DNA of 64,000 nt from Acidimicrobiia bacterium (GTDB lineage Bacteria; Actinomycetota; Acidimicrobiia; Acidimicrobiales; Bin134). This document shows, in pieces, positions 1-64,000 of the stretch. The DNA lies in contig JAJDUJ010000026.1 in NCBI GenBank assembly GCA_022826705.1, forward strand, positions 1-64,000, in the 5' to 3' direction. Positions within the stretch are counted from its first letter, which is position 1. Each line of letters begins with the position of its first letter. The notes beneath the pieces were generated by a model that saw nothing but the letters and a program-made list of their open reading frames with translations, ran no database searches and was not told the origin of the DNA. A program made the position numbers and the translations under genes.

Positions 1-302
1 GTCGCGTTCCGCAGATACAACTCGACGCGTTCGCGCGCCCAGTCGAATCCAGAGCCGTCGAAGCCGATGCCCATGGCCGCCGCGGTGTCGTGGGCCCTGT
101 GCTGGGCCGCCGATCGGACGGGATCGTCGACGGGAACAGAGTCGAAGTCCATCCGAACCGTGGGGACCCGGTCACACAGCTCCAGCTTCGGGAACTCGGC
201 CGCCGGTTCAGATCCGGCCGCCGGTTCATCGCCGGGACCTTGACCCGAGCCGCAACCGACACTCAATATCGTCCACGCCACCAGCGCCGAGAATCTGCGC
301 AT
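1..302 (-). CDS. Putative lipoprotein, 3' part outside the window
   Basis: An open frame runs from an ATG at 302 off the left edge without a stop (about 100 residues visible). The N-terminus is MRRFSALVAWTILSVGCGSG: two arginines, a hydrophobic stretch and a lipobox-like L-S-V-G-C, so a type II signal peptide with Cys17 as the lipidated residue is likely. It is followed by a Gly/Pro/Glu/Ala-rich linker typical of surface lipoproteins. The remaining part (LELCDRVPTVRMDFDSVPVD) is not a family I recognise. The start is chosen because the signal peptide begins there and no ATG occurs upstream in frame for about 70 bases. Confidence 0.6.
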   Translation of the reverse strand, partial: MRRFSALVAWTILSVGCGSGQGPGDEPAAGSEPAAEFPKLELCDRVPTVRMDFDSVPVDDPVRSAAQHRAHDTAAAMGIGFDGSGFDWARERVELYLRNA

Positions 303-361
303 GCACTTCAGACGCTGCCAGCACCGGATCGGTTCCCGAAGATGGCTCTCCAGATTCTGGG

Positions 362-410
362 TTGCAGGGTCTTGCAGGGTCAGCACAGACAACACATGGC
401 AACACATGGC
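362..410. repeat. Two adjacent perfect 10-bp tandem duplications
   Basis: TTGCAGGGTC is present twice head to tail at 362-371 and 372-381. After nine bases AACACATGGC is present twice at 391-400 and 401-410. Both lie in the 200-base AT-richer gap (303-504) between the lipoprotein gene and tRNA-Ser, where I see no gene. They sit upstream of the lipoprotein start on its strand and could affect its promoter region. Confidence 0.85.
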
Positions 411-504
411 ACAATAGGGTGTTCATAATATAGAAAGTAATAACACAGGGTCAATCAGTCTATCAAAACATCAGTTCAACGCCGACATTATCAGCGAGTT
501 GAGG

Positions 505-591
505 CGGAGGGAGGGGGATTCGAACCCCCGGGACCCCGGAAGGCCCTACGGCTTTCAAGGCCGCTGCAATCGTCCGCTCTGCCATCCCTCC
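505..591 (-). tRNA. tRNA-Ser (anticodon UGA)
   Basis: Read on the minus strand the acceptor arm GGAGGGA pairs with TCCCTCC, the anticodon arm is CGGCC-TTGAAAG-CCG with anticodon TGA, and the T arm contains GGTTCGAATCC. A long variable arm (GTAGGGCCTTCCGGGGTCCC region) marks a class II tRNA. The discriminator base is G, as in serine tRNAs. CCA is not encoded. Confidence 0.95.
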
Positions 592-634
592 GAGAAGGAG
601 ATTAGTGGTGGGCCGGCGGTGCTGAGGAGGTGGA

Positions 635-1279
635 TTACGCCCAGGTGTTCCAGGCGATGATCTCGTCGGGATCCCTGCGGGCGGGGGGTTTGAGGTCGTC
701 GCCCCGTAGGTATGCCACGGGGATGAGGCAGGTTTGGAGGTAGTCGTCGGGGATGTCGAGCAGGGCAGCGATCTCGCCAGCGGCGAGCAAGTGGGCGGTG
801 GTGAAGGTGGAGGCCAGGCCCCGGCTGTGCAGGGCGAGCTGGAAACTCCACACTGAGGGCAGGATCGATCCGAACAGGCTGGCGGTCCAGGCGAGATCGA
901 GGTCGGGGTCGAGCTGGCCCCGGATGCAGGGGATCACCAGGGCGGGCACCTCGTGGAACCGCTCGGCCAGATACAGCACCGCCTCGGAGTGGCGGACACC
1001 GGCGGCGTCTCCATCTGCCCGGCGCCGGTCGAGAAGCTCCTGCATGGGCGGGACGATGCCCGCCCGGTAGTGGTCGGCAATGGCGGCTCGAGGCTCGGGA
1101 TCGGTCACGATTACCCAACGCCAGTCCTGGGCGTTGGAGGCATTGGGGGCATAAGCGGCCAGCCTCACGCAATCCCGCAAGACTTCGGGATCCACCGGCC
1201 GATCGAAGTCCAACCGGCGCCGCACCGACCGAGTGGTAGACAGCAGCCGATCGGTGGTGCTGGTGTCGAACGGGGTCAT
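635..1279 (-). CDS. Nitroreductase family protein
   Basis: A 214-residue protein of the FMN-dependent nitroreductase family, which reduces nitro, quinone or flavin-type substrates with NAD(P)H. The N-terminus carries the family signature: TTRSVRRRLDFDRPVDPEVL (arginines that contact FMN phosphate) followed by AAYAPNASNAQDWRWVIVTD, matching the usual A-x-x-A-P-S/N-x-x-N-x-Q-x-W. The length is normal for the family. An SD-like GGGAGA precedes the ATG. It is downstream of nothing else on its strand and reads toward tRNA-Ser. The actual substrate cannot be told from sequence. Confidence 0.9.
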   Translation of the reverse strand: MTPFDTSTTDRLLSTTRSVRRRLDFDRPVDPEVLRDCVRLAAYAPNASNAQDWRWVIVTDPEPRAAIADHYRAGIVPPMQELLDRRRADGDAAGVRHSEAVLYLAERFHEVPALVIPCIRGQLDPDLDLAWTASLFGSILPSVWSFQLALHSRGLASTFTTAHLLAAGEIAALLDIPDDYLQTCLIPVAYLRGDDLKPPARRDPDEIIAWNTWA

Positions 1280-1372
1280 CGCTCACGATCTCCCATGGTC
1301 TTGGATGGTAGGCGCGTGGCCAGGCAATCCATGAGGCCGGGGCGGGAGCGATTCGCTAGGGTGGGAGGGCCT

Positions 1373-1463
1373 GGAGAGGTGGCCGAGTCCGGTTGAAGGC
1401 GCTTCCCTGCTAAGGAAGTAACTGCCGCAAGGTGGTTCGTGGGTTCGAATCCCACCCTCTCCG
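1373..1463 (+). tRNA. tRNA-Ser (anticodon GCU)
   Basis: The acceptor GGAGAGG pairs with CCTCTCC. The D arm starts TGGCCGAG, the anticodon arm is CTTCC-CTGCTAA-GGAAG with anticodon GCT, the variable arm is long, and the T arm is GTGGGTTCGAATCCCAC. The discriminator base is G. This is a second class II serine tRNA, on the opposite strand from the tRNA-Ser(UGA) 780 bases away. Confidence 0.95.
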
Positions 1464-1517
1464 CTCATTGCTGCTTGCCCGTGGAATGCCAAGCCCGCCG
1501 GGATAGGGTTCGACGCC

Positions 1518-2273
1518 ATGGGAATGCTTGACGGGAAGACGGCCATCGTTACCGGCGGGGGCCAGGGAGTGGGCCGGGGGATCGCTTTGGCGCTAGCCGC
1601 AGAGGGGGCCGGAGTCACGGTGGCCGCTCGCACCGAATCGAAGGTGCAGGCGGTGGCCGCTGAGATTGCCGAACGGGGCGGATCGGCACTGGCACTGGTG
1701 TGCGACGTGAACGAACTGAACGACATCCAGGCTTGTGTTGACCGCACGGTGGAGCACTTCGGCACCGTCGACATCCTGGTGAACAATGCCCAGCAGGTGC
1801 CCCACGGGCACTTGCTGGAGGTGAGCGACGAAGCCTGCATGGCAGCATGGACCTCGGGGGCGCTGGCCTCCATCCGCTTCATGCGGCTGTGCCATCCCCA
1901 TCTGAAGGACGGCGGGGTGATCATCAACCAGGGCTCGGGATCGAGCCTCAAGACCGATCCCAGCGGTATGGGGGTGTACGCAGGCGTGAAATCGGCCATC
2001 CAATCGATCACCCGAGCCGCTGCAATGGAATGGGGTGTCGACGGCATCCGGGCCATCACCCTCATGCCGGTGGCCATGTCGCCGGCCATGGAGGACTGGA
2101 AGGGATTCAACCCCGAGGGCTTTGCCGCGCTCCAAGAGCGCTTCGCCCTCAAGCGAGTTGGCGACGCCGAGATCGACATCGGCCGAGTCGTGGCCTTCCT
2201 GTGCAGCGACACCGCCAGCTACATAACCGGCACCACCATCAACATCGACGGCGGCGACGCCTACCTGCGTTAG
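1518..2273 (+). CDS. Short-chain dehydrogenase/reductase (SDR)
   Basis: A 251-residue classical SDR. Near the N-terminus is the nucleotide-binding motif TGGGQGVGRG (T-G-x3-G-x-G), followed by CDV and NNAQ (the family normally has NNAG). The catalytic pair Y-x3-K is seen in VYAGVKSA, with the serine in GSGSS, and the protein ends in the usual TTINIDGGDAYLR region. Such enzymes oxidise or reduce alcohols/ketones with NAD(P)H; the substrate is unknown. Its 3' end overlaps the convergent gene at 2270 by four bases. Confidence 0.92.
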   Translation: MGMLDGKTAIVTGGGQGVGRGIALALAAEGAGVTVAARTESKVQAVAAEIAERGGSALALVCDVNELNDIQACVDRTVEHFGTVDILVNNAQQVPHGHLLEVSDEACMAAWTSGALASIRFMRLCHPHLKDGGVIINQGSGSSLKTDPSGMGVYAGVKSAIQSITRAAAMEWGVDGIRAITLMPVAMSPAMEDWKGFNPEGFAALQERFALKRVGDAEIDIGRVVAFLCSDTASYITGTTINIDGGDAYLR

Positions 2274-3400
2274 CTGGCGGGGGCTATGTGGCCTTCTAGG
2301 CCGTAGGGGCGATAGGGGCCGAAGATGGATTGCTCTAGGACTCCTATGCCTTCTCGGTCGCCCATGCGGACCTTCATCAGGTGCTGGACATGCTGGTTTT
2401 CGAAGGCGGTCTCGTCGACGTCGGCCAGTTTCCAGCGTTCCGACTCCATGGCCATCTCGCCCTTCCAGTCGCCGTGCGACCACGTGGGGTGGCTGTAGCC
2501 GATGCCCTTCATGCGATAGGTGAACTGCTTCTCGAAGGTGATCTCGTGGCGGGTGTCGTCTTCCAGCGAGGTCATGGCCAGGGTGGCGCTCTTGATCATG
2601 CGGCTACCGGGCTCGAACTCGAGCTGGTGCTCGAGGCGGTGCATGGGCTCCACTCCGGGATCCTCCACACCGGGGTTGTCGGCCAGGGAGTCGTAGGCGG
2701 GCAGAAAGGCGCCCACGTGGAAGCGGGGGCGGCCCAGGGTGTCCTCGAACAGCTGGTAGTGGCTGCACATGTCGTCCCAGTGCAGGGGGGCCCACAAGAA
2801 GAACAGCCCCATGGCGCGCGGCGCTTGGGGGGCGCCCCGGTTGTCGCCGCCGGCCACCGGGCGGACGCCCCAGGAGCGGTCTTTGGTGCCGTAGGTCTCG
2901 GTTCGGTCGATCTCCATGCGCTGGCCGTCGTATTCGATCCAGCCGTGCCAGCGGCCGAACTGGGTGAACCGGGTGGTGTCCATAATGCGGCGGCTGCCGT
3001 CGGACCAGTGGTGGCGGGGCTCCTCGATGGCGGCGGTGCGGGCTTCGAAGGTGAGATCGGCGGTGAAATAGGTCTCGTTGGGCTCCAGCACCACTCGACA
3101 GGCCTTCATGGGCTCGGTGATCTCTAGGCGGAACGGTCCGACGGTGACGTCGGAAGGCTCGGGGTTGGCCCGGGCCGAGGCGTGGAAGGCGTGCTGCACG
3201 CCGTTGTGGACGATGCTGATGCCGCAGTCCTGGATGTCGAGGTGGGGGTAGCGGGCGGTGCCCACGCCGAGGTACATGTCTCCGATCTTGGAGTAGCCGT
3301 TGAACCAGTAGCGCTCGTAGAAGTCCTTCTCCCCGGTAGAGGGAGTGGCGATGGGATCGGGGGTCTGGTGAATGGGGAAGTCGTCGAATTTGGTCAGCAC
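2270..3400 (-). CDS. Uncharacterised protein, DUF7064/7065-like
   Basis: A 376-residue soluble protein with no signal peptide or membrane segments. It is rich in aromatic and acidic residues (YERYWFNGYSKIG, HHWSDGSRRIMDTTRFTQFG, RSWGVRPVAGGD) and reminds me of the actinobacterial DUF7064/DUF7065 proteins, a lipocalin/AttH-like two-lobed fold often next to lipid and steroid catabolic genes; that assignment is from memory and tentative. A GTG at 3400 (VLTKFDDFPIH) is the best start because coding character fades upstream. It is divergent from the radical SAM gene at 3506, so the 105-base gap probably holds both promoters. Confidence 0.7.
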   Translation of the reverse strand: MLTKFDDFPIHQTPDPIATPSTGEKDFYERYWFNGYSKIGDMYLGVGTARYPHLDIQDCGISIVHNGVQHAFHASARANPEPSDVTVGPFRLEITEPMKACRVVLEPNETYFTADLTFEARTAAIEEPRHHWSDGSRRIMDTTRFTQFGRWHGWIEYDGQRMEIDRTETYGTKDRSWGVRPVAGGDNRGAPQAPRAMGLFFLWAPLHWDDMCSHYQLFEDTLGRPRFHVGAFLPAYDSLADNPGVEDPGVEPMHRLEHQLEFEPGSRMIKSATLAMTSLEDDTRHEITFEKQFTYRMKGIGYSHPTWSHGDWKGEMAMESERWKLADVDETAFENQHVQHLMKVRMGDREGIGVLEQSIFGPYRPYGLEGHIAPAS

Positions 3401-3505
3401 CCGCCTATGGTGGCAGACCGCGTCTTCCCGACGATTGTCGGAGGGGCTGGTATCATCGGCTGTATATCGAAATCTGGCTGAGCATTCGATTGTGAGGACC
3501 CCACT

Positions 3506-4870
3506 ATGAGTACCGGCAACGGCGAACAGCACACCTTCCGCACCTTCCAGCTCCGCAACCTGGAAGACACCCCCGGCTTCGACCGCCTGAGCGACCACCA
3601 GAAGATGGTGACCCGCGTGGTGGGTTCGGTGCTCCCGTTCAAGACCAACAACTACGTGTGCGAGGAGCTCATCAACTGGGACAACGTGCCCGACGATCCC
3701 ATGTTCCAACTCACCTTCCCCCAAGAGGGCATGCTCGACCCCGAGCACTTCTCCCGCATTGCCGATCTGATCAAGGCCGAGGTGCCCGCCGCCGAGCTCA
3801 AGGCCGCCGCTCGGGAGATCCAGCTGAGTCTCAACCCGCACCCCGCCGGCCAGGTGGAGATGAACGCCGGGTACCTGGAGGAAGAAGTGGTGCAGGGCGT
3901 GCAGCACAAGTACCGGGAGACGGTGCTGTTCTTCCCCACCCAGGGCCAGACCTGCCACGCCTACTGCACCTACTGCTTTAGGTGGCCACAGTTCGTGCAG
4001 CTCGATGATCTCAAGTTCGCCAGCAAGGAGATCGACAGGCTGGTGGCCTACCTCAAGCTGAATCCGACGGTGTCGGACGTGCTGTTCACTGGGGGCGACC
4101 CGATGATCATGCGCACCGAACTCATCCGCCGCTACGCCGAGCCGCTGATGGACGACGACCTGGAGATCAGCACCATCCGGTTCGGCACCAAGGCCCCGGC
4201 CTATTGGCCCTACAAGTTCACCGAGGGCGAGGAGGCCGACGACCTGCTGCGGCTATTCGAGGAGATCGTGGCCTCCGGGCGCCACCTGGCCATCATGGCC
4301 CACTACTCGCACCCGGTGGAGCTGGCCACCGACGCCTCCCGGGAGGCGCTGCGGCGCATCATCGAGACCGGCGCGGTGGTGCGGTGCCAGGCCCCGCTGA
4401 TCCGCCACGTGAACGACAGCGCCCGGGCCTGGGCCGACATGATCACCACCGAGGTATCCCTGGGTGCGGTGCCCTACTACATGTTCGTGGAGCGCGACAC
4501 CGGGGCCAAGCGGTACTTCGAGGTGCCGCTGGTGGAGGCCTACCAGATCTACACCGACGCCTATAAGCAGGTGTCGGGGCTGGCCCGCACCTGGCGGGGG
4601 CCGTCTATGTCGGCCACTCCGGGCAAGGTGCTGGTGGACGGCATCGTCGAGGTCGGCGGCGAGAAGGCGATCGCCCTGAAGTTCGTGCAGGCCCGCGACC
4701 CCGACTGGGTGAACAAGATCTTCTTCGCCGCCTACGACGAGGAGGCGTCGTGGCTAGACGAGCTGCGCCCGGCGTTCGGCGAGGATAAGTTCTTCTACTC
4801 CGACGAGCTGAACAACATGAAGACCGACACCCCCCAGCGGGTGCAGCTCATCACCACGCGGGCCGCTTAG
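3506..4870 (+). CDS. KamA-family radical SAM aminomutase-like protein
   Basis: A 454-residue radical SAM protein. The [4Fe-4S] motif C-x3-C-x2-C is visible in TCHAYCTYCFRW (about residues 151-158), and LFTGGDPM is the SAM-binding GGDP segment. The candidate PLP lysine is in SATPGKVLVDG, corresponding to the GGGK-I/V-P-L loop of lysine 2,3-aminomutase. Lysine 2,3-aminomutase makes beta-lysine, a compatible solute or antibiotic precursor. Here the loops that recognise the substrate differ from KamA (IRFGTKAPAYWPYKF, YYMFVERDTGAKRYFEVP), so the substrate is uncertain. It stands alone, convergent with guaA 17 bases away. Confidence 0.85.
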   Translation: MSTGNGEQHTFRTFQLRNLEDTPGFDRLSDHQKMVTRVVGSVLPFKTNNYVCEELINWDNVPDDPMFQLTFPQEGMLDPEHFSRIADLIKAEVPAAELKAAAREIQLSLNPHPAGQVEMNAGYLEEEVVQGVQHKYRETVLFFPTQGQTCHAYCTYCFRWPQFVQLDDLKFASKEIDRLVAYLKLNPTVSDVLFTGGDPMIMRTELIRRYAEPLMDDDLEISTIRFGTKAPAYWPYKFTEGEEADDLLRLFEEIVASGRHLAIMAHYSHPVELATDASREALRRIIETGAVVRCQAPLIRHVNDSARAWADMITTEVSLGAVPYYMFVERDTGAKRYFEVPLVEAYQIYTDAYKQVSGLARTWRGPSMSATPGKVLVDGIVEVGGEKAIALKFVQARDPDWVNKIFFAAYDEEASWLDELRPAFGEDKFFYSDELNNMKTDTPQRVQLITTRAA

Positions 4871-4887
4871 CCGCTAACCGCTTGCCG

Positions 4888-6474
4888 TCACTCCCACTCG
4901 ATGGTGCCGGGGGGCTTGGAGGTGATGTCGTAGGCCACCCGGTTGATGCCGTCCACCTCGTTGATGATGCGGCTCGACATCTTCTCCAGCAGCTCATAGG
5001 GCAGCCGGGCCCAGTCGGCGGTCATGGCGTCCTCGCTGGTCACCGCTCGGATGACCGCCACTTGGCCGTAGGTGCGCTCGTCGCCCATCACACCCACGGT
5101 GCGGATGTCGGGCAGCACGGCGAAGGTCTGCCAGATTTCCCGTTCCAGCCCCGCGGCGGTGATCTCGGCTCGAACGATGGCGTCGGCCTTGGCCAGCAGG
5201 GCCACTTTGGCCGGGGTGACTTCGCCGATCACCCGCACACCGAGGCCGGGACCGGGGAAGGGATGGCGCCACACGATCTCATCGGGCAGGCCCAGTTCGT
5301 GGCCCACGGCCCGCACCTCGTCTTTGAACAGGTCGCGCAACGGCTCCACCAGCTCGAAGTCCATCTCCTCGGGGATTCCGCCCACGTTGTGGTGGCTCTT
5401 GATCTTGGCCGCGGAGTCAGAGCCCGACTCGATCACGTCGGGATACAGCGTGCCCTGCACCAGATAGGCGGCGCCGTCCACCTGGTTGGCGGCCTCCTCG
5501 AAGATGCGGATGAACAGCTCGCCGATGATCTTGCGCTTCTCCTCGGGGTCGATCACCCCCACCAGAGCGTCGAAGAACCGGTCGGCGGCGTCCACCGCGA
5601 TCAGCTCGATCCCCTGGGAGCGGCGGAAGGCGTCGATCACCTGCTGGCCCTCGTCTTGACGCATCAGGCCGGTGTCTACGAACACGCAGGTGAGCTGATG
5701 ACCCACCGCCCGATGGACCAAAGCGGCGGCCACCGCCGAATCGACCCCGCCCGACAGGCCGCACACCGCCCGCCCGTCGCCGATCTGAGCCCGGATGGCG
5801 GCCACCGCCTCGTCGATGAACGACTCGGTGGTCCACGACGGGGCCAGGCCGGCACCCCGGTACAAGAACCGCTCCAGCACCGCCTGCCCTCCTGGCGTGT
5901 GGGCCACCTCGGGGTGGAACTGGACGCCGAAGATTCGCTGGGCGGGGTTCTCCAGGGCGGCCACCGGTGCCTGGGGCGTGGAGGCGGTGACCACGAAGCC
6001 GTCGGGCGGGGTGGCGATGGAGTCGAAGTGGCTCATCCACACCGGGCGCTCGGTGTCCTCGTCGGGATCGAACAGCGTGCCGGGGTCGTTCACGCTCATG
6101 GCAGTGCGGCCGTACTCGCCGATGCCGGTGCGGGACACCTCACCGCCGAGTTGGGCGGCGATGAGCTGGGCGCCGTAGCAGATGCCCAATATGGGAATAC
6201 CTAGTTGGTAGATGTCGGGATCGATACGAGGCGAGCCCTCGACGTGGACCGATTTGGGGCCGCCGGAGAAGATCACCGCACCGGGCTGGCGGGCGTTGAT
6301 CTCTTGGGCGCTGATGGAATGGGGGACGATCTCGCTGTAGATGTGGGCCTCGCGCACCCGTCGGGCGATGAGCTGGGCGTACTGGGCCCCGAAGTCCACC
6401 ACCAAGACCGGGTGGTCTCGGCTGGCAGAATCGGTGCCGATGGCCGCCGATGATCCGTCGGCGGTGCCGCTCAA
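4888..6474 (-). CDS. guaA: GMP synthase (glutamine-hydrolysing)
   Basis: Converts XMP to GMP with ATP and glutamine, the last step of guanine nucleotide synthesis. The 528 residues comprise a class I glutaminase domain (nucleophile Cys99 in GICYGAQ, His/Glu in QFHPEVAHT), an ATP-pyrophosphatase domain with the P-loop LSGGVDS, and the C-terminal dimerisation domain ending KPPGTIEWE. The start is a TTG whose TTGA overlaps the stop of guaB3, implying translational coupling; an internal GTG in VLVVDFG is less likely. The first 20 residues are a low-complexity extension. Confidence 0.97.
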
Positions 6475-7634
6475 CGGCCCATTCCGATGCCCTGGGAGCG
6501 CTGGAGGGATTTGCCTTCGGTTTGCAGCGAGGGGGCGATCATTATGTCGGCTTTCTGGAACTCCTTGAGCGACTCATAGCCGCAGGTGGCCATGGAGGTG
6601 CGCAGACCGCCGAAGAGGTTGAGGCGACCGTCGTTCTCCCGGGCCGGGCCAACCAGGATCTCCTCCAGCGTGCCCCGGGGGGTGGTCTGCACCCGGGCAC
6701 CTCGGGGCAGGGTGGGATGGAAGGTGGCCATGCCCCAGTGGTGGCCCCGGCCGGGGGCCTCGTGGGCCGCGGCCAGCGGGGAGCCGATCATCACCGCGTC
6801 GGCCCCGCACACGATGGCCTTGGCGATGTCGCCGCCGGTGGCCATGCCCCCGTCGGCGATGATGTGGACATACACCCCGGTTTCATCGAGATGGCGCATC
6901 CGGGCCGCTCGGGCGTCGGCGATGGCGGTGGCCTGGGGAACCCCAATGCCCAGCACCCCCCGGGTAGTGCAGGCTTGGCCCGGTCCCACCCCTACCAGGA
7001 TGCCGGCGGCGCCGGTGCGCATGAGGTGAAGGGCAGCGTCATAGCTGGCGCAGCCGCCGACGATCACCGGAATCTCCAAGCGGCGCACAAACTGCTTGAG
7101 GTTCAACGGCTCATGGTTCTTGGACTTGTGCTCGGCGGTGACCACCGTGCCCTGGATCACCATCAGGTCGAGCTCGGCGGCCAGAATGTGGGGGGCGAGC
7201 TGCTCGGTGCGCTGGGGAGTGACCGAGGCGCAGGAGATCACCCCGGCGTCTTTGATCTGACGGATGCGCTCGCCGACCAGTTCGGGTTTGATCGGCTCGG
7301 CATACAGCTCCTGCATCCGCAGCGTGGCCTTTTCCGGGGACTGGGCCGCTATCTCGTCGAGGACCGGCTCGGGATCCTCATAGCGGGTCCAGAGCCCCTC
7401 CAGGTTCAGCACCCCCACCCCGCCGAGCTGGCCGATGGCGATGGCGGTCTCGGGACTGACCACGCCGTCCATGGCTGAGGCCATGAGGGGAAGGTCGAAG
7501 CGGTAGGCATCGATCTCCCAGGCGATGCTCACGTCCTCGGGGTCGCGGGTGCGGCGGGTGGGCACGATGGCGATGTCGTCGAACCCGTACGCCCGCCGTG
7601 CGGTCTTGCCCAGCCCGATGTCAACCTCGGCCAT
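6471..7634 (-). CDS. guaB3: GuaB3 family IMP dehydrogenase-related protein
   Basis: A 387-residue TIM-barrel protein of the IMPDH/GMPR family lacking the two CBS domains of ordinary GuaB, as is typical of GuaB3. It has [10 protein letters not shown] near the N-terminus, the catalytic loop [11 protein letters not shown] with the expected Cys (ordinary IMPDH has GSICTTR), and [24 protein letters not shown]. Purified cyanobacterial GuaB3 has IMPDH activity; in actinobacteria it accompanies a separate guaB. An SD AGGGG lies seven bases before the ATG at 7634, and a GTG three bases upstream is an alternative. It overlaps guaA by four bases, forming a guanine-nucleotide operon. Confidence 0.95.
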
Positions 7635-7698
7635 CACGACGCCCCTTTTGCTTGGAAACCAGGAATTCTAAGGCCTTCAGCCTTGCTATAGGGGGATT

Positions 7699-7718
7699 TA
7701 CTCCCTCACCAGGGAGTA
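7699..7718 (-). terminator. Hairpin just after the decarboxylase gene
   Basis: TACTCCC and GGGAGTA form a perfect seven-base stem with a six-base loop, starting seven bases after the decarboxylase stop codon. There is no T-run, so it may be a mRNA-stabilising or factor-dependent end rather than an intrinsic terminator. A second small stem (AAGGC/GCCTT) follows before guaB3. Confidence 0.35.
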
Positions 7719-7725
7719 GGTGAAA

Positions 7726-9129
7726 TCAGGCAGCCGATTGGATGAGATTCCAGAGCTCTTGCACGTGATGGTGCTCGGTTTGGGGACTGCCGATGGCCAC
7801 CCGGAGGGTGAGCTGGCCGTCGAGAGTGGTTGAGGTGAGATAGGCCCGGCCGGATTGGTTGACCGCGTCCAGAACCCGACTGGTGGCCTTGTTGCCGTCG
7901 GTGTGGCGGAAGCAAACCAGGCTGACCACGGTGGGGGCAGCCAGCTCGAATCGGCTATCGGCCTCGACCCACCCGGTGAGCTCGGCGGCCCAGGCGATGT
8001 GGCGGCGGATGTGGGCCCGCAGGCCCTCGAGGCCGTAGTGGCGAATCACGAACCACAGCTTGAGGGCTCGGAATCGCCGGCCGAGCGGCACCTGCCAGTC
8101 GCGGTAGTCCACCACCGCTCCCGACTCACTGGCTGGGTTGCGCAGGTACTCAGGAGTTATCGACAAGGCCTCGCTGAGGCTGGCCCGGTCGGCCACATAG
8201 AACGCCGAGCAGTCGAAATTGGTGAGCATCCACTTGTGAGGGTTGAACACGTAGCTGTCGGCAGTTTCCAGCCCTTCGTTGAGGAACCGCATCTCGGGGC
8301 AGAGGGCGGCAGAACCAGCGAAGGCGGCGTCGACGTGGGTCCAAGCGTCGAAGTTGGACGCCACCCAGCCCACTTCGGTCACCGGATCGATGGCGGTGGT
8401 GGAGGTGGTGCCCACGGTGGCGGCCACGAAGAACGGGATCAGGCCGTCGTTTTTGTCGTTGACGATCTCGTAGGCCAGATGGTCGGCCCGCATGGCGTAG
8501 TCGGGGGTGGTGGAGATGGAGCGCACCCGCTCGTCGGCGATGCCGGCCACTCGCAGTCCCTTGGCGATGGACGAGTGGGCCTGTTCGGAGGCGTAGGCCA
8601 CCATTTTGGAGAGTTCGCCGATGCCCCCGGCCCGGTGCCGGGCGGCCAGGATGGCGCACAGCGTGCTGCTCGACGCGCTGTCTTGGATGACGCCGTTGCC
8701 CCGGAACTTCTCCGGCAGGTCCATCTCAACGGCCAGCCAGTCCAAGACGTGCTGCTCCAGCTCAGTAACCGCAGGGCCGGTGTCCCACAGCATGCCCTGG
8801 GCGCCGAGGCCCGACGACACCAGGTCGGCCAGCGCGGAGGGCCCGCTGGCGTTGGCCGGGAAGTAGGCGAAGAACCCCGGCGCCTGCCAGTGGGTGATGC
8901 CCGGCAGTATCACCCGATCCAGGTCGTCCAGCACATCGGCGAAGTCCTCGCCGTGCTCGGGGGCCTCGGTTGGGAGCATGGCCCGGACGTCGCCCGGCGA
9001 CACAGGGGTCTTGACCGGAAACTCCCCGAGCCGCTCCATATAGTTCGCCAACCAGTCCACGGCCTCGTAGCCCGCCTGCCGGAACTCCTCCGGACTCATG
9101 TGGTTCGGTTGCTCAGCCATGGTTGCCAT
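7726..9129 (-). CDS. PLP-dependent group II (aromatic amino acid type) decarboxylase
   Basis: A 467-residue decarboxylase of the AADC/tyrosine/glutamate superfamily, of normal length. The PLP lysine is Lys299 in NPHKWMLTNFDCSAFYV, almost identical to animal aromatic-L-amino-acid decarboxylase. His185 (SEQAHSS) stacks on PLP and the aspartate in HVDAAFAGSA (267) pairs with its pyridine nitrogen. The N-terminus PGITHWQAPGFFAYFPANASGPSALADL is also AADC-like, favouring an aromatic L-amino acid substrate, though that is inferred. ATG at 9120 (MAEQ) is an equally possible start. It is followed by the guaB3-guaA pair on the same strand. Confidence 0.93.
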   Translation of the reverse strand: MATMAEQPNHMSPEEFRQAGYEAVDWLANYMERLGEFPVKTPVSPGDVRAMLPTEAPEHGEDFADVLDDLDRVILPGITHWQAPGFFAYFPANASGPSALADLVSSGLGAQGMLWDTGPAVTELEQHVLDWLAVEMDLPEKFRGNGVIQDSASSSTLCAILAARHRAGGIGELSKMVAYASEQAHSSIAKGLRVAGIADERVRSISTTPDYAMRADHLAYEIVNDKNDGLIPFFVAATVGTTSTTAIDPVTEVGWVASNFDAWTHVDAAFAGSAALCPEMRFLNEGLETADSYVFNPHKWMLTNFDCSAFYVADRASLSEALSITPEYLRNPASESGAVVDYRDWQVPLGRRFRALKLWFVIRHYGLEGLRAHIRRHIAWAAELTGWVEADSRFELAAPTVVSLVCFRHTDGNKATSRVLDAVNQSGRAYLTSTTLDGQLTLRVAIGSPQTEHHHVQELWNLIQSAA

Positions 9130-9186
9130 TGTTGCCGAAAGGTCGGCGGCCGCTTGCGGTGGAGACCGGCGGGGTCGGGGAATTTC

Positions 9187-9813
9187 TCAGCGGACAGTGG
9201 CGATGGTGAGTAGTTGGCGGAGCATGGCAGCGGTGGCGCCCCACACGGTGTCACCGTAGAGCTCGAAGAAGGTGATGGCCCGGTCGGTGCCATTGATGGG
9301 CCAGATCTCCTCCCGCCAGGCATCGTCGGAAAGGAGCTCGGCGGTGGACACCAGCAGGATTCGCTCCACTTCGGCGGGATCAGGGACCAGCCCGGTGGGC
9401 GGCCCGGGCAAGATGCCGACGAAGGGGTGGACCATCGACCGGCTGCCCACGGTTACGTAGCGGTCGATCTGGCCGATGACCTCGATGCTCTCGGTGTCCA
9501 GGCTGATCTCCTCGCGGGTCTCCCGTTCGGCGGTGTCGAGCAGTGTGGCGTCTACGGGTTCCTGGCGGCCGCCGGGGAAGGCCACTTCCCAGCCATGGGA
9601 GCGAAGGTGCCGGGCCCGGCGAATGAGCACCACGCAGATGTCGTTGCCGTCGGGGTAGAGCAACACAAGCACTGCGGAGCGCGGCTCCCGGCCGGTGGGA
9701 TTGGTGTCGCCCCAGGTTGACTGAGGACGGCCGTCCAGGGCTGTCCTCAGCTGGTCCAAGTCCACTCGTCGCTCGGAAGGATCGAGTTCAGCCCAGGGTG
9801 GGGGTCCGCCCAA
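9187..9813 (-). CDS. Nudix hydrolase, CoA pyrophosphatase-like
   Basis: A 208-residue Nudix protein. The box region FPGGRQEPVDATLLDTAERETREEISLD contains REtrEEisL, and the surrounding sequence (LIRRARHLRSHGWEVAFPGG) resembles the NudL group, which splits coenzyme A and related diphosphates. The assigned start is a TTG at 9813. The frame remains open upstream and encodes a stretch (FIPRPEQWRLGGPPPWA) that looks family-like but has no ATG/GTG/TTG before the TGA at about 9890, so the true start is unsettled. It lies 100 bases downstream of groEL on the same strand. Confidence 0.88.
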   Translation of the reverse strand: MGGPPPWAELDPSERRVDLDQLRTALDGRPQSTWGDTNPTGREPRSAVLVLLYPDGNDICVVLIRRARHLRSHGWEVAFPGGRQEPVDATLLDTAERETREEISLDTESIEVIGQIDRYVTVGSRSMVHPFVGILPGPPTGLVPDPAEVERILLVSTAELLSDDAWREEIWPINGTDRAITFFELYGDTVWGATAAMLRQLLTIATVR

Positions 9814-9913
9814 CCGCCATTGTTCGGGGCGGGGAATGAATTGGGGGCCACCCCGCTTTGTTGCGATGGCAGCCCCCAGTCAGGTTCTTTGGGTAGTTGA
9901 TGTGGCCGGCTGG

Positions 9914-11856
<1,943 letters not shown>

Positions 11857-11888
11857 CTTGGCCTCCAAATGGTTGGTTGACTTGAGCT

Positions 11889-11915
11889 TTAGCACTCTCA
11901 ATAGGCGAGTGCTAA
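11889..11915. promoter_or_regulatory. CIRCE operator (HrcA binding site)
   Basis: TTAGCACTC, nine bases, GAGTGCTAA: a perfect match to the CIRCE inverted repeat, located 33 bases upstream of groES. HrcA binds CIRCE and represses chaperonin genes until heat shock. hrcA itself is not in this window. Confidence 0.97.
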
Positions 11916-11944
11916 GAGTAGGGCGTGAGCCGCCCCCAGGCCAA
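11915..11944 (-). promoter_or_regulatory. Candidate groESL promoter
   Basis: On the minus strand TTGGCC and TACTCT are separated by 18 bases, directly upstream of CIRCE. The transcription start would then fall inside the operator, the usual arrangement for HrcA repression. The -35 lies at the very end of the tsaD region. Confidence 0.4.
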
Positions 11945-11945
11945 T

Positions 11946-12995
11946 TCAGGCTGCCGGTTCCCCCGACCGCATAAAGGGAAGCGGGAGGTTGGGATCGGCG
12001 ACGGTGTCCAGCGGGGAGGGACCGTCGAGCTGAAGTCGCTGCCAACCGGCGGCAGCCACCATGGCCGCGTTGTCGGTACACATGGAGCGGCTGGGCAAGA
12101 ACCCGCTGATGCCGGCGGCCACGCAGGCGTCCAGCAGTCGCTCTCGCAGCGAGGAGTTGGCCGCCACCCCGCCGGCCAGGCACAGGCCCTTGGCCTCGTA
12201 TTGCTCGGCAGCCTTGCGGGCTTTGTGGATCAGCACGTCTACCACCGCTTCCTGAAATGACGCCGCGATGTCGGGCACATCGAGGTCGGGGTTGTTTCGC
12301 ACGTGGTTGACCACTGCGGTCTTGAGGCCGCTGAACGAGAAGTCGTAACCGTCGTCGTACATGGGGCGGGGGAAAGCCACCGCCTCGGGATTGCCAGTCA
12401 TGGCCAGGCGGTCGATGACTGGGCCCCCGGGATAGCCCAAGTCCATGAAGCGGGCCACCTTGTCGAACGCCTCACCGGCGGCGTCGTCCAGAGTTTGGCC
12501 GATGAGCCGGTAGCGCCCGAAAGCCTCCATGAGCACCAGCAGGGTGTGGCCGCCGGAGACCAGCAGGACCACCACCGGCAGTTCCAGGTCGGGTTCCTCC
12601 AGGAAAGAGGAATAGAGATGGGCTTCCAGGTGGTTCACGGCCACGAACGGCACATCCCACACCAAGGCCAGCGACTTGGCTGCGCTCACTCCCACCAACA
12701 GCGAGCCGATAAGGCCGGGGCCGGCGGTAGCGGCCACCGCCTCCACATCGTGGTCGCTGAGACCGGCTTCGATCACCGCTTGGGCCACCACCGGGGTGAG
12801 CAGCTCCACATGGGCCCGACTGGCGATCTCCGGGACCACGCCGCCGTAGCGGGCGTGCAGATCCACTTGGCTGCTGATCACCGACGAAAGAACGGCGGAG
12901 GGGCCAGAGACCACGGCCGCCGCGGTTTCGTCACAAGAGGTCTCGATGCCCAAGACGATGGCGGGAGCTTCTTGAGGGGTTTCCAGAGCGGTCAT
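11946..12995 (-). CDS. tsaD: tRNA N6-threonylcarbamoyladenosine synthase subunit TsaD
   Basis: Transfers threonylcarbamoyl to A37 of ANN-reading tRNAs together with TsaB and TsaE. The 349-residue ASKHA-fold protein has [14 protein letters not shown] near the N-terminus, the metal-binding VNHLEAH motif, LLVSGGHT, and [10 protein letters not shown] near the C-terminus. The ATG at 12995 overlaps the rimI stop by four bases. It is the last gene of the tsaE-tsaB-rimI-tsaD run, just before groES. Confidence 0.97.
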
Positions 12996-13513
12996 GCGCA
13001 GTCCAGTTCTACCGCGATCTTGATGAGACGGTCGGCATAGTCGGGTTGTTGGATGTTGTCGGCCCGCATCACCACGGCGTCGGGAGACAGCCCCATGTTC
13101 TTGTAATACCCCCGCTGAATACCCACCGGGGCGAGGCCGAAGCGCCGGTAGAGGGCCTGGGCGGCGGGATTGTCGGCGGACACCTCCAAAGCGAGGCTGG
13201 TATTGCGGCGGCAGGCGGCCAACGCCAATGCCAAAAACAGCCGGGCGCCGATGCCCTGACCGCGGCAATCGGGGGACACCGTGACCGTGGTGATGTGGGC
13301 TTCGTTTTCCTCGAAGGCCACCCCAGCGTGGCCCACCAATTGACCGGGGCGGGCGATCACATAGAGCCGATCCTCGGGGCGGGCCAACTCAGCCTCGTAG
13401 ACATCCCGGGACCAGGGAATGGGGTAGCACTGGGCGTCGATGGCCATGACCTGTGGCAGGTGATCGGAGGTCATGGGAACGATCATCTGATCAAGAGTCA
13501 TGGGAAGGCTCAT
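12992..13513 (-). CDS. rimI: Ribosomal-protein-alanine N-acetyltransferase RimI-like
   Basis: A 173-residue GNAT acetyltransferase. The acetyl-CoA loop is seen in VSPDCRGQGIGARLF (R/Q-x-x-G-x-G/A), and LEVSADNPAAQALYRRFGL is the standard C-terminal motif. Its position between tsaB and tsaD is the conserved place of rimI, which acetylates the N-terminus of ribosomal protein S18. Both flanking overlaps are ATGA. Confidence 0.92.
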   Translation of the reverse strand: MSLPMTLDQMIVPMTSDHLPQVMAIDAQCYPIPWSRDVYEAELARPEDRLYVIARPGQLVGHAGVAFEENEAHITTVTVSPDCRGQGIGARLFLALALAACRRNTSLALEVSADNPAAQALYRRFGLAPVGIQRGYYKNMGLSPDAVVMRADNIQQPDYADRLIKIAVELDCA

Positions 13514-14217
13514 CGGGTGTTCCAGTTGATGTCGGCGTCGGGAACCCGAAGGTATATCGGTTTGAGTTCCCAGGGTTTGACAAACTCCTCCCGCAGCGCC
13601 CGAGCGTGGGCTAGTTGTACCAGCGATGCAGCCGAAGGGTGGGCCAGATCTTGTTCGGCGATTTCGGTCTTCTGGAGCCGGTCGAACACCTCGGAGTAGC
13701 GGCGGGCGCCGTCGCCCACCAGCAGCACCTCTTCGCTGGTGGCCAGCAACTCGGAGGCCAGATCGTCCGGGGTACCCACTTGGGCCTCTGACACCCGCTG
13801 GATCCCGCCGGGCACTTGACGGTAGAAGGCGTAGAACAGCTCACTGCGGCGGGCGTCGATGGCGGCCACAATCAGCCGGTTGGTGTGGCGCACGGCGAAT
13901 GCCAGCAGGTCGAGGCTGGATACGCCGATCATCGGCACCGCCAAGGCATAGGCCACCGCCATGGCGCTGGATATGCCCACCCGCAGGCCGGTGTACAGAC
14001 CGGGGCCGAGATCCACAGCCACGCAACCCACATCCCGCAGCTCGATCCGGGCCTGACGGGTCACAAACTGGATCTGGGGGGCGATGGTCTCGGCATGGCG
14101 GCGGCCCCGGGCGCTGTGAGCCGAAGCCAGCACCCCCTCGTGCCCGCCGAGTGCGCACCCCACCTGTTGGGTGGCCGACTCGATGCCCAGGATCAACACG
14201 GTGGGCTCTCCATCCAT
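13510..14217 (-). CDS. tsaB: tRNA threonylcarbamoyladenosine biosynthesis protein TsaB
   Basis: A 235-residue partner of TsaD with a degenerate ASKHA fold: VLILGIESATQQVGCAL at the N-terminus and DLGPGLYTGLRVGISSA, the typical TsaB G-P-G-x-Y/F-T-G-L-R motif. ATG at 14217 (MDGEPTVLILG) overlaps tsaE by 25 bases and gives a normal N-terminus; an ATG further upstream would add an arginine-rich stretch not seen in the family. Confidence 0.95.
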   Translation of the reverse strand: MDGEPTVLILGIESATQQVGCALGGHEGVLASAHSARGRRHAETIAPQIQFVTRQARIELRDVGCVAVDLGPGLYTGLRVGISSAMAVAYALAVPMIGVSSLDLLAFAVRHTNRLIVAAIDARRSELFYAFYRQVPGGIQRVSEAQVGTPDDLASELLATSEEVLLVGDGARRYSEVFDRLQKTEIAEQDLAHPSAASLVQLAHARALREEFVKPWELKPIYLRVPDADINWNTR

Positions 14218-14714
14218 TGCTCGATGGCGGCGGCCAAGTCGTCGGCTCGGGCCTGCCACCGGGATCCCACCGGGGTCAAGACCACGATTCGCTCGTCAGG
14301 TGGGCTGGGTTGACCCTCGATGAAGGTAAGCGCTACCTCGAGATAGTCATTGGGCAGGGCCTGGCGGATGGCGTCGCCCCACTCGATGAGGATCACCCCA
14401 TCGCTGTCCAGTAGTTCGGGCAAGCCCAAGTCGAGTACTTCGGAGATCTGGTCGAGGCGGAAGACGTCGAGATGGTGGAGGAGCAGCCGTCCGTCGTATT
14501 CCCGGGCCAGGGTGAAGGTGGGGCTGGTGACCGGCTCGCTGATGCCCAAAGCGGCGGCAAACCCCTGAGTGAAGGTGGTCTTGCCCGCGCCCAAGTCACC
14601 CACCAGCAGCAAGAGGTCGCCGGACTGGGCCAGCTCGGCCAGGCTGGCGGCCAACTCCCGGGTGTCATCGGGAGAGCGGGTGCGGGCTGGGATCATGGTG
14701 GCGTCTGGGCGCAT
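14193..14714 (-). CDS. tsaE: tRNA threonylcarbamoyladenosine biosynthesis ATPase TsaE
   Basis: A 173-residue ATPase that drives the TsaB-TsaD complex. Walker A is GDLGAGKTTFTQG, followed by the family motif VTSPTFTLAREY, the Walker B-like DVFRLD and ILIEWGD. It is the first gene of this tsa operon, with udg 19 bases upstream in the genome order but downstream in transcription. Confidence 0.97.
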   Translation of the reverse strand: MRPDATMIPARTRSPDDTRELAASLAELAQSGDLLLLVGDLGAGKTTFTQGFAAALGISEPVTSPTFTLAREYDGRLLLHHLDVFRLDQISEVLDLGLPELLDSDGVILIEWGDAIRQALPNDYLEVALTFIEGQPSPPDERIVVLTPVGSRWQARADDLAAAIEQWMESPPC

Positions 14715-14733
14715 TGGGGCGAGGGGACAGGAA

Positions 14734-15297
14734 TCATCCCGACATCGCCATGCGGGCTCGAACCAGATCAGAGCGCATCTGAGCCTCTTGGAGACCGCCG
14801 CCCCGCAGCACCGCCGCCGGATGGTAGGTGGGGATGATCACGGCGTCGGTGTTGGGCATCGGGTAGCTCTGGCCTCGCAGCTTGGTGATCCCGGTCTTCG
14901 TGTCCAGCAGCAGCTTGGAAGAGAAATTGCCCAGGGTGACCACCACCCTTGGGGCGATGAGCTCGACTTGCTGCTCCAGCCACGGGCGGCAGGCGTCGAT
15001 CTCGTCGGGTTTGGGATCTCGATTGTCGGGAGGACGGCACTTGACCACATTGGCGATGTAGCAACTGTCGCGGGTCAGCCCGATTTCCTCGGCCATCAGC
15101 CGGTCGAGCAGCTTTCCCGAGCGGCCCACAAAGGGAAGGCCCTGCTTATCCTCTTCAGCACCGGGTCCTTCGCCGACGAACATGAGGTCGGCCTGGGGGT
15201 TGCCCATGCCGAACACCACCTGTGTTCGGCCCTCGGCCAGCCCGCACTTTGTGCAATCGGCAGCTTTGGCGGCAACCTCGGCCAACGTCAACGTCAC
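14734..15297 (-). CDS. Family 4 uracil-DNA glycosylase (Fe-S)
   Basis: Removes uracil from DNA during base-excision repair. The 187-residue protein has the family 4 active-site motif [21 protein letters not shown], the C-terminal TYHPAAVLR motif, and four cysteines that can bind the [4Fe-4S] cluster: C15 and C18 (CTKC), VKCRPP and ACRPWL. It is transcribed towards tsaE and diverges from the membrane protein trio at 15451; the gap of 153 bases must hold both promoters. Confidence 0.93.
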
Positions 15298-15450
15298 AAG
15301 TCAAGAATACGCCCCCCACCAGCAGATTCGATAGGGGAGTGGCAAGTTATGGACTCGGACGGGTGCTGCGCCGCCGGAGCGCCTCGGTCCCAAGCCGCTG
15401 ACGGCAATACTGGTATTCTGCGCAGGCAGGAGCGAGGAGGGGTGCAGATC

Positions 15451-16578
15451 ATGATCGACTGGCTCGGCATCGACCATCTGTTCAAGTTGTCCGGCGGCGA
15501 GGTGGTGCTGGGATTCCTCACGCCCCTGTTCGTCTGCGCCGCGGTCTTCGTGGCGCACATGGTCCTGCCCGCGAGGCGCGTGCCTGGCTACGCCATCAAC
15601 CGCAAGACCGGCGAGCCCCTCAACTACCGGCTCAACGGATTGGCGGTGTTCGTGCTTGCCCACCTCGTGTGGGCATTCGCGCTGCCGCGCGACTGGTTCT
15701 ACCGGTCGACCATGTATGCGATAGCGAGCGGCTTCGTGATCGCGATCATCGCGACGATCTTCGTGGTGTTCTCCCAGCCCGAAGGCGCACAGAAGAACCG
15801 CTTGCTTGCGTTCTATCTCGGCCGTGCCCAAGAGCTGCAATTCTTCAACAACCGCTTCGATCTCAAGATGTACTTCTACATCGTGGGCGGCACGATGCTG
15901 TCGCTCAATTGTTGGTCCGCAGCCGCATGGCACAACGACAACGTTGCCGATGCCAACCCCGGCTTGTTCCTCTACGCCGCCATCAATTGCTTCTACATCT
16001 TCGACTACTTCGTCTGGGAACGGGTGCAGCTCTACACCTACGACCTCACCTACGAGAAGATCGGATTAAAGCTCGTCTGGGGCGGGCCGTTTGTGTGGGG
16101 TTGGATGTTCGTGCTGCCGTTGTGGGGCTTGGCGCCACTCTCCGACCCCGGTATCTCCGGCGGCGGGAGATACTTCTGGCTGATCGGCAGCGCCGCACTG
16201 TTCTTCGTGGGCTGGACGATTTCTCGCGGCTCCAACATGCAGAAGTACACGTTCAAGCGCTGGCCCGAACGCACGTTCCTCGGCATCATCGAGCCGGAGT
16301 ACATCCAAGCCGGCGACCGCAAGATTCTGTGCAGCGGGTTCTGGGGGAAAGCACGCCACTTCGGCTATTTCGGCGAAGGTCTGTACGGGATTGCCGTGGC
16401 GCTGACCTTTGGGCACTTCGGCAACCTGTGGGCTTGGACATACGTGATTTTCATCGTTGCGTTCTTCGTTCCCCGCCAGTTCGAGGACGACAAGGTCTGC
16501 GCCGAGAAGTACGGCGAAGAGAAGTGGGCCGAATACCAGGCTCGAGTTCCGTACCGGATCATCCCCGGCATCTTCTAG
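15451..16578 (+). CDS. ERG4/ERG24 family membrane protein (sterol-reductase-like), copy 1
   Basis: A 375-residue integral membrane protein with about ten hydrophobic segments. Motifs of the sterol C14/C24/C7 reductase family are visible: PGYAIN and LNYRLNG (45-63), GRAQELQFFNNRFDLKM (124-140; family G-R-E-L-N-P-R and F-D-L-K), QKYTFKR (264-270; family Q-K-x-x-F-R), GFWGKARHFGYFGE (296-309; family G-W-W-G-x-x-R-H/K-P-N-Y) and DDKVCAEKYGEEKWAEY then VPYRIIPGIF at the C-terminus. These surround NADPH in the known Methylomicrobium enzyme. Copy 1 has G in place of the conserved N of R-H-x-N-Y. ATG at 15451 follows AGGAGG. First of three tandem paralogs and the most divergent. Catalysis on a sterol is not shown. 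Confidence 0.85.
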   Translation: MIDWLGIDHLFKLSGGEVVLGFLTPLFVCAAVFVAHMVLPARRVPGYAINRKTGEPLNYRLNGLAVFVLAHLVWAFALPRDWFYRSTMYAIASGFVIAIIATIFVVFSQPEGAQKNRLLAFYLGRAQELQFFNNRFDLKMYFYIVGGTMLSLNCWSAAAWHNDNVADANPGLFLYAAINCFYIFDYFVWERVQLYTYDLTYEKIGLKLVWGGPFVWGWMFVLPLWGLAPLSDPGISGGGRYFWLIGSAALFFVGWTISRGSNMQKYTFKRWPERTFLGIIEPEYIQAGDRKILCSGFWGKARHFGYFGEGLYGIAVALTFGHFGNLWAWTYVIFIVAFFVPRQFEDDKVCAEKYGEEKWAEYQARVPYRIIPGIF

Positions 16579-16617
16579 CGCCGACCGGCTGAAGCGGTAC
16601 CGGAGAGGAGGCCACCG

Positions 16618-17754
16618 ATGTTCGAGCAACTCGGTGTCGGACACCTGACTGAGTTGACTGCGGGCGAGGCGGTGCTGGGGTTCCTCACGCCGCTGATCAT
16701 GATGGTCGCCTTCGTCGTGCTCCAGATGATCCTGCCCGGCAGGCGCGTGACCGGCTACGTCATCGACGCGGCCACCGGCCAGCCCCGCAGCTACCGCCTC
16801 AACGGCCTGCTGGTGTTCGCAGCGGCCCAGCTTCTGTGGTGGTTCGAGCTCACCGGCATGCCGCGCGACTGGTTCTACCGGTCATCGCTGTACGCCGTGG
16901 CCGGCGGAACGGTGCTCGCCGTCATCCTGACCGCGATAGCGGTGTTCACCCAGCCCGAAGGCGAGGTCAAGAACCGTTTGCTTGCCTTGTGGTTCGGGCG
17001 GGCCCCCGAGATGCAGTTCTTCAACGGCCGTCTCGACCTCAAGATGTACTTCTACGTGGTCGGCGGAACCATGCTGTCGCTCAACGCGTGGTCCGGCGCA
17101 GTGTGGCACCACGAGAACATTGCAGACCTCAATCCAGGCGTCTTCTTGTTCGCAGCGTTCGTCACCTTCTACGTGTTCGACTACTACATCTTCGAGCGGA
17201 CGATGCTCTACACGTACGACATCATTCACGAACGGCTCGGCTTCAAGCTGTTCTGGGGCGGGCTCTTCGTCTACGGCTGGGTGTTCATCATTCCGATGTG
17301 GGGTTTGGCGGCTCATCCCGACCCAGGACTCTCAGGCGGCTGGCGTGTGCTGTGGCTGATCGGTGCGCCTGCGCTGTACGCCGCCGGATGGGTCATCACC
17401 CGCGGCGCCAGCTTGCAGAAGTACACGTTCAAGCGCTGGCCCGACCGCACGTTCCTCGGGGTGTTCGCGCCGCAGGTCATCGAGGCTGGCGACCGCAAGA
17501 TCCTGTGCAGCGGCTTCTGGGGCGCCGCCCGGCATTTCAACTACATGGGCGAGTGGTGCTTCGGTCTCGCCATCGCCCTGGTCTGGGGTCATTTCGGCAA
17601 CCTGTGGGCATGGATCTACTTCGTCTACGTCATTGCGTTGTTCCTCCTCCGCCAGAGTCAGGACGACCGGCACTGCGCCAACAAGTACGGCCCCGAGAAG
17701 TGGGCCGAGTACCGGCAGCGAGTCCCCTATCGGATCGTCCCGGGCATCTACTAG
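16618..17754 (+). CDS. ERG4/ERG24 family membrane protein (sterol-reductase-like), copy 2
   Basis: A 378-residue paralog with the same segment pattern as its neighbours. It keeps YRLNG, GRAPEMQFFNGRLDLKM, QKYTFKRWPDR, GFWGAARHFNYMGE (the conserved N-Y is present) and a C-terminus DDRHCANKYGPEKWAEY, VPYRIVPGIY. By eye it is much closer to copy 3 than to copy 1. SD GGAGAGGAGG precedes the ATG and the gap to copy 1 is 39 bases, so the trio is probably one transcript. The aspartate pair before C-x2-K-Y-G is present, but the family HR-x-x-R-D has become R-Q-S-Q-D-D. Confidence 0.85.
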   Translation: MFEQLGVGHLTELTAGEAVLGFLTPLIMMVAFVVLQMILPGRRVTGYVIDAATGQPRSYRLNGLLVFAAAQLLWWFELTGMPRDWFYRSSLYAVAGGTVLAVILTAIAVFTQPEGEVKNRLLALWFGRAPEMQFFNGRLDLKMYFYVVGGTMLSLNAWSGAVWHHENIADLNPGVFLFAAFVTFYVFDYYIFERTMLYTYDIIHERLGFKLFWGGLFVYGWVFIIPMWGLAAHPDPGLSGGWRVLWLIGAPALYAAGWVITRGASLQKYTFKRWPDRTFLGVFAPQVIEAGDRKILCSGFWGAARHFNYMGEWCFGLAIALVWGHFGNLWAWIYFVYVIALFLLRQSQDDRHCANKYGPEKWAEYRQRVPYRIVPGIY

Positions 17755-17793
17755 CCTCGCTCCGCCGATTCTGTGGTGGAAGGGAGGTCGCCC

Positions 17794-18933
17794 ATGTTCG
17801 ACCGGCTCGGCATCGGGCACCTGACGGAGCTGACTGCGGGAGAGGCGCTGCTGGGCTTTCTCACGCCGCTGTTCGTGATGGCCGCGCTCTTTGTGCTGCA
17901 TATGGTCCTGCCCGGCCGTCGTGTCCCCGGCTACGTAGTCAACGCGGCCACGGGCCAGCCCCGCAGCTACCGCCTCAACGGGCTGCTGGTGTTCGCCGTG
18001 GCCCAAGTGTTGTGGTGGTTCGAGCTCACGGGCATGCCGCGGGACTGGTTCTACCGGTCGTCGCTGTACGCCTCCGCAGGCGGAACGGTTCTCGCCGTCA
18101 TCCTGACCCTCATCGCGGTCTTCAGCCAGCCTCCCGGAGAGGTGAAGAACCCGTTCCTGGCCTGGTGGTTCGGGCGCACGCAAGAGCTTCAGTTCTTCAA
18201 CAGCCGCTTCGACCTCAAGATGTTCTCCTATGTGGTCGGCGGCACGATGCTGTCGCTCAATGCCTTGTCCGGCGCGGTGTGGCACTACGAGAACGTCGCA
18301 GACCTCAACCCGGGCGTCTTCACGTTCGCGGCGTTCGTCTCCACCTTTTATGTCCTCAACTACTTTGTGGTCGAGCGGTCCCAGCTCTACACCTACGACG
18401 TCATCCACGAGCGCATGGGTTTCAAGATCATCTGGGGCGGGTTCATCGTCTTCGGCTGGGGGTTCATCATTCCGATGTGGGGTTTGGCGGCTCATTCCGA
18501 CCCGGGGTTCTCAGGCGGATGGCGGGTGCTGTGGCTGATCGGGGCGCCTGCCCTGTACTTCGCAGGGTGGTGCTTCCATTTTGGTGCCAACATGCAGAAG
18601 TACACGTTCAAGCGCTGGCCCGACCGCAAGTTCCTCGGCCTCATCGAACCGAAGTTCATTGAGGCTGGCGATCGCAAGATCCTGCACAGCGGATTCTGGG
18701 GTGCCGCCCGGCATTGCAACTACATGGGCGAATTGTGCTTTGGCCTCGCCATCGCCCTGATGTGGGGCTATTTCGACAACCTGTGGGCATGGATGTACCT
18801 CGTCCACGTCATCGTGTTGTTCCCCCTCCGCCAGAGGCAGGACGACCGGCACTGCGCCGACAAGTACGGCCCCGACAAGTGGGCCGAGTACCGGCAGCGA
18901 GTTCCCTACCGGATCGTTCCCGGCATCTACTGA
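17794..18933 (+). CDS. ERG4/ERG24 family membrane protein (sterol-reductase-like), copy 3
   Basis: A 379-residue paralog. ATG at 17794 (MFDRLGIGHLTELTAGEALLGF) follows GGAAGGGAGG and aligns with the starts of copies 1 and 2; an upstream ATG at 17773 would add seven residues not found in the others. Motifs: YRLNG, GRTQELQFFNSRFDLKM, QKYTFKRWPDRKF, GFWGAARHCNYMGE, DDRHCADKYGPDKWAEY, VPYRIVPGIY. It differs from copy 2 in the strand H-F/C-N-Y and in KILHSG versus KILCSG. The gap to copy 2 is 39 bases, the same as between copies 1 and 2. Confidence 0.85.
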   Translation: MFDRLGIGHLTELTAGEALLGFLTPLFVMAALFVLHMVLPGRRVPGYVVNAATGQPRSYRLNGLLVFAVAQVLWWFELTGMPRDWFYRSSLYASAGGTVLAVILTLIAVFSQPPGEVKNPFLAWWFGRTQELQFFNSRFDLKMFSYVVGGTMLSLNALSGAVWHYENVADLNPGVFTFAAFVSTFYVLNYFVVERSQLYTYDVIHERMGFKIIWGGFIVFGWGFIIPMWGLAAHSDPGFSGGWRVLWLIGAPALYFAGWCFHFGANMQKYTFKRWPDRKFLGLIEPKFIEAGDRKILHSGFWGAARHCNYMGELCFGLAIALMWGYFDNLWAWMYLVHVIVLFPLRQRQDDRHCADKYGPDKWAEYRQRVPYRIVPGIY

Positions 18934-18987
18934 TCCGGCTCGCGAGCCGATGCGCGGTTCAGTGAGGGTGCGGTACGGTCGGCAGTG

Positions 18988-19866
18988 ATGTTGGGAGTTG
19001 GCGGAGGGGTGCTAGTGGGGCACTGGACCGATGAGGCGGCCTGCACAGGATGCACGGTGGTGGTGTTTCCGGAGGGGACGACGGCTTCGGGGGAGATTCG
19101 GGGCGGCGCGCCAGCGACTCGCGATTTTGCGCTGTTGGCACCAGAGCGGACGGTGAACCAGGCGGATGCGGTGGTGTTGTCGGGGGGGTCGGCGTTCGGG
19201 TTGGCGGCGGCCGAAGGGGTGATGCGGTGGTGTGAGGAGCAGGGTCGGGGGTTTGAGACCCGGGGTGGCCGGGTGCCGATCGTGGTGGGCCTGTCGTTGT
19301 ACGACCTGACCGAGGGCGACGGCTCAGTGCGTCCTGGCCCCGATGCTGGCTACGCCGCGGCTCGGGTGGCCAGCGATGCGCTCCCGGCTTTGGGACGGGT
19401 CGGTGCGGGTACCGGGGCCACCATGAACAAGTGGCGGGGAGCGGAAAACCGCAAGGCGGGGGGGCTGGGTGGCGCCCTGCTCCAAGTAGACGATGTGGTG
19501 GTGGGGGCGTTGGTGGCGGTGAACGCTTCTGGGGAATTCAACGATGGTTCTGTGCAGCAGGCGTTGATCGACGGCACCTATGAGCATCGGCCTGCCGATC
19601 CGTTCGCCGACAGCAATGACGGCGAGGCGTACACCAACACCACCATCGGAGTAATCGCCACCAACGCCATGCTCGACAAGGTGGCCTGCTTCCGGGTGGC
19701 TCGCAGTGGTCACAGCGGGATGGCCCGGGCGCTGCTGCCGGCCCACACCGACGGTGATGGGGATGCATTGGTGGTTGGGGCAACCGGCCAGGTGGAGGCA
19801 GACTTTGGACTGGTCCGCGTGATGGCGGCCACTGCCGTGGAGACAGCCATCAGGGGAGTCGGCTGA
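18988..19866 (+). CDS. P1 family peptidase (DmpA/NylC type)
   Basis: A 292-residue Ntn-type hydrolase. Family stretches are VVLSGGSAFGLAAAEGV, VPIVVG, GAGTGATMNKW and the processing site AYTNTTIGVIATNA: by analogy with NylC the chain would cut itself between Asn217 and Thr218, making Thr218 the nucleophile. Family members are aminopeptidases, beta-peptidases and 6-aminohexanoate-oligomer hydrolases, so the substrate is open. No signal peptide. A GTG at 18985 is an alternative start. It follows the ERG4/ERG24 trio by about 50 bases on the same strand. Confidence 0.88.
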   Translation: MLGVGGGVLVGHWTDEAACTGCTVVVFPEGTTASGEIRGGAPATRDFALLAPERTVNQADAVVLSGGSAFGLAAAEGVMRWCEEQGRGFETRGGRVPIVVGLSLYDLTEGDGSVRPGPDAGYAAARVASDALPALGRVGAGTGATMNKWRGAENRKAGGLGGALLQVDDVVVGALVAVNASGEFNDGSVQQALIDGTYEHRPADPFADSNDGEAYTNTTIGVIATNAMLDKVACFRVARSGHSGMARALLPAHTDGDGDALVVGATGQVEADFGLVRVMAATAVETAIRGVG

Positions 19867-19954
19867 TTTTGACCTCGTTTGAGGACAATGGGATAAGGAA
19901 TATCTCGGTGGGTCATGATGACGGTGCTTGAAAGCAACCGCGAAGGGGATTGAC

Positions 19955-20818
19955 ATGAAGGACTTGGCTGGAAAGGTGGCGGTGATCACCGGGGCAGGCA
20001 GCGGTATGGGTCGGGCCATGGTGCGAAAAGCCGCTTCTGAGGGTATGCACGTATTGGCGGGCGACATCGACGAGGCCGGACTGGCCGAGACCGTGGGTGG
20101 CCTGGAGAATGCCCAACTCATGTTGACCGATGTGACCAGTCCCGACGCCAATGAGGCGCTGGCCAATGCGGCCCTGGAGCGATTCGGCGGCATTCACCTG
20201 GTACACCTCAACGCTGGAGTGCTCACCGGCGGGTTCACCTGGGAGAACACCGTGGACGATTGGCGCTGGGTGCTGGACGTGAACCTGTGGGGCGTGATCC
20301 ACGGGGTGCGCAGCTTCATTCCCCGGATGCTGGAGAAGGGCGAAGACGGCCATGTGGTGATAACCGCCTCGGTGGGCGGACTCACCTCCGGAGGCCTGCT
20401 CGGTCCCTACACCACCTCGAAGTACGGGGCGGTGGCCATCGCCGAGTCGTTGCATCGGGAGCTGGACATGATAGGCGCGCCGATCGGGGTGTCGTGTTTG
20501 TGCCCTGGCCCAGTGGCCACCGGCATCTTCCGGGCCGAGCGCAACCGCCCCGACACCTATGAGGACACTTGCGGCCCCATGTCGGCCGATGCCGAGGCGG
20601 CGGCCTTTCACACAGCCTTGATCAACGCCATCGACGAGGGCACCGACCCGACCGAGATCCCTGAGCTGGTATTCGACGCGGTGCAAAACGACAAGTTCTG
20701 GGTCTTTCCCCATCCCGATTTCAAGGAGAGGATCGCAGCCCGCACCGAGTCGATCATGAATGAGACCAATCCTGAGTACACCGTGGGATTGCCGGACGTT
20801 CAATACCCATCTCGCTAG
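19955..20818 (+). CDS. Short-chain dehydrogenase/reductase (SDR)
   Basis: A 287-residue classical SDR: TGAGSGMGRAM for nucleotide binding, GDIDEAG after the second strand, LNAGV, the serine in ITASVGG and Y-x3-K in PYTTSKYGA. An acidic residue after strand 2 (D in GDID) favours NAD over NADP. ATG at 19955 is preceded by GAAGGGG. The C-terminus is longer than in minimal SDRs, as in the group often called SDR family NAD(P)-dependent oxidoreductases of lipid or steroid metabolism; the substrate is unknown. It overlaps the convergent alr gene by four bases. Confidence 0.9.
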   Translation: MKDLAGKVAVITGAGSGMGRAMVRKAASEGMHVLAGDIDEAGLAETVGGLENAQLMLTDVTSPDANEALANAALERFGGIHLVHLNAGVLTGGFTWENTVDDWRWVLDVNLWGVIHGVRSFIPRMLEKGEDGHVVITASVGGLTSGGLLGPYTTSKYGAVAIAESLHRELDMIGAPIGVSCLCPGPVATGIFRAERNRPDTYEDTCGPMSADAEAAAFHTALINAIDEGTDPTEIPELVFDAVQNDKFWVFPHPDFKERIAARTESIMNETNPEYTVGLPDVQYPSR

Positions 20819-21924
20819 GTAAAGCGGAGGGGGACTCGGCGGCCGAGGTGGCAGACGATTTCGTAGGCGACGGTGTCAATGCGCTCGGCGATCTCGGTGG
20901 CGGTGATCTCCTCGCTACCCTGTCGCCCCAGGAGGACCACCTCGTCGCCGGGTGACACCGGGTGGTCCAGACCGCAGTCCACCATGGTTTGGTCCATGGT
21001 CACCACCCCGGCGATGGGGCACCGGCGGCCGCCGATCAGCACTTCGCCCCCACTCACGCCGAGCCGGCGGGTCCAGCCGTCGGCATAGCCAATGGGAATG
21101 GTGGCCAGTTGCGTGTCGGCGGGGGCGGTGTAGTAGTGACCGTAAGACACCGACGTGCCCGCGGCGATGGTCTTGACCATGGCCACCTCGGATCGCAAGG
21201 TCATCGCCGGCTGAAGCGGAAGGCAGCCGGCCAATGCCGGCGACGGCGGGATGCCGTAGATGGCGATGCCACAGCGCACCATGTCGAATCGTCCGGCAGG
21301 ATGTGCCATAGCCACGGCCGAGTTGGCCAGGTGGCGACAGAAGTCATGGTGACCGCCAAGGCGCAGCCGCGAGAGCAGATGGTTGTACTGCTCAATCTGG
21401 TACGCGGTGAACGGATTGTCGGGCTCGTCAGCCACTGCGCAATGGGTCCACACTCCGGCAAGCTCCAGCGTGTCTCGATCGGCGATGGCATCGGCCAGCA
21501 TCATGACTTCCGCAGGCGATGCACCGACTCGGGCCATGCCGGTGTCGACCTTTAGGTGGACAGATAGCCGCTCGTCGGCAGCGGCGGCGGCTGCTGCAGC
21601 GGCCGCCAAACCCTCGCCCTGGTACACGGTGGGAATGAGCTCGAATTCAACCACCTGGGCAAACTCATTGGGTCGAGGCTCCGACAAGAGGAGGACGGGG
21701 GTGTCGATCCCGGCCTCTCGGAGTTGGCGGCCCTCGTCCACCAGGGCCACGGCCAGCGTGCTCACCCCCGCATCCACCGCAGTTCGGGCCACCGGGACCA
21801 TGCCGTGCCCATAGGCATCGGCTTTGACCACTGCGCACAACTTGGCGGGATGGACGAGTTCGGCCAAGAGCCTCACGTTGTGGGCGATGGCCGAGAGGCT
21901 GATGTCGGCCCAGGTCGGCCTCAT
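20815..21924 (-). CDS. alr: Alanine racemase
   Basis: Makes D-alanine for peptidoglycan. The 369-residue fold-type III PLP enzyme has Lys34 in AVVKADAYGHG as the Schiff-base residue and the catalytic tyrosine in SVSYGHYYTAP, with RCGIAIYG and MDQTMVD further on. A run of ten consecutive alanines (EGLAAAAAAAAAADER) sits in a surface loop. ATG at 21924 overlaps the nnr stop by four bases. Confidence 0.97.
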   Translation of the reverse strand: MRPTWADISLSAIAHNVRLLAELVHPAKLCAVVKADAYGHGMVPVARTAVDAGVSTLAVALVDEGRQLREAGIDTPVLLLSEPRPNEFAQVVEFELIPTVYQGEGLAAAAAAAAAADERLSVHLKVDTGMARVGASPAEVMMLADAIADRDTLELAGVWTHCAVADEPDNPFTAYQIEQYNHLLSRLRLGGHHDFCRHLANSAVAMAHPAGRFDMVRCGIAIYGIPPSPALAGCLPLQPAMTLRSEVAMVKTIAAGTSVSYGHYYTAPADTQLATIPIGYADGWTRRLGVSGGEVLIGGRRCPIAGVVTMDQTMVDCGLDHPVSPGDEVVLLGRQGSEEITATEIAERIDTVAYEIVCHLGRRVPLRFT

Positions 21925-23333
21925 CTCACTGCGGCCTGTCGGACGGCGCCTTCCCACACCTCGGGGAGAGCAAGGAGTAGATCCGATGCTGCCATTGCTG
22001 CTGGGGGACGGGCAGAAGCGGCCCTCCCGTGCAGCCAGGCGGCGGCTGCGGCGGCCTTCAGCGGGTCGGTGCCGGCGCTGAGCAGCCCGCAAATGAGTCC
22101 GGCCAGAACATCGCCGGTGCCGGCAGTGGCCAACCGGGCATCGCCGCTGGCCACGGCCACCGTCTCGCCATCAGGATGGGCGATCACGGTGGTGGGGCCT
22201 TTGAGCAGAACCAGTGCACCGGTGGCGGCGGACAGCGAGCGAGCGGCGGCAAAGCGATCCAGGTCGGGGGCAGCGCCGGTAAGGATGCGGTACTCGCCAT
22301 CGTGGGGAGTGAGCACGGTGGGAGCGGTGCGCTGCGACAGCACCTCAGGGGTATCGGGGCCGAAGGCGCAGAGGCCGTCGCCGTCGATCACCAAGGGGAG
22401 GGGCGACTTGGCGGCCAGATCGCGAACCGCCTGGAGGGTGTGGAGCTGTCGGCCCAACCCAGGGCCGACCAGCATGGCCTTGAAGCGAGAAAGGTCAGCG
22501 GCATCGACCGCTGCTGCCCAGTCGTCGGCAGATAGGGGGAAGCCGACAGCTTCAGTGGGCGCGGCGGGACCAGCCAGAAGGCCAGCAGCCTCGAGGCCGG
22601 GGGTGCTCAGTCGCACGTAGCCTGACCCACCCCGCAGCGCGGCAATGGCAGCCAGATGGGCTGCCCCGGTCATGCCTGGCGATCCGGCGATGACCCAGCA
22701 TGCGGTTTGCCACTTGTGGGCCTCCGCTGGTCGGACCGGCAGCCAGGCACTGACGTCGTCGGCAGCAACCAGATGAGTGCGGGCTGACGAGACGTCGAGC
22801 CCGATGGAGGCCACCGTGACCTGGCCGCAATGCTGAGCACCAGGATGGAGGATGAGGCCGGGCTTCAGGGCGCCGAAGGTGACCGTTTGGTCCGCGATCC
22901 AGGGTTCACCGACGACCTCGCCGGTCAGCCCGTTTACTCCGGAGGGGATGTCGGCGGCCAGAATCGGCGCCGTCCGGTTGGGGTGGTCGAGCAATGGCAC
23001 GGGCGAGGGCGGGGAATAAGGCCGGCGCAATCCGGTGCCGTAGGCGGCGTCGATAGCCAGGTGGGCCGCAGGCAGCGAGTTCGGCGCATCATCGGCGTCG
23101 ACCACGGCCACCCGGACGCCCCGGCGTCGCAGCCGTTCGGCGGCGGCCCGTCCGTCGGCGCCGTTGTTGCCCTTTCCGGCCAACACGGTTACCCGCCTTC
23201 CGTAGCCGCCGCCCAACATGTCAAGGGCGGTTCGGGCCAGCGCGGCGCCGGCCCGCTCGATCAGTTCTTCCACCGGTTCGGGGGCAGCCGCGTCGACGGC
23301 GGCCATCTCCTCCGGGGTGACGATTGGGATCAT
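21921..23333 (-). CDS. nnr: Bifunctional NAD(P)HX epimerase/dehydratase
   Basis: Repairs hydrated NADH/NADPH. The 470-residue fusion has an N-terminal YjeF_N epimerase domain (TVLAGKGNNGADG, ADIPSGVNGLTG) and a C-terminal ribokinase-like dehydratase domain (SPGMTGAAHLAAIAALRGGSGYV, LVIDGDGL, VLTPHDGEYRIL, ATAGTGDVLAGLI). Both domains look intact. It sits between glmS-like and alr with four-base overlaps on both sides, the typical actinobacterial order. Confidence 0.96.
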   Translation of the reverse strand: MIPIVTPEEMAAVDAAAPEPVEELIERAGAALARTALDMLGGGYGRRVTVLAGKGNNGADGRAAAERLRRRGVRVAVVDADDAPNSLPAAHLAIDAAYGTGLRRPYSPPSPVPLLDHPNRTAPILAADIPSGVNGLTGEVVGEPWIADQTVTFGALKPGLILHPGAQHCGQVTVASIGLDVSSARTHLVAADDVSAWLPVRPAEAHKWQTACWVIAGSPGMTGAAHLAAIAALRGGSGYVRLSTPGLEAAGLLAGPAAPTEAVGFPLSADDWAAAVDAADLSRFKAMLVGPGLGRQLHTLQAVRDLAAKSPLPLVIDGDGLCAFGPDTPEVLSQRTAPTVLTPHDGEYRILTGAAPDLDRFAAARSLSAATGALVLLKGPTTVIAHPDGETVAVASGDARLATAGTGDVLAGLICGLLSAGTDPLKAAAAAAWLHGRAASARPPAAMAASDLLLALPEVWEGAVRQAAVR

Positions 23334-26300
23334 GGACGCCAGCGGTTGGCCAGTTCGGTCAACGGTTCTAGCAGGAGGTCTTCAGTGCTGATGTCGCCCA
23401 GTCGGTCGAGGCGGAAGTCAGGTTCGGTTTCAGTGACCTCGTCGCGCAGGGCGGCAAACCGGTTCCGATAGCCCTCCAACACCTGTTGAGCATGCTCGGG
23501 TGACAGGTTTGGCCGGAATCGCACGTGCAGCAGGGTGAGCCCGGTGGTTTGGCGGTACTTGACTTCGGGGATGAGCACGATGGTCCGGCCGTCGGAACGT
23601 CCTCGAGCAGCTTGAACCTGTCGTTCGATTGCCACGAGGTGCTTGCTGCCTCGCAAGGTGGGATCGCGTTCGGCGCGGGAGGCCAATCCCACGGTGATGC
23701 CGCCCCGATCGATCACATGAATGGTGGTGCTGGGCGCTTCCGGATCGCCGTTGATGCCGTACCGGATGTACCCGGTGACCTCGGCGACCGCGGGATCGAG
23801 GGCGGTCAGAGTACGCAGGGTTTGGTAGCTGAGCTGATGGCGGGGTGCGCCGGCGTCGAGGGCGGCCCGCACCAGGGGCAGCTCCAACAGCGACTCCTCG
23901 GCCCTTGATATCCCGACAGTGACGGTCTTGGCCTGGTGGCGAATGGCGTCCACCGGTCGGGTAAGTTCGCCCACCGCCACAGTGAGCATGGCGGTGAGGT
24001 CTTCCAGCACCACCGCGGGGGTGCCCACTCGACCCCGCTCCAGTTGATAGGCGTCGAGGGGGGCGATGCCCAGGGCGTAGCGGTACATGGAGGCCATCTC
24101 CGCGGCGGTTCCTGCTTCGAGGCATCCGTTGTAGCGGCCCTGGCGCAAATCTTGGAAGAACTGCTGGGCGGCAGGAGTGAATTGTGAGCGGAGTTTCTCC
24201 AGAAGTTGCTGGCTGTCGATGCCAGCGTCATTGTGAGCATCGCTGGAAGCCACCTCGGCCTCGATGGCCGCCCGAGTTTCCCGCAGAGGTTGAGCCAGCT
24301 CGTCGATGGCCAACGCCGACTCGTAGCCGAACAGGTGGCCCACCATGGTGGCCAGCACAAAGGCCAGATCGGGCGACCCGGTGGTCGGGGTGGCGATCAC
24401 CTCGGCTGCGGCATCAAAGCGGGCTTCTGTACCACTGGTGATCACGATGGGTGCGGCCTTGTGGGCTCGGAAGATGGCCACTTCCTTGGCCACGTCGTCG
24501 GCGGTGGAGTCGAACAGCCCGGCGGCGCACACCAGAATCAGCGGTTCGGAAGACAGATCGATGTGCTTTTTGTCCTCGGTGGTGTCGCAGGCGATGGACT
24601 TGTAGCACAGCTCCGAGAGTTTGATGCGGACTTCCTCGGCGGCAACGCGGTTGAGCCCATTGCCCACGACGGCCCAATAGGTGCGGCCCAGGGCGTGGCG
24701 GCGCACGATGTCGGCGATGCGATCGTGCAAGTCAAGCACTTCGGCCATGGCCGCTGGCAGGTCGCGCAGCGAGGCCAGCAGTTGCTGCCGGCGCTCCTCA
24801 CTACGGGGGTCGGTTGGCTGCCCCCCGTTGGCGGCGTCGGCCAAAGCCACGGCCAACAGCACGCCGGCGGCCACTTGGGCATAGAACGCCTTGGTGGAAG
24901 CCACGCTCATCTCCACATCTCGCCCGTCGGAGGTGTAAAGCACCCCGTCGGCTTTGTCGCATAAGTCGCTGTTGCGACGGTTGACGATGGCGATGACAGC
25001 CGCGTTCCGCCGCCGCACCAAGTCGACGGTGCGGTTGGTGTCGGTGGTGGTCCCCGACTGGCTAATGGCAATGACCAGGGTGTCGCTCATATCGGCCTGC
25101 ATCCCGAACCCTGATAGCTCGGTGGCCTGGACCGAGCTGACGTGGCGATCAGGCAGCTCCTGACGCAGGAAGTGGGCCAGGCTGTGGGCCGCCACCGCGG
25201 CAGTGCCCTGTCCGATGACAATGATGTTGGCGATGCGCCGGTCGGCCATATCCTTCACCAAGCGGTCAGGTAGGCATTCGCGGCCCAACTCCACTCTCAG
25301 CGTTGGAGTGGGCTGGTCACTGTCGGTGCTGGTGATTCGGCCTCGCAGGGTCTTGCGGAATGACTCGGGCGACTCGGTGATCTCTTTCAGCAAGAAGTGG
25401 CGGAATCCTCGGCGGTCAACATCGCGGGTCGTGATCTCGGCGTCGACGATGTCAGCGTCGGCCAACGGAAGTGTAGTGCCGTCATAGGAGAATCGCCGGA
25501 GGGCAGACAGGTCGCCGGCGTCGTCGCTATTGAGAACCACCACTTGGCCTCGGCTCAAGGCCGCGTTCTCCCGATCGGATGGGGTTTCTCCATCCATCCG
25601 CAGATACCGGCCGGATTGCTCTACCAGGCCGTAGGGCTCACTGGCCACGACATAGGCGTCTTCCGCCGCACCGACATACAGGGCTTGGCCGCTGCCCCGT
25701 AATGCCAACAGGAGTTGGCCGGGGTGGGTGGCAGTCTGCCCGGCGATGGCCACTGAGCCGTCGAGGTCGCCCACTGTTCGGAGGAAGGCGTCGACAGGGT
25801 TGGCCGAATCGCTCAATCGAGCTGACCAGAGCGTGGGAATTACTTTGGCATCGGTGGTGATGCCGGGGTCAAGGGCCAGGTTGTGGTAGGCGACCAGATC
25901 GGTGTGGTTGTCGACGTCGCCGTTCAGAGCACCGATTGTGTAGGGCCGAGAGGGGCCATCGGCCAGTTCGGAGTTGAGTGGGTGGGCGTTGGCCTCGTTG
26001 ATCATGCCTACGCTGGCCCAGCGAGTGTGCCCAATGACCACGGCAGAGGCCTCTGAAGCGTCCAGCGCGGCGGCCAAGAGCTCGTCGCCGCCGATGGCCG
26101 CTCGAAGCGCAGCGGTGTTGTCGCCGAGTTCGCCGATTTCTGCGGCCGCCTTGTAGGTGAAGCTCAAGCAGCCCTCGGCCCAGCGCACCGAACCCGACCG
26201 GAACAGCGGGTCGGCAGCTCGCTCGGCCAGCGCCGCGGCCACAGCGGGGGCTGCGGGGTCGAGACCATGGTCGCTGATCAGCAAATGGAGTCCAGCCGAG

Positions 26301-26806
26301 TCCCGGCCCCGGACTTCCAGGCGGTCGAGCGCCGACAGCGCGATCTGCACCGAGCTGAATGCGGACAGAGCAGCCACACTGGCGTTGGGTCCGGCCAACT
26401 CGGCTACCGCATCGGCGGTGTTCAGCCGGTCGTTGCCGATGGCCCACACGGCGTCCTTCATCTGGACCAACGCGGCGTTGACCGCCTCGGTGGCCCGATC
26501 ACTCCCTGACCGGTCGAGATCGACCTCCAATCTGCCGACCAGCCGATCGACTTCGCTGAGCGTGGCTCGGATGGTGGCCCGCAGCGGCTTTTCGGCCAAC
26601 AGCGCCTGAAGCCCAGCGGTGCCTTGGAGCAGGCGGTCAGCCTCAGTCAGGTTGTCGGCCGCTGCTCCGATGCGCCCGGCCAGATCATCGGCGTCGCTCA
26701 GGTCGCGCAAAGCCACGACCACCGGGCTCAAAAGGTCGAGGACCTCGGCCGAGGTCGGGGGAACACGCTGTGACCAGCGCCGGACCACCGCGACAATGCC
26801 GCACAT
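23330..26806 (-). CDS. Enlarged GlmS-like amidotransferase/isomerase
   Basis: In the normal place of glmS (glucosamine-6-phosphate synthase) but 1158 residues long instead of about 610. Met-Cys2 (MCGIVAVV) begins an Ntn glutaminase; ATG at 26806 is chosen so that Cys2 becomes N-terminal. The next conserved piece, LDRLEVRGRDSAG, appears only at 160-172, so about 135 helical residues are inserted. HTRWAS (260), ALNGDVDNH and TTDAKVI follow. The first SIS domain has ISQSGTTTDT and SVASTKAF; the second has IKLSELCY and DKKHIDL, at the places of the isomerase Glu and His. A resemblance to the GlmS C-tail (AKTVTV) is at 959-964, with about 190 further residues of unknown function. Probably the functional glmS, but its activity is untested. 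Confidence 0.8.
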   Translation of the reverse strand: MCGIVAVVRRWSQRVPPTSAEVLDLLSPVVVALRDLSDADDLAGRIGAAADNLTEADRLLQGTAGLQALLAEKPLRATIRATLSEVDRLVGRLEVDLDRSGSDRATEAVNAALVQMKDAVWAIGNDRLNTADAVAELAGPNASVAALSAFSSVQIALSALDRLEVRGRDSAGLHLLISDHGLDPAAPAVAAALAERAADPLFRSGSVRWAEGCLSFTYKAAAEIGELGDNTAALRAAIGGDELLAAALDASEASAVVIGHTRWASVGMINEANAHPLNSELADGPSRPYTIGALNGDVDNHTDLVAYHNLALDPGITTDAKVIPTLWSARLSDSANPVDAFLRTVGDLDGSVAIAGQTATHPGQLLLALRGSGQALYVGAAEDAYVVASEPYGLVEQSGRYLRMDGETPSDRENAALSRGQVVVLNSDDAGDLSALRRFSYDGTTLPLADADIVDAEITTRDVDRRGFRHFLLKEITESPESFRKTLRGRITSTDSDQPTPTLRVELGRECLPDRLVKDMADRRIANIIVIGQGTAAVAAHSLAHFLRQELPDRHVSSVQATELSGFGMQADMSDTLVIAISQSGTTTDTNRTVDLVRRRNAAVIAIVNRRNSDLCDKADGVLYTSDGRDVEMSVASTKAFYAQVAAGVLLAVALADAANGGQPTDPRSEERRQQLLASLRDLPAAMAEVLDLHDRIADIVRRHALGRTYWAVVGNGLNRVAAEEVRIKLSELCYKSIACDTTEDKKHIDLSSEPLILVCAAGLFDSTADDVAKEVAIFRAHKAAPIVITSGTEARFDAAAEVIATPTTGSPDLAFVLATMVGHLFGYESALAIDELAQPLRETRAAIEAEVASSDAHNDAGIDSQQLLEKLRSQFTPAAQQFFQDLRQGRYNGCLEAGTAAEMASMYRYALGIAPLDAYQLERGRVGTPAVVLEDLTAMLTVAVGELTRPVDAIRHQAKTVTVGISRAEESLLELPLVRAALDAGAPRHQLSYQTLRTLTALDPAVAEVTGYIRYGINGDPEAPSTTIHVIDRGGITVGLASRAERDPTLRGSKHLVAIERQVQAARGRSDGRTIVLIPEVKYRQTTGLTLLHVRFRPNLSPEHAQQVLEGYRNRFAALRDEVTETEPDFRLDRLGDISTEDLLLEPLTELANRWRP

Positions 26807-26924
26807 CTCCCTCAAGGTTAGTGGTGTGGGCCGGAGATAGTCGATGGCGGCCCCGATGACACCGCGATCCAAAGTGTGAGGGTAGGGTAAGGTCCGCCGG
26901 GGCTGTAGGAGGATCGTTCTGCCT

Positions 26925-27920
26925 GTGTTGGCTCCCCTGAGGAAAGCCTCATCGCCTGCAAGGAAGCTGGCTGCGGCGACACTGGCTGTTGCCGTGATTG
27001 CCTATGGGTTGCTGTACGTCCCGCCAGCCGCCGCGGACCCGGACTCTTCCGGCGAGACACCGTCTGCCAATGCACCGCTGCTCGAGGAGAAAGCGAGGCT
27101 GAACAAGCTGATCTCAGAACAATCGGTGTTGATAAGCGACTATCGCTGCCGGTTCGATGTGGACATCCAGTACGTGCCTGGAGGATGCCGGGACGGGCAG
27201 CCTGCCTACCCAGAGTGGACTTCATTCACATTCATCGGGTCCTACAGAAATATGGATCTGATGAAACTTGAAGATCTTGTGACCGCGCAAGAAGCGCTGT
27301 TGAATGCCTACCGCTGCCGGTTCCGCGTCGACATGGATGCCGTTCCCGGGGGATGCGGCCAAACCGACGAAACCGACGACAGTGATGATGGCGACGACCC
27401 CGGCGACACCGAGGACACCGGCGACGTCGGCGATTCAGTGCCTCAAGACGGCTGGAATCCTTTCGACGGCTTCGAATTCAACCATCCTGGCCTGGACAGA
27501 CCTCGACAGGTAGGTGTTTTCACCGAATCGATCACAGGAACTTGGCTGCCTGAGGGGGCCAGAGCCGAGTTGCGAGTGGCCTGCTTTTACTTTGACGGTG
27601 AAGCGGAAGGGACGCTCAGGGCCTACATCAACTGGAATACGTTCGTCACGTCACGAATAGGGATTTACGACTTGGCACTGGGATTCTCCGGTGGTCTGAG
27701 CACGACGTTCGACGCAGTCAACAGCACCATCAATGAGGCCTCCGTTCTGTTCGGTGCGGAAGACTCTGCCCGGTTTGTCCAGTCGATCGTCGACTCGGAC
27801 GGAGAGACCGTTACGGCATCTGTCTTCATTCCCTTCGGCGGATGGACAATCTCGGCAACGTTCGATCTGAGCGAGTCGACTACCGCTATCCAACCAACCA
27901 TCGATAGATGTCAGGGGTAA
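26925..27920 (+). CDS. Secreted protein with duplicated YRCRF-VPGGC motif
   Basis: A 331-residue protein of unknown family. A basic N-terminus and hydrophobic stretch (KLAAATLAVAVIAYGLLYV) end in PPAAADPD, a plausible signal peptidase I site. Two copies of a Cys-hairpin motif follow: YRCRFDVDIQYVPGGC (about 74-89) and YRCRFRVDMDAVPGGC (about 127-142), each after a short leucine-rich helix. An Asp/Gly/Thr-rich linker leads to a C-terminal beta-rich domain with no family I recognise. The start is a GTG with AGGAGG 12 bases upstream. It overlaps the convergent glmM by ten bases. Confidence 0.75.
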   Translation: MLAPLRKASSPARKLAAATLAVAVIAYGLLYVPPAAADPDSSGETPSANAPLLEEKARLNKLISEQSVLISDYRCRFDVDIQYVPGGCRDGQPAYPEWTSFTFIGSYRNMDLMKLEDLVTAQEALLNAYRCRFRVDMDAVPGGCGQTDETDDSDDGDDPGDTEDTGDVGDSVPQDGWNPFDGFEFNHPGLDRPRQVGVFTESITGTWLPEGARAELRVACFYFDGEAEGTLRAYINWNTFVTSRIGIYDLALGFSGGLSTTFDAVNSTINEASVLFGAEDSARFVQSIVDSDGETVTASVFIPFGGWTISATFDLSESTTAIQPTIDRCQG

Positions 27921-29236
27921 GTGGTCCAGTGTTGGCTAGCGGCAACCAGTTCATGGGCGATGGAGTCGGCGGTTTCGACGGTCTCGGCTTCCACCATGAT
28001 TCGGATGACGGGCTCGGTTCCGGAGGGGCGAACTAAGACTCGGCCGCGGGAACCAAGGATCTTCTCAGCATCAGCCACGGCGGCCGACATGCGGTCGGAG
28101 TCGATGGATTCGGGGTCGATGGGTACGTTGTGGAGCACTTGGGGCATCTTGGTCATGGCTTCGGTGGCTAGGTCGTGCAAGGGCATTTCTCGGCGGGCAA
28201 CAACTTCGAGGAGCTGCAAGGCGGTGACCAGGCCGTCGCCGGTGGTGGCCAGGGAGGGGAAGATCACATGGCCCGACTGCTCGCCGCCCAGCCCCCAGTC
28301 GCCGTCTTGCAGCGCCGCCCACACGTGGCGGTCGCCCACCGGTGTGGTCACCACGTGGATGCCCCGCTGGGCCATGGCTCGGTGAAATCCCAAGTTCGTC
28401 ATCACCGTAACCACCACGGTGTTGCCCGGGAGCTGACCCCGTTGATGGCGGTCGACCGCGCAGATGGCGATGATCTGATCGCCGTCGACGAGTTCGCCGG
28501 TGTGGTCCACAGCCAGCACTCGGTCGGCATCACCGTCGAAAGTGAGCCCCAAGTCGGCATTCTGCTCGCGAACGGCCTGGGCGACTGCCTCTGGATGGGT
28601 AGAGCCACAGTGGCGATTGATGTTTCGGCCATCGGGCTCAGCATTGATCACGGTGACGGTCACATTGTGCGCTTGGAGTGGGCCGGGAAGGACGGCAGTG
28701 GCTGACCCGTGGGCTGCGTCCACCACAACGTGGAGGTTGCGTCCGTCGAAGTGAGCGGTGCTGGCTACCGCGTCCTGGTACTTCTGCAACAGTCCCGATC
28801 CATCGGAAGTTCGTTGGGGAGTGCCAATAATGGACACCGTGCTGCGGTTGGCATCGTCCAAAGCTGACTCCAGTGCGGCCTGGATTTTGTCGTCCAGCTT
28901 TCGGCCACCGGGGCTGAATAGCTTGACGCCGTTGTCTGACCATGGGTTGTGCGATGCCGAGACCACCGCGCCTGGGGTGTGATCGTGAGCTGCGGCCCAG
29001 GCCACCGCCGGGGTGGGAGCCACCCCCATATCAACAGTGGAAACTCCGACTGCGCTGAAGCCAGCGGCTAAGGCGGCGGCAAAATCGGGGCTGGATTCCC
29101 GAGTGTCGCGCCCGATGACCACGGGAGTTGAGGGGTTGAGAACTTCAGCAGCCGCTTGGGCCAGCGCGATGACGTCGTCGGGAAGGAGCTCTTTGTAGGC
29201 TCGACCCCGAATCCCGTCGGTTCCAAAGCGCAGCAC
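27911..29236 (-). CDS. glmM: Phosphoglucosamine mutase
   Basis: Converts glucosamine-6-phosphate to glucosamine-1-phosphate on the way to UDP-GlcNAc. The 441-residue protein has the phosphoserine loop SASHNPWSDNG (Ser95), metal-binding DGDADR, sugar-binding GGEQSGH and phosphate-binding RPSGTEPVIRI. The GlmM-specific start FGTDGIRG is present. It lies 31 bases after rpsI in transcription order and upstream of the glmS-like gene with the secreted-protein gene in between on the other strand. Confidence 0.97.
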   Translation of the reverse strand: MLRFGTDGIRGRAYKELLPDDVIALAQAAAEVLNPSTPVVIGRDTRESSPDFAAALAAGFSAVGVSTVDMGVAPTPAVAWAAAHDHTPGAVVSASHNPWSDNGVKLFSPGGRKLDDKIQAALESALDDANRSTVSIIGTPQRTSDGSGLLQKYQDAVASTAHFDGRNLHVVVDAAHGSATAVLPGPLQAHNVTVTVINAEPDGRNINRHCGSTHPEAVAQAVREQNADLGLTFDGDADRVLAVDHTGELVDGDQIIAICAVDRHQRGQLPGNTVVVTVMTNLGFHRAMAQRGIHVVTTPVGDRHVWAALQDGDWGLGGEQSGHVIFPSLATTGDGLVTALQLLEVVARREMPLHDLATEAMTKMPQVLHNVPIDPESIDSDRMSAAVADAEKILGSRGRVLVRPSGTEPVIRIMVEAETVETADSIAHELVAASQHWTTYP

Positions 29237-29267
29237 TGAACTCAGCCCCTGGCCGCGGGGATCCGGC

Positions 29268-29660
29268 CTAGCGCTTGGAGTACTGAGGTGCCTTGCGGGC
29301 CTTCTTCAGGCCGTACTTCTTGGATTCCTTCTTGCGGTCGTCACGGGTCAGGAATCCCGCCTGCTTGAGGGTTTCCCGCAACTCGGGGTCGAGTGCAACC
29401 AAACCCCGTGCGATACCCAGTCGCAAAGCCCCGGCCTGCCCATTGGCCCCGCCTCCGTGCATGTTCACGTCGATGTCGTAAACCTCGGCGGTGTTGGTGA
29501 GCTGGAGAGGCTCCATGAATGCCATCCGGTGACTTCGGGAGGGGAAGTAGTCTTCGGCTTGGCGGCCGTTGACGGTCACTTGGCCAGTGCCGTGGCGGAA
29601 TCCGACCCGGGCCACAGCCCGCTTGCGTCGTCCGGTGGCCTGGGTCAAAGGAACGGACAT
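29268..29660 (-). CDS. rpsI: 30S ribosomal protein S9
   Basis: The 130-residue S9 has the typical ATGRRKRAVARV start and the basic KKARKAPQYSKR tail that reaches the P-site tRNA. ATG at 29660 shares its A with the rplM stop (TGATG), so rplM and rpsI are coupled. A TTG three bases upstream would add one residue. Confidence 0.98.
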   Translation of the reverse strand: MSVPLTQATGRRKRAVARVGFRHGTGQVTVNGRQAEDYFPSRSHRMAFMEPLQLTNTAEVYDIDVNMHGGGANGQAGALRLGIARGLVALDPELRETLKQAGFLTRDDRKKESKKYGLKKARKAPQYSKR

Positions 29661-30118
29661 CAAGAGTCTCCGATGTGGGATCGGGCCCCGGCGATCTCCA
29701 AGGGCAGGGGCTTCTGGGCTTCATGGGGATGGGCCGGACCGGCGTACACCTTGAGCTTGCGGAGCATTTGGCGGCCCAAGCGGTTCTTGGGGAGCATCCC
29801 CTTCACCGTGCGGCGCACGGTCTCGGCGGGTTGGGTTTCCAGCATGTGCCCGTAGCTGGTTTGGTGCAGACCACCGGGATAGCCGGAATGACGGTACACC
29901 TGCTTGTCGGCGGCCTTGTTGCCGGTGAGCACCACCTTGTCGGCATTCACGATGATCACGTGGTCGCCGGTATCGAGATGAGGCGTGAACTCTGGCTTGT
30001 GCTTGCCCCTCAGCACGCGGGCCACTTCGGTGGCCATGCGACCGAGAATGAGGCCCTCAGCGTCGACAACATGCCACGCGCGTTCAATGTCCTTGGTTTT
30101 CGGGGAGTAAGTGGGCAT
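29660..30118 (-). CDS. rplM: 50S ribosomal protein L13
   Basis: The 152-residue L13 begins [20 protein letters not shown] as in other actinobacteria and contains [15 protein letters not shown] and [29 protein letters not shown] at 30118 is preceded by AAGGAAAG. The frame stays open upstream to a GTG that overlaps the truA stop, but that extension is not family-like. Confidence 0.98.
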
Positions 30119-30151
30119 CGGCTTTCCTTCAGACGCGATACCGGAAAAGCA

Positions 30152-30181
30152 ATGATACGGCCCGAACCAGCGAAGTGACAA
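30152..30181 (-). promoter_or_regulatory. Candidate promoter of rplM-rpsI
   Basis: On the minus strand TTGTCA and TATCAT are separated by 18 bases, each five of six to consensus, and lie 34 bases before the rplM start in the truA-rplM gap. This would allow L13/S9 expression apart from the upstream alpha cluster. Confidence 0.5.
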
Positions 30182-30210
30182 CTGCCCCAACGAGTGTCTG
30201 GCCAGAGGGT

Positions 30211-30960
30211 TCACGAGTAGGAAACCGACCAGAGGCAAAGGCCATGGGGTGGGGCCAGGTTGGGAACGCCGGAGCGGTCTTTCGCCGCCAAGATGGCGGC
30301 CATGGCCTCGGGAGAGCGGCGGCCCGCGCCGATGTCCACCAAGGTCCCGGTAATGGAGCGAACCATCTGGTGGCAGAAGGAGGAGGCCTCGATCTCGAAG
30401 CGCAACAGGTCTTGATCGGCTCGTTGCCAACCCGCCCGATACACCACACGCACCCGGGACTTCTCCGTGCCGTCGGCGGTGTGCTGTCGGCGGCAAAACG
30501 AGGTGAAGTCGTGTTCGCCCACGATGGCAGCGGCAGCCGCGTTCATTTTGCCCACGTCCAGCGGGTGGGAAATGTGCCAGGCAGTGTCGGCCATGAACGG
30601 ATCAGGCACTTCCCGATTCAGAATTGAGTAGCGGTAGGTGCGGCTGGTGGCATCGAATCGCGCATCGAAGCTATCGGGAGCGGCTTCTAGAGCGCGGACC
30701 ACGATGGTCGGGCCCAGCATGCGGTTCACCGCAGTGCGGATGCGAAGAAGGTCGGCATCGTCGGGGGCTTCGAAGCTCACCACCTGTTCCCACGCATGGA
30801 CTCCGGTGTCGGTTCGGCCCGCGCACGTCAGATCAACTGATTGGCGCAAGCACCGGGTGAGGGCTTCGGTGAGGTCGCCGCCTATCGTGCGGACCCCTTC
30901 GTTGACCGCGAATCCGTGGAATGACCCGCCGTTGTAGGCGACCGTTGCTCGGACTCGCAT
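30211..30960 (-). CDS. truA: tRNA pseudouridine(38-40) synthase
   Basis: The 249-residue TruA has the catalytic aspartate in [14 protein letters not shown], plus [11 protein letters not shown] and [17 protein letters not shown]. It modifies uridines 38-40 in the anticodon stem. It occupies its usual place between rplQ and rplM. Confidence 0.97.
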
Positions 30961-30970
30961 GGTTGTCCGC

Positions 30971-31021
30971 CTACTCCCGTGGAGTTGGACGAGGCTTCAC
31001 CCTCGTCGCTATAACCCGCAC
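30971..31021 (-). other. Possible 16-codon micro-ORF echoing the truA start
   Basis: In the 76-base rplQ-truA gap a GTG starts VRVIATRVKPRPTPRE and stops ten bases before truA. The first six codons resemble the truA start (MRVRAT; 12 of 18 bases). The same stretch contains a hairpin, GACGAGG/CCTCGTC at 30988-31007, without a T-run. It may only be a decayed duplication. Confidence 0.2.
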
Positions 31022-31036
31022 GGCCGCTTGGTGAGG

Positions 31037-31390
31037 TTAGACCAGCTCGATGCGGGCCATGGGGGCGTTGTCGCCGTGGCGGGGCCCCAGCTTCAAGATG
31101 CGGGTGTAACCACCGGGCCGGTTGGCGTAGCGAGGGCCGATGTCCACCATCAGCTTGTCGGTGATCTCAGCGTCGCCCAACTGAGCCAAGATCTGGCGGT
31201 GGTTGTGCCGGCCGCCCTTTTTGGCCTTGGTGATCAGTTTTTCGGCCACCGGGCGCATGGCCTTGGCCTTGGCTTCGGTGGTGGTGATGCCCTCAGCGGC
31301 GATCAGGGACGCGACGAGGTTGGCCATCATCAGCTTTTGATGTTGCGAGCTTCCGCCGAAGCGGCGTCCTTTGCGTGGTCGTCCGGGCAT
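31037..31390 (-). CDS. rplQ: 50S ribosomal protein L17
   Basis: The 117-residue L17 starts [25 protein letters not shown], the normal RNA-binding N-terminus, and ends [15 protein letters not shown]. It follows rpoA by 14 bases, as in most bacteria. Confidence 0.98.
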
Positions 31391-31404
31391 GGCGCTTCCT
31401 GCTT

Positions 31405-32346
31405 CTACGAGCGGGGTCCGGCCAGGGCAAGGCCTCGCTCGTCGAGCTTCTCGTTGACCTCGTCCAGCGACTTCTGGCCAAAGTTGGTGATGGCCAGCAA
31501 CTCGTCCTCGGTGCGGGCCAGCAACTCGCCGATCATGTTGATCTGCGCTCGCTTGAGGCAGTTGCGGGGCCGCTCGGAGAGCTCCAGGTCCTCGATGGGC
31601 AGATCCAAATCAGGAGCACCGGCCGGGGCGCTCCCCGCCTCGGCCATGCTCAGACCCTGGGGCTCGTCGCTCATCTCTTCCACCAACTGCACGAGGGTCC
31701 GCAGCGTGGCACCGGCGGAGGCCAGCGCTTCCTGGGGGGTGATGGAGCTGTCGGTCTCGATATCCAGCACCAGGCGGTCGAACTCAGTGGACTGCTCCAC
31801 CCGGGTGGGCTCGACGTTGTAGGCAACTCGACGCACGGGAGAGAAGATGGAGTCAATGGGGATTACGCCGATGGTGGAGTCCACTTTGTTGGTCTCCGCT
31901 GACACGTAGCCCCGACCCTTGGAAACCGTGATATCCATGGCCAAGCGCGCCTTGTCGTTCAGCCGGGCGATGACCAAATCGGGATTGAGCACCTCCACGT
32001 CGGGGTTGACCGACAGGCTCGCGCCGGTGACCTCGCCGGGCCCTCGCTGGTCGATGCGAAGCTCAACCGCGTCCTCGCTGTGGCATCGCAAGACGAGATC
32101 CTTCAAGTTCAAGATGATGTCGGTCACGTCCTCGGCCACGCCGGTGATCGTGTCGAATTCGTGAAGCGCGTCGTCGAAGCGAACTCGAATCACCGCAGCA
32201 CCTGGAATTGAAGACAGCAGGGCTCGGCGCAGAGAGTTTCCGAGGGTGTGTCCGAAGCCGGGCTCCAGGGGGCCAACGGCGAACTTCTGGCGGTTGTCTT
32301 CGAGCTCGGTAACCGACTCGACGGTGGGTCGTTGCATTACCAGCAT
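31405..32346 (-). CDS. rpoA: RNA polymerase subunit alpha
   Basis: The 313-residue alpha subunit has the N-terminal dimerisation domain ([38 protein letters not shown]-like [10 protein letters not shown]) and a C-terminal DNA-binding domain ([39 protein letters not shown]). The start MLVMQRPT lines up with actinobacterial homologs. GGGAGCC precedes it. Confidence 0.98.
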
Positions 32347-32423
32347 GATCCGGCTCCCTCAGTTCTTGAGTTTGAAATGGTGATGGTCAACTTTGTCTTC
32401 AGATCGTGTTGCTTGACGGCGGT

Positions 32424-33041
32424 CTACTTGCTGTAGAGCTCGACGATGAGCTGCTCCCGAACCGGCACATCGATCTGCTCGCGCAGGGGGGCGTCTCGCA
32501 CGGTGGCCTCGAAGCCGTCGTCGCTCCGGCTCAGCCAGGCTGGCGGGGTGCGGTCGAGCACGTCGAGATTCCACCCCACCACGACCATTTCGCGGGCCTT
32601 ATCCCGCAGCGACAGCACATCGTCCTTGCGGAGCCGGTAGCTGGGGATGTTGACCCGGCGACCGTTCACGTTGATGTGGCCGTGGGAGACGAGTTGGCGG
32701 GCCTGGGGTCGGGTGGCGCCCCAGCCGAGGCGATACACCACGTTGTCTAGGCGCAGCTCCAGGAACCGCAGCATGTTCTCGCCGGTGACGCCCTTGTGGC
32801 GGGCCGCCTCCTTGAAGATGTTGCGGAACTGGCGCTCGTTCAGCCCGTAGGTGTAGCGAGCCTTCTGCTTCTCTTGGAGCTGGAGCAGATATTCCGACAC
32901 GTTGCCCCGACGGCGGGATCTTCCGTGTTCACCCGGGGGATAGGGACGGCGCTCCAGGGCGATGGTCTCACCCTTGGTGCCCCAAACATTCACCCCGAGG
33001 CGACGTGATACTCGAGATCGCGGACCGGTATAGCGAGACAT
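32424..33041 (-). CDS. rpsD: 30S ribosomal protein S4
   Basis: The 205-residue S4 is of the zinc-free type: MSRYTGPRSRVSRRLGVNVWG lacks the C-x-C-x-C zinc cluster. The S4 RNA-binding domain is LRLDNVVYRLGWGATRPQARQLVSHGHINVNGRRVNIPS. ATG at 33041 is one base after the rpsK stop. The 77-base gap to rpoA holds no clear element; a TTG frame there ending at the rpoA start looks accidental. Confidence 0.98.
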   Translation of the reverse strand: MSRYTGPRSRVSRRLGVNVWGTKGETIALERRPYPPGEHGRSRRRGNVSEYLLQLQEKQKARYTYGLNERQFRNIFKEAARHKGVTGENMLRFLELRLDNVVYRLGWGATRPQARQLVSHGHINVNGRRVNIPSYRLRKDDVLSLRDKAREMVVVGWNLDVLDRTPPAWLSRSDDGFEATVRDAPLREQIDVPVREQLIVELYSK

Positions 33042-33042
33042 G

Positions 33043-33441
33043 TCAAACCCTCCGCCGCTTTGCCGGGCGGCAGCCGTTATGGGGAATGGGGGTGACGTCT
33101 TTGATGCCAGTGATCTCGATGCCCACCCCCTGGAGCGAGCGGATGGCGGTCTCACGACCCGAGCCCGGGCCGCGGACATGCACGTCCACCTTGCGAATAC
33201 CGTGCTCCATGGCCTTGCGGCCCGCTTGCTCGGCGGCCATCTGCGCGGCGAATGGAGTGGACTTGCGGGATCCCTTGAATCCGACGTTTCCGGCCGAGGC
33301 CCATGAGATGACGTTTCCCTGTTGGTCGGCGATGGTCACGATGGTGTTGTTGAAGGAGCTCTTGATGTGAGCCACCCCGTAGGAGATGTTCTTGCGCTCC
33401 CGGCGGCGGGGCCGACGCCCTCCGGCTGATGGCTTGGCCAT
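33043..33441 (-). CDS. rpsK: 30S ribosomal protein S11
   Basis: The 132-residue S11 shows [30 protein letters not shown] and the C-terminal [18 protein letters not shown]. The ATG at 33441 shares its A with the TAA of a small open frame filling the gap to rpsM. Confidence 0.98.
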
Positions 33442-33521
33442 TAGCGGCAATTCCTTTCCTGCTTCACTTCTTCATCAAGATGCCGCGCTGCCAATTGAAA
33501 CGGTCGCCTTTGGTGCCTCAT
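33441..33521 (-). other. Candidate 26-codon coupled micro-ORF between rpsM and rpsK
   Basis: ATG at 33521 overlaps the rpsM stop (ATGA), and the frame ends with TAA sharing its last base with the rpsK start (TAATG). The entire 76-base gap is therefore one small reading frame (starting [10 protein letters not shown], ending KQERNCR). The gap also repeats the 3' end of rpsM: 16 of 19 bases match between 33514-33532 and 33460-33478. It could be a real small protein, a reinitiation bridge or chance. Confidence 0.3.
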
Positions 33522-33898
33522 TTCTTCATCACCTTCTTCTTGCCGGCAACGGTCTTCTTCGGGCCCTTGCGGGTGCGAGCGTTGGTGTGGGTGCGCTGGC
33601 CGCGCACGGGAAGTCCCCGGCGGTGGCGCAGCCCCTGGTAGCAGCCGATCTCCATCTTGCGCTTGACATCCTGGCTGGTCTCTCGGCGGAGATCGCCTTC
33701 CACTCGCAGATTGCCCTCGATGTAGTTGCGCAGCTTGGCCACCTCTTCATCGGTGAGGTCGCGCAGTCGGGTGCTCTCATCAACCCCGGCTTGCACGCAC
33801 ACCTGCCGAGCCAGGGTCGGCCCAATGCCGTAGATGTAGGTGAGGGAGACCACGGTGCGCTTCTCCCGGGGGATGTCGACGCCGGCGATACGGGCCAT
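33518..33898 (-). CDS. rpsM: 30S ribosomal protein S13
   Basis: The 126-residue S13: [54 protein letters not shown] and a lysine-rich tail ending KKVMKK. It lies three bases after rpmJ. Confidence 0.98.
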
Positions 33899-33901
33899 CG
33901 C

Positions 33902-34015
33902 TCAGCCCTGCCTCTGCTTGTGACGGGGGTTGGAGCAGATCACCCGCACGCGCCCATGTCGGCGTATGACTCTGCACTTGTCACAGATTTTCTTGACGCT
34001 GGGGCGGACTTTCAC
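33902..34015 (-). CDS. rpmJ: 50S ribosomal protein L36
   Basis: A 37-residue zinc-ribbon protein starting at a [23 protein letters not shown], then [14 protein letters not shown]. Zinc ligands are Cys11, Cys14, Cys27 and His32, so this is the zinc-binding form. It lies between infA and rpsM with short gaps, its standard position. The small size makes it easy to miss. Confidence 0.96.
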
Positions 34016-34028
34016 GGTGTCCTTTCGG

Positions 34029-34253
34029 TCATTTGTATCGGTAGGTGATTCGACCCCGCTGGAGGTCGTAGGGAGTCAACTCCACTTGGACCCGGTCGCC
34101 GGGGAGGATTCTGATGTAGTGCATCCGCATCTTGCCGGAGATGTGGGTCAGCACCTTGTGCCCGTTTTCGAGTTCGACTCGGAACATGGCATTGGGAAGA
34201 GACTCGGTAACTGTCCCTTCCATGATGATGGCGTCTTCCTTGTTTTTCGCCAA
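34029..34253 (-). CDS. infA: Translation initiation factor IF-1
   Basis: A 74-residue OB-fold protein: [20 protein letters not shown] and [25 protein letters not shown]. The start is a TTG at 34253 because it gives the normal IF-1 length and follows AGGAGAGG by six bases; the upstream in-frame ATG would add nine atypical residues. Confidence 0.97.
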
Positions 34254-34332
34254 GGGCGACCTCTCCTGACGTCTTGGCAAGCTGGTGCGGCGAACCGCGC
34301 GAATAGCGGCCCACTACGTGAGCCGAACAGCT

Positions 34333-34361
34333 ATGCTATCTGGCCATTTCGACACGAACAA
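34333..34361 (-). promoter_or_regulatory. Candidate promoter of infA-rpmJ-rpsM cluster
   Basis: In the 112-base adk-infA gap TTGTTC and TAGCAT lie 17 bases apart on the minus strand. An internal promoter here would separate the alpha cluster from the spc cluster. No other element is apparent in the gap. Confidence 0.4.
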
Positions 34362-34365
34362 ACCG

Positions 34366-34923
34366 CTAGAGCCCGTCGATCACCTTGGTGAGGCGGGCGA
34401 ACACTTCGTCTTCAGTGCCCAGCCCGTCGACGACCGCGAGGCATTCCCGTCCCTCAAACCATTCCAGCAGTGGAGCAGTCTCGGCCTCATAGAGGGCGAG
34501 GCGGCGGTCGATGGCCTCGGTGGTGTCGTCGCCTCGGCCCCGGGCCAGCATTCGCTGGGTGACCTCGTCAATGGGAACGTCGAGGTTGATGGCCAAGTCG
34601 GGGCCGCTGCCCCCCAAGATCTCGGCCAGAGCGTCGGCCTGAGCGGTGGTGCGGGGGAAGCCGTCCAGCAGTACACCGTGGGCTTGAATGTCGTCGCTCG
34701 ACAGCCGCTCATCCACGATCCCGATCATGATGTCGTCGCCCACAAGGTCGCCGGCGTCCATCACCGCCTTGGCTCGCAGCCCCAACTCGGTGCCTGCGGC
34801 TACCGCGGCCCGCAGCATGTCGCCAGTGGAGACGTGGATCACCCCATAGCGTTCAGCTAGGAGCGCAGCCTGGGTTCCCTTGCCCGATCCCTGGCGGCCC
34901 AAGATGACCAGCACCAACGGCAT
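34366..34923 (-). CDS. adk: Adenylate kinase
   Basis: Interconverts ATP, AMP and ADP. The 185-residue enzyme has the P-loop GRQGSGKGTQ (more often GAPGAGKGTQ) and LLDGFPRTTAQADAL. The long LID domain is absent (RMLARGRGDDTTEAIDRRL), the short type normal in actinobacteria. Its ATG shares a base with the secY TAA (TAATG). Confidence 0.97.
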   Translation of the reverse strand: MPLVLVILGRQGSGKGTQAALLAERYGVIHVSTGDMLRAAVAAGTELGLRAKAVMDAGDLVGDDIMIGIVDERLSSDDIQAHGVLLDGFPRTTAQADALAEILGGSGPDLAINLDVPIDEVTQRMLARGRGDDTTEAIDRRLALYEAETAPLLEWFEGRECLAVVDGLGTEDEVFARLTKVIDGL

Positions 34924-36272
34924 TACTTCAAGAAGCCCTCGTAATTTCTCATCATGAGCTGGCTGTCGATCTGCTTCATGGTCTCAAGGGCCACACCCAC
35001 CGCAATGAGCACTGAGATGCCGCTGAAACTGTAGGCCGTTGCGCTCTGGCTGGGGATGTACTGGGAGAGGGCGATGGCGGGGATGACGGCCACCGCGGCA
35101 ATGAACAGCGCTCCGGGCAGTGTGATGCGAGACAGGATGCGGCCCAGATAGCGCTCGGTTTGGCGGCCGGGACGGATGCCGGGGATGAACCCGCCCTGCT
35201 TGCGGATCTGATCGGCCTGCTTGACCGGATCGAAGGTGATGGCAGTGTAGAAGTACGCGAATCCCACGATCATCAGGGCGAAGACGATCAAGTACACCGT
35301 GTCGGCGGGATCGCCCAAGTGGGTGTTTACCCAGCTCTGGACGCTCTCCCCCCAGGTGTTGTGGTCGGGGTTGGAGTCAGACGGCAGCACTGCCGACAGC
35401 AGGATGGGCAGATACAGAACCGAGCTGGCAAAGATGATCGGGATCACGCCCGACTGGTTCACCTTCAGCGGGATGTAGGTGCTTTGGCCGCCGGCCATGC
35501 GACGGCCCACCACCCGCTTGGCGAACTGCACCGGGATCTGCCGTTGGCCGTTTTCCACGAACACGATGGCCACTAGCAAGGCCAGGTACATGAGGGCGAT
35601 AACGAAGACCGCGCCCCAGCCTTCCGATGCCTTCACCAGGGAGAACTGGTTGGGAATGGTGGAGACCACCGAGGCGAAGATGATCAGCGACATTCCGTTG
35701 CCGATGCCCTTTTGGGTGATGAGCTCCCCCATCCACATCAACAGCGCGGTGCCGGCGGTGAGGGTGAGCACCACCAGGAACACTCGGGGGGCAGTGAAGT
35801 TGGGCAGCAGATCGATGGCCTGGTTGGCATTGCCGCCGGTGAGGCTGAGCCCGCCTCCACCGTTGTGGAACAGGAAGGAGAACGAGGTGGCCTGGATGAT
35901 GGCGATGGCGATGGTCAAATACCGGGTCCACTGGGTGATCTTGCGCTGGCCCACCGCCCCCTGGTTCTGCCATTGCTCGATGCGGGGAATCACCACGCCC
36001 AGCACCTGCATGATGATGGACGCGGTGATGTAGGGGAAGATTCCGAGGGCGAAGATGGCGAACTGCGACAAGGCGCCGCCGGAAAAGAAGTTCAGAAGTC
36101 CGGTGACACCTCCGGCATCGGCTTGGTTGCGAAGCTGGTCCACGGCATCGAGGTCGACGCCGGGGGAGGGGATGGCCACGCCGAGGCGGAATATCACCAG
36201 CATTGACAGCGTGAACAGGATCTTGTTCCGGAGGTCGGCAACCCGGAACATGTTGGTCACCCTAGTGAGCAC
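34923..36272 (-). CDS. secY: Protein translocase subunit SecY
   Basis: The 449-residue channel of the Sec translocon with ten membrane segments. Signature parts are FALGIFPYITASIIMQVL, QKGIGNGMSLIIFA and GGFIPGIRPGRQTERYL. The start is a GTG (VLTRVTNMFRVADLRNKILFT) with AAGGGG eight bases upstream. A near-copy of this start region lies 60 bases upstream. Confidence 0.98.
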   Translation of the reverse strand: MLTRVTNMFRVADLRNKILFTLSMLVIFRLGVAIPSPGVDLDAVDQLRNQADAGGVTGLLNFFSGGALSQFAIFALGIFPYITASIIMQVLGVVIPRIEQWQNQGAVGQRKITQWTRYLTIAIAIIQATSFSFLFHNGGGGLSLTGGNANQAIDLLPNFTAPRVFLVVLTLTAGTALLMWMGELITQKGIGNGMSLIIFASVVSTIPNQFSLVKASEGWGAVFVIALMYLALLVAIVFVENGQRQIPVQFAKRVVGRRMAGGQSTYIPLKVNQSGVIPIIFASSVLYLPILLSAVLPSDSNPDHNTWGESVQSWVNTHLGDPADTVYLIVFALMIVGFAYFYTAITFDPVKQADQIRKQGGFIPGIRPGRQTERYLGRILSRITLPGALFIAAVAVIPAIALSQYIPSQSATAYSFSGISVLIAVGVALETMKQIDSQLMMRNYEGFLK

Positions 36273-36332
36273 AGGAATTCCCCTTTTTTGCCCGAGACAC
36301 CGTCATGGTGCCTTCGTCACCCTGGTGAGCAC
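36262..36332 (-). other. Two chained micro-ORFs and a duplicated secY start
   Basis: 16 of 17 bases around the secY start (36256-36272) recur at 36316-36332 inside the 96-base rplO-secY gap. The copy begins GTG after a strong AAGGAG and codes for VLTRVTKAP, ending at 36303. Its TGA overlaps an ATG that opens MTVSRAKKGNSCAH, which stops at 36262, just inside secY. Ribosomes could therefore pass from rplO to secY through two short frames. Confidence 0.3.
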
Positions 36333-36368
36333 GACGACTCCTACTCCTTCGACCCTGTTGGGTTTCGG

Positions 36369-36854
36369 CTATCGGTTGGTAAGGGCGTTGCCCTTGGCCG
36401 GCGGCCGCCCGGTGAAGGGCTTGGGCAACACCTCCACGCTACCGCCTGCGGCAATGATGGCTGCTTTCGCCGACTCGGAGAAGCCGTGGGCCTTCACGGT
36501 GACGGCTCGGGTCAGCTCGCCGCGGCCCAGAACCTTGGCCAGAGCACCCTTGTGCAAGAGCCCGTGCTCATGCAGCACGTCCGGGGTGATCTCGTCCAGT
36601 TCCGTGGCCTCGATCACGTCGAGGTTGATGGCCTGATACTCCACTCGGAACGGGTTCTTGAATCCCCGCAGCTTGGGCACTCGGCGGGCCAGCGGCATCT
36701 GGCCGCCCTCGAATCCGACGGGGATCTTGCTCCGGGCCCGCTGACCCTTAGTTCCGCGGCCTGCGGTTTTGCCGCCCTTTCCGGCGATGCCCCGCGCTTT
36801 GCGCTGCGGCCGCTTGCGGGACCCCGGGGCCGGCTTCAGATCGTGAACCTTCAT
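36369..36854 (-). CDS. rplO: 50S ribosomal protein L15
   Basis: The 161-residue L15: MKVHDLKPAPGSRKRPQRKARG, GKGGKTAGRGTKGQRARS, FEGGQMPLARRVPKLRGF, and a C-terminal beta domain. Its ATG overlaps the stop of a small frame created by the 41-base duplication after rpmD. Confidence 0.98.
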   Translation of the reverse strand: MKVHDLKPAPGSRKRPQRKARGIAGKGGKTAGRGTKGQRARSKIPVGFEGGQMPLARRVPKLRGFKNPFRVEYQAINLDVIEATELDEITPDVLHEHGLLHKGALAKVLGRGELTRAVTVKAHGFSESAKAAIIAAGGSVEVLPKPFTGRPPAKGNALTNR

Positions 36855-36929
36855 GACTCGTCCGTTTCCTCCCAGGAAATCAAGTGGGTCTTCATGACTC
36901 CTCAGTCTCCTCCCAGGAAATCAAGTGGG
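36850..36929. repeat. 41-bp imperfect tandem duplication at the rpmD/rplO junction
   Basis: 36850-36888 and 36891-36929 match at 36 of 39 bases with a period of 41. Each unit holds the last codons of rpmD, a GGGAGG ribosome-binding sequence and a TCATGA stop/start overlap. Confidence 0.9.
36851..36895 (-). other. Candidate 14-codon coupled micro-ORF between rpmD and rplO
   Basis: The duplication gives a frame MKTHLISWEETDES whose ATG overlaps the rpmD stop (ATGA) and whose TGA overlaps the rplO start (ATGA). It repeats the end of L30 (SHLISWEETEES). Of three base changes between copies two are synonymous in these frames and one is Glu to Asp. Confidence 0.35.
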
Positions 36930-37077
36930 ACACCTTGTCGATCATCCCCCTGACTTCGGGGGCATCGGGCAAGGTGTTGGTCTGGCCGATGCCTCGCAAA
37001 CCCAGGGCCCGCAGTGTGCCTCGCTGCTTGGGCCGGGTGCCGATCTGGGATCGGATCTGGGTGACCTTGATGGCCAT
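36892..37077 (-). CDS. rpmD: 50S ribosomal protein L30
   Basis: A 61-residue L30: MAIKVTQIRSQIGTRPKQRGTLRALGLRGIG, NTLPDAPEVRGMIDKVSHLI, and a short acidic tail WEETEES. Normal position between rpsE and rplO. Confidence 0.97.
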   Translation of the reverse strand: MAIKVTQIRSQIGTRPKQRGTLRALGLRGIGQTNTLPDAPEVRGMIDKVSHLISWEETEES

Positions 37078-37082
37078 GGCGG

Positions 37083-37667
37083 CTACTCCTCTTCGTCCTC
37101 GGCCGCAGCAGCAGACTGACGCTCCGACTCCCGGTAGGCGGCGAGCAGTCCGGCGGGCACGAATTCGTCGGCGGGAATCCCCCGCTGACGGGCCACCTCG
37201 TCAGGACGCTTGAGGGCCTTGAGCCCGGCGATAGTGGCCCGAGCCACGTTGATGTGGTTGGGGGAGCCCAACGACTTGCACAGCACGTCGCCGATCCCGG
37301 CTTCTTCGAGGATCGCTCGAGCGGCGCCTCCGGCGATAACGCCGGTTCCCGGCGCCGCGGGCTTGAGCAGCACCCGACCCGCGCCCATCTCGCCGATCAC
37401 CGGGTGGGTGATGGTTGACGACGCCAGCGGCACCCGGAACAGGTTGCGCCGGGCCTCCTCGGTTCCCTTCTGTATGGCCAGGGGTACCTCTTTGGCCTTG
37501 CCGTAGCCCAAGCCGACCCGGCCGGCACCGTCGCCGATTACCACCAGGGCGGTGAAGGAGAAGCGGCGTCCGCCTTTGACCACCTTGGCCACCCGGTTGA
37601 TATTGATCACCCGGGAGTCGCGCAGCTGGCCGTCGCCGGTCGGTGTTGCGGTTGAGGTATCGGTCAT
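37083..37667 (-). CDS. rpsE: 30S ribosomal protein S5
   Basis: The 194-residue S5: [40 protein letters not shown] and [32 protein letters not shown]. The C-terminus is acidic ([10 protein letters not shown]). The ATG shares a base with the rplR stop (TGATG). Confidence 0.98.
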
Positions 37668-38029
37668 CAGAACTCCAGTCCAGCTTCTCGAGCTGAATCA
37701 GCCAGGGCGGCTACTCGTCCGTGGTAGCGGAAGCCGCCTCGGTCGAACACCACCGCAGTGATGTTCTTCTCCTTGGCCCGCTCAGCGATGAGCTTGCCCA
37801 CCACCGCGGCACCGGCCACGTTTCCGGTGGGGCCGGATCGTAATTCGGCCTCAGTTGAGGAGGCCGACGCGATGGTGTGGCCCGCAGTGTCGTCGATGAG
37901 TTGGGCGATGATGTGACGATTAGACCGGTACACGGCCAAGCGGGGACGTTCGGCGGTGCCTCGGATCTTCTTGCGGACGCGGCGATGACGCCGGACCCGG
38001 CTTTCGTGCTTGTGCTTAACGCTGCTCAT
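37667..38029 (-). CDS. rplR: 50S ribosomal protein L18
   Basis: A 120-residue 5S rRNA-binding protein: [35 protein letters not shown] and [29 protein letters not shown]. Between rplF and rpsE as usual. Confidence 0.98.
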
Positions 38030-38046
38030 GTCGATTCCCCGACCTC

Positions 38047-38586
38047 TTACTTGGCCGCTTTCCCAGCCTTTCGAATGATCCGCTCGCCGGCGTAGCGAAT
38101 GCCTTTGCCCCGGTAGGGCTCGGGCTTGCGGATGGCTCGGATGTCGGCCGCTACCTGGCCGACCGCCTGCTTGTCGATTCCCAGCACATGGATGCTCGTC
38201 TGGTTCGGTACTTCGAACGTCACGCCTTCAGGGGCCTCAACATGCACCGGATGGCTGAAGCCCAATTGCAGTTCGATCTTGGCGTCGCCTTGGGAAATGG
38301 CCCGGTAGCCCACTCCCACGATCTCGAGTTCTTTGCGGTAGCCCTCGCTGACGCCGGTGACCATGTTGGCCAACAGCGAACGGCTCAAGCCGTGCAGGGC
38401 CTTGGTGTTGCGCAGTTCGTCGGCGCGCTCGACCATGACAAAACCATCCTCGATTCGGGCCGAGATGGCTTCGGGGAGGTTGTGCTGCAGCGTGCCGCGG
38501 CTGCCGGTGACGGTGACGTAGGCGCCGTCGATCGCCACATCCACGCCGTCTGGCACCGGGATGGGGTTGCTTCCGACTCGTGACAC
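38047..38586 (-). CDS. rplF: 50S ribosomal protein L6
   Basis: The 179-residue L6 has [46 protein letters not shown] and the C-terminal signature [14 protein letters not shown]. It starts with GTG or ATG-like MSRVG after GAGGCCTGAG. Confidence 0.98.
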
Positions 38587-38596
38587 CTCAGGCCTC

Positions 38597-39001
38597 CTAC
38601 CAGACCACGCAGACGACTTCGCCGCCCATGCGGCGGCGGCGCGCCTCGCGGTCGCTCATCAGGCCCTTGCTGGTGGACACGATGGCCACTCCGAGCCCGC
38701 CCAGGACTCGAGGGATTTTGTCCGACTTGGAGTACACCCGCAGGCCGGGCTTGGACACCCGGGTAATGCCGGAGATGACTCGCTCCCGCTGATCGGAGTA
38801 CTTCATATCGATGGTAAGGGTCTGTCCGGGACCGGTTTTGGCCTCGGCCACTGCGAAGTTGCTGATGTAGCCCTCCTGCTTGAGGACGTCGGCCAACGCC
38901 ACCTTCATCTTGGAGGACGGCATCGTCACCTCATCACGCATGGCGGTGTTGGCATTGCGGATGCGGGTCAACATGTCGGCGATGGGGTCGGTCATAGTCA
39001 C
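38597..39001 (-). CDS. rpsH: 30S ribosomal protein S8
   Basis: The 134-residue S8 starts at GTG 39001 ([18 protein letters not shown]), which matches the M. tuberculosis start, with GAGGTGA upstream. ATG at 38995 is an alternative. The C-terminus [23 protein letters not shown] is canonical. Confidence 0.98.
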
Positions 39002-39064
39002 AGTCGCATCACCTCACCAGCTCTTTGGGATCGGTCATAGCCTCGGTCACCTCACCAGCTCGCC
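38986..39064. repeat. Duplicated rpsN-end/rpsH-start segment with a 13-codon micro-ORF
   Basis: TCGGTCATAG occurs at 38988-38997 and 39031-39040, and TCACCTCACCAGCTC at 39009-39023 and 39047-39061. Both halves of the rpsN/rpsH junction are thus repeated across the 50-base gap. On the minus strand the gap encodes [13 protein letters not shown] from a GTG at 39050, just after the rpsN stop, to a TGA at 39009; its MTDP echoes the S8 N-terminus. Confidence 0.6.
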
Positions 39065-39237
39065 TTGGTCAGGCCGGGAATCTCTCCGGCATGGGCCAGT
39101 TCCCTCAGGCACACTCGACACAGGCCGAATTTTCGGTACACGGCCCGGGGTCGGCCGCAGCGGCGGCAGCGGGTGTAACCCCGCACCTTGAACTTCGGCG
39201 TTCGCTGTTGCTTTTGTATAAGCGCCTTTTTTGCCAT
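39052..39237 (-). CDS. rpsN: 30S ribosomal protein S14, zinc-binding type
   Basis: A 61-residue type Z S14: [20 protein letters not shown], then [20 protein letters not shown], giving the zinc site C-x2-C-x12-C-x2-C, and ending PGLTKASW. Confidence 0.98.
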
Positions 39238-39241
39238 TGAG

Positions 39242-39808
39242 TTACTGTCCCTCGGCTCGGAATGGGAACGAGAAGGCCTCAAGCAGTGCCCGGCCCTCCT
39301 CGTCGGTTCTTGCGGTGGTAACGATTGTGATGTCCATGCCTCTGATGGTGTCGATGGAGTCGTAGTCGACCTCGGGGAAGATGAGCTGCTCAGTGACCCC
39401 GAAGGAGTAGTTGCCATTCCCGTCGAAGGAGCGGGGCGAGAGGCCCCGGAAGTCTCGGATGCGGGGGATGGCCAGATTGATGAGGCGGTCCAAGAACTCC
39501 CACATGCGGGCACCCCTCAGGGTGACCTTGGCGCCGATGGGATTTCCCTCGCGGATCTTGAAGTTGGCGATGGACTTCTTGGCCCGGGTGATGACGGGGC
39601 GCTGGCCGGCGATGGTGGTCAGATCGGCCACCGCGCCGTCGAGCAGCTTGGCTTGGGCTATGGCTTCACCGACACCCATGTTCACCACGATTTTCTCGAA
39701 GCGGGGCACTTCCATGATGTTGTCCAGCTCCAACTGCTCTTTGAGGAGGTCGCGGATCTCTGCCCGATACAGGGCTTGAAGCCTAGGGGCGGTTGCAGTG
39801 GCAGCCAT
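39242..39808 (-). CDS. rplE: 50S ribosomal protein L5
   Basis: The 188-residue L5: [65 protein letters not shown], and [22 protein letters not shown]. Contacts 5S rRNA. ATG shares a base with the rplX TAA. Confidence 0.98.
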
Positions 39809-40116
39809 TACAGATCAACTCCCGTGCGGCGGCAGATGCGGATCTTTCGCCCATCGGTGTCGAACCGGTACCCCACCCGAGTGGGGCGGCCGTCGGCCGG
39901 GCTGATCACCGCCACGTTGGCGACTCTGATGGGCATCTCTTTGTCGATGATGCCGGTCTGCATGACTCCCTGACGAGGCCCTTGGTGCTTGGTGGCGATG
40001 TTCACACCGTCGACGATCACGGTTCCCTCGGCTGGGAAGGCGAAGACCACCTCGCCTTCTTTGCCGCGGTCTTTCCCGCTGAGCACTCGAACCCGGTCTC
40101 CCTTGCGGATCTTCAT
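39808..40116 (-). CDS. rplX: 50S ribosomal protein L24
   Basis: A 102-residue KOW-domain protein: [27 protein letters not shown]. An assembly-initiator protein; order rplN-rplX-rplE is canonical. Confidence 0.98.
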
Positions 40117-40121
40117 GGCGA

Positions 40122-40490
40122 CTACAACACCTCCGGCGCCAGCGACACGATGCGCATGAAGCGCTTGTCGCGCAGCTCTCGGCCCACCGGTCCGAAGATG
40201 CGGGTTCCCCGCGGTTGCTGCTGCTCGTTGATGAGTACGGCGGCGTTCTCATCAAAGCGGATGTAGGAGCCGTCTTTGCGGCGTTTTTCCTTCTTGGCCC
40301 GAACCAATACGCAGCGCACCACTTCGCCCTTGCGGACTGCGGCGCCGGGCATGGCGTCTTTGACGGTGGCCACGAACACGTCGCCGATGGTGGCGTAGCG
40401 CTTGCGGGACGAGCCCAGCACCCGAATGCACAGCACTTCTTTGGCACCGGAATTGTCGGCCACCTTGACCCGGGTCTCTTGTTGGATCAT
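40122..40490 (-). CDS. rplN: 50S ribosomal protein L14
   Basis: The 122-residue L14 starts [26 protein letters not shown] at ATG 40490 (standard N-terminus) and ends [13 protein letters not shown]. It overlaps the rpsQ stop by four bases. Confidence 0.98.
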
Positions 40491-40777
40491 CGGGCACGCT
40501 CCACGATCTCCAGCAGCCGCCACCGCTTGGTCTTGGACAGGGGGCGGGTTTCCTGCACCCGCACCCGATCGCCCACTGCGAGTTCATTGGACTCGTCGTG
40601 GACGTACAGCCGGGTGGTGCGCTGCACGGTCTTGTTGTAGCGGCGATGTCGGACGCGGTCGGTGGAGACCACCACCGCGGTCTTGTCCATGGACACCGAC
40701 GTCACCATCCCCTCCCGCACCTTGCGGCGGTTGGGCCGGGTTTCGGTCTGCGTTTCAGTAGTCGGGTCAGCTGTCAT
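40487..40777 (-). CDS. rpsQ: 30S ribosomal protein S17
   Basis: A 96-residue OB-fold protein: [48 protein letters not shown] at 40777 with GTGAGG upstream is chosen. A GTG overlapping the rpmC stop would extend it by 11 Glu/Ala-rich residues and is possible. Confidence 0.97.
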
Positions 40778-40805
40778 GGCTGCCTCACTCGTTTCAACGT
40801 TGGGG

Positions 40806-41045
40806 TCAGCCACTGCCGGCCTCCTGCATTTGGGCTTCAAGCGCCTCAGCGGCTTGGATCTCCCGCATCCGCAGCTCGGTCATGGCCCGGGCCACTTCCT
40901 TTTTGGCCTGCTTCAGCCGGGCGGTGTTGTCCAAGCGGCCGGTGACGATTTGGAAACGGAGCTTGAACACCTCTTCTTTGGCCTCGTCCAGTTGCTCGAT
41001 GAGATCGGTGTCGCTCAGGTTCTGCCAGTTGGTCTGTCGAGCCAT
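40806..41045 (-). CDS. rpmC: 50S ribosomal protein L29
   Basis: A 79-residue helical L29: LSDTDLIEQLDEAKEEVFKLRFQIVTGRLDNTARLKQAKKEVARAMTELRMRE. Slightly longer than usual through an Ala/Glu tail. Confidence 0.97.
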   Translation of the reverse strand: MARQTNWQNLSDTDLIEQLDEAKEEVFKLRFQIVTGRLDNTARLKQAKKEVARAMTELRMREIQAAEALEAQMQEAGSG

Positions 41046-41050
41046 AGTTA

Positions 41051-41464
41051 TCAGCCCTCCTGGCGCTCGACGAATCGAGCTTTGATCGGGAGTTTCTGGA
41101 TTCCCCGCTCAATGGCCGTTTTGGCCACCTCGCGGTCGTGGTAGGACAGCTCGAACAGGATGCGGCCTGGTTTCACGACCGCCACCCAGCGCTCGGGGTT
41201 GCCCTTGCCTGAGCCCATACGGGTTTCCGCCGGCTTCTCGGTGACCGGCTTGTCGGGGAAGATGTTGATCCAAACCTTGCCGCCCCGTCGTATGTGGCGG
41301 GTGATGGCGATACGGGTGGCTTCGATCTGGCGCGCCGTGATCCACCCCGGTTCGAGGGCCTTGATGCCGTACTCGCCGAAAGTCACCGTGGTGCCGCCTT
41401 TGGCAGTGCCTTTGGTTCGGCCTCGATGGTGTTTGCGGTGCTTGACCTTTTTGGGCATCAACAT
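41051..41464 (-). CDS. rplP: 50S ribosomal protein L16
   Basis: The 137-residue L16: [65 protein letters not shown]. The start ATGTTGATG contains the stop of the small frame in the gap to rpsC. Confidence 0.98.
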
Positions 41465-41511
41465 GGCTGGTCCTGGCCCTTGCGGTGGTCGATGGTGTCG
41501 GGAGTCAACAT
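41458..41511 (-). other. Candidate 17-codon micro-ORF echoing the rplP start
   Basis: In the 53-base rpsC-rplP gap ATG at 41511, six bases after the rpsC stop, opens [17 protein letters not shown], and its TGA lies within the rplP ATGTTGATG start. The beginning repeats the rplP start: 14 of 17 bases match between 41501-41517 and 41454-41470. Confidence 0.3.
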
Positions 41512-41517
41512 GGCAGG

Positions 41518-42420
41518 TCAGTCGGCATCGCCGGGTCGGAAGTGCGGGGTCTCGCGGTGCTCGCGGGTGGTGCGGAGGATGTCCTCCTCCTCCTCGAGCA
41601 ACTTCTCGAACTCCGGATCGGCTTCTTTGATCAACGGGGCGGGTTCTTCGGTGTCCTCGGGCCGGTCGAGGTCGGTTTGGCGCCGGGCCGCGGCCGACGA
41701 GACCACTGCCCGGGGCTTTTGGGTGCCGGATGCCTCGCCCACCGCCATGGCCGCCTCTCGGCTGATCTTGTCCTCGGCCTGGGTCTTATAGGGGAGGATG
41801 TCGCCCTTGTAGATCCACACCTTCACCCCGATGCGGCCGTAGGTGGTGTGGGCTTCTCTGAAGCCATAGTCGATGTCGGCCCGAAGGGTATGCAGGGGAA
41901 CCCGGCCTTCCCGGTACCACTCGGTGCGGGCCATCTCCGAACCGCCCAAACGGCCGGAGCACTGCACCCGAATGCCAAGAGCGCCGGCTTTCTGAGCGTT
42001 TTGGACCGCTCGCTTCATGGCTCGGCGGAAAGCCACCCGGTTGGCCAGCTGGTCGGCCACTCCCTGGGAAATGAGGGCGGCGTCCAGTTCGGGCTGCTTG
42101 ATCTCCTGGATATTGAGCTGGACCCGGTTGTTGCCGGTGATCTTGGCCAGGCCGTTGCGCAGCCGATCGGCTTCGCTGCCCCGGCGCCCGATGACGATTC
42201 CCGGTCGGGCGGTGTGGACGTCTACTCGCAGCCGATCGCGGGTGCGCTCGATCTCGATGCGGCTGATGGCGGCGTGGGGCAGCTCTGTCATCAGGTAGTC
42301 GCGAACTTTCCAGTCTTCGATGATGAAGTCGCCGTACTCTCGCCGGTTGGCGAACCAGCGTGATTTCCAATCAGTGGTAACCCCGAGTCGGAACCCGTAG
42401 GGATTGATCTTCTGGCCCAT
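41518..42420 (-). CDS. rpsC: 30S ribosomal protein S3
   Basis: The 300-residue S3 (E. coli 233) has the KH domain ([23 protein letters not shown]) and the C-terminal domain ([31 protein letters not shown]). About 70 extra residues at the end are charged and strongly acidic ([21 protein letters not shown]). The ATG shares a base with the rplV stop. Confidence 0.98.
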
Positions 42421-43139
42421 CAGGATTCCTTCTCGTCTTCTTCGGTGTCTTCGTCGGTCTCGTTGTCTTCTTCGGCTTCGGCTACCGCGGCCGTTTCGTC
42501 GCCTTCGTCATCGGTCTCGTCTTCGTCGGCGGTGTCTTCGATGTCGTCCTCAACCTCTTCAGCAGCATCTTCAATATCTTCCGCCAAGGCCTCGTCGTCG
42601 AGATCTTCCTCGAATGCCTCGATGTCGTCCTCGTCTTGCTCTAGCTCGTCTGCCCTCGCTGCGTCGCGTTCCCGGCTGGCCGCCACTCGGCGACGGCGGG
42701 CTTCGGCAGCCGAGCTGCGCCGACCAGAGCCTTTGAGGGCCATGCGGGCGTCAATGTCGGCCAGCTCCTCTTCGGAGTAGCGAGCCACCACCACGGTGAT
42801 GTGGCAGGTCCGCTTGCGAATGCGGGTGGCCCGACCCCGGGCTCGTGGCCGCCAGCGCTTCAGCGTGGGGCCCTCATCGGCGTAGCAGGCGGCGACAAAC
42901 AACTCGTCGCCATCGAGATCGTCGTTGTGCTCGGCATTGGCCACCGCGGAGTCGAGGCACTTGGCGATCGTGTCGGAGATGCGCCGCTCGGAGAAGGTCA
43001 AAATCTCCCGGGCCTCGGAGTACGACTTGCCTCGGACCAAGTCGAGCACCTCTCGGGCCTTGAAGGCCGACGAGCGCACATACTTGGCCACGGCCCGGCT
43101 GCCCGGACGGGTTTCGGTGCCCACGGCGACCGCGGCCAT
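42420..43139 (-). CDS. rplV: 50S ribosomal protein L22 with long acidic tail
   Basis: L22 lines the exit tunnel. Residues 1-130 are the normal protein ([58 protein letters not shown]). Then comes an arginine-rich segment (140-162) and about 75 residues made mostly of Glu and Asp up to residue 239, roughly doubling the usual size. ATG at 43139 shares a base with the rpsS stop. Confidence 0.97.
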
Positions 43140-43417
43140 CAGCGACGGGCTCCCCGCTCTTGGCCGGCATGGGCCCGGAACGTGCGGGTGGGGGCGAACT
43201 CGCCCAGCTTGTGGCCCACCATCGACTCGGTGATGTACACCGGCACGTGCTTGCGCCCGTCGTGGACCGCGATGGTGTGGCCCACCATGTCGGGGATGAT
43301 GGTGGAGCGGCGGGACCACGTCCGGATGACCTGCTTGTTGTTCTGGTCGTTGAGCGCATCGACCTTGCGCAACAAGTGGCCGTCAACGAACGGACCCTTC
43401 TTCAAACTCCTGGGCAT
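43139..43417 (-). CDS. rpsS: 30S ribosomal protein S19
   Basis: A 92-residue S19: [67 protein letters not shown]. Confidence 0.98.
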
Positions 43418-43429
43418 GTGCGGTCCCCC

Positions 43430-44266
43430 TTAGCGACGCTTGCCGCGAGTACGGCGTCGTCGAACAATCATCTGCTGAGACTTCTTCTTCTTGTTGCGAG
43501 TACGGCCCTCGGGCTTGCCCCAAGGGGACACCGGGTGGCGTCCGCCGGAGGACTTGCCCTCACCACCGCCCAGCGGGTGGTCCACGGGGTTCATGGCGAC
43601 GCCTCGGGTCTGGGGCCGCACCCCCTTCCAGCGGGCTCGGCCGGCTTTGCCCAGCTTGATGAGCTCAGCCTCGGCGTTGCCCACCTCTCCCACTGTGGCC
43701 CGGCAGTCGATGGGCACTCGGCGCATCTCGGTACTGGGCAGTCGAATGGTGGCGAAACTTCCCTCTTTGGCCACGAGTTGGGCGCTGGCGCCGGCGGAAC
43801 GAGCCATGCGGGCTCCGCCGCCGGGCTTGAGCTCAACGGCGTGGACCGTGGTACCCACCGGGATGTAGCGCAACGGCAAGGCGTTGCCCGGCTTGATCTC
43901 GGAACCGGGACCGTTCTGCAAGATGTCGCCCACGCCCACGCCTTCAGGCGCCAGGACGTAGCGCTTCTCTCCATCGTGGAAGTGAAGCAGCAGGATGCGG
44001 CAGTTGCGGTTGGGGTCGTATTCCACCGAGGCCACGGTGGCGGGGACGCCGTCTTTGGCCCGCTTGAAGTCGATCACGCGATAGCGCTGCTTGTGACCGC
44101 CGCCCCGGTGACGGGAGGTCATGCGGCCGTGGTTGTTGCGCCCGCCGGTGCTGGGCTTCTTGACGACCAGGGATCGCTCCGGCTTTGTGGTGGTTATGCC
44201 GGAGAAGTCCGACACGGTCTGAAAGCGTCGGCCGGGGCTGGTGGGATTTCGTCTACGTACTGCCAT
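43430..44266 (-). CDS. rplB: 50S ribosomal protein L2
   Basis: The 278-residue L2: [27 protein letters not shown] and the peptidyl-transferase loop region [33 protein letters not shown], which contains the conserved histidine. Confidence 0.98.
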
Positions 44267-44274
44267 GATGTGCC

Positions 44275-44565
44275 TCAGACGTCGAACAATTCGATCTCGT
44301 CGCCTTCGGCCAGTGTGACCAATGCCCGCTTGGTGTCGGGTTTGCGGCCGAAGGTGGGGCTGCGCCGGTTGCGGCGGCGCTTGCCCTTGCGGTTCATGGT
44401 GTTGACCTTGAGAACGGTGACATCGAACAGCGACTCGATGGCGTCTTTGATCTCAGGCTTGGAGGCAGTGGGGTGAACCCGGAAGGTGTAGACGTTGGAC
44501 TCCAGCAACTCGTAGGACTTCTCCGAGACCACCGGGGCGAGCACCACATCGCGGGGATCCTTCAT
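44275..44565 (-). CDS. rplW: 50S ribosomal protein L23
   Basis: A 96-residue L23: [49 protein letters not shown]. Docking site for trigger factor and SRP at the tunnel exit. Four-base overlap with rplD. Confidence 0.98.
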
Positions 44566-45272
44566 GATTCGTCCTCCCCGCCGTCATCAGCCTCGTCGGC
44601 TTCTGCTTCGACTGGGGTGTTGGCGGGCAGGGTGTCGAGGGTGAATACCACCACATCGGACACCAGCACGTCGTAGGCATTCAGCTCTCGGGGGCTGATG
44701 AGATGGACGTGAGGGAGGTTGCGGAAGCTCTTCCATACATCTGTCTCGTCGCGCTCGGCCACCAGAAGCACTCGACCTTCTACTTTCAATGCGCCGAGTG
44801 CGGCCATCGCATCTTTGGTGCGGGGAGACTCGAACCGCCAGCGGTCCACCACCACTACCTTTTCGTCGCGGGCTCGATCAGACAGCGCCGATCGGAGGGC
44901 CAAGCTGACCATTTTCTTGGGTGTGCGCTGACGGTAACTCCGGGGCTTGGGACCGAGGGCCACGCCCCCTCCCCGCCATTGGGGATTGCGGGTGGAGCCG
45001 TGACGGGCCCGACCCGTGCCCTTCTGACGCCACGGCTTCCCGCCACCGCCTCTGACTTCAGACCTGGTCTTGGTGCTCTGGGTGCCCCGGCGCCGGGCCG
45101 CCAACTGGGCGGTGACCACCTGGTGCATGACGAATACGTTGGGCTCGATGCCGAACACCTCGGGGTCTAGGTCTACTGACCCGGTTTTCCGCCCGGAGGA
45201 GGGGTTGCGAACGGTGACGGAGTGCATTTGCCGCACCGGTGCCTCGTCAACGGGGGTGGTGGTCATGGTCAT
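44562..45272 (-). CDS. rplD: 50S ribosomal protein L4
   Basis: A 236-residue L4: [76 protein letters not shown]. The C-terminal 16 residues are acidic ([15 protein letters not shown]). ATG at 45272 overlaps the rplC stop by four bases. Confidence 0.98.
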
Positions 45273-45913
45273 TTCGCCCCGTTCTTGACCGCGCTGCGGA
45301 TCAATACGGTGGATCCTCGCCGGCCGGGAACCGAGCCCTTGAGCAAGATCAGATCGTTTTCGGTATCCACTTGCACAATCTGGAGGTTCAGCGTTGTGAC
45401 CTTCTCGGCGCCCGCTCGCCCGGGCATCTTCTTGCCTCGGAAAATCCTCGAAGGGGTGGCACACTGGCCGACTGCGCCGGGCTTGCGGTGTACTTTGTGG
45501 GCACCGTGGCTGGCCTTTTGACCGCTGAAATTGTGCCGCTTCATGACCCCGGAGAAACCCTTGCCTTTGCTGACGCCGGTGACGTCCACCAACTCGCCTC
45601 CGTCGAACACGTCGACCCCGATCTCCTGGCCAGCCTCGTAGGTGCCCACGTCGTCGAGGCGCAGTTCGACCAGCTTGCGGCCCGGAGCGACACCCGCCTT
45701 GTCCAAATGGCCACGCTCCGGCTGAGTCAGCCGATCGGGGCTCTGGGTTCCGTAGGTGACCTGAAGGGCCGAGTAGCCATCGGTCTCCGGTCGTTTGACC
45801 TGCACAATGCGGCAGGGCTCGACCCGCAGCACGGTAACGGGCACGACGCGGTCGTCCTCGTCCCATACCTGGGTCATTCCTACTTTTTCGCCGACAATCG
45901 CCTTGGCAACCAT
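45269..45913 (-). CDS. rplC: 50S ribosomal protein L3
   Basis: A 214-residue L3: AIVGEKVGMTQVWDEDDRVVPVTVLRVEP, GVSKGKGFSGVMKRHNFSGQKASHGAHKVHRKPGAVGQCATPSRIFRGKKMPG. It is the first gene of the S10-like operon here, because rpsJ is 4 kb away. Confidence 0.98.
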   Translation of the reverse strand: MVAKAIVGEKVGMTQVWDEDDRVVPVTVLRVEPCRIVQVKRPETDGYSALQVTYGTQSPDRLTQPERGHLDKAGVAPGRKLVELRLDDVGTYEAGQEIGVDVFDGGELVDVTGVSKGKGFSGVMKRHNFSGQKASHGAHKVHRKPGAVGQCATPSRIFRGKKMPGRAGAEKVTTLNLQIVQVDTENDLILLKGSVPGRRGSTVLIRSAVKNGAK

Positions 45914-46092
45914 CGCGACCCTGCCTTCACGCGAACGCTCCGCACGGGTGCAGACCCACTTGGTGGGACTCTCCGGCGGAGCGGGCTTCGGTTGTGCCGT
46001 CCGGTTCCCGGAGCAGGGTGAGTGCACCTTGCAGGCCTAGACGGACGTCGTTTGACACGAACAGTGCCGACGGGAGCCGGCACGAAATGGAA

Positions 46093-46121
46093 ATGATAGC
46101 GGTTGCTGGTGGAATGGCCAA
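46093..46121 (-). promoter_or_regulatory. Candidate promoter of the rplC operon
   Basis: TTGGCC and TATCAT (five of six) are separated by 17 bases on the minus strand, about 180 bases before rplC. The leader between (45914-46092) contains the palindrome CCCAC-CAA-GTGGG at 45956-45968 and other GC-rich stems, so it may carry a regulatory structure. I recognise no known class. Confidence 0.5.
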
Positions 46122-46160
46122 ATCCCCAATCGGGCAAAAGGCGAGGGTTAACGTGAAACC

Positions 46161-47324
46161 GTGGACGAAGTTTCGCCTGAAGAGACACCGTCCCGGAAAG
46201 TACCGCCATGGCTATTTCGGGCCATTCTGACCGGTGCGGCCGCTCTCGGCGGGCTGTACGTGCTGGGGTGGCTGATCGCGGAGCTGAAGACGCTCATCGT
46301 GATCTTGCTGGTGTCGTTCTTTCTGTCTTTCGCGCTGGAGCCTGCGGTGAACCGCATGGAGAGGATGGGCATTCGCCGAGGTGTCGGCACCGGGATCATG
46401 TTTCTGGCGTTGCTGGCGGCAGTGGGGTTGTTTCTATGGGCCATAGGCACGGTTCTGGCCGACCAGATCGGTGAGTTCGCCGACGACGCCCCCGGGTACA
46501 TCAACGACATAGAGGACTGGCTGGAGGACACATTCGACATCGAGGTCGACGCCCAAGGGTTGCTTGATGAGTTTCAAGAGGGTGGCGCAGTGGCCAACTT
46601 GGCCACCCGGCTGGCCGACAATCTGATCAACCTCGGTGCCACCGTCTTGCAGGTCTTATTCCAGATCCTGACCATCGCGTTGTTCACGTTCTATCTGGTG
46701 GCCGAAGGCCCCAAGCTGCGCCGCAACATCTGCTCCCTGTTGTCGCCCGAGCATCAGCGCCAAGTGCTGAGCATCTGGAATCTGGCGATTGACAAGACCG
46801 GGGGGTACATCTACAGCCGGCTGATCTTGGCGGTGATCTCGTTCTTGGTCCACTGGCTGGTGTTCTGGCTGGTGGGAGCGCCGTTCCCGATGCCGATGGC
46901 CATGTGGGTGGGCCTGATATCGCAGTTCGTCCCGGTTATTGGCACCTACATTGCCGGGGCGCTGCCCGTGATCATCGGGCTGTTGGATCAGCCGTCCACA
47001 GGGCTGGCTATCTTGATCGCCATTGTGGTGTACCAGCAGGTGGAGAACTACCTGCTCCAGCCCAAGGTGACCGCCCACACTATGGAGATACACGTGACGG
47101 TGGCCTTCGGCTCGGTAATCGTTGGAAGCCTCCTGCTCGGAGCAGTGGGGGCAGTGTTGGCCCTACCCGCCGCCGCCACCATCCAGGCCTTCTTGTCCAG
47201 CTACCTCGAGCGCCATGAGGTCGTGCAGGAGCTCGAGGACGCCGAAGCGGCCCAGCATCCGGACCGCGAGCCCCTAGGGGATCGCATCCGCCACCTGATG
47301 GACCGGGTGTTCACTCCCAAATGA
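46161..47324 (+). CDS. AI-2E family transporter
   Basis: A 387-residue membrane protein of the PF01594 (UPF0118/AI-2E) family with about eight membrane segments, a charged central helix pair (DIEDWLEDTFDIEVD) and the signature GLISQFVPVIGTYIAGALPVIIGL followed by QQVENYLLQPKV. Some members export autoinducer-2, others sodium/protons; the substrate here is unknown. GTG start. It is divergent from rplC. Confidence 0.9.
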   Translation: MDEVSPEETPSRKVPPWLFRAILTGAAALGGLYVLGWLIAELKTLIVILLVSFFLSFALEPAVNRMERMGIRRGVGTGIMFLALLAAVGLFLWAIGTVLADQIGEFADDAPGYINDIEDWLEDTFDIEVDAQGLLDEFQEGGAVANLATRLADNLINLGATVLQVLFQILTIALFTFYLVAEGPKLRRNICSLLSPEHQRQVLSIWNLAIDKTGGYIYSRLILAVISFLVHWLVFWLVGAPFPMPMAMWVGLISQFVPVIGTYIAGALPVIIGLLDQPSTGLAILIAIVVYQQVENYLLQPKVTAHTMEIHVTVAFGSVIVGSLLLGAVGAVLALPAAATIQAFLSSYLERHEVVQELEDAEAAQHPDREPLGDRIRHLMDRVFTPK

Positions 47325-47338
47325 CGGGTTAGCCCCGG

Positions 47339-47839
47339 TCAGGAGCAGGCGGCGAGGGCGGCGTCGTAGTCGGGCTCGGTGGCGATGGCGTCTACCAACT
47401 CGGTGTGGGCCACGGTGCCGTCGGGGGCGATGACTACTACTGCTCGGGCGGTGAGGCCGGACAGGGGGCCGTCGACCATCTCCACGCCGTAGTCGTCCAA
47501 GAATTCGCGATTGCGGAAAATGGAGCCGATGGTCACGTTCTCGATGCCCTCGGCGCCGCAGAACCGGGACCCGGCGAAGGGCAAGTCCATGGAAGCGCAG
47601 ACCACGGTTGTGTTGTCGAGGCTGGCGGCTCGCTCGTTGAAGGCGCGCACGCTGGCCTGGCACACCCCGGTGTCGATGCTGGGGAATATGTTGAGCACTA
47701 CGCTGCGGCCGGCCAGGCCCTCCAGCGTGACTGGGGCCAAATCGCCCCCGGTCAGCGTGAATGCCGGCGCCGCCGACCCCACTGCTGGGAGGTCGCCGCC
47801 GGTGTTGATTGTCGAGTCTCCGAATGTGGTCTGTCCCAT
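47339..47839 (-). CDS. tpx: Thiol peroxidase (Tpx-type peroxiredoxin)
   Basis: A 166-residue atypical 2-Cys peroxiredoxin reducing peroxides with thioredoxin. The peroxidatic cysteine is in FPSIDTGVCQASVR and the resolving cysteine in GSRFCGAEG; both are at the Tpx positions (about 60 and 94). Last of the serB-CitE-tpx run inserted between rpsJ and rplC. Confidence 0.95.
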   Translation of the reverse strand: MGQTTFGDSTINTGGDLPAVGSAAPAFTLTGGDLAPVTLEGLAGRSVVLNIFPSIDTGVCQASVRAFNERAASLDNTTVVCASMDLPFAGSRFCGAEGIENVTIGSIFRNREFLDDYGVEMVDGPLSGLTARAVVVIAPDGTVAHTELVDAIATEPDYDAALAACS

Positions 47840-47897
47840 AGCCGTTTTGTACCACTCCCGCGGCTTGTTTCTGCTGCCGGAGAGCGAATCCTCTTGG

Positions 47898-48767
47898 TTA
47901 GATGAGTTTGAGTTGCTTGGCGCGGGCGAGGTTTTGTCGGGCGGTGAGGAGGTGGGCGTGGTCGATGAGCCGGCCTTCGTAGCGGAAGGCGCCGATGCCT
48001 TGGGCTTCGTGCTCTTCGACAGCGGCGATGAGGCGGTGCCAGGCGTCGATCTCGGTGGGGGCGGGAGAGAAGATCTGGTTGACGATCGGGATGTGGGTGG
48101 GATGGATGATCATCATGCCCTCGTAGCCGAGTTGACGGGTTTGCTGGGCAAACCCGGTGAGGCCATCGAGGTCGTCCACGGTGCCCCAGAGTCCTGACAG
48201 TGGGTTGGGCACTCCGGCCGACCGCACATCGATGAGCACTTTTTGGCGCAGATACAGGGTTTCAGTGCCTTCGGGAGTCCACTGGAAGCCCACAGAGCGG
48301 CCCAAATCACCATGGCGACCGGTGGCGCCTCCCATGTAGGCCACCCGATCAGAGGCGATGGCCAGCTCATAAGCCAGGCGCACGGCCGATGCGGTCTCCA
48401 CCAGTGGCATGATCCGGATCTCGGTGCCCTCCAGGGCGGCATCGGCGACGGCAACCTCACCCGGGTCAACGACCTGGGGCAGCATCACCGCGGTAAGCGA
48501 AGGGTGAAGGCAGGCTTCCAGATCGGGCGCGAAGTCGGCCGTACCCACCGCCGACACCCGGACGAACACCGCCGGTTGATCCGGGGTGTGGCCGTCCAGT
48601 GCTTGGCGGACGCAGGATCGGGCTTCTGCGGCCGCCCCGCGGGGTATAGCGCTTTCTAGGTCGAACACCACCCCGTCGGCCTCTGAGGCCAGCGCCTTTT
48701 GCATTCGATCGGGCCGGTTGGCGGGAACGAACAACAGACTGCGAATCGGTGGCGGATCAGGCAGCAT
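47898..48767 (-). CDS. HpcH/HpaI/CitE family CoA ester lyase-like protein
   Basis: A 289-residue TIM-barrel lyase: LLFVPANRPDRMQKAL, DGVVFDLESAIPRGAA, VFVRVSA, IMPLVETASAVRLAYELA and GMMIIHPTHIPIVNQIFSP. These match CitE/malyl-CoA lyase-type enzymes, which cleave beta-hydroxyacyl-CoA esters with Mg2+. The specific substrate is not evident. It begins eight bases after serB. Confidence 0.9.
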   Translation of the reverse strand: MLPDPPPIRSLLFVPANRPDRMQKALASEADGVVFDLESAIPRGAAAEARSCVRQALDGHTPDQPAVFVRVSAVGTADFAPDLEACLHPSLTAVMLPQVVDPGEVAVADAALEGTEIRIMPLVETASAVRLAYELAIASDRVAYMGGATGRHGDLGRSVGFQWTPEGTETLYLRQKVLIDVRSAGVPNPLSGLWGTVDDLDGLTGFAQQTRQLGYEGMMIIHPTHIPIVNQIFSPAPTEIDAWHRLIAAVEEHEAQGIGAFRYEGRLIDHAHLLTARQNLARAKQLKLI

Positions 48768-48775
48768 GGGCCGGG

Positions 48776-49945
48776 TCAGATCCCCTCGGCCTCTACCTCT
48801 TCGCGGCTGACGCCCAACACGAACAGCACGGCGTCGAGGTAGGGGACGCTCACCGCGGTCTCCACGGCCTGGCGGACCTTGGGCTTGGCATTGAAGGCGA
48901 TGCCCAGCCCGGCCGCGGTGAGCATGTCGATATCGTTGGCGCCGTCGCCCACCGCGACCACCTGCTCGGAAGACACCCCCTCGGCGGCGGCGATCTCGTG
49001 GAGAATCTCAGCTTTGCGGCCCCGGTCCACGATCGGACCCTCCAAGTTCCCGGTGAGCTTGCCGTCGACCATTTCCAGCGTGTTGGCATAGGCGTAGTCG
49101 AGATCGAAATCCCTCTTCAGCCGATTGCAGAACCGGGTGAAGCCGCCGCTCACGATGGCAATGGTGAAACCCAGCCGTTGAAGGGTGGTGAGGAAAGTGC
49201 GGGCGCCAGGGGTGAGAGTGACCTGATCCCACACCCGCTCCAAGGCTGGCTCGTCCAACCCGGCTAGGAGGCGAACCCGGTCTCGCAGGGCGGTCTCGAA
49301 GTCGATCTCCCCCCGCATGGCCTGCTCAGTCAGCTTCTGACACACCTCCACACAACCCGCCTCGGCGGCCAGCAGGTCGATCATCTCATCCTGAATGAGG
49401 GTGGAGTCCACATCGAGCAGGGCTACCCGCTTGGCCCGCCGGGCCAGACCCTCCCGCTGGACGGCCACATCGAATTCGGGGTTGGCCCCGGCTACTGATA
49501 GGAGGTTGCGCCGAATGGCGTCAGCGTCGCCTCCCTCCACGAGCAATTCGTAGCTGTAGATGGGATAACGGGATAGGCGCACGATGCGGTTGATGTTGCC
49601 GCCTCCCTCGGCGATGGCTGTGGCGGTGGTGGCCAACATCGCCGGGGTCAGCTCCCGGCCCAGCACAGTGACGGCGTAGGCGCCGCTATGGGCGGTGGGG
49701 GTGGGATCGACCACGTCGAACTCCACGGTGACTTTCTGCTCCCAGCCGAACAGCAGCAGGTCTTTGAGCAGGTCTTGACCGCGAGGAACCTCCATCACGA
49801 TGCCCAGGGTGAGCTGGCGGCGGATGACCACCTGCTCCACGTCTTGGATTTGGGCCCCGCCGGCGGTCAGCACGTTGAGCAGGGCTGCGAACAGCCCGGG
49901 GCGGTCGGGTCCGGAGACCCGGAGCAGGATTACCTGGAAGGCCAC
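48776..49945 (-). CDS. serB: Phosphoserine phosphatase with N-terminal ACT domains
   Basis: Final step of serine synthesis. The 389-residue protein has two ACT-like domains (LLRVSGPDRPGLFAALL; TVLGRELTPAMLATTATAIAEGGGNI) and a HAD phosphatase domain with the nucleophile in LLDVDSTLIQDE, then IVSGGFTRFCNRL and VAVGDGANDIDML. The mycobacterial SerB2 layout is the same. GTG start. It lies 35 bases after rpsJ on the same strand and may be read through from tuf-rpsJ. Confidence 0.95.
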   Translation of the reverse strand: MAFQVILLRVSGPDRPGLFAALLNVLTAGGAQIQDVEQVVIRRQLTLGIVMEVPRGQDLLKDLLLFGWEQKVTVEFDVVDPTPTAHSGAYAVTVLGRELTPAMLATTATAIAEGGGNINRIVRLSRYPIYSYELLVEGGDADAIRRNLLSVAGANPEFDVAVQREGLARRAKRVALLDVDSTLIQDEMIDLLAAEAGCVEVCQKLTEQAMRGEIDFETALRDRVRLLAGLDEPALERVWDQVTLTPGARTFLTTLQRLGFTIAIVSGGFTRFCNRLKRDFDLDYAYANTLEMVDGKLTGNLEGPIVDRGRKAEILHEIAAAEGVSSEQVVAVGDGANDIDMLTAAGLGIAFNAKPKVRQAVETAVSVPYLDAVLFVLGVSREEVEAEGI

Positions 49946-49980
49946 ACCACTATGAGTCGGTCAGCCGTCCGGGCCGAAAC

Positions 49981-50301
49981 TCAGCCGTGCTGGAGCTTGA
50001 TCTCGATGTCGACGCCCGCGGGCAGGTCCAGCCTCTGGAGGGAGTCCACGGTCTTGGGACCGGGATCCACGATGTCGAGCAAGCGCTTGTGGATGCGGAT
50101 CTCGAAGTGCTCGCGGCTGTCTTTGTCCTTGTGGGGTGACCGGATCACGGTGAAGCGGTGCTTTTCGGTGGGCAGCGGAACAGGTCCCCGCAGATCGGCC
50201 TGAGTGCGCTTGACCGTCTCCACGATCTTCTTCGTGGACTGGTCGATGATCTCGTGATCGTAGGCCTTCAGCCGAATGCGGATCTTCTGTCCTGCCGCCA
50301 T
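49981..50301 (-). CDS. rpsJ: 30S ribosomal protein S10
   Basis: A 106-residue S10/Nus[75 protein letters not shown]. It follows tuf by five bases and is detached from rplC. Confidence 0.98.
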
Positions 50302-50306
50302 GAGAG

Positions 50307-51497
<1,191 letters not shown>

Positions 51498-51533
51498 TTT
51501 TCATCCTCCGAAAACGGGCTCTTTTGCCCCTGA

Positions 51534-53612
51534 TTATTCGCCCCGAATGCGGGCGACGATCTCCTCTTGCACCTTTACAGGCGCCTGCCGGTAGGTGTCG
51601 AACTGCATGGTGTGCGTTGCACGCCCCTGTGTTCGCGACCGGAGTTCGGTAGCGTACCCGAACATTTCCGATAGTGGCACATGGGCCTTGACAATTTGTT
51701 CACGGCCCCGCTGCTCCATGCTGTCGATTTTGCCCCGTCGACCGTTCAAATCGCCGATCACATCGCCCATGTACTCCTCGGGAGTCACCACATCGACGGC
51801 CATGATCGGTTCCAGCAGGACGGGTTTGGCCTGGCGGGCGGCCTCGCGGAAGGCGGCGGTGGCCGCGATCTTGAAGGCCATATCTGACGAGTCCACATCG
51901 TGGTGCTTGCCGTCGGTGAGAGTTACCTTGAGATCGACCACCGGGAAACCGGCCAGAGGCCCGGTGGTCATGGCGTCTTGCATACCGCTGTCCACGGCGG
52001 GGATGTACTCCTTGGGGATGCGACCGCCACTGACCTCGCTGGCGAACTCGTAGCCCTTGCCGGGGTCGTTCGGCTCCAGGTTGAAGGTGATCTCGGCGTA
52101 CTGGCCCGAGCCGCCGGTCTGCTTCTTGTGGGTATAGGTGAACTTGGATACCGCCGCGGAGACTGTCTCCCGGTAGGCCACCTGGGGCTTGCCCACCGAG
52201 GCGTCCACGTTGAACTCCCGCAGCATCCGCTCTACCAGCACCTCGAGGTGCAGCTCGCCCATACCGGCGATGAGGGTTTGCGCGGTTTCCTCGTCGGTGC
52301 GGACCTGGAAGGTGGGATCCTCCTCGGCCAGGGCCGACATGGCCTTGCCCAGCTTGTCCTGGTCGGCTTTGGTCCGGGGTTCTACCGCCACCTGGATCAC
52401 CGGGTCGGGGAAGTCCATCTGCTCCAGCTCGATGGGGTGGTTGGGGTGGGTCAGGGTGTCGCCGGTGCGCACGTCCTTGAGCCCGATGCCGGCCACGATG
52501 TCGCCGGCCCGGACGATGTCGAGGTCTTCCCGGTCGTTGGCGTGCATCTCCAGGATGCGTCCGATCCGCTCCTTGCGTCCGGTGCGGGGGTTCACCGCCT
52601 GGCCGCCTTTCTCCAGCTGGCCGCTGTACACCCGGAAATAGGTGAGCTTGCCCACGTGGGGGTCGCTCATGATCTTGAATGCCAGCGCGCTGAACGGCGC
52701 CTCGTCGTCGGTGGGCCGTTCGCACTCCTCCCCCTTGTGGGTGCCCTTGACCGCGGGGACGTCCAGAGGAGAGGGGAGGTACTCGATGATCGCGTCCAGC
52801 AGCGGCTGCACGCCCTTGTTCTTGAAGGCCGACCCGCACAGCACCGGCACGATGTCCAGCGACAGGGTGCAGGTTCGCAGCGACGCCCGCAGATCGGCGG
52901 GAGTGATCGAGTCCTCGTCTTCGATGTACTTCTCCAACAGGTTCTCGTCGAACTGGGTGAGCAGGTCGATGAGCTCGAGGCGGGCCTCCTCGGCTTTGTC
53001 CTTGAGGTCGTCGGGGATCTCGGTGACATCCCAGGTCGCGCCCAAGTCGTCGCCCCGCCACACCAGGCCCTGCATTTCCACCAGGTCGACCACGCCGAGC
53101 AGGTCGGCTTCGATCCCGATGGGAAGCTGCACTATGGCGGTATTGGCCCGCAGCCGCTCGGAAATGGTGAGCACGGCGCGCTCGAAGTTGGCGCCGGTGC
53201 GGTCGAGCTTGTTGATGAAGCAGATCCGGGGGACGCCGTACTTGTTGGCCTGGCGCCACACCGTTTCCGACTGGGGCTCCACCCCGGCCACACCGTCGAA
53301 CAGGGCCACCGCGCCGTCCAGCACCCGCAGAGAGCGCTCCACCTCCATGGTGAAATCCACATGGCCGGGGGTGTCGATGATGTTGATCCGGTGCCCGGCC
53401 CACTCCGCAGTGGTGGCGGCCGAGGTGATGGTGATGCCTCGCTCTTGCTCTTGCTCCATCCAGTCCATGGTGGCGGCGCCGTCGTGGACCTCCCCGAGCT
53501 TGTAGGCCTTGCCGGTGTAGTAGAGGATGCGCTCGGTACACGTGGTCTTGCCCGCGTCAATGTGGGCCATGATGCCAATGTTGCGGGTCTTTTCCAGCGG
53601 GTGACGAGACAT
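51534..53612 (-). CDS. fusA: Elongation factor G
   Basis: A 692-residue translocase GTPase: [66 protein letters not shown], and the domain IV loop ([28 protein letters not shown]). Normal length; the str operon order rpsL-rpsG-fusA-tuf is intact. Confidence 0.98.
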
Positions 53613-53634
53613 GTCGCTCAGGGGGTAAAGCCGC

Positions 53635-54105
53635 TTACCAGCGGTAATGGGCGAAGGCCCGGTTCGACTCTGCCATCTTGTGCAAGTCGTCGCGCCGCTT
53701 TACCGACGCACCCAGGCCATTGGAGGCATCCAGGATTTCGTTGGCCAACCGATCCATCATCGTGCGTTCACGCCGCTCTCGGGCGTGGTTGACGATCCAG
53801 CGGATGGCCAGGGTGTTCGCCCGTCGAGGGCGAACGTCCACGGGGACTTGATAGGTGGCGCCGCCGACTCGGCGGCTGCGCACCTCGAGTTGGGGGCGCA
53901 CGTTGTCCACGGCTCGCTTCAGGGTGCCCAGCGGCTCGGCGCTGGTCTTCTCCTCCACGATGTCGAGTGCGCCGTACACAATTCGCTCTGCGGTGGAGCG
54001 CTTGCCCCGTTGCAGGATCTTGTTGACGAATTGGGTGACGAGCAAAGAGTCGTAGACCGGGTCGTTGGGAAGGTCGCGTCGCCCCGCCGGGCCCTTGCGC
54101 GGCAT
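53635..54105 (-). CDS. rpsG: 30S ribosomal protein S7
   Basis: A 156-residue S7: [47 protein letters not shown] and [31 protein letters not shown]. Ends NRAFAHYRW. Confidence 0.98.
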
Positions 54106-54107
54106 GA

Positions 54108-54146
54108 CTAGGCCTCTCCCTCAGTGCCGCAGAAATCGCCGAACAC
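54108..54146 (-). other. Possible 12-codon micro-ORF in the rpsL-rpsG gap
   Basis: GTG at 54146, one base after the rpsL stop, opens [12 protein letters not shown] and stops two bases before the rpsG ATG. It spans almost the whole 42-base gap but shows no sequence copy of its neighbours, so it may be chance. Confidence 0.15.
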
Positions 54147-54147
54147 C

Positions 54148-54519
54148 TTATGCGTCCTTCTTGGCGCCGTAGCGGCTGCGGGCCTGACGGCGGTCGGTGA
54201 CTCCCGACGTGTCGAGGGTGCCGCGGATGATCTTGTAGCGGACGCCGGGCAGGTCGCGAACTCGACCGCCGCGCACCAGCACGATGGAGTGCTCCTGGAG
54301 GTTGTGCCCCTCTCCGGGAATGTAGGCGGTGACCTCCATTCCGCTGGTCAAGCGGACGCGGGCCACTCGCCGGAGTGCGGAGTTCGGCTTTTTCGGGGTT
54401 GTTGTGTAAACCCGGGTGCAAACCCCCCGTCGCTGGGGCGCGCCCTTCAGAGCCGGCGTCTTCTCCTTGCGGAATTTGGACTGGCGACCTTTACGCACCA
54501 GCTGCTGAATCGTGGGCAC
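54148..54519 (-). CDS. rpsL: 30S ribosomal protein S12
   Basis: A 123-residue S12: [56 protein letters not shown] and [27 protein letters not shown]. Both lysines whose mutation gives streptomycin resistance are wild type. The start is a GTG at 54519 with AGGAAG upstream, giving the standard N-terminus. Confidence 0.97.
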
Positions 54520-54585
54520 AGCACTTCCTAGGGCTGATTGGAACAAGATTGAGGGCGCAGCAAAGGCCGCGCTCCAAGTTTAAGT

Positions 54586-57500
54586 TTAGGTGCCTATGTT
54601 CCCCATCGGCAACACGTCGGCTTCCTCGGCGTCGGCCGATGCGGCCCACTGGGCAAACTGATCTGCCAGGTCAACATCGTCGTCAGCGGAGGTGTAGTAC
54701 TCCATCGGGGTGTAATCGGGAGCATGGGTGGCGATCTCCCGGTACATCTCCATGCCGGTCCCGGCGGGGATCAGCTTGCCGATGATGATGTTCTCCTTGA
54801 GGCCGATGAGACCGTCTTGACGAGACTCGATGGCCGCCTCGGTCAGCACTCGAGTGGTCTCCTGGAACGACGCGGCCGATAGCCAGGAGTCGGTGGCCAG
54901 GGAGGCCTTGGTGATCCCCATCAGCTCAGGCCGCCCCTCAGCGGGGCGCTTGCCCTCTTGGGCCAGGGTGCGATTCACGTTGGTGAACACCTGGGAGTCC
55001 ACCCGTTCGCCGGGCAGGAAATCGGAGTCTCCCGGTTCCTGGATAGCCACTCGACGGGTCATCTGGCGGACGATCAGCTCGATGTGCTTGTCGTGGATGG
55101 AAACGCCTTGGTCCCGGTACACCCGCTGCACCTCGTCTACCAGGTATTGCTGGGTTTCCCGCACCCCGCGGATCTCGAGGAGCTCCTTGGGGTCGCGCGG
55201 CCCGTCGGCTTGGGCGACCGGATCGCCGGCCGACACTTCTTGGCCCTCGACCACCGCCAGCTTCCAGGCCGGGTCGATCACGACGGACCACTCGGCGCCG
55301 TCGTCGCCCACCACGGCGAGCCGGCTGGCCTTGCCGTCCTCCTCGTTGATGCGGACCACGCCGGAAATCCGGGTCAGCTCGGCCTTGCCCTTGGGGGTGC
55401 GGGCCTCGAACAGCTCCACCACCCGGGGCAGACCGCCGGCGATGTCCTTGCCGGCCACGCCGCCGGTGTGGAAGGTCCGCATGGTGAGCTGGGTACCCGG
55501 CTCACCGATGGACTGGGCGGCGATCACGCCGACGGCCTCGCCCACCTCAATGGGCTGGCCGGTGGCCAGGGAGAGCCCGTAGGAGGCGCGGCTGATCCCC
55601 ACCTCGGAGTCATCGGTGAGGGGGGACATCACTCGGACCCTCGTCACCGTGGGATCGTCGCGAAGTCGGGCCATCTCCTCGTCGCCGACGATGGAGCCCT
55701 GCACCAGCACGGTGCCGTCGTCCAGGGTCACGTCATCAGCCAGCGTGCGGCTGAACAGGCGGGTTTCCAAGTAGGTGCGCTTGCCCGGCTGGTCGGGCAT
55801 GACGTCCTCGATCCAGATGCCGCGAATCGGCCCTCCGGATTCGATCGGATCACGCTCGTTGATGATGACCTCTTGGGCGACATCGACCAGTCGGCGAGTG
55901 AGATAACCGGAGTCCGCGGTGCGCAGCGCCGTGTCCACCAAGCCCTTTCGGGCACCAGGAGTGGCGATGAAGTATTCGAGCATCGCCAGGCCCTCGCGGA
56001 AGTTGCTCTTGATGGGACGGGGGATCATGTCGCCGCGGGGGTTGGCCACGAGGCCCCGCATGCCCGCGATCTGGCGGACCTGCATCATGTTGCCCCGGGC
56101 GCCGGATCCCACCATCATGTCGATGGGGTTGAACTTCTCAGACTGGAGCACCGCCTCCATGCGCTGACGCACCATCTCGGTGGCCTCAGTCCATATCTCA
56201 ACCTCTTTCTGGCGGCGCTCACCGTCGGTGATGATGCCCCGTCGGAACTGGTTTTCGACCTTGTCGGCTTCTTTCTCGTAGCGGTCCAGGATGTTCTTCT
56301 TGTCGTGGGGGACTTTGATGTCGTCCACCGACACGGTGAGCCCAGACTGGCTGGCGTACTCGAAGCTCAGGTTCTTCAGAGCATCGAGGCTGCTGGCCAC
56401 AACCTCCTTGGTGTACTGCTGGGCCAGCTTGTCCACGATTGTGGTGATGTCCCGCTTGGTGGCCACCCGGTTCACATAGGGGAAGTCGTCGGGCAGCGTG
56501 CTGTTGAACAGCACCCGGCCCACCGTGGTGGGCGTGTAAGTGGCCGCGTCGCCGTTGGCCGGGGTTTCCACCAGCTCGGGGATGCGGTACTCGATGCGGG
56601 CGTGAAGCGCGACCTCGCCGCCTTCGTAGGCCCGCTCGATCTGGTGCTGGTGGCGGAAAACCCGCCCCTCGCCCAGCGCGCCCTCCACTTCCTCAGTGAG
56701 GTAGTAGGCCCCGATGATCATGTCCTGGCCGGGTGTGACCAGAGGACGGCCGTGGGCGGGGCTCAGCACGTTGTTGGCCGAGAGCATCAGCACTCGGGCC
56801 TCGGCCTGGGCCTGGGCCGACAGCGGCAGGTGAACTGCCATCTGGTCGCCGTCGAAGTCGGCATTGAAGGCGGTGCACACCAGCGGGTGGATCTGGATGG
56901 CCTTGCCTTCCACCAGCACGGGCTCGAACGCCTGGATGCCGAGGCGGTGCAGGGTGGGGGCCCGGTTCAGCAGCACAGGATGTTCTTGGATGACCTCGTC
57001 GAGCACGTCCCACACCTGGGGACGGCGGCGCTCAACCATCCGCTTGGCCGACTTGATGTTCTGGGCCAGGTCTTCTTCTACCAGCTTCTTCATGACGAAG
57101 GGCTTGAACAGCTCCAAGGCCATGAGCTTGGGCAGGCCGCACTGGTGCAGCTTGAGGGTGGGGCCGACCACGATGACCGAACGGCCGGAGTAGTCAACCC
57201 GCTTGCCCAAGAGGTTCTGGCGGAACCGGCCCTGCTTGCCCTTGAGCATGTCTGACAGCGACTTGAGGGGCCGGTTGCCCGGACCGGTCACCGGACGTCC
57301 CCGGCGGCCGTTGTCGAACAGGGCGTCGACGGCCTCCTGGAGCATCCGCTTTTCGTTGTTGACGATGATCTCGGGGGCCCCGAGGTCGAGCAGGCGCTTG
57401 AGCCGGTTGTTCCGGTTGATGACCCGCCGGTAGAGGTCGTTCAGGTCTGAGGTGGCAAAGCGGCCGCCGTCCAGCTGCACCATGGGGCGCAGTTCGGGGG

Positions 57501-58512
57501 GGATAACGGGGACGGCGTCCAGGATCATGGCCCGGGGGTCGTTGATGCGCCGGCCGTGTTGGTCGCGCCGATTGAACGCCGACACGATCTTCAACCGCTT
57601 GATGGCCTTCTGCTCGCGCTGCTGGGACAGCTTCTTCTGGCCCTCGGGGGGGTCGAGCTGCTCCCGGAGCTTGCGCTCCTCCTCGTCGAGATCGACGCTG
57701 TCGATGAGGGTGGCGATGACCGCCGCACCCATGCCGCCGGAGAACAGCTCGCCGTAGCGATCTTCCATCTCCCGCCACAGTTCTTCGTCCTCGATGATCT
57801 TGCGGGGGAACAGGCTGGAGAACTCCTCGAAAGCCCGCTCGACCATCTCGATTTCCTCGGCGTACTCCTCTTCCAGGGCTAGCAGGTCTTTCTCGGCCGC
57901 CTTCTGCCGCTTGTCCAGATCCCTGGCATCGGAGGTCTCCACCTCGGCGAGCTCGGCCTCCAGCTCGGCCATGCGCTCATCGCGCCGCTCTTGATGCTCC
58001 TCGCGGATGGCCTGAATTTCCTCGTGCATTTCCCGCTCGAGTTCGGGAAGCCGCTTGTGGCGCTCCTCCTCGTCCACCTCGGTAACCAGATTGGCCGCGA
58101 AGTAGATGACTTTCTCGAGCTGCTTGGCCTTCAACTCCTCCTTGGGCTCGGTGCCCATGAGCAGATAGGCCAGCCACGACCTCGTACCCCGCAGATACCA
58201 GATGTGCACCGCGGGAGCGGCGAGCTCGATGTGGCCCATCCGATCGCGGCGCACCTTGGAGCGGGTCACCTCCACGCCGCACCGCTCGCAGATGATGCCC
58301 TTGAAGCGGATGCGCTTGTATTTGCCGCAGTAGCACTCCCAGTCTTTGGTGGGCCCGAAGATCTTCTCGCAGAACAGGCCGTCCTTTTCGGGGCGAAGCG
58401 TGCGGTAGTTGATGGTCTCGGGCTTCTTCACCTCGCCGTTGGACCATGTCCGAATGGCATCGGCGGTGGCCAGCCCGATGGAGAGCTGGTCGAATGCGTT
58501 GACGTCCAACAT
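54586..58512 (-). CDS. rpoC: RNA polymerase subunit beta-prime
   Basis: A 1308-residue subunit. It has the N-terminal zinc site [23 protein letters not shown], the actinobacterial coiled insert rich in Glu/Arg (about residues 145-300), the catalytic [16 protein letters not shown], the bridge helix/trigger loop region ([19 protein letters not shown]) and a long acidic C-terminus. ATG at 58512 follows rpoB directly. Confidence 0.98.
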
Positions 58513-62097
<3,585 letters not shown>

Positions 62098-62234
62098 GGT
62101 GAGCTCCTGAGGTGGTGTGGTGGATGGGCAACGCCGGTATGCTGCCTGAATCCCTGAACGTCAACGGGACGACGGAATCCCGTAAACGCGGCCGCGACAA
62201 GGGAGAAGGCGTGGCCGGGGAGACGAGCGAGCGG

Positions 62235-62251
62235 GTATCAAGGAATGATAC
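62235..62251. other. Small perfect hairpin in the rplL-rpoB gap
   Basis: GTATCA and TGATAC form a six-base stem with a five-base loop within the 221-base gap between rplL and rpoB (62098-62318). The gap holds no gene. A weak minus-strand promoter-like TTGACG occurs about 50 bases before rpoB. The hairpin could be a processing or pausing site. Confidence 0.3.
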
Positions 62252-62318
62252 GCGGCGCGGGCATGGTTTACAAGCCAAGCCCGACATGATTTTTGCTGGT
62301 GACTGGGCTGTTGGCGAG

Positions 62319-62714
62319 CTACTTGAGCTCGACAGCCCCACCTGCGGCTTCGATGAGTTCCTTGGCCTTTTCGGCGTCCTCCTTGGAGGCCTTCTCCAAG
62401 ACGGGCTTGGGGGCGTTGTCCACCAGCTCTTTGGCGTCTTTGAGGCCCAGGTTGGTGAGGGTGCGCACCTCTTTGATGACCTGGATCTTCTTTTCGCCCG
62501 CGCTGGTCAGGACCACGTCGAATTCGTTCTGCTCCTCAGCAGCGCCTCCGCCGTCTCCGCCGTCGGCGGCGCCCGGGGCCATCATCATGGGCATGGCTGC
62601 GGCAGGGGCCGCCGCCTCTACGTTGAAGCGCTCTTTGAAGGCTTCTTTGAGCTCGGAGAGCTCGAGCACGGTCATGGACCCGATGGAGTCCAGAATCTCG
62701 TCAACTTTGGACAT
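62319..62714 (-). CDS. rplL: 50S ribosomal protein L7/L12
   Basis: A 131-residue stalk protein: N-terminal dimerisation helix pair ([29 protein letters not shown]), Ala/Gly/Met-rich hinge and the factor-binding domain ([45 protein letters not shown]). Confidence 0.98.
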
Positions 62715-62783
62715 GGCTGTTTCTCATTCCTTTGTCAGTGGTTAGTGGTTATCGATCGTTTGCGCTGGCGTGATTGAGCGGGG

Positions 62784-63362
62784 TCATGCGCCGCCGCCCT
62801 TCTCGCTCAGCGACTCCAGCAGTCCGGCCGTCTCGACCAGCGGGGCGTCCAGGAGGCCTGCCATCTCCACCAGCGGCGCTTCCAGCAGCCCGGCCATCTC
62901 GGTCAAGGGGGCTTCCAGCAGCCCGACGATCTCAGCCAGAATCTCGTCTCGGGTGCCCAGTTTGGACAGGGCGCTCACCTCGTCGGATGAGAGCACCTGA
63001 CCGTCGAGCACCCCTCCCTTGATCGACAGGAAGCTGGAGTCTTCGGCGTACTGGCACAGGGCCTTGGCCAACGACACCGCGTCGCCGGGGGTGCCGTCTT
63101 CTCGGTTGCCGACGAAAGCCAGCGCAGTGGGGCCCACCAGCATCTCGTCCAAGTCGAGGTTCAGCTCGCGGGCCGCGAAACGGGTGAGGGTGTTCTTGTA
63201 CACCTTGTATTCGCCGCCGGCCTCGCGCAGCTGGCGGCGCAGATCGGCCAAGGCCGGCACGTCAAGGCCGCGGTAGTCGGTGAGGACCACCGCCTCGGTG
63301 GAGGAGATGCGGTCGCGCACCTCGTCCACGACAGCCACTTTCTCGGGGCGGGGATTTTCCAT
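62784..63362 (-). CDS. rplJ: 50S ribosomal protein L10 with repeated tail
   Basis: L10 anchors the L7/L12 stalk. Residues 1-140 are typical (VAVVDEVRDRISSTEAVVLTDYRGLDVPALADLRRQLREAGGEYKVYKNTL). The C-terminal helix, where L7/L12 dimers bind, is made of near-identical 11-residue units: EIVGLLEAPLT, EMAGLLEAPLV, EMAGLLDAPLV and a last ETAGLLESLS (144-186). At 192 residues it is longer than the common 165-175. Confidence 0.98.
   Translation of the reverse strand: MENPRPEKVAVVDEVRDRISSTEAVVLTDYRGLDVPALADLRRQLREAGGEYKVYKNTLTRFAARELNLDLDEMLVGPTALAFVGNREDGTPGDAVSLAKALCQYAEDSSFLSIKGGVLDGQVLSSDEVSALSKLGTRDEILAEIVGLLEAPLTEMAGLLEAPLVEMAGLLDAPLVETAGLLESLSEKGGGA
62805..62933. repeat. 33-bp tandem repeats inside rplJ
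   Basis: Three full units (62835-62867, 62868-62900, 62901-62933) and a shortened, diverged fourth (62805-62834) encode the 11-residue repeats of L10. Wobble positions differ between units, so the repeat has been kept at the protein level. Confidence 0.9.
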
Positions 63363-63380
63363 CAGCTTGCTGAACCTTCC

Positions 63381-63545
63381 GCAAAAACCAGCAATGGGGC
63401 GCCGCTAACGTGCGAACGCCCCACGAGTTTCGGGAGGGTTCACCTCGTCAGGCCGGCCAACGACTCGGTGGGAACCGAGTGTCAGCCGATTAAGCGGTGC
63501 GGGGCACTGCGCCTGATGTCTGCGGCAAATCGATTATTTGTGAGC
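63381..63545 (-). promoter_or_regulatory. L10 leader (rplJL autoregulatory RNA) with attenuator hairpin
   Basis: The 199-base rplA-rplJ gap carries on the minus strand a structured leader: GCCGCAGACATCAGGCGC, TTAATCGGC, the stem ACTCGGT-TCCC-ACCGAGT and GGCCTGACGAGGTGAACCC, resembling the L10 leader to which L10-L12 binds. At 63395-63423 a seven-base stem TGGGGCG/CGCCCCA is followed by TTTTT (63383-63387), a terminator-like structure about 30 bases before rplJ. Confidence 0.6.
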
Positions 63546-63561
63546 GACAAAAGGTACCAAA

Positions 63562-64000
63562 TCAGTTGCTGGCGCCCAAGTCGGCGGGATCCAGCCGGAC
63601 GCTGGGTCCCATGGTGGAGGAGATGGCGACCTTGCGTATATATCGGCCCTTGAGGGCTGCGGGCTTGGCCCGATTGATCTCCTCCATGACGGCGCGGATG
63701 TTGGCCACCAAGGCATCGGCCTCGAAGCTGACCTTGCCCACCGGAACGTGGACATTGCCCTGGCGGTCGGTGCGGTATTCCACCTTGCCGCTCTTGAACT
63801 CGCCCACTGCCTTGGCCACGTCGTCGGTAACCGTGCCGGTCTTCGGGTTGGGCATGAGACCTCGTGGGCCCAGGACCTTTCCAAGCCTTCCCACCACCGG
63901 CATCATGTCGGGGGTGGCGATGGCCACGTCGAAGTCCATCTGGCCGGCCTGTACCTGCTCGGCGAGATCGTCGGCGCCCACCACGTCGGCCCCGGCCTCG
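63562..64000 (-). CDS. rplA: 50S ribosomal protein L1 (5' part outside window)
   Basis: The C-terminal 145 residues of L1: [85 protein letters not shown] and [18 protein letters not shown] at the end. The frame continues past the right edge. Order rplA-rplJ-rplL-rpoB is standard. Confidence 0.98.

Follow-up and report, generated by a model that had tools for sequence, protein, structure and literature searches.

The closest enzyme of known structure to the proteins described here is MaSR1, the delta14-sterol reductase of Methylotuvimicrobium alcaliphilum (4quv), which is encoded by a single gene in a sterol-making methanotroph. Enzymes of this family take up NADPH from the cytosol and the sterol from the membrane, and a tyrosine together with hydride transfer brings about the reduction of a C=C bond (PMC12489058, PMC7591894). 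In symbionts of the sponge Ircinia, ERG24 is part of steroid gene clusters (CSGs) that also contain CYP51 and lanosterol synthase (Kelly et al. 2022, PMC9531527). This ERG24 occurs in sponge symbionts from numerous phyla, and its operon also encodes a P450 and an epoxidase-cyclase fusion; doublets are mentioned, and the enrichment of genes for ERG24 and sterol C-24 methyltransferases (SMTs) as well as evidence for horizontal transfer have already been published (PMC9531527). SMTs from sponge symbionts are sterol-modifying enzymes as well; their methylation activity was tested and the products keep a side-chain double bond, and no reductase partner is named in the text searched (Brown et al. 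2023, PMC10070321). Further ERG4/ERG24-family members of host-associated bacteria, for which host sterols were proposed as substrates, are the sterol delta-7 reductase of Legionella drancourtii, Protochlamydia and Coxiella (PMC2667531) and the sterol reductases of sponge chlamydiae (PMC9666466). The former is described as a plant-type DHCR7 encoded by a single gene in intracellular bacteria.

Here, we describe three tandem genes of this family from an Acidimicrobiia bacterium (GCA_022826705.1); they lie within a stretch of 64,000 nucleotides at the beginning of contig JAJDUJ010000026.1, which is called the window in the following (Table 1). The encoded proteins resemble MaSR1 in fold, in the catalytic Tyr and Asp and in most of the NADPH pocket at about 28% identity, but they have a shorter N-terminus and are encoded by tandem copies in a genome without detected sterol synthesis.

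Table 1 Genes and intergenic gaps of the reductase triplet.
Feature	Position	Strand	Length	Remarks
Copy 1, ERG4/ERG24-family membrane sterol reductase	15451..16578	+	375 aa	PF01222, E 9.8e-36
Gap between copies 1 and 2	16579..16617	+	39 bases	Shine-Dalgarno-like GGAGAGGAGG
Copy 2, sterol reductase	16618..17754	+	378 aa	PF01222, E 1.5e-38; AlphaFold2 model
Gap between copies 2 and 3	17755..17793	+	39 bases	Shine-Dalgarno-like GGAAGGGAGG
Copy 3, sterol reductase, diverged copy-2 type	17794..18933	+	379 aa	PF01222, E 3.1e-34; tree

A first, sequence-only reading of the window had proposed three adjacent genes, each with its own Shine-Dalgarno sequence and separated by equal gaps; coordinates and gaps were confirmed, and the locus indeed consists of three intact tandem genes that encode full-length ERG4/ERG24 proteins. 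All three start with ATG preceded by a Shine-Dalgarno-like stretch. The dN/dS ratio was about 0.13-0.34 across the comparisons run, with the exception of copy 1 versus copy 2 (0.40), and the gap length of 39 bases was also found in 18 of the 19 tandem pairs of the genus. The open reading frames, the dN/dS values and this recurring gap together argue against a chance arrangement. As the same reading had seen, copies 2 and 3 are more alike (79% identity) than either is to copy 1 (62%).

The proposed membership in PF01222 was borne out by profile search: copies 1, 2 and 3 scored 123.9, 133.2 and 118.9 bits, the curated cut-off being 27 bits, and covered positions 78-432 of the 432 profile positions, whereas DUF1295 gave 18.6-21.2 bits and ICMT 13.5 bits. 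A comparison with the structure of the Methylomicrobium sterol reductase, suggested at the outset, led to the same family. The AlphaFold2 model of copy 2 (mean pLDDT 90.4) had MaSR1 as its sole strong solved match in Foldseek (E 1e-16, TM 0.77-0.79, 28% identity); 5-alpha-reductase and ICMT reached merely E ~0.02. Sequence and profile comparisons also placed MaSR1 first among the solved relatives (E 2e-32 and 2e-73, respectively), and the profile search of the PDB gave no match to a solved DHCR7 or ERG4 structure by which the subfamily could be typed. A better fit to the ICMT or 5-alpha-reductase families, named beforehand as the outcome that would speak against a sterol reductase, is ruled out by the PF01222 scores and the MaSR1 fold.

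Inspection of the active site revealed that the residues corresponding to MaSR1 Y241, D257, K319, W352, R356, H357, R395, D399, C403, Y407 and Y414 are kept in all three copies, and the catalytic Tyr and Asp (Y241, D399) are present in 116 of 116 proteins of the clade. The Lys, Trp, Arg and Tyr residues of the NADPH pocket are invariant across the clade as well, the exception in the pocket being the position of MaSR1 Asn359. This residue contacts NADPH and is Asn in the family; copies 2 and 3 have Asn, but copy 1 has Gly (Gly305), as do 20 of the 22 copy-1 proteins. In human LBR the counterpart is N547, and the variant N547D loses NADPH affinity (PMC4951196). Copy 2 has kept every catalytic and NADPH-pocket residue checked, with Lys at the site of MaSR1 R323 as throughout the clade. 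Copies 1 and 2 probably no longer share the same preference for cofactor or substrate. Copy 3 departs from all other clade members at two sites (MaSR1 D244 to N and R313 to F) and has an insertion of one residue; therefore, it may be diverging or decaying, despite a dN/dS of 0.26 against copy 2.

The gene is present in 15 of 22 genomes of the same genus and was absent from all 19 genomes of the order that belong to other families. Most carriers in the genus have the pair of copies 1 and 2, five have one more distant copy, and the third copy was seen, among the genus genomes examined, only in the window. Chloroflexota have a tandem pair of their own which, according to the tree, arose independently. 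Contrary to the expectation that bacteria usually hold one copy, carriers in this genus and in Chloroflexota have, as a rule, a tandem pair. A close relative (L022) shares copies 1 and 2 with the window at 99% identity but lacks copy 3; its copy 2 agrees with copy 2 of the window at 181 of 186 diagnostic sites and then runs into the flank that follows copy 3 in the window, and therefore one clean insertion or deletion of gene length separates the two loci. In the tree, copy 3 falls outside the group formed by the copy-2 proteins of its sublineage (98*). This placement speaks for an older duplication with loss elsewhere, or for import from an unsampled relative, as its origin. The earlier proposal of at least two duplication steps was judged right. 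The SDR and P1 peptidase genes downstream, which had been considered as functional partners, are confined to the sublineage of the window, and unrelated genes adjoin the other pairs found in the clade; a common operon was therefore rejected.

A scan with one genome per species yielded 154 relatives. The best 80 of these 154 come from Acidimicrobiia, Chloroflexota, Gemmatimonadota, Nitrospirota, Nitrospinota and Binatota as well as from Acidobacteriota, Pseudomonadota, Myxococcota, Dadabacteria and Latescibacterota, and the clade spans at least ten bacterial phyla. Elsewhere in Actinomycetota, full-length PF01222 genes are rare: matches were found in 4 of 395 additional genomes, and one of these matches is partial. 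Among 400 Chloroflexota genomes, 26 have a match at 61-67% identity and the others have none except for one at 35%. The phyla are partly mixed in the tree, with 20 label changes (minimum 10), a count that binning errors and paralogues also inflate; this pattern is consistent with horizontal transfer between phyla. A viral or plasmid origin was considered and rejected: a BFVD fold search gave no significant match, and a plasmid search gave just one protein, from Planktothrix, with 28% identity. About one third of the isolate names (prefixes APA, COS, RHO and IRC, for example) match published sponge sources (PMC8163846), so that a sponge specificity of the clade is likely; the sponge origin is read from isolate names, and the series SB06, jk18x, p16x, CO36 and 277c, among others, fall outside this match. 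The bacterium of the window seems to be of the sponge-symbiont type, and the clade seems to consist mostly of sponge-type MAGs.

Does the bacterium make sterols itself? The sequence-only reading had noted that other genes of the sterol pathway are missing from the window. With regard to synthesis, this could be extended to the genome as a whole: neither squalene epoxidase nor oxidosqualene cyclase (OSC) was detected, although in a MAG of 95% completeness absence is not proof, and squalene epoxidase had no match in the 21 other genomes of the genus. With regard to sterol modification it did not stand, since the genome encodes two SMTs (Sterol_MT_C 78.7 and 59.9 bits, cut-off 21.7 bits), one of them on the contig of the window. 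Their genes are located at 172049-173005 of contig C19 and at 38046-38987 of contig C1. The sole cyclase of the genome is of the hopene type, with a DLDDTA motif, and is part of a hopanoid-like cluster. This cluster, and the fact that membrane reductases of related fold use varied lipids, would fit enzymes that reduce hopanoids, carotenoids or another non-sterol polyprenoid. However, a squalene-hopene cyclase is present in 21 of the 22 genus members irrespective of the reductase, which is tracked by the SMT instead. Hopanoids, which had been suggested as substrates, are therefore unlikely and were rejected, and we regard an action on non-sterol polyprenoids of any kind as very improbable.

The relation to the published sterol operon has to be considered separately. 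An OSC-type cyclase, assigned by score and length and by the DCTAE motif in the nine examples read, occurs in 11 of 48 genomes that carry the present gene; the 37 of 48 genomes without a match are an upper bound, as one operon (L094) runs off its contig. In seven of ten co-carrier genomes whose cyclase regions were inspected, an operon-type ERG24 lies beside the cyclase. This ERG24 is only about 33% identical to the present clade and forms a separate clade in the tree. Most of the present genes stand alone or beside an SMT, and most of the genomes that carry them gave no OSC-type cyclase; the adjacency of ERG24, CYP51 and LSS is absent beside the triplet and near the other loci except L094, where the present gene adjoins the start of the sterol operon. 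Membership in the CSG operon was thus rejected, based on the separate clade and the lack of a P450 or cyclase nearby, again except for L094. These data also bear on the idea that the enzymes are C-14 (ERG24) or C-7 (DHCR7) ring reductases that finish intermediates of their own cell, in the cyclase-bearing relatives, or of neighbours in a pathway split over the microbiome. The best solved match is a delta14-sterol reductase, part of the carriers do have a cyclase, the gene adjoins an operon in L094, and the cyclase regions of two Acidimicrobiia (L185, L188) are without an operon-type ERG24. On the other hand, intact operons bring along their own, distant ERG24, most carriers gave no cyclase match, and the genome of the window has no detectable OSC or squalene epoxidase to make a delta8,14 precursor for a C-14 reductase. 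We consider ring reduction unlikely.

The SMT is the most constant partner of the reductase. Within the genus it was found in 13 of 15 carriers and in none of 7 non-carriers (p 2e-4), and the same numbers were obtained for a flavin amine-oxidase-like protein (13/15 versus 0/7, p 2e-4). Of the 26 carriers among the 400 Chloroflexota genomes, 24 have the SMT and 23 the flavin oxidase; of the 374 non-carriers, 1 has the SMT (p 4e-35) and 1 the flavin oxidase (p 4e-33). These Fisher tests ignore phylogeny and habitat, and shared sponge habitat or common ancestry may explain part of the association. More weight is carried by the physical clustering observed in several phyla. An SMT, a Rieske protein, the flavin oxidase or a GPP34-P450 fusion is encoded in the flanks of 10 of the best 80 of the 154 loci, in Chloroflexota, Dadabacteria and Gemmatimonadota, the Rieske protein only in Chloroflexota; most of these 80 loci have no sterol gene within the flanks examined. 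In Nitrospira and Binatia genomes, genes of this set were likewise found in the flanks of CSG operons. In the genome of the window the genes are scattered over three contigs, none adjacent to the triplet, and one contig (C23) encodes the GPP34-P450 fusion, the flavin amine-oxidase-like protein and a KshA-type Rieske protein. What looked like an in-frame TAG in the Chloroflexota flavin oxidase turned out to be the regular stop codon, situated shortly before the query match ends.

The Rieske and P450 genes of this set could equally serve steroid breakdown, with the reductases saturating unusual double bonds of sponge sterols and so enabling degradation of the 9,10-seco type. Three genes matching KshA_C and several P450s are present in the genome, and steroid degradation genes are enriched in sponges, where some KshA proteins cluster apart (PMC5790920). 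However, the linkage is to an SMT, an anabolic enzyme that is not needed for degradation, and the Rieske protein of the set scores only about 80 bits, whereas the top KshA-like proteins in the other genomes searched reach 126-142 bits. Catabolism is, in our view, rather improbable.

We consider it fairly probable, instead, that the triplet encodes NADPH-dependent sterol reductases and belongs to a module, spread by horizontal transfer, for the tailoring of exogenous sterols. The three proteins are integral-membrane enzymes of the MaSR1/ERG24 fold, and their predicted partners would be the two SMTs, the KshA-type Rieske oxygenase, the flavin amine-oxidase-like enzyme and the GPP34-cytochrome P450 fusion. 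The sterol would be acquired from the sponge or from sterol-making neighbours, not made by the cell; imported sterols, which the sequence-only reading had listed as one possibility, are the likely substrate. The sterol would enter a membrane-facing pocket, NADPH would bind from the cytosol side, and the conserved Tyr would protonate and NADPH donate a hydride, whereby a C=C bond is reduced. Since the SMT is the most constant partner and sterol synthesis was not detected, side-chain reduction of a methylated, acquired sterol is the simplest reading. As the likeliest single reaction we tentatively propose, on the basis of the co-occurrence with the SMT, that the double bond which this enzyme leaves in the side chain is reduced, much as ERG4 acts after ERG6 in yeast. 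It is more speculative still that a mobile module of SMT and reductase alkylates the acquired sterol at C-24 and then saturates the side chain, so that sponge symbionts from many phyla that are unable to make sterols would obtain finished 24-alkyl sterols, with the tandem copies splitting the work by substrate or cofactor.

The enzyme family is known, but the clade is a distinct one, in an unexpected setting and with a strong gene association. Beyond earlier work, our analysis adds the separate clade, its linkage to SMT and the absence of detected sterol synthesis, and in the literature searched we found no description of the clade as separate, of the SMT linkage, of tandem pairs in detail or of the change from Asn to Gly. 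Whether the animal or its bacteria make the sterols of sponges, and the steranes of ancient rocks, is a matter of open debate. A reductase clade linked to SMT in symbionts without detected synthesis points to a division of labour in which some symbionts make sterols and more may remodel them, and suggests that these symbionts remodel sterols which the sponge, or other microbes in it, produce. Named genes are now at hand for a direct test of the origin of sponge sterols. If the proposal is true, this reductase would supply the last step, missing so far, on the route to saturated bacterial 24-ethyl or 24-isopropyl sterols, the biomarkers of sponges in ancient rocks.

The gene annotated as lanosterol synthase in the steroid clusters of sponge symbionts encodes a fusion protein of about 1100-1280 amino acids, with a squalene-epoxidase-like FAD monooxygenase at the N terminus followed by an oxidosqualene cyclase (OSC) carrying the DCTAE motif. 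This layout was found at nine cyclase loci, the three in the table and L181, L182 and L184-L187. The genes flanking these steroid cluster (CSG) operons, annotated as "hypothetical protein" and "dihydroflavonol-4-reductase", encode a Rieske oxygenase and a protein resembling SdmB (NF052578 match of 305.6 bits, under its cut-off of 600 bits), so these loci probably have a C-4 demethylation pair of the bacterial type.

Within the genus of the window, genome G016 has two sterol C-24 methyltransferase (SMT) genes in tandem, and a DUF1295 steroid-reductase-like gene lies at a distance of 1.5 kb.

Coordinates of the features described
Feature	Locus	Position	Remark
Epoxidase-like/OSC fusion	L183	4415-8224	
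Epoxidase-like/OSC fusion	L180	6878-10231	
Epoxidase-like/OSC fusion	L188	7327-10677	
Rieske oxygenase/SdmB-like flanking region	L183	10104-12343	homologues also at the CSG ERG24
Tandem SMT pair	L217	8681-10752	G016
DUF1295 steroid-reductase-like gene	L217	12293-13123	G016
GPP34 (GOLPH3-like)-cytochrome P450 fusion	L177	3836-5869	677 aa; G000:C23, the window's own genome
Flavin amine-oxidase-like protein	L177	5877-7265	G000:C23

The GPP34-P450 fusion is kept in several phyla of the symbiont set carrying the reductase; L078, L081, L087, L091, L096, L097 and L100 each have a homologue of it close to the reductase gene. The flavin amine-oxidase-like protein is much more conserved than the reductase (75-82% versus 61-67% identity between phyla), which suggests that it was transferred more recently or is under stronger constraint.
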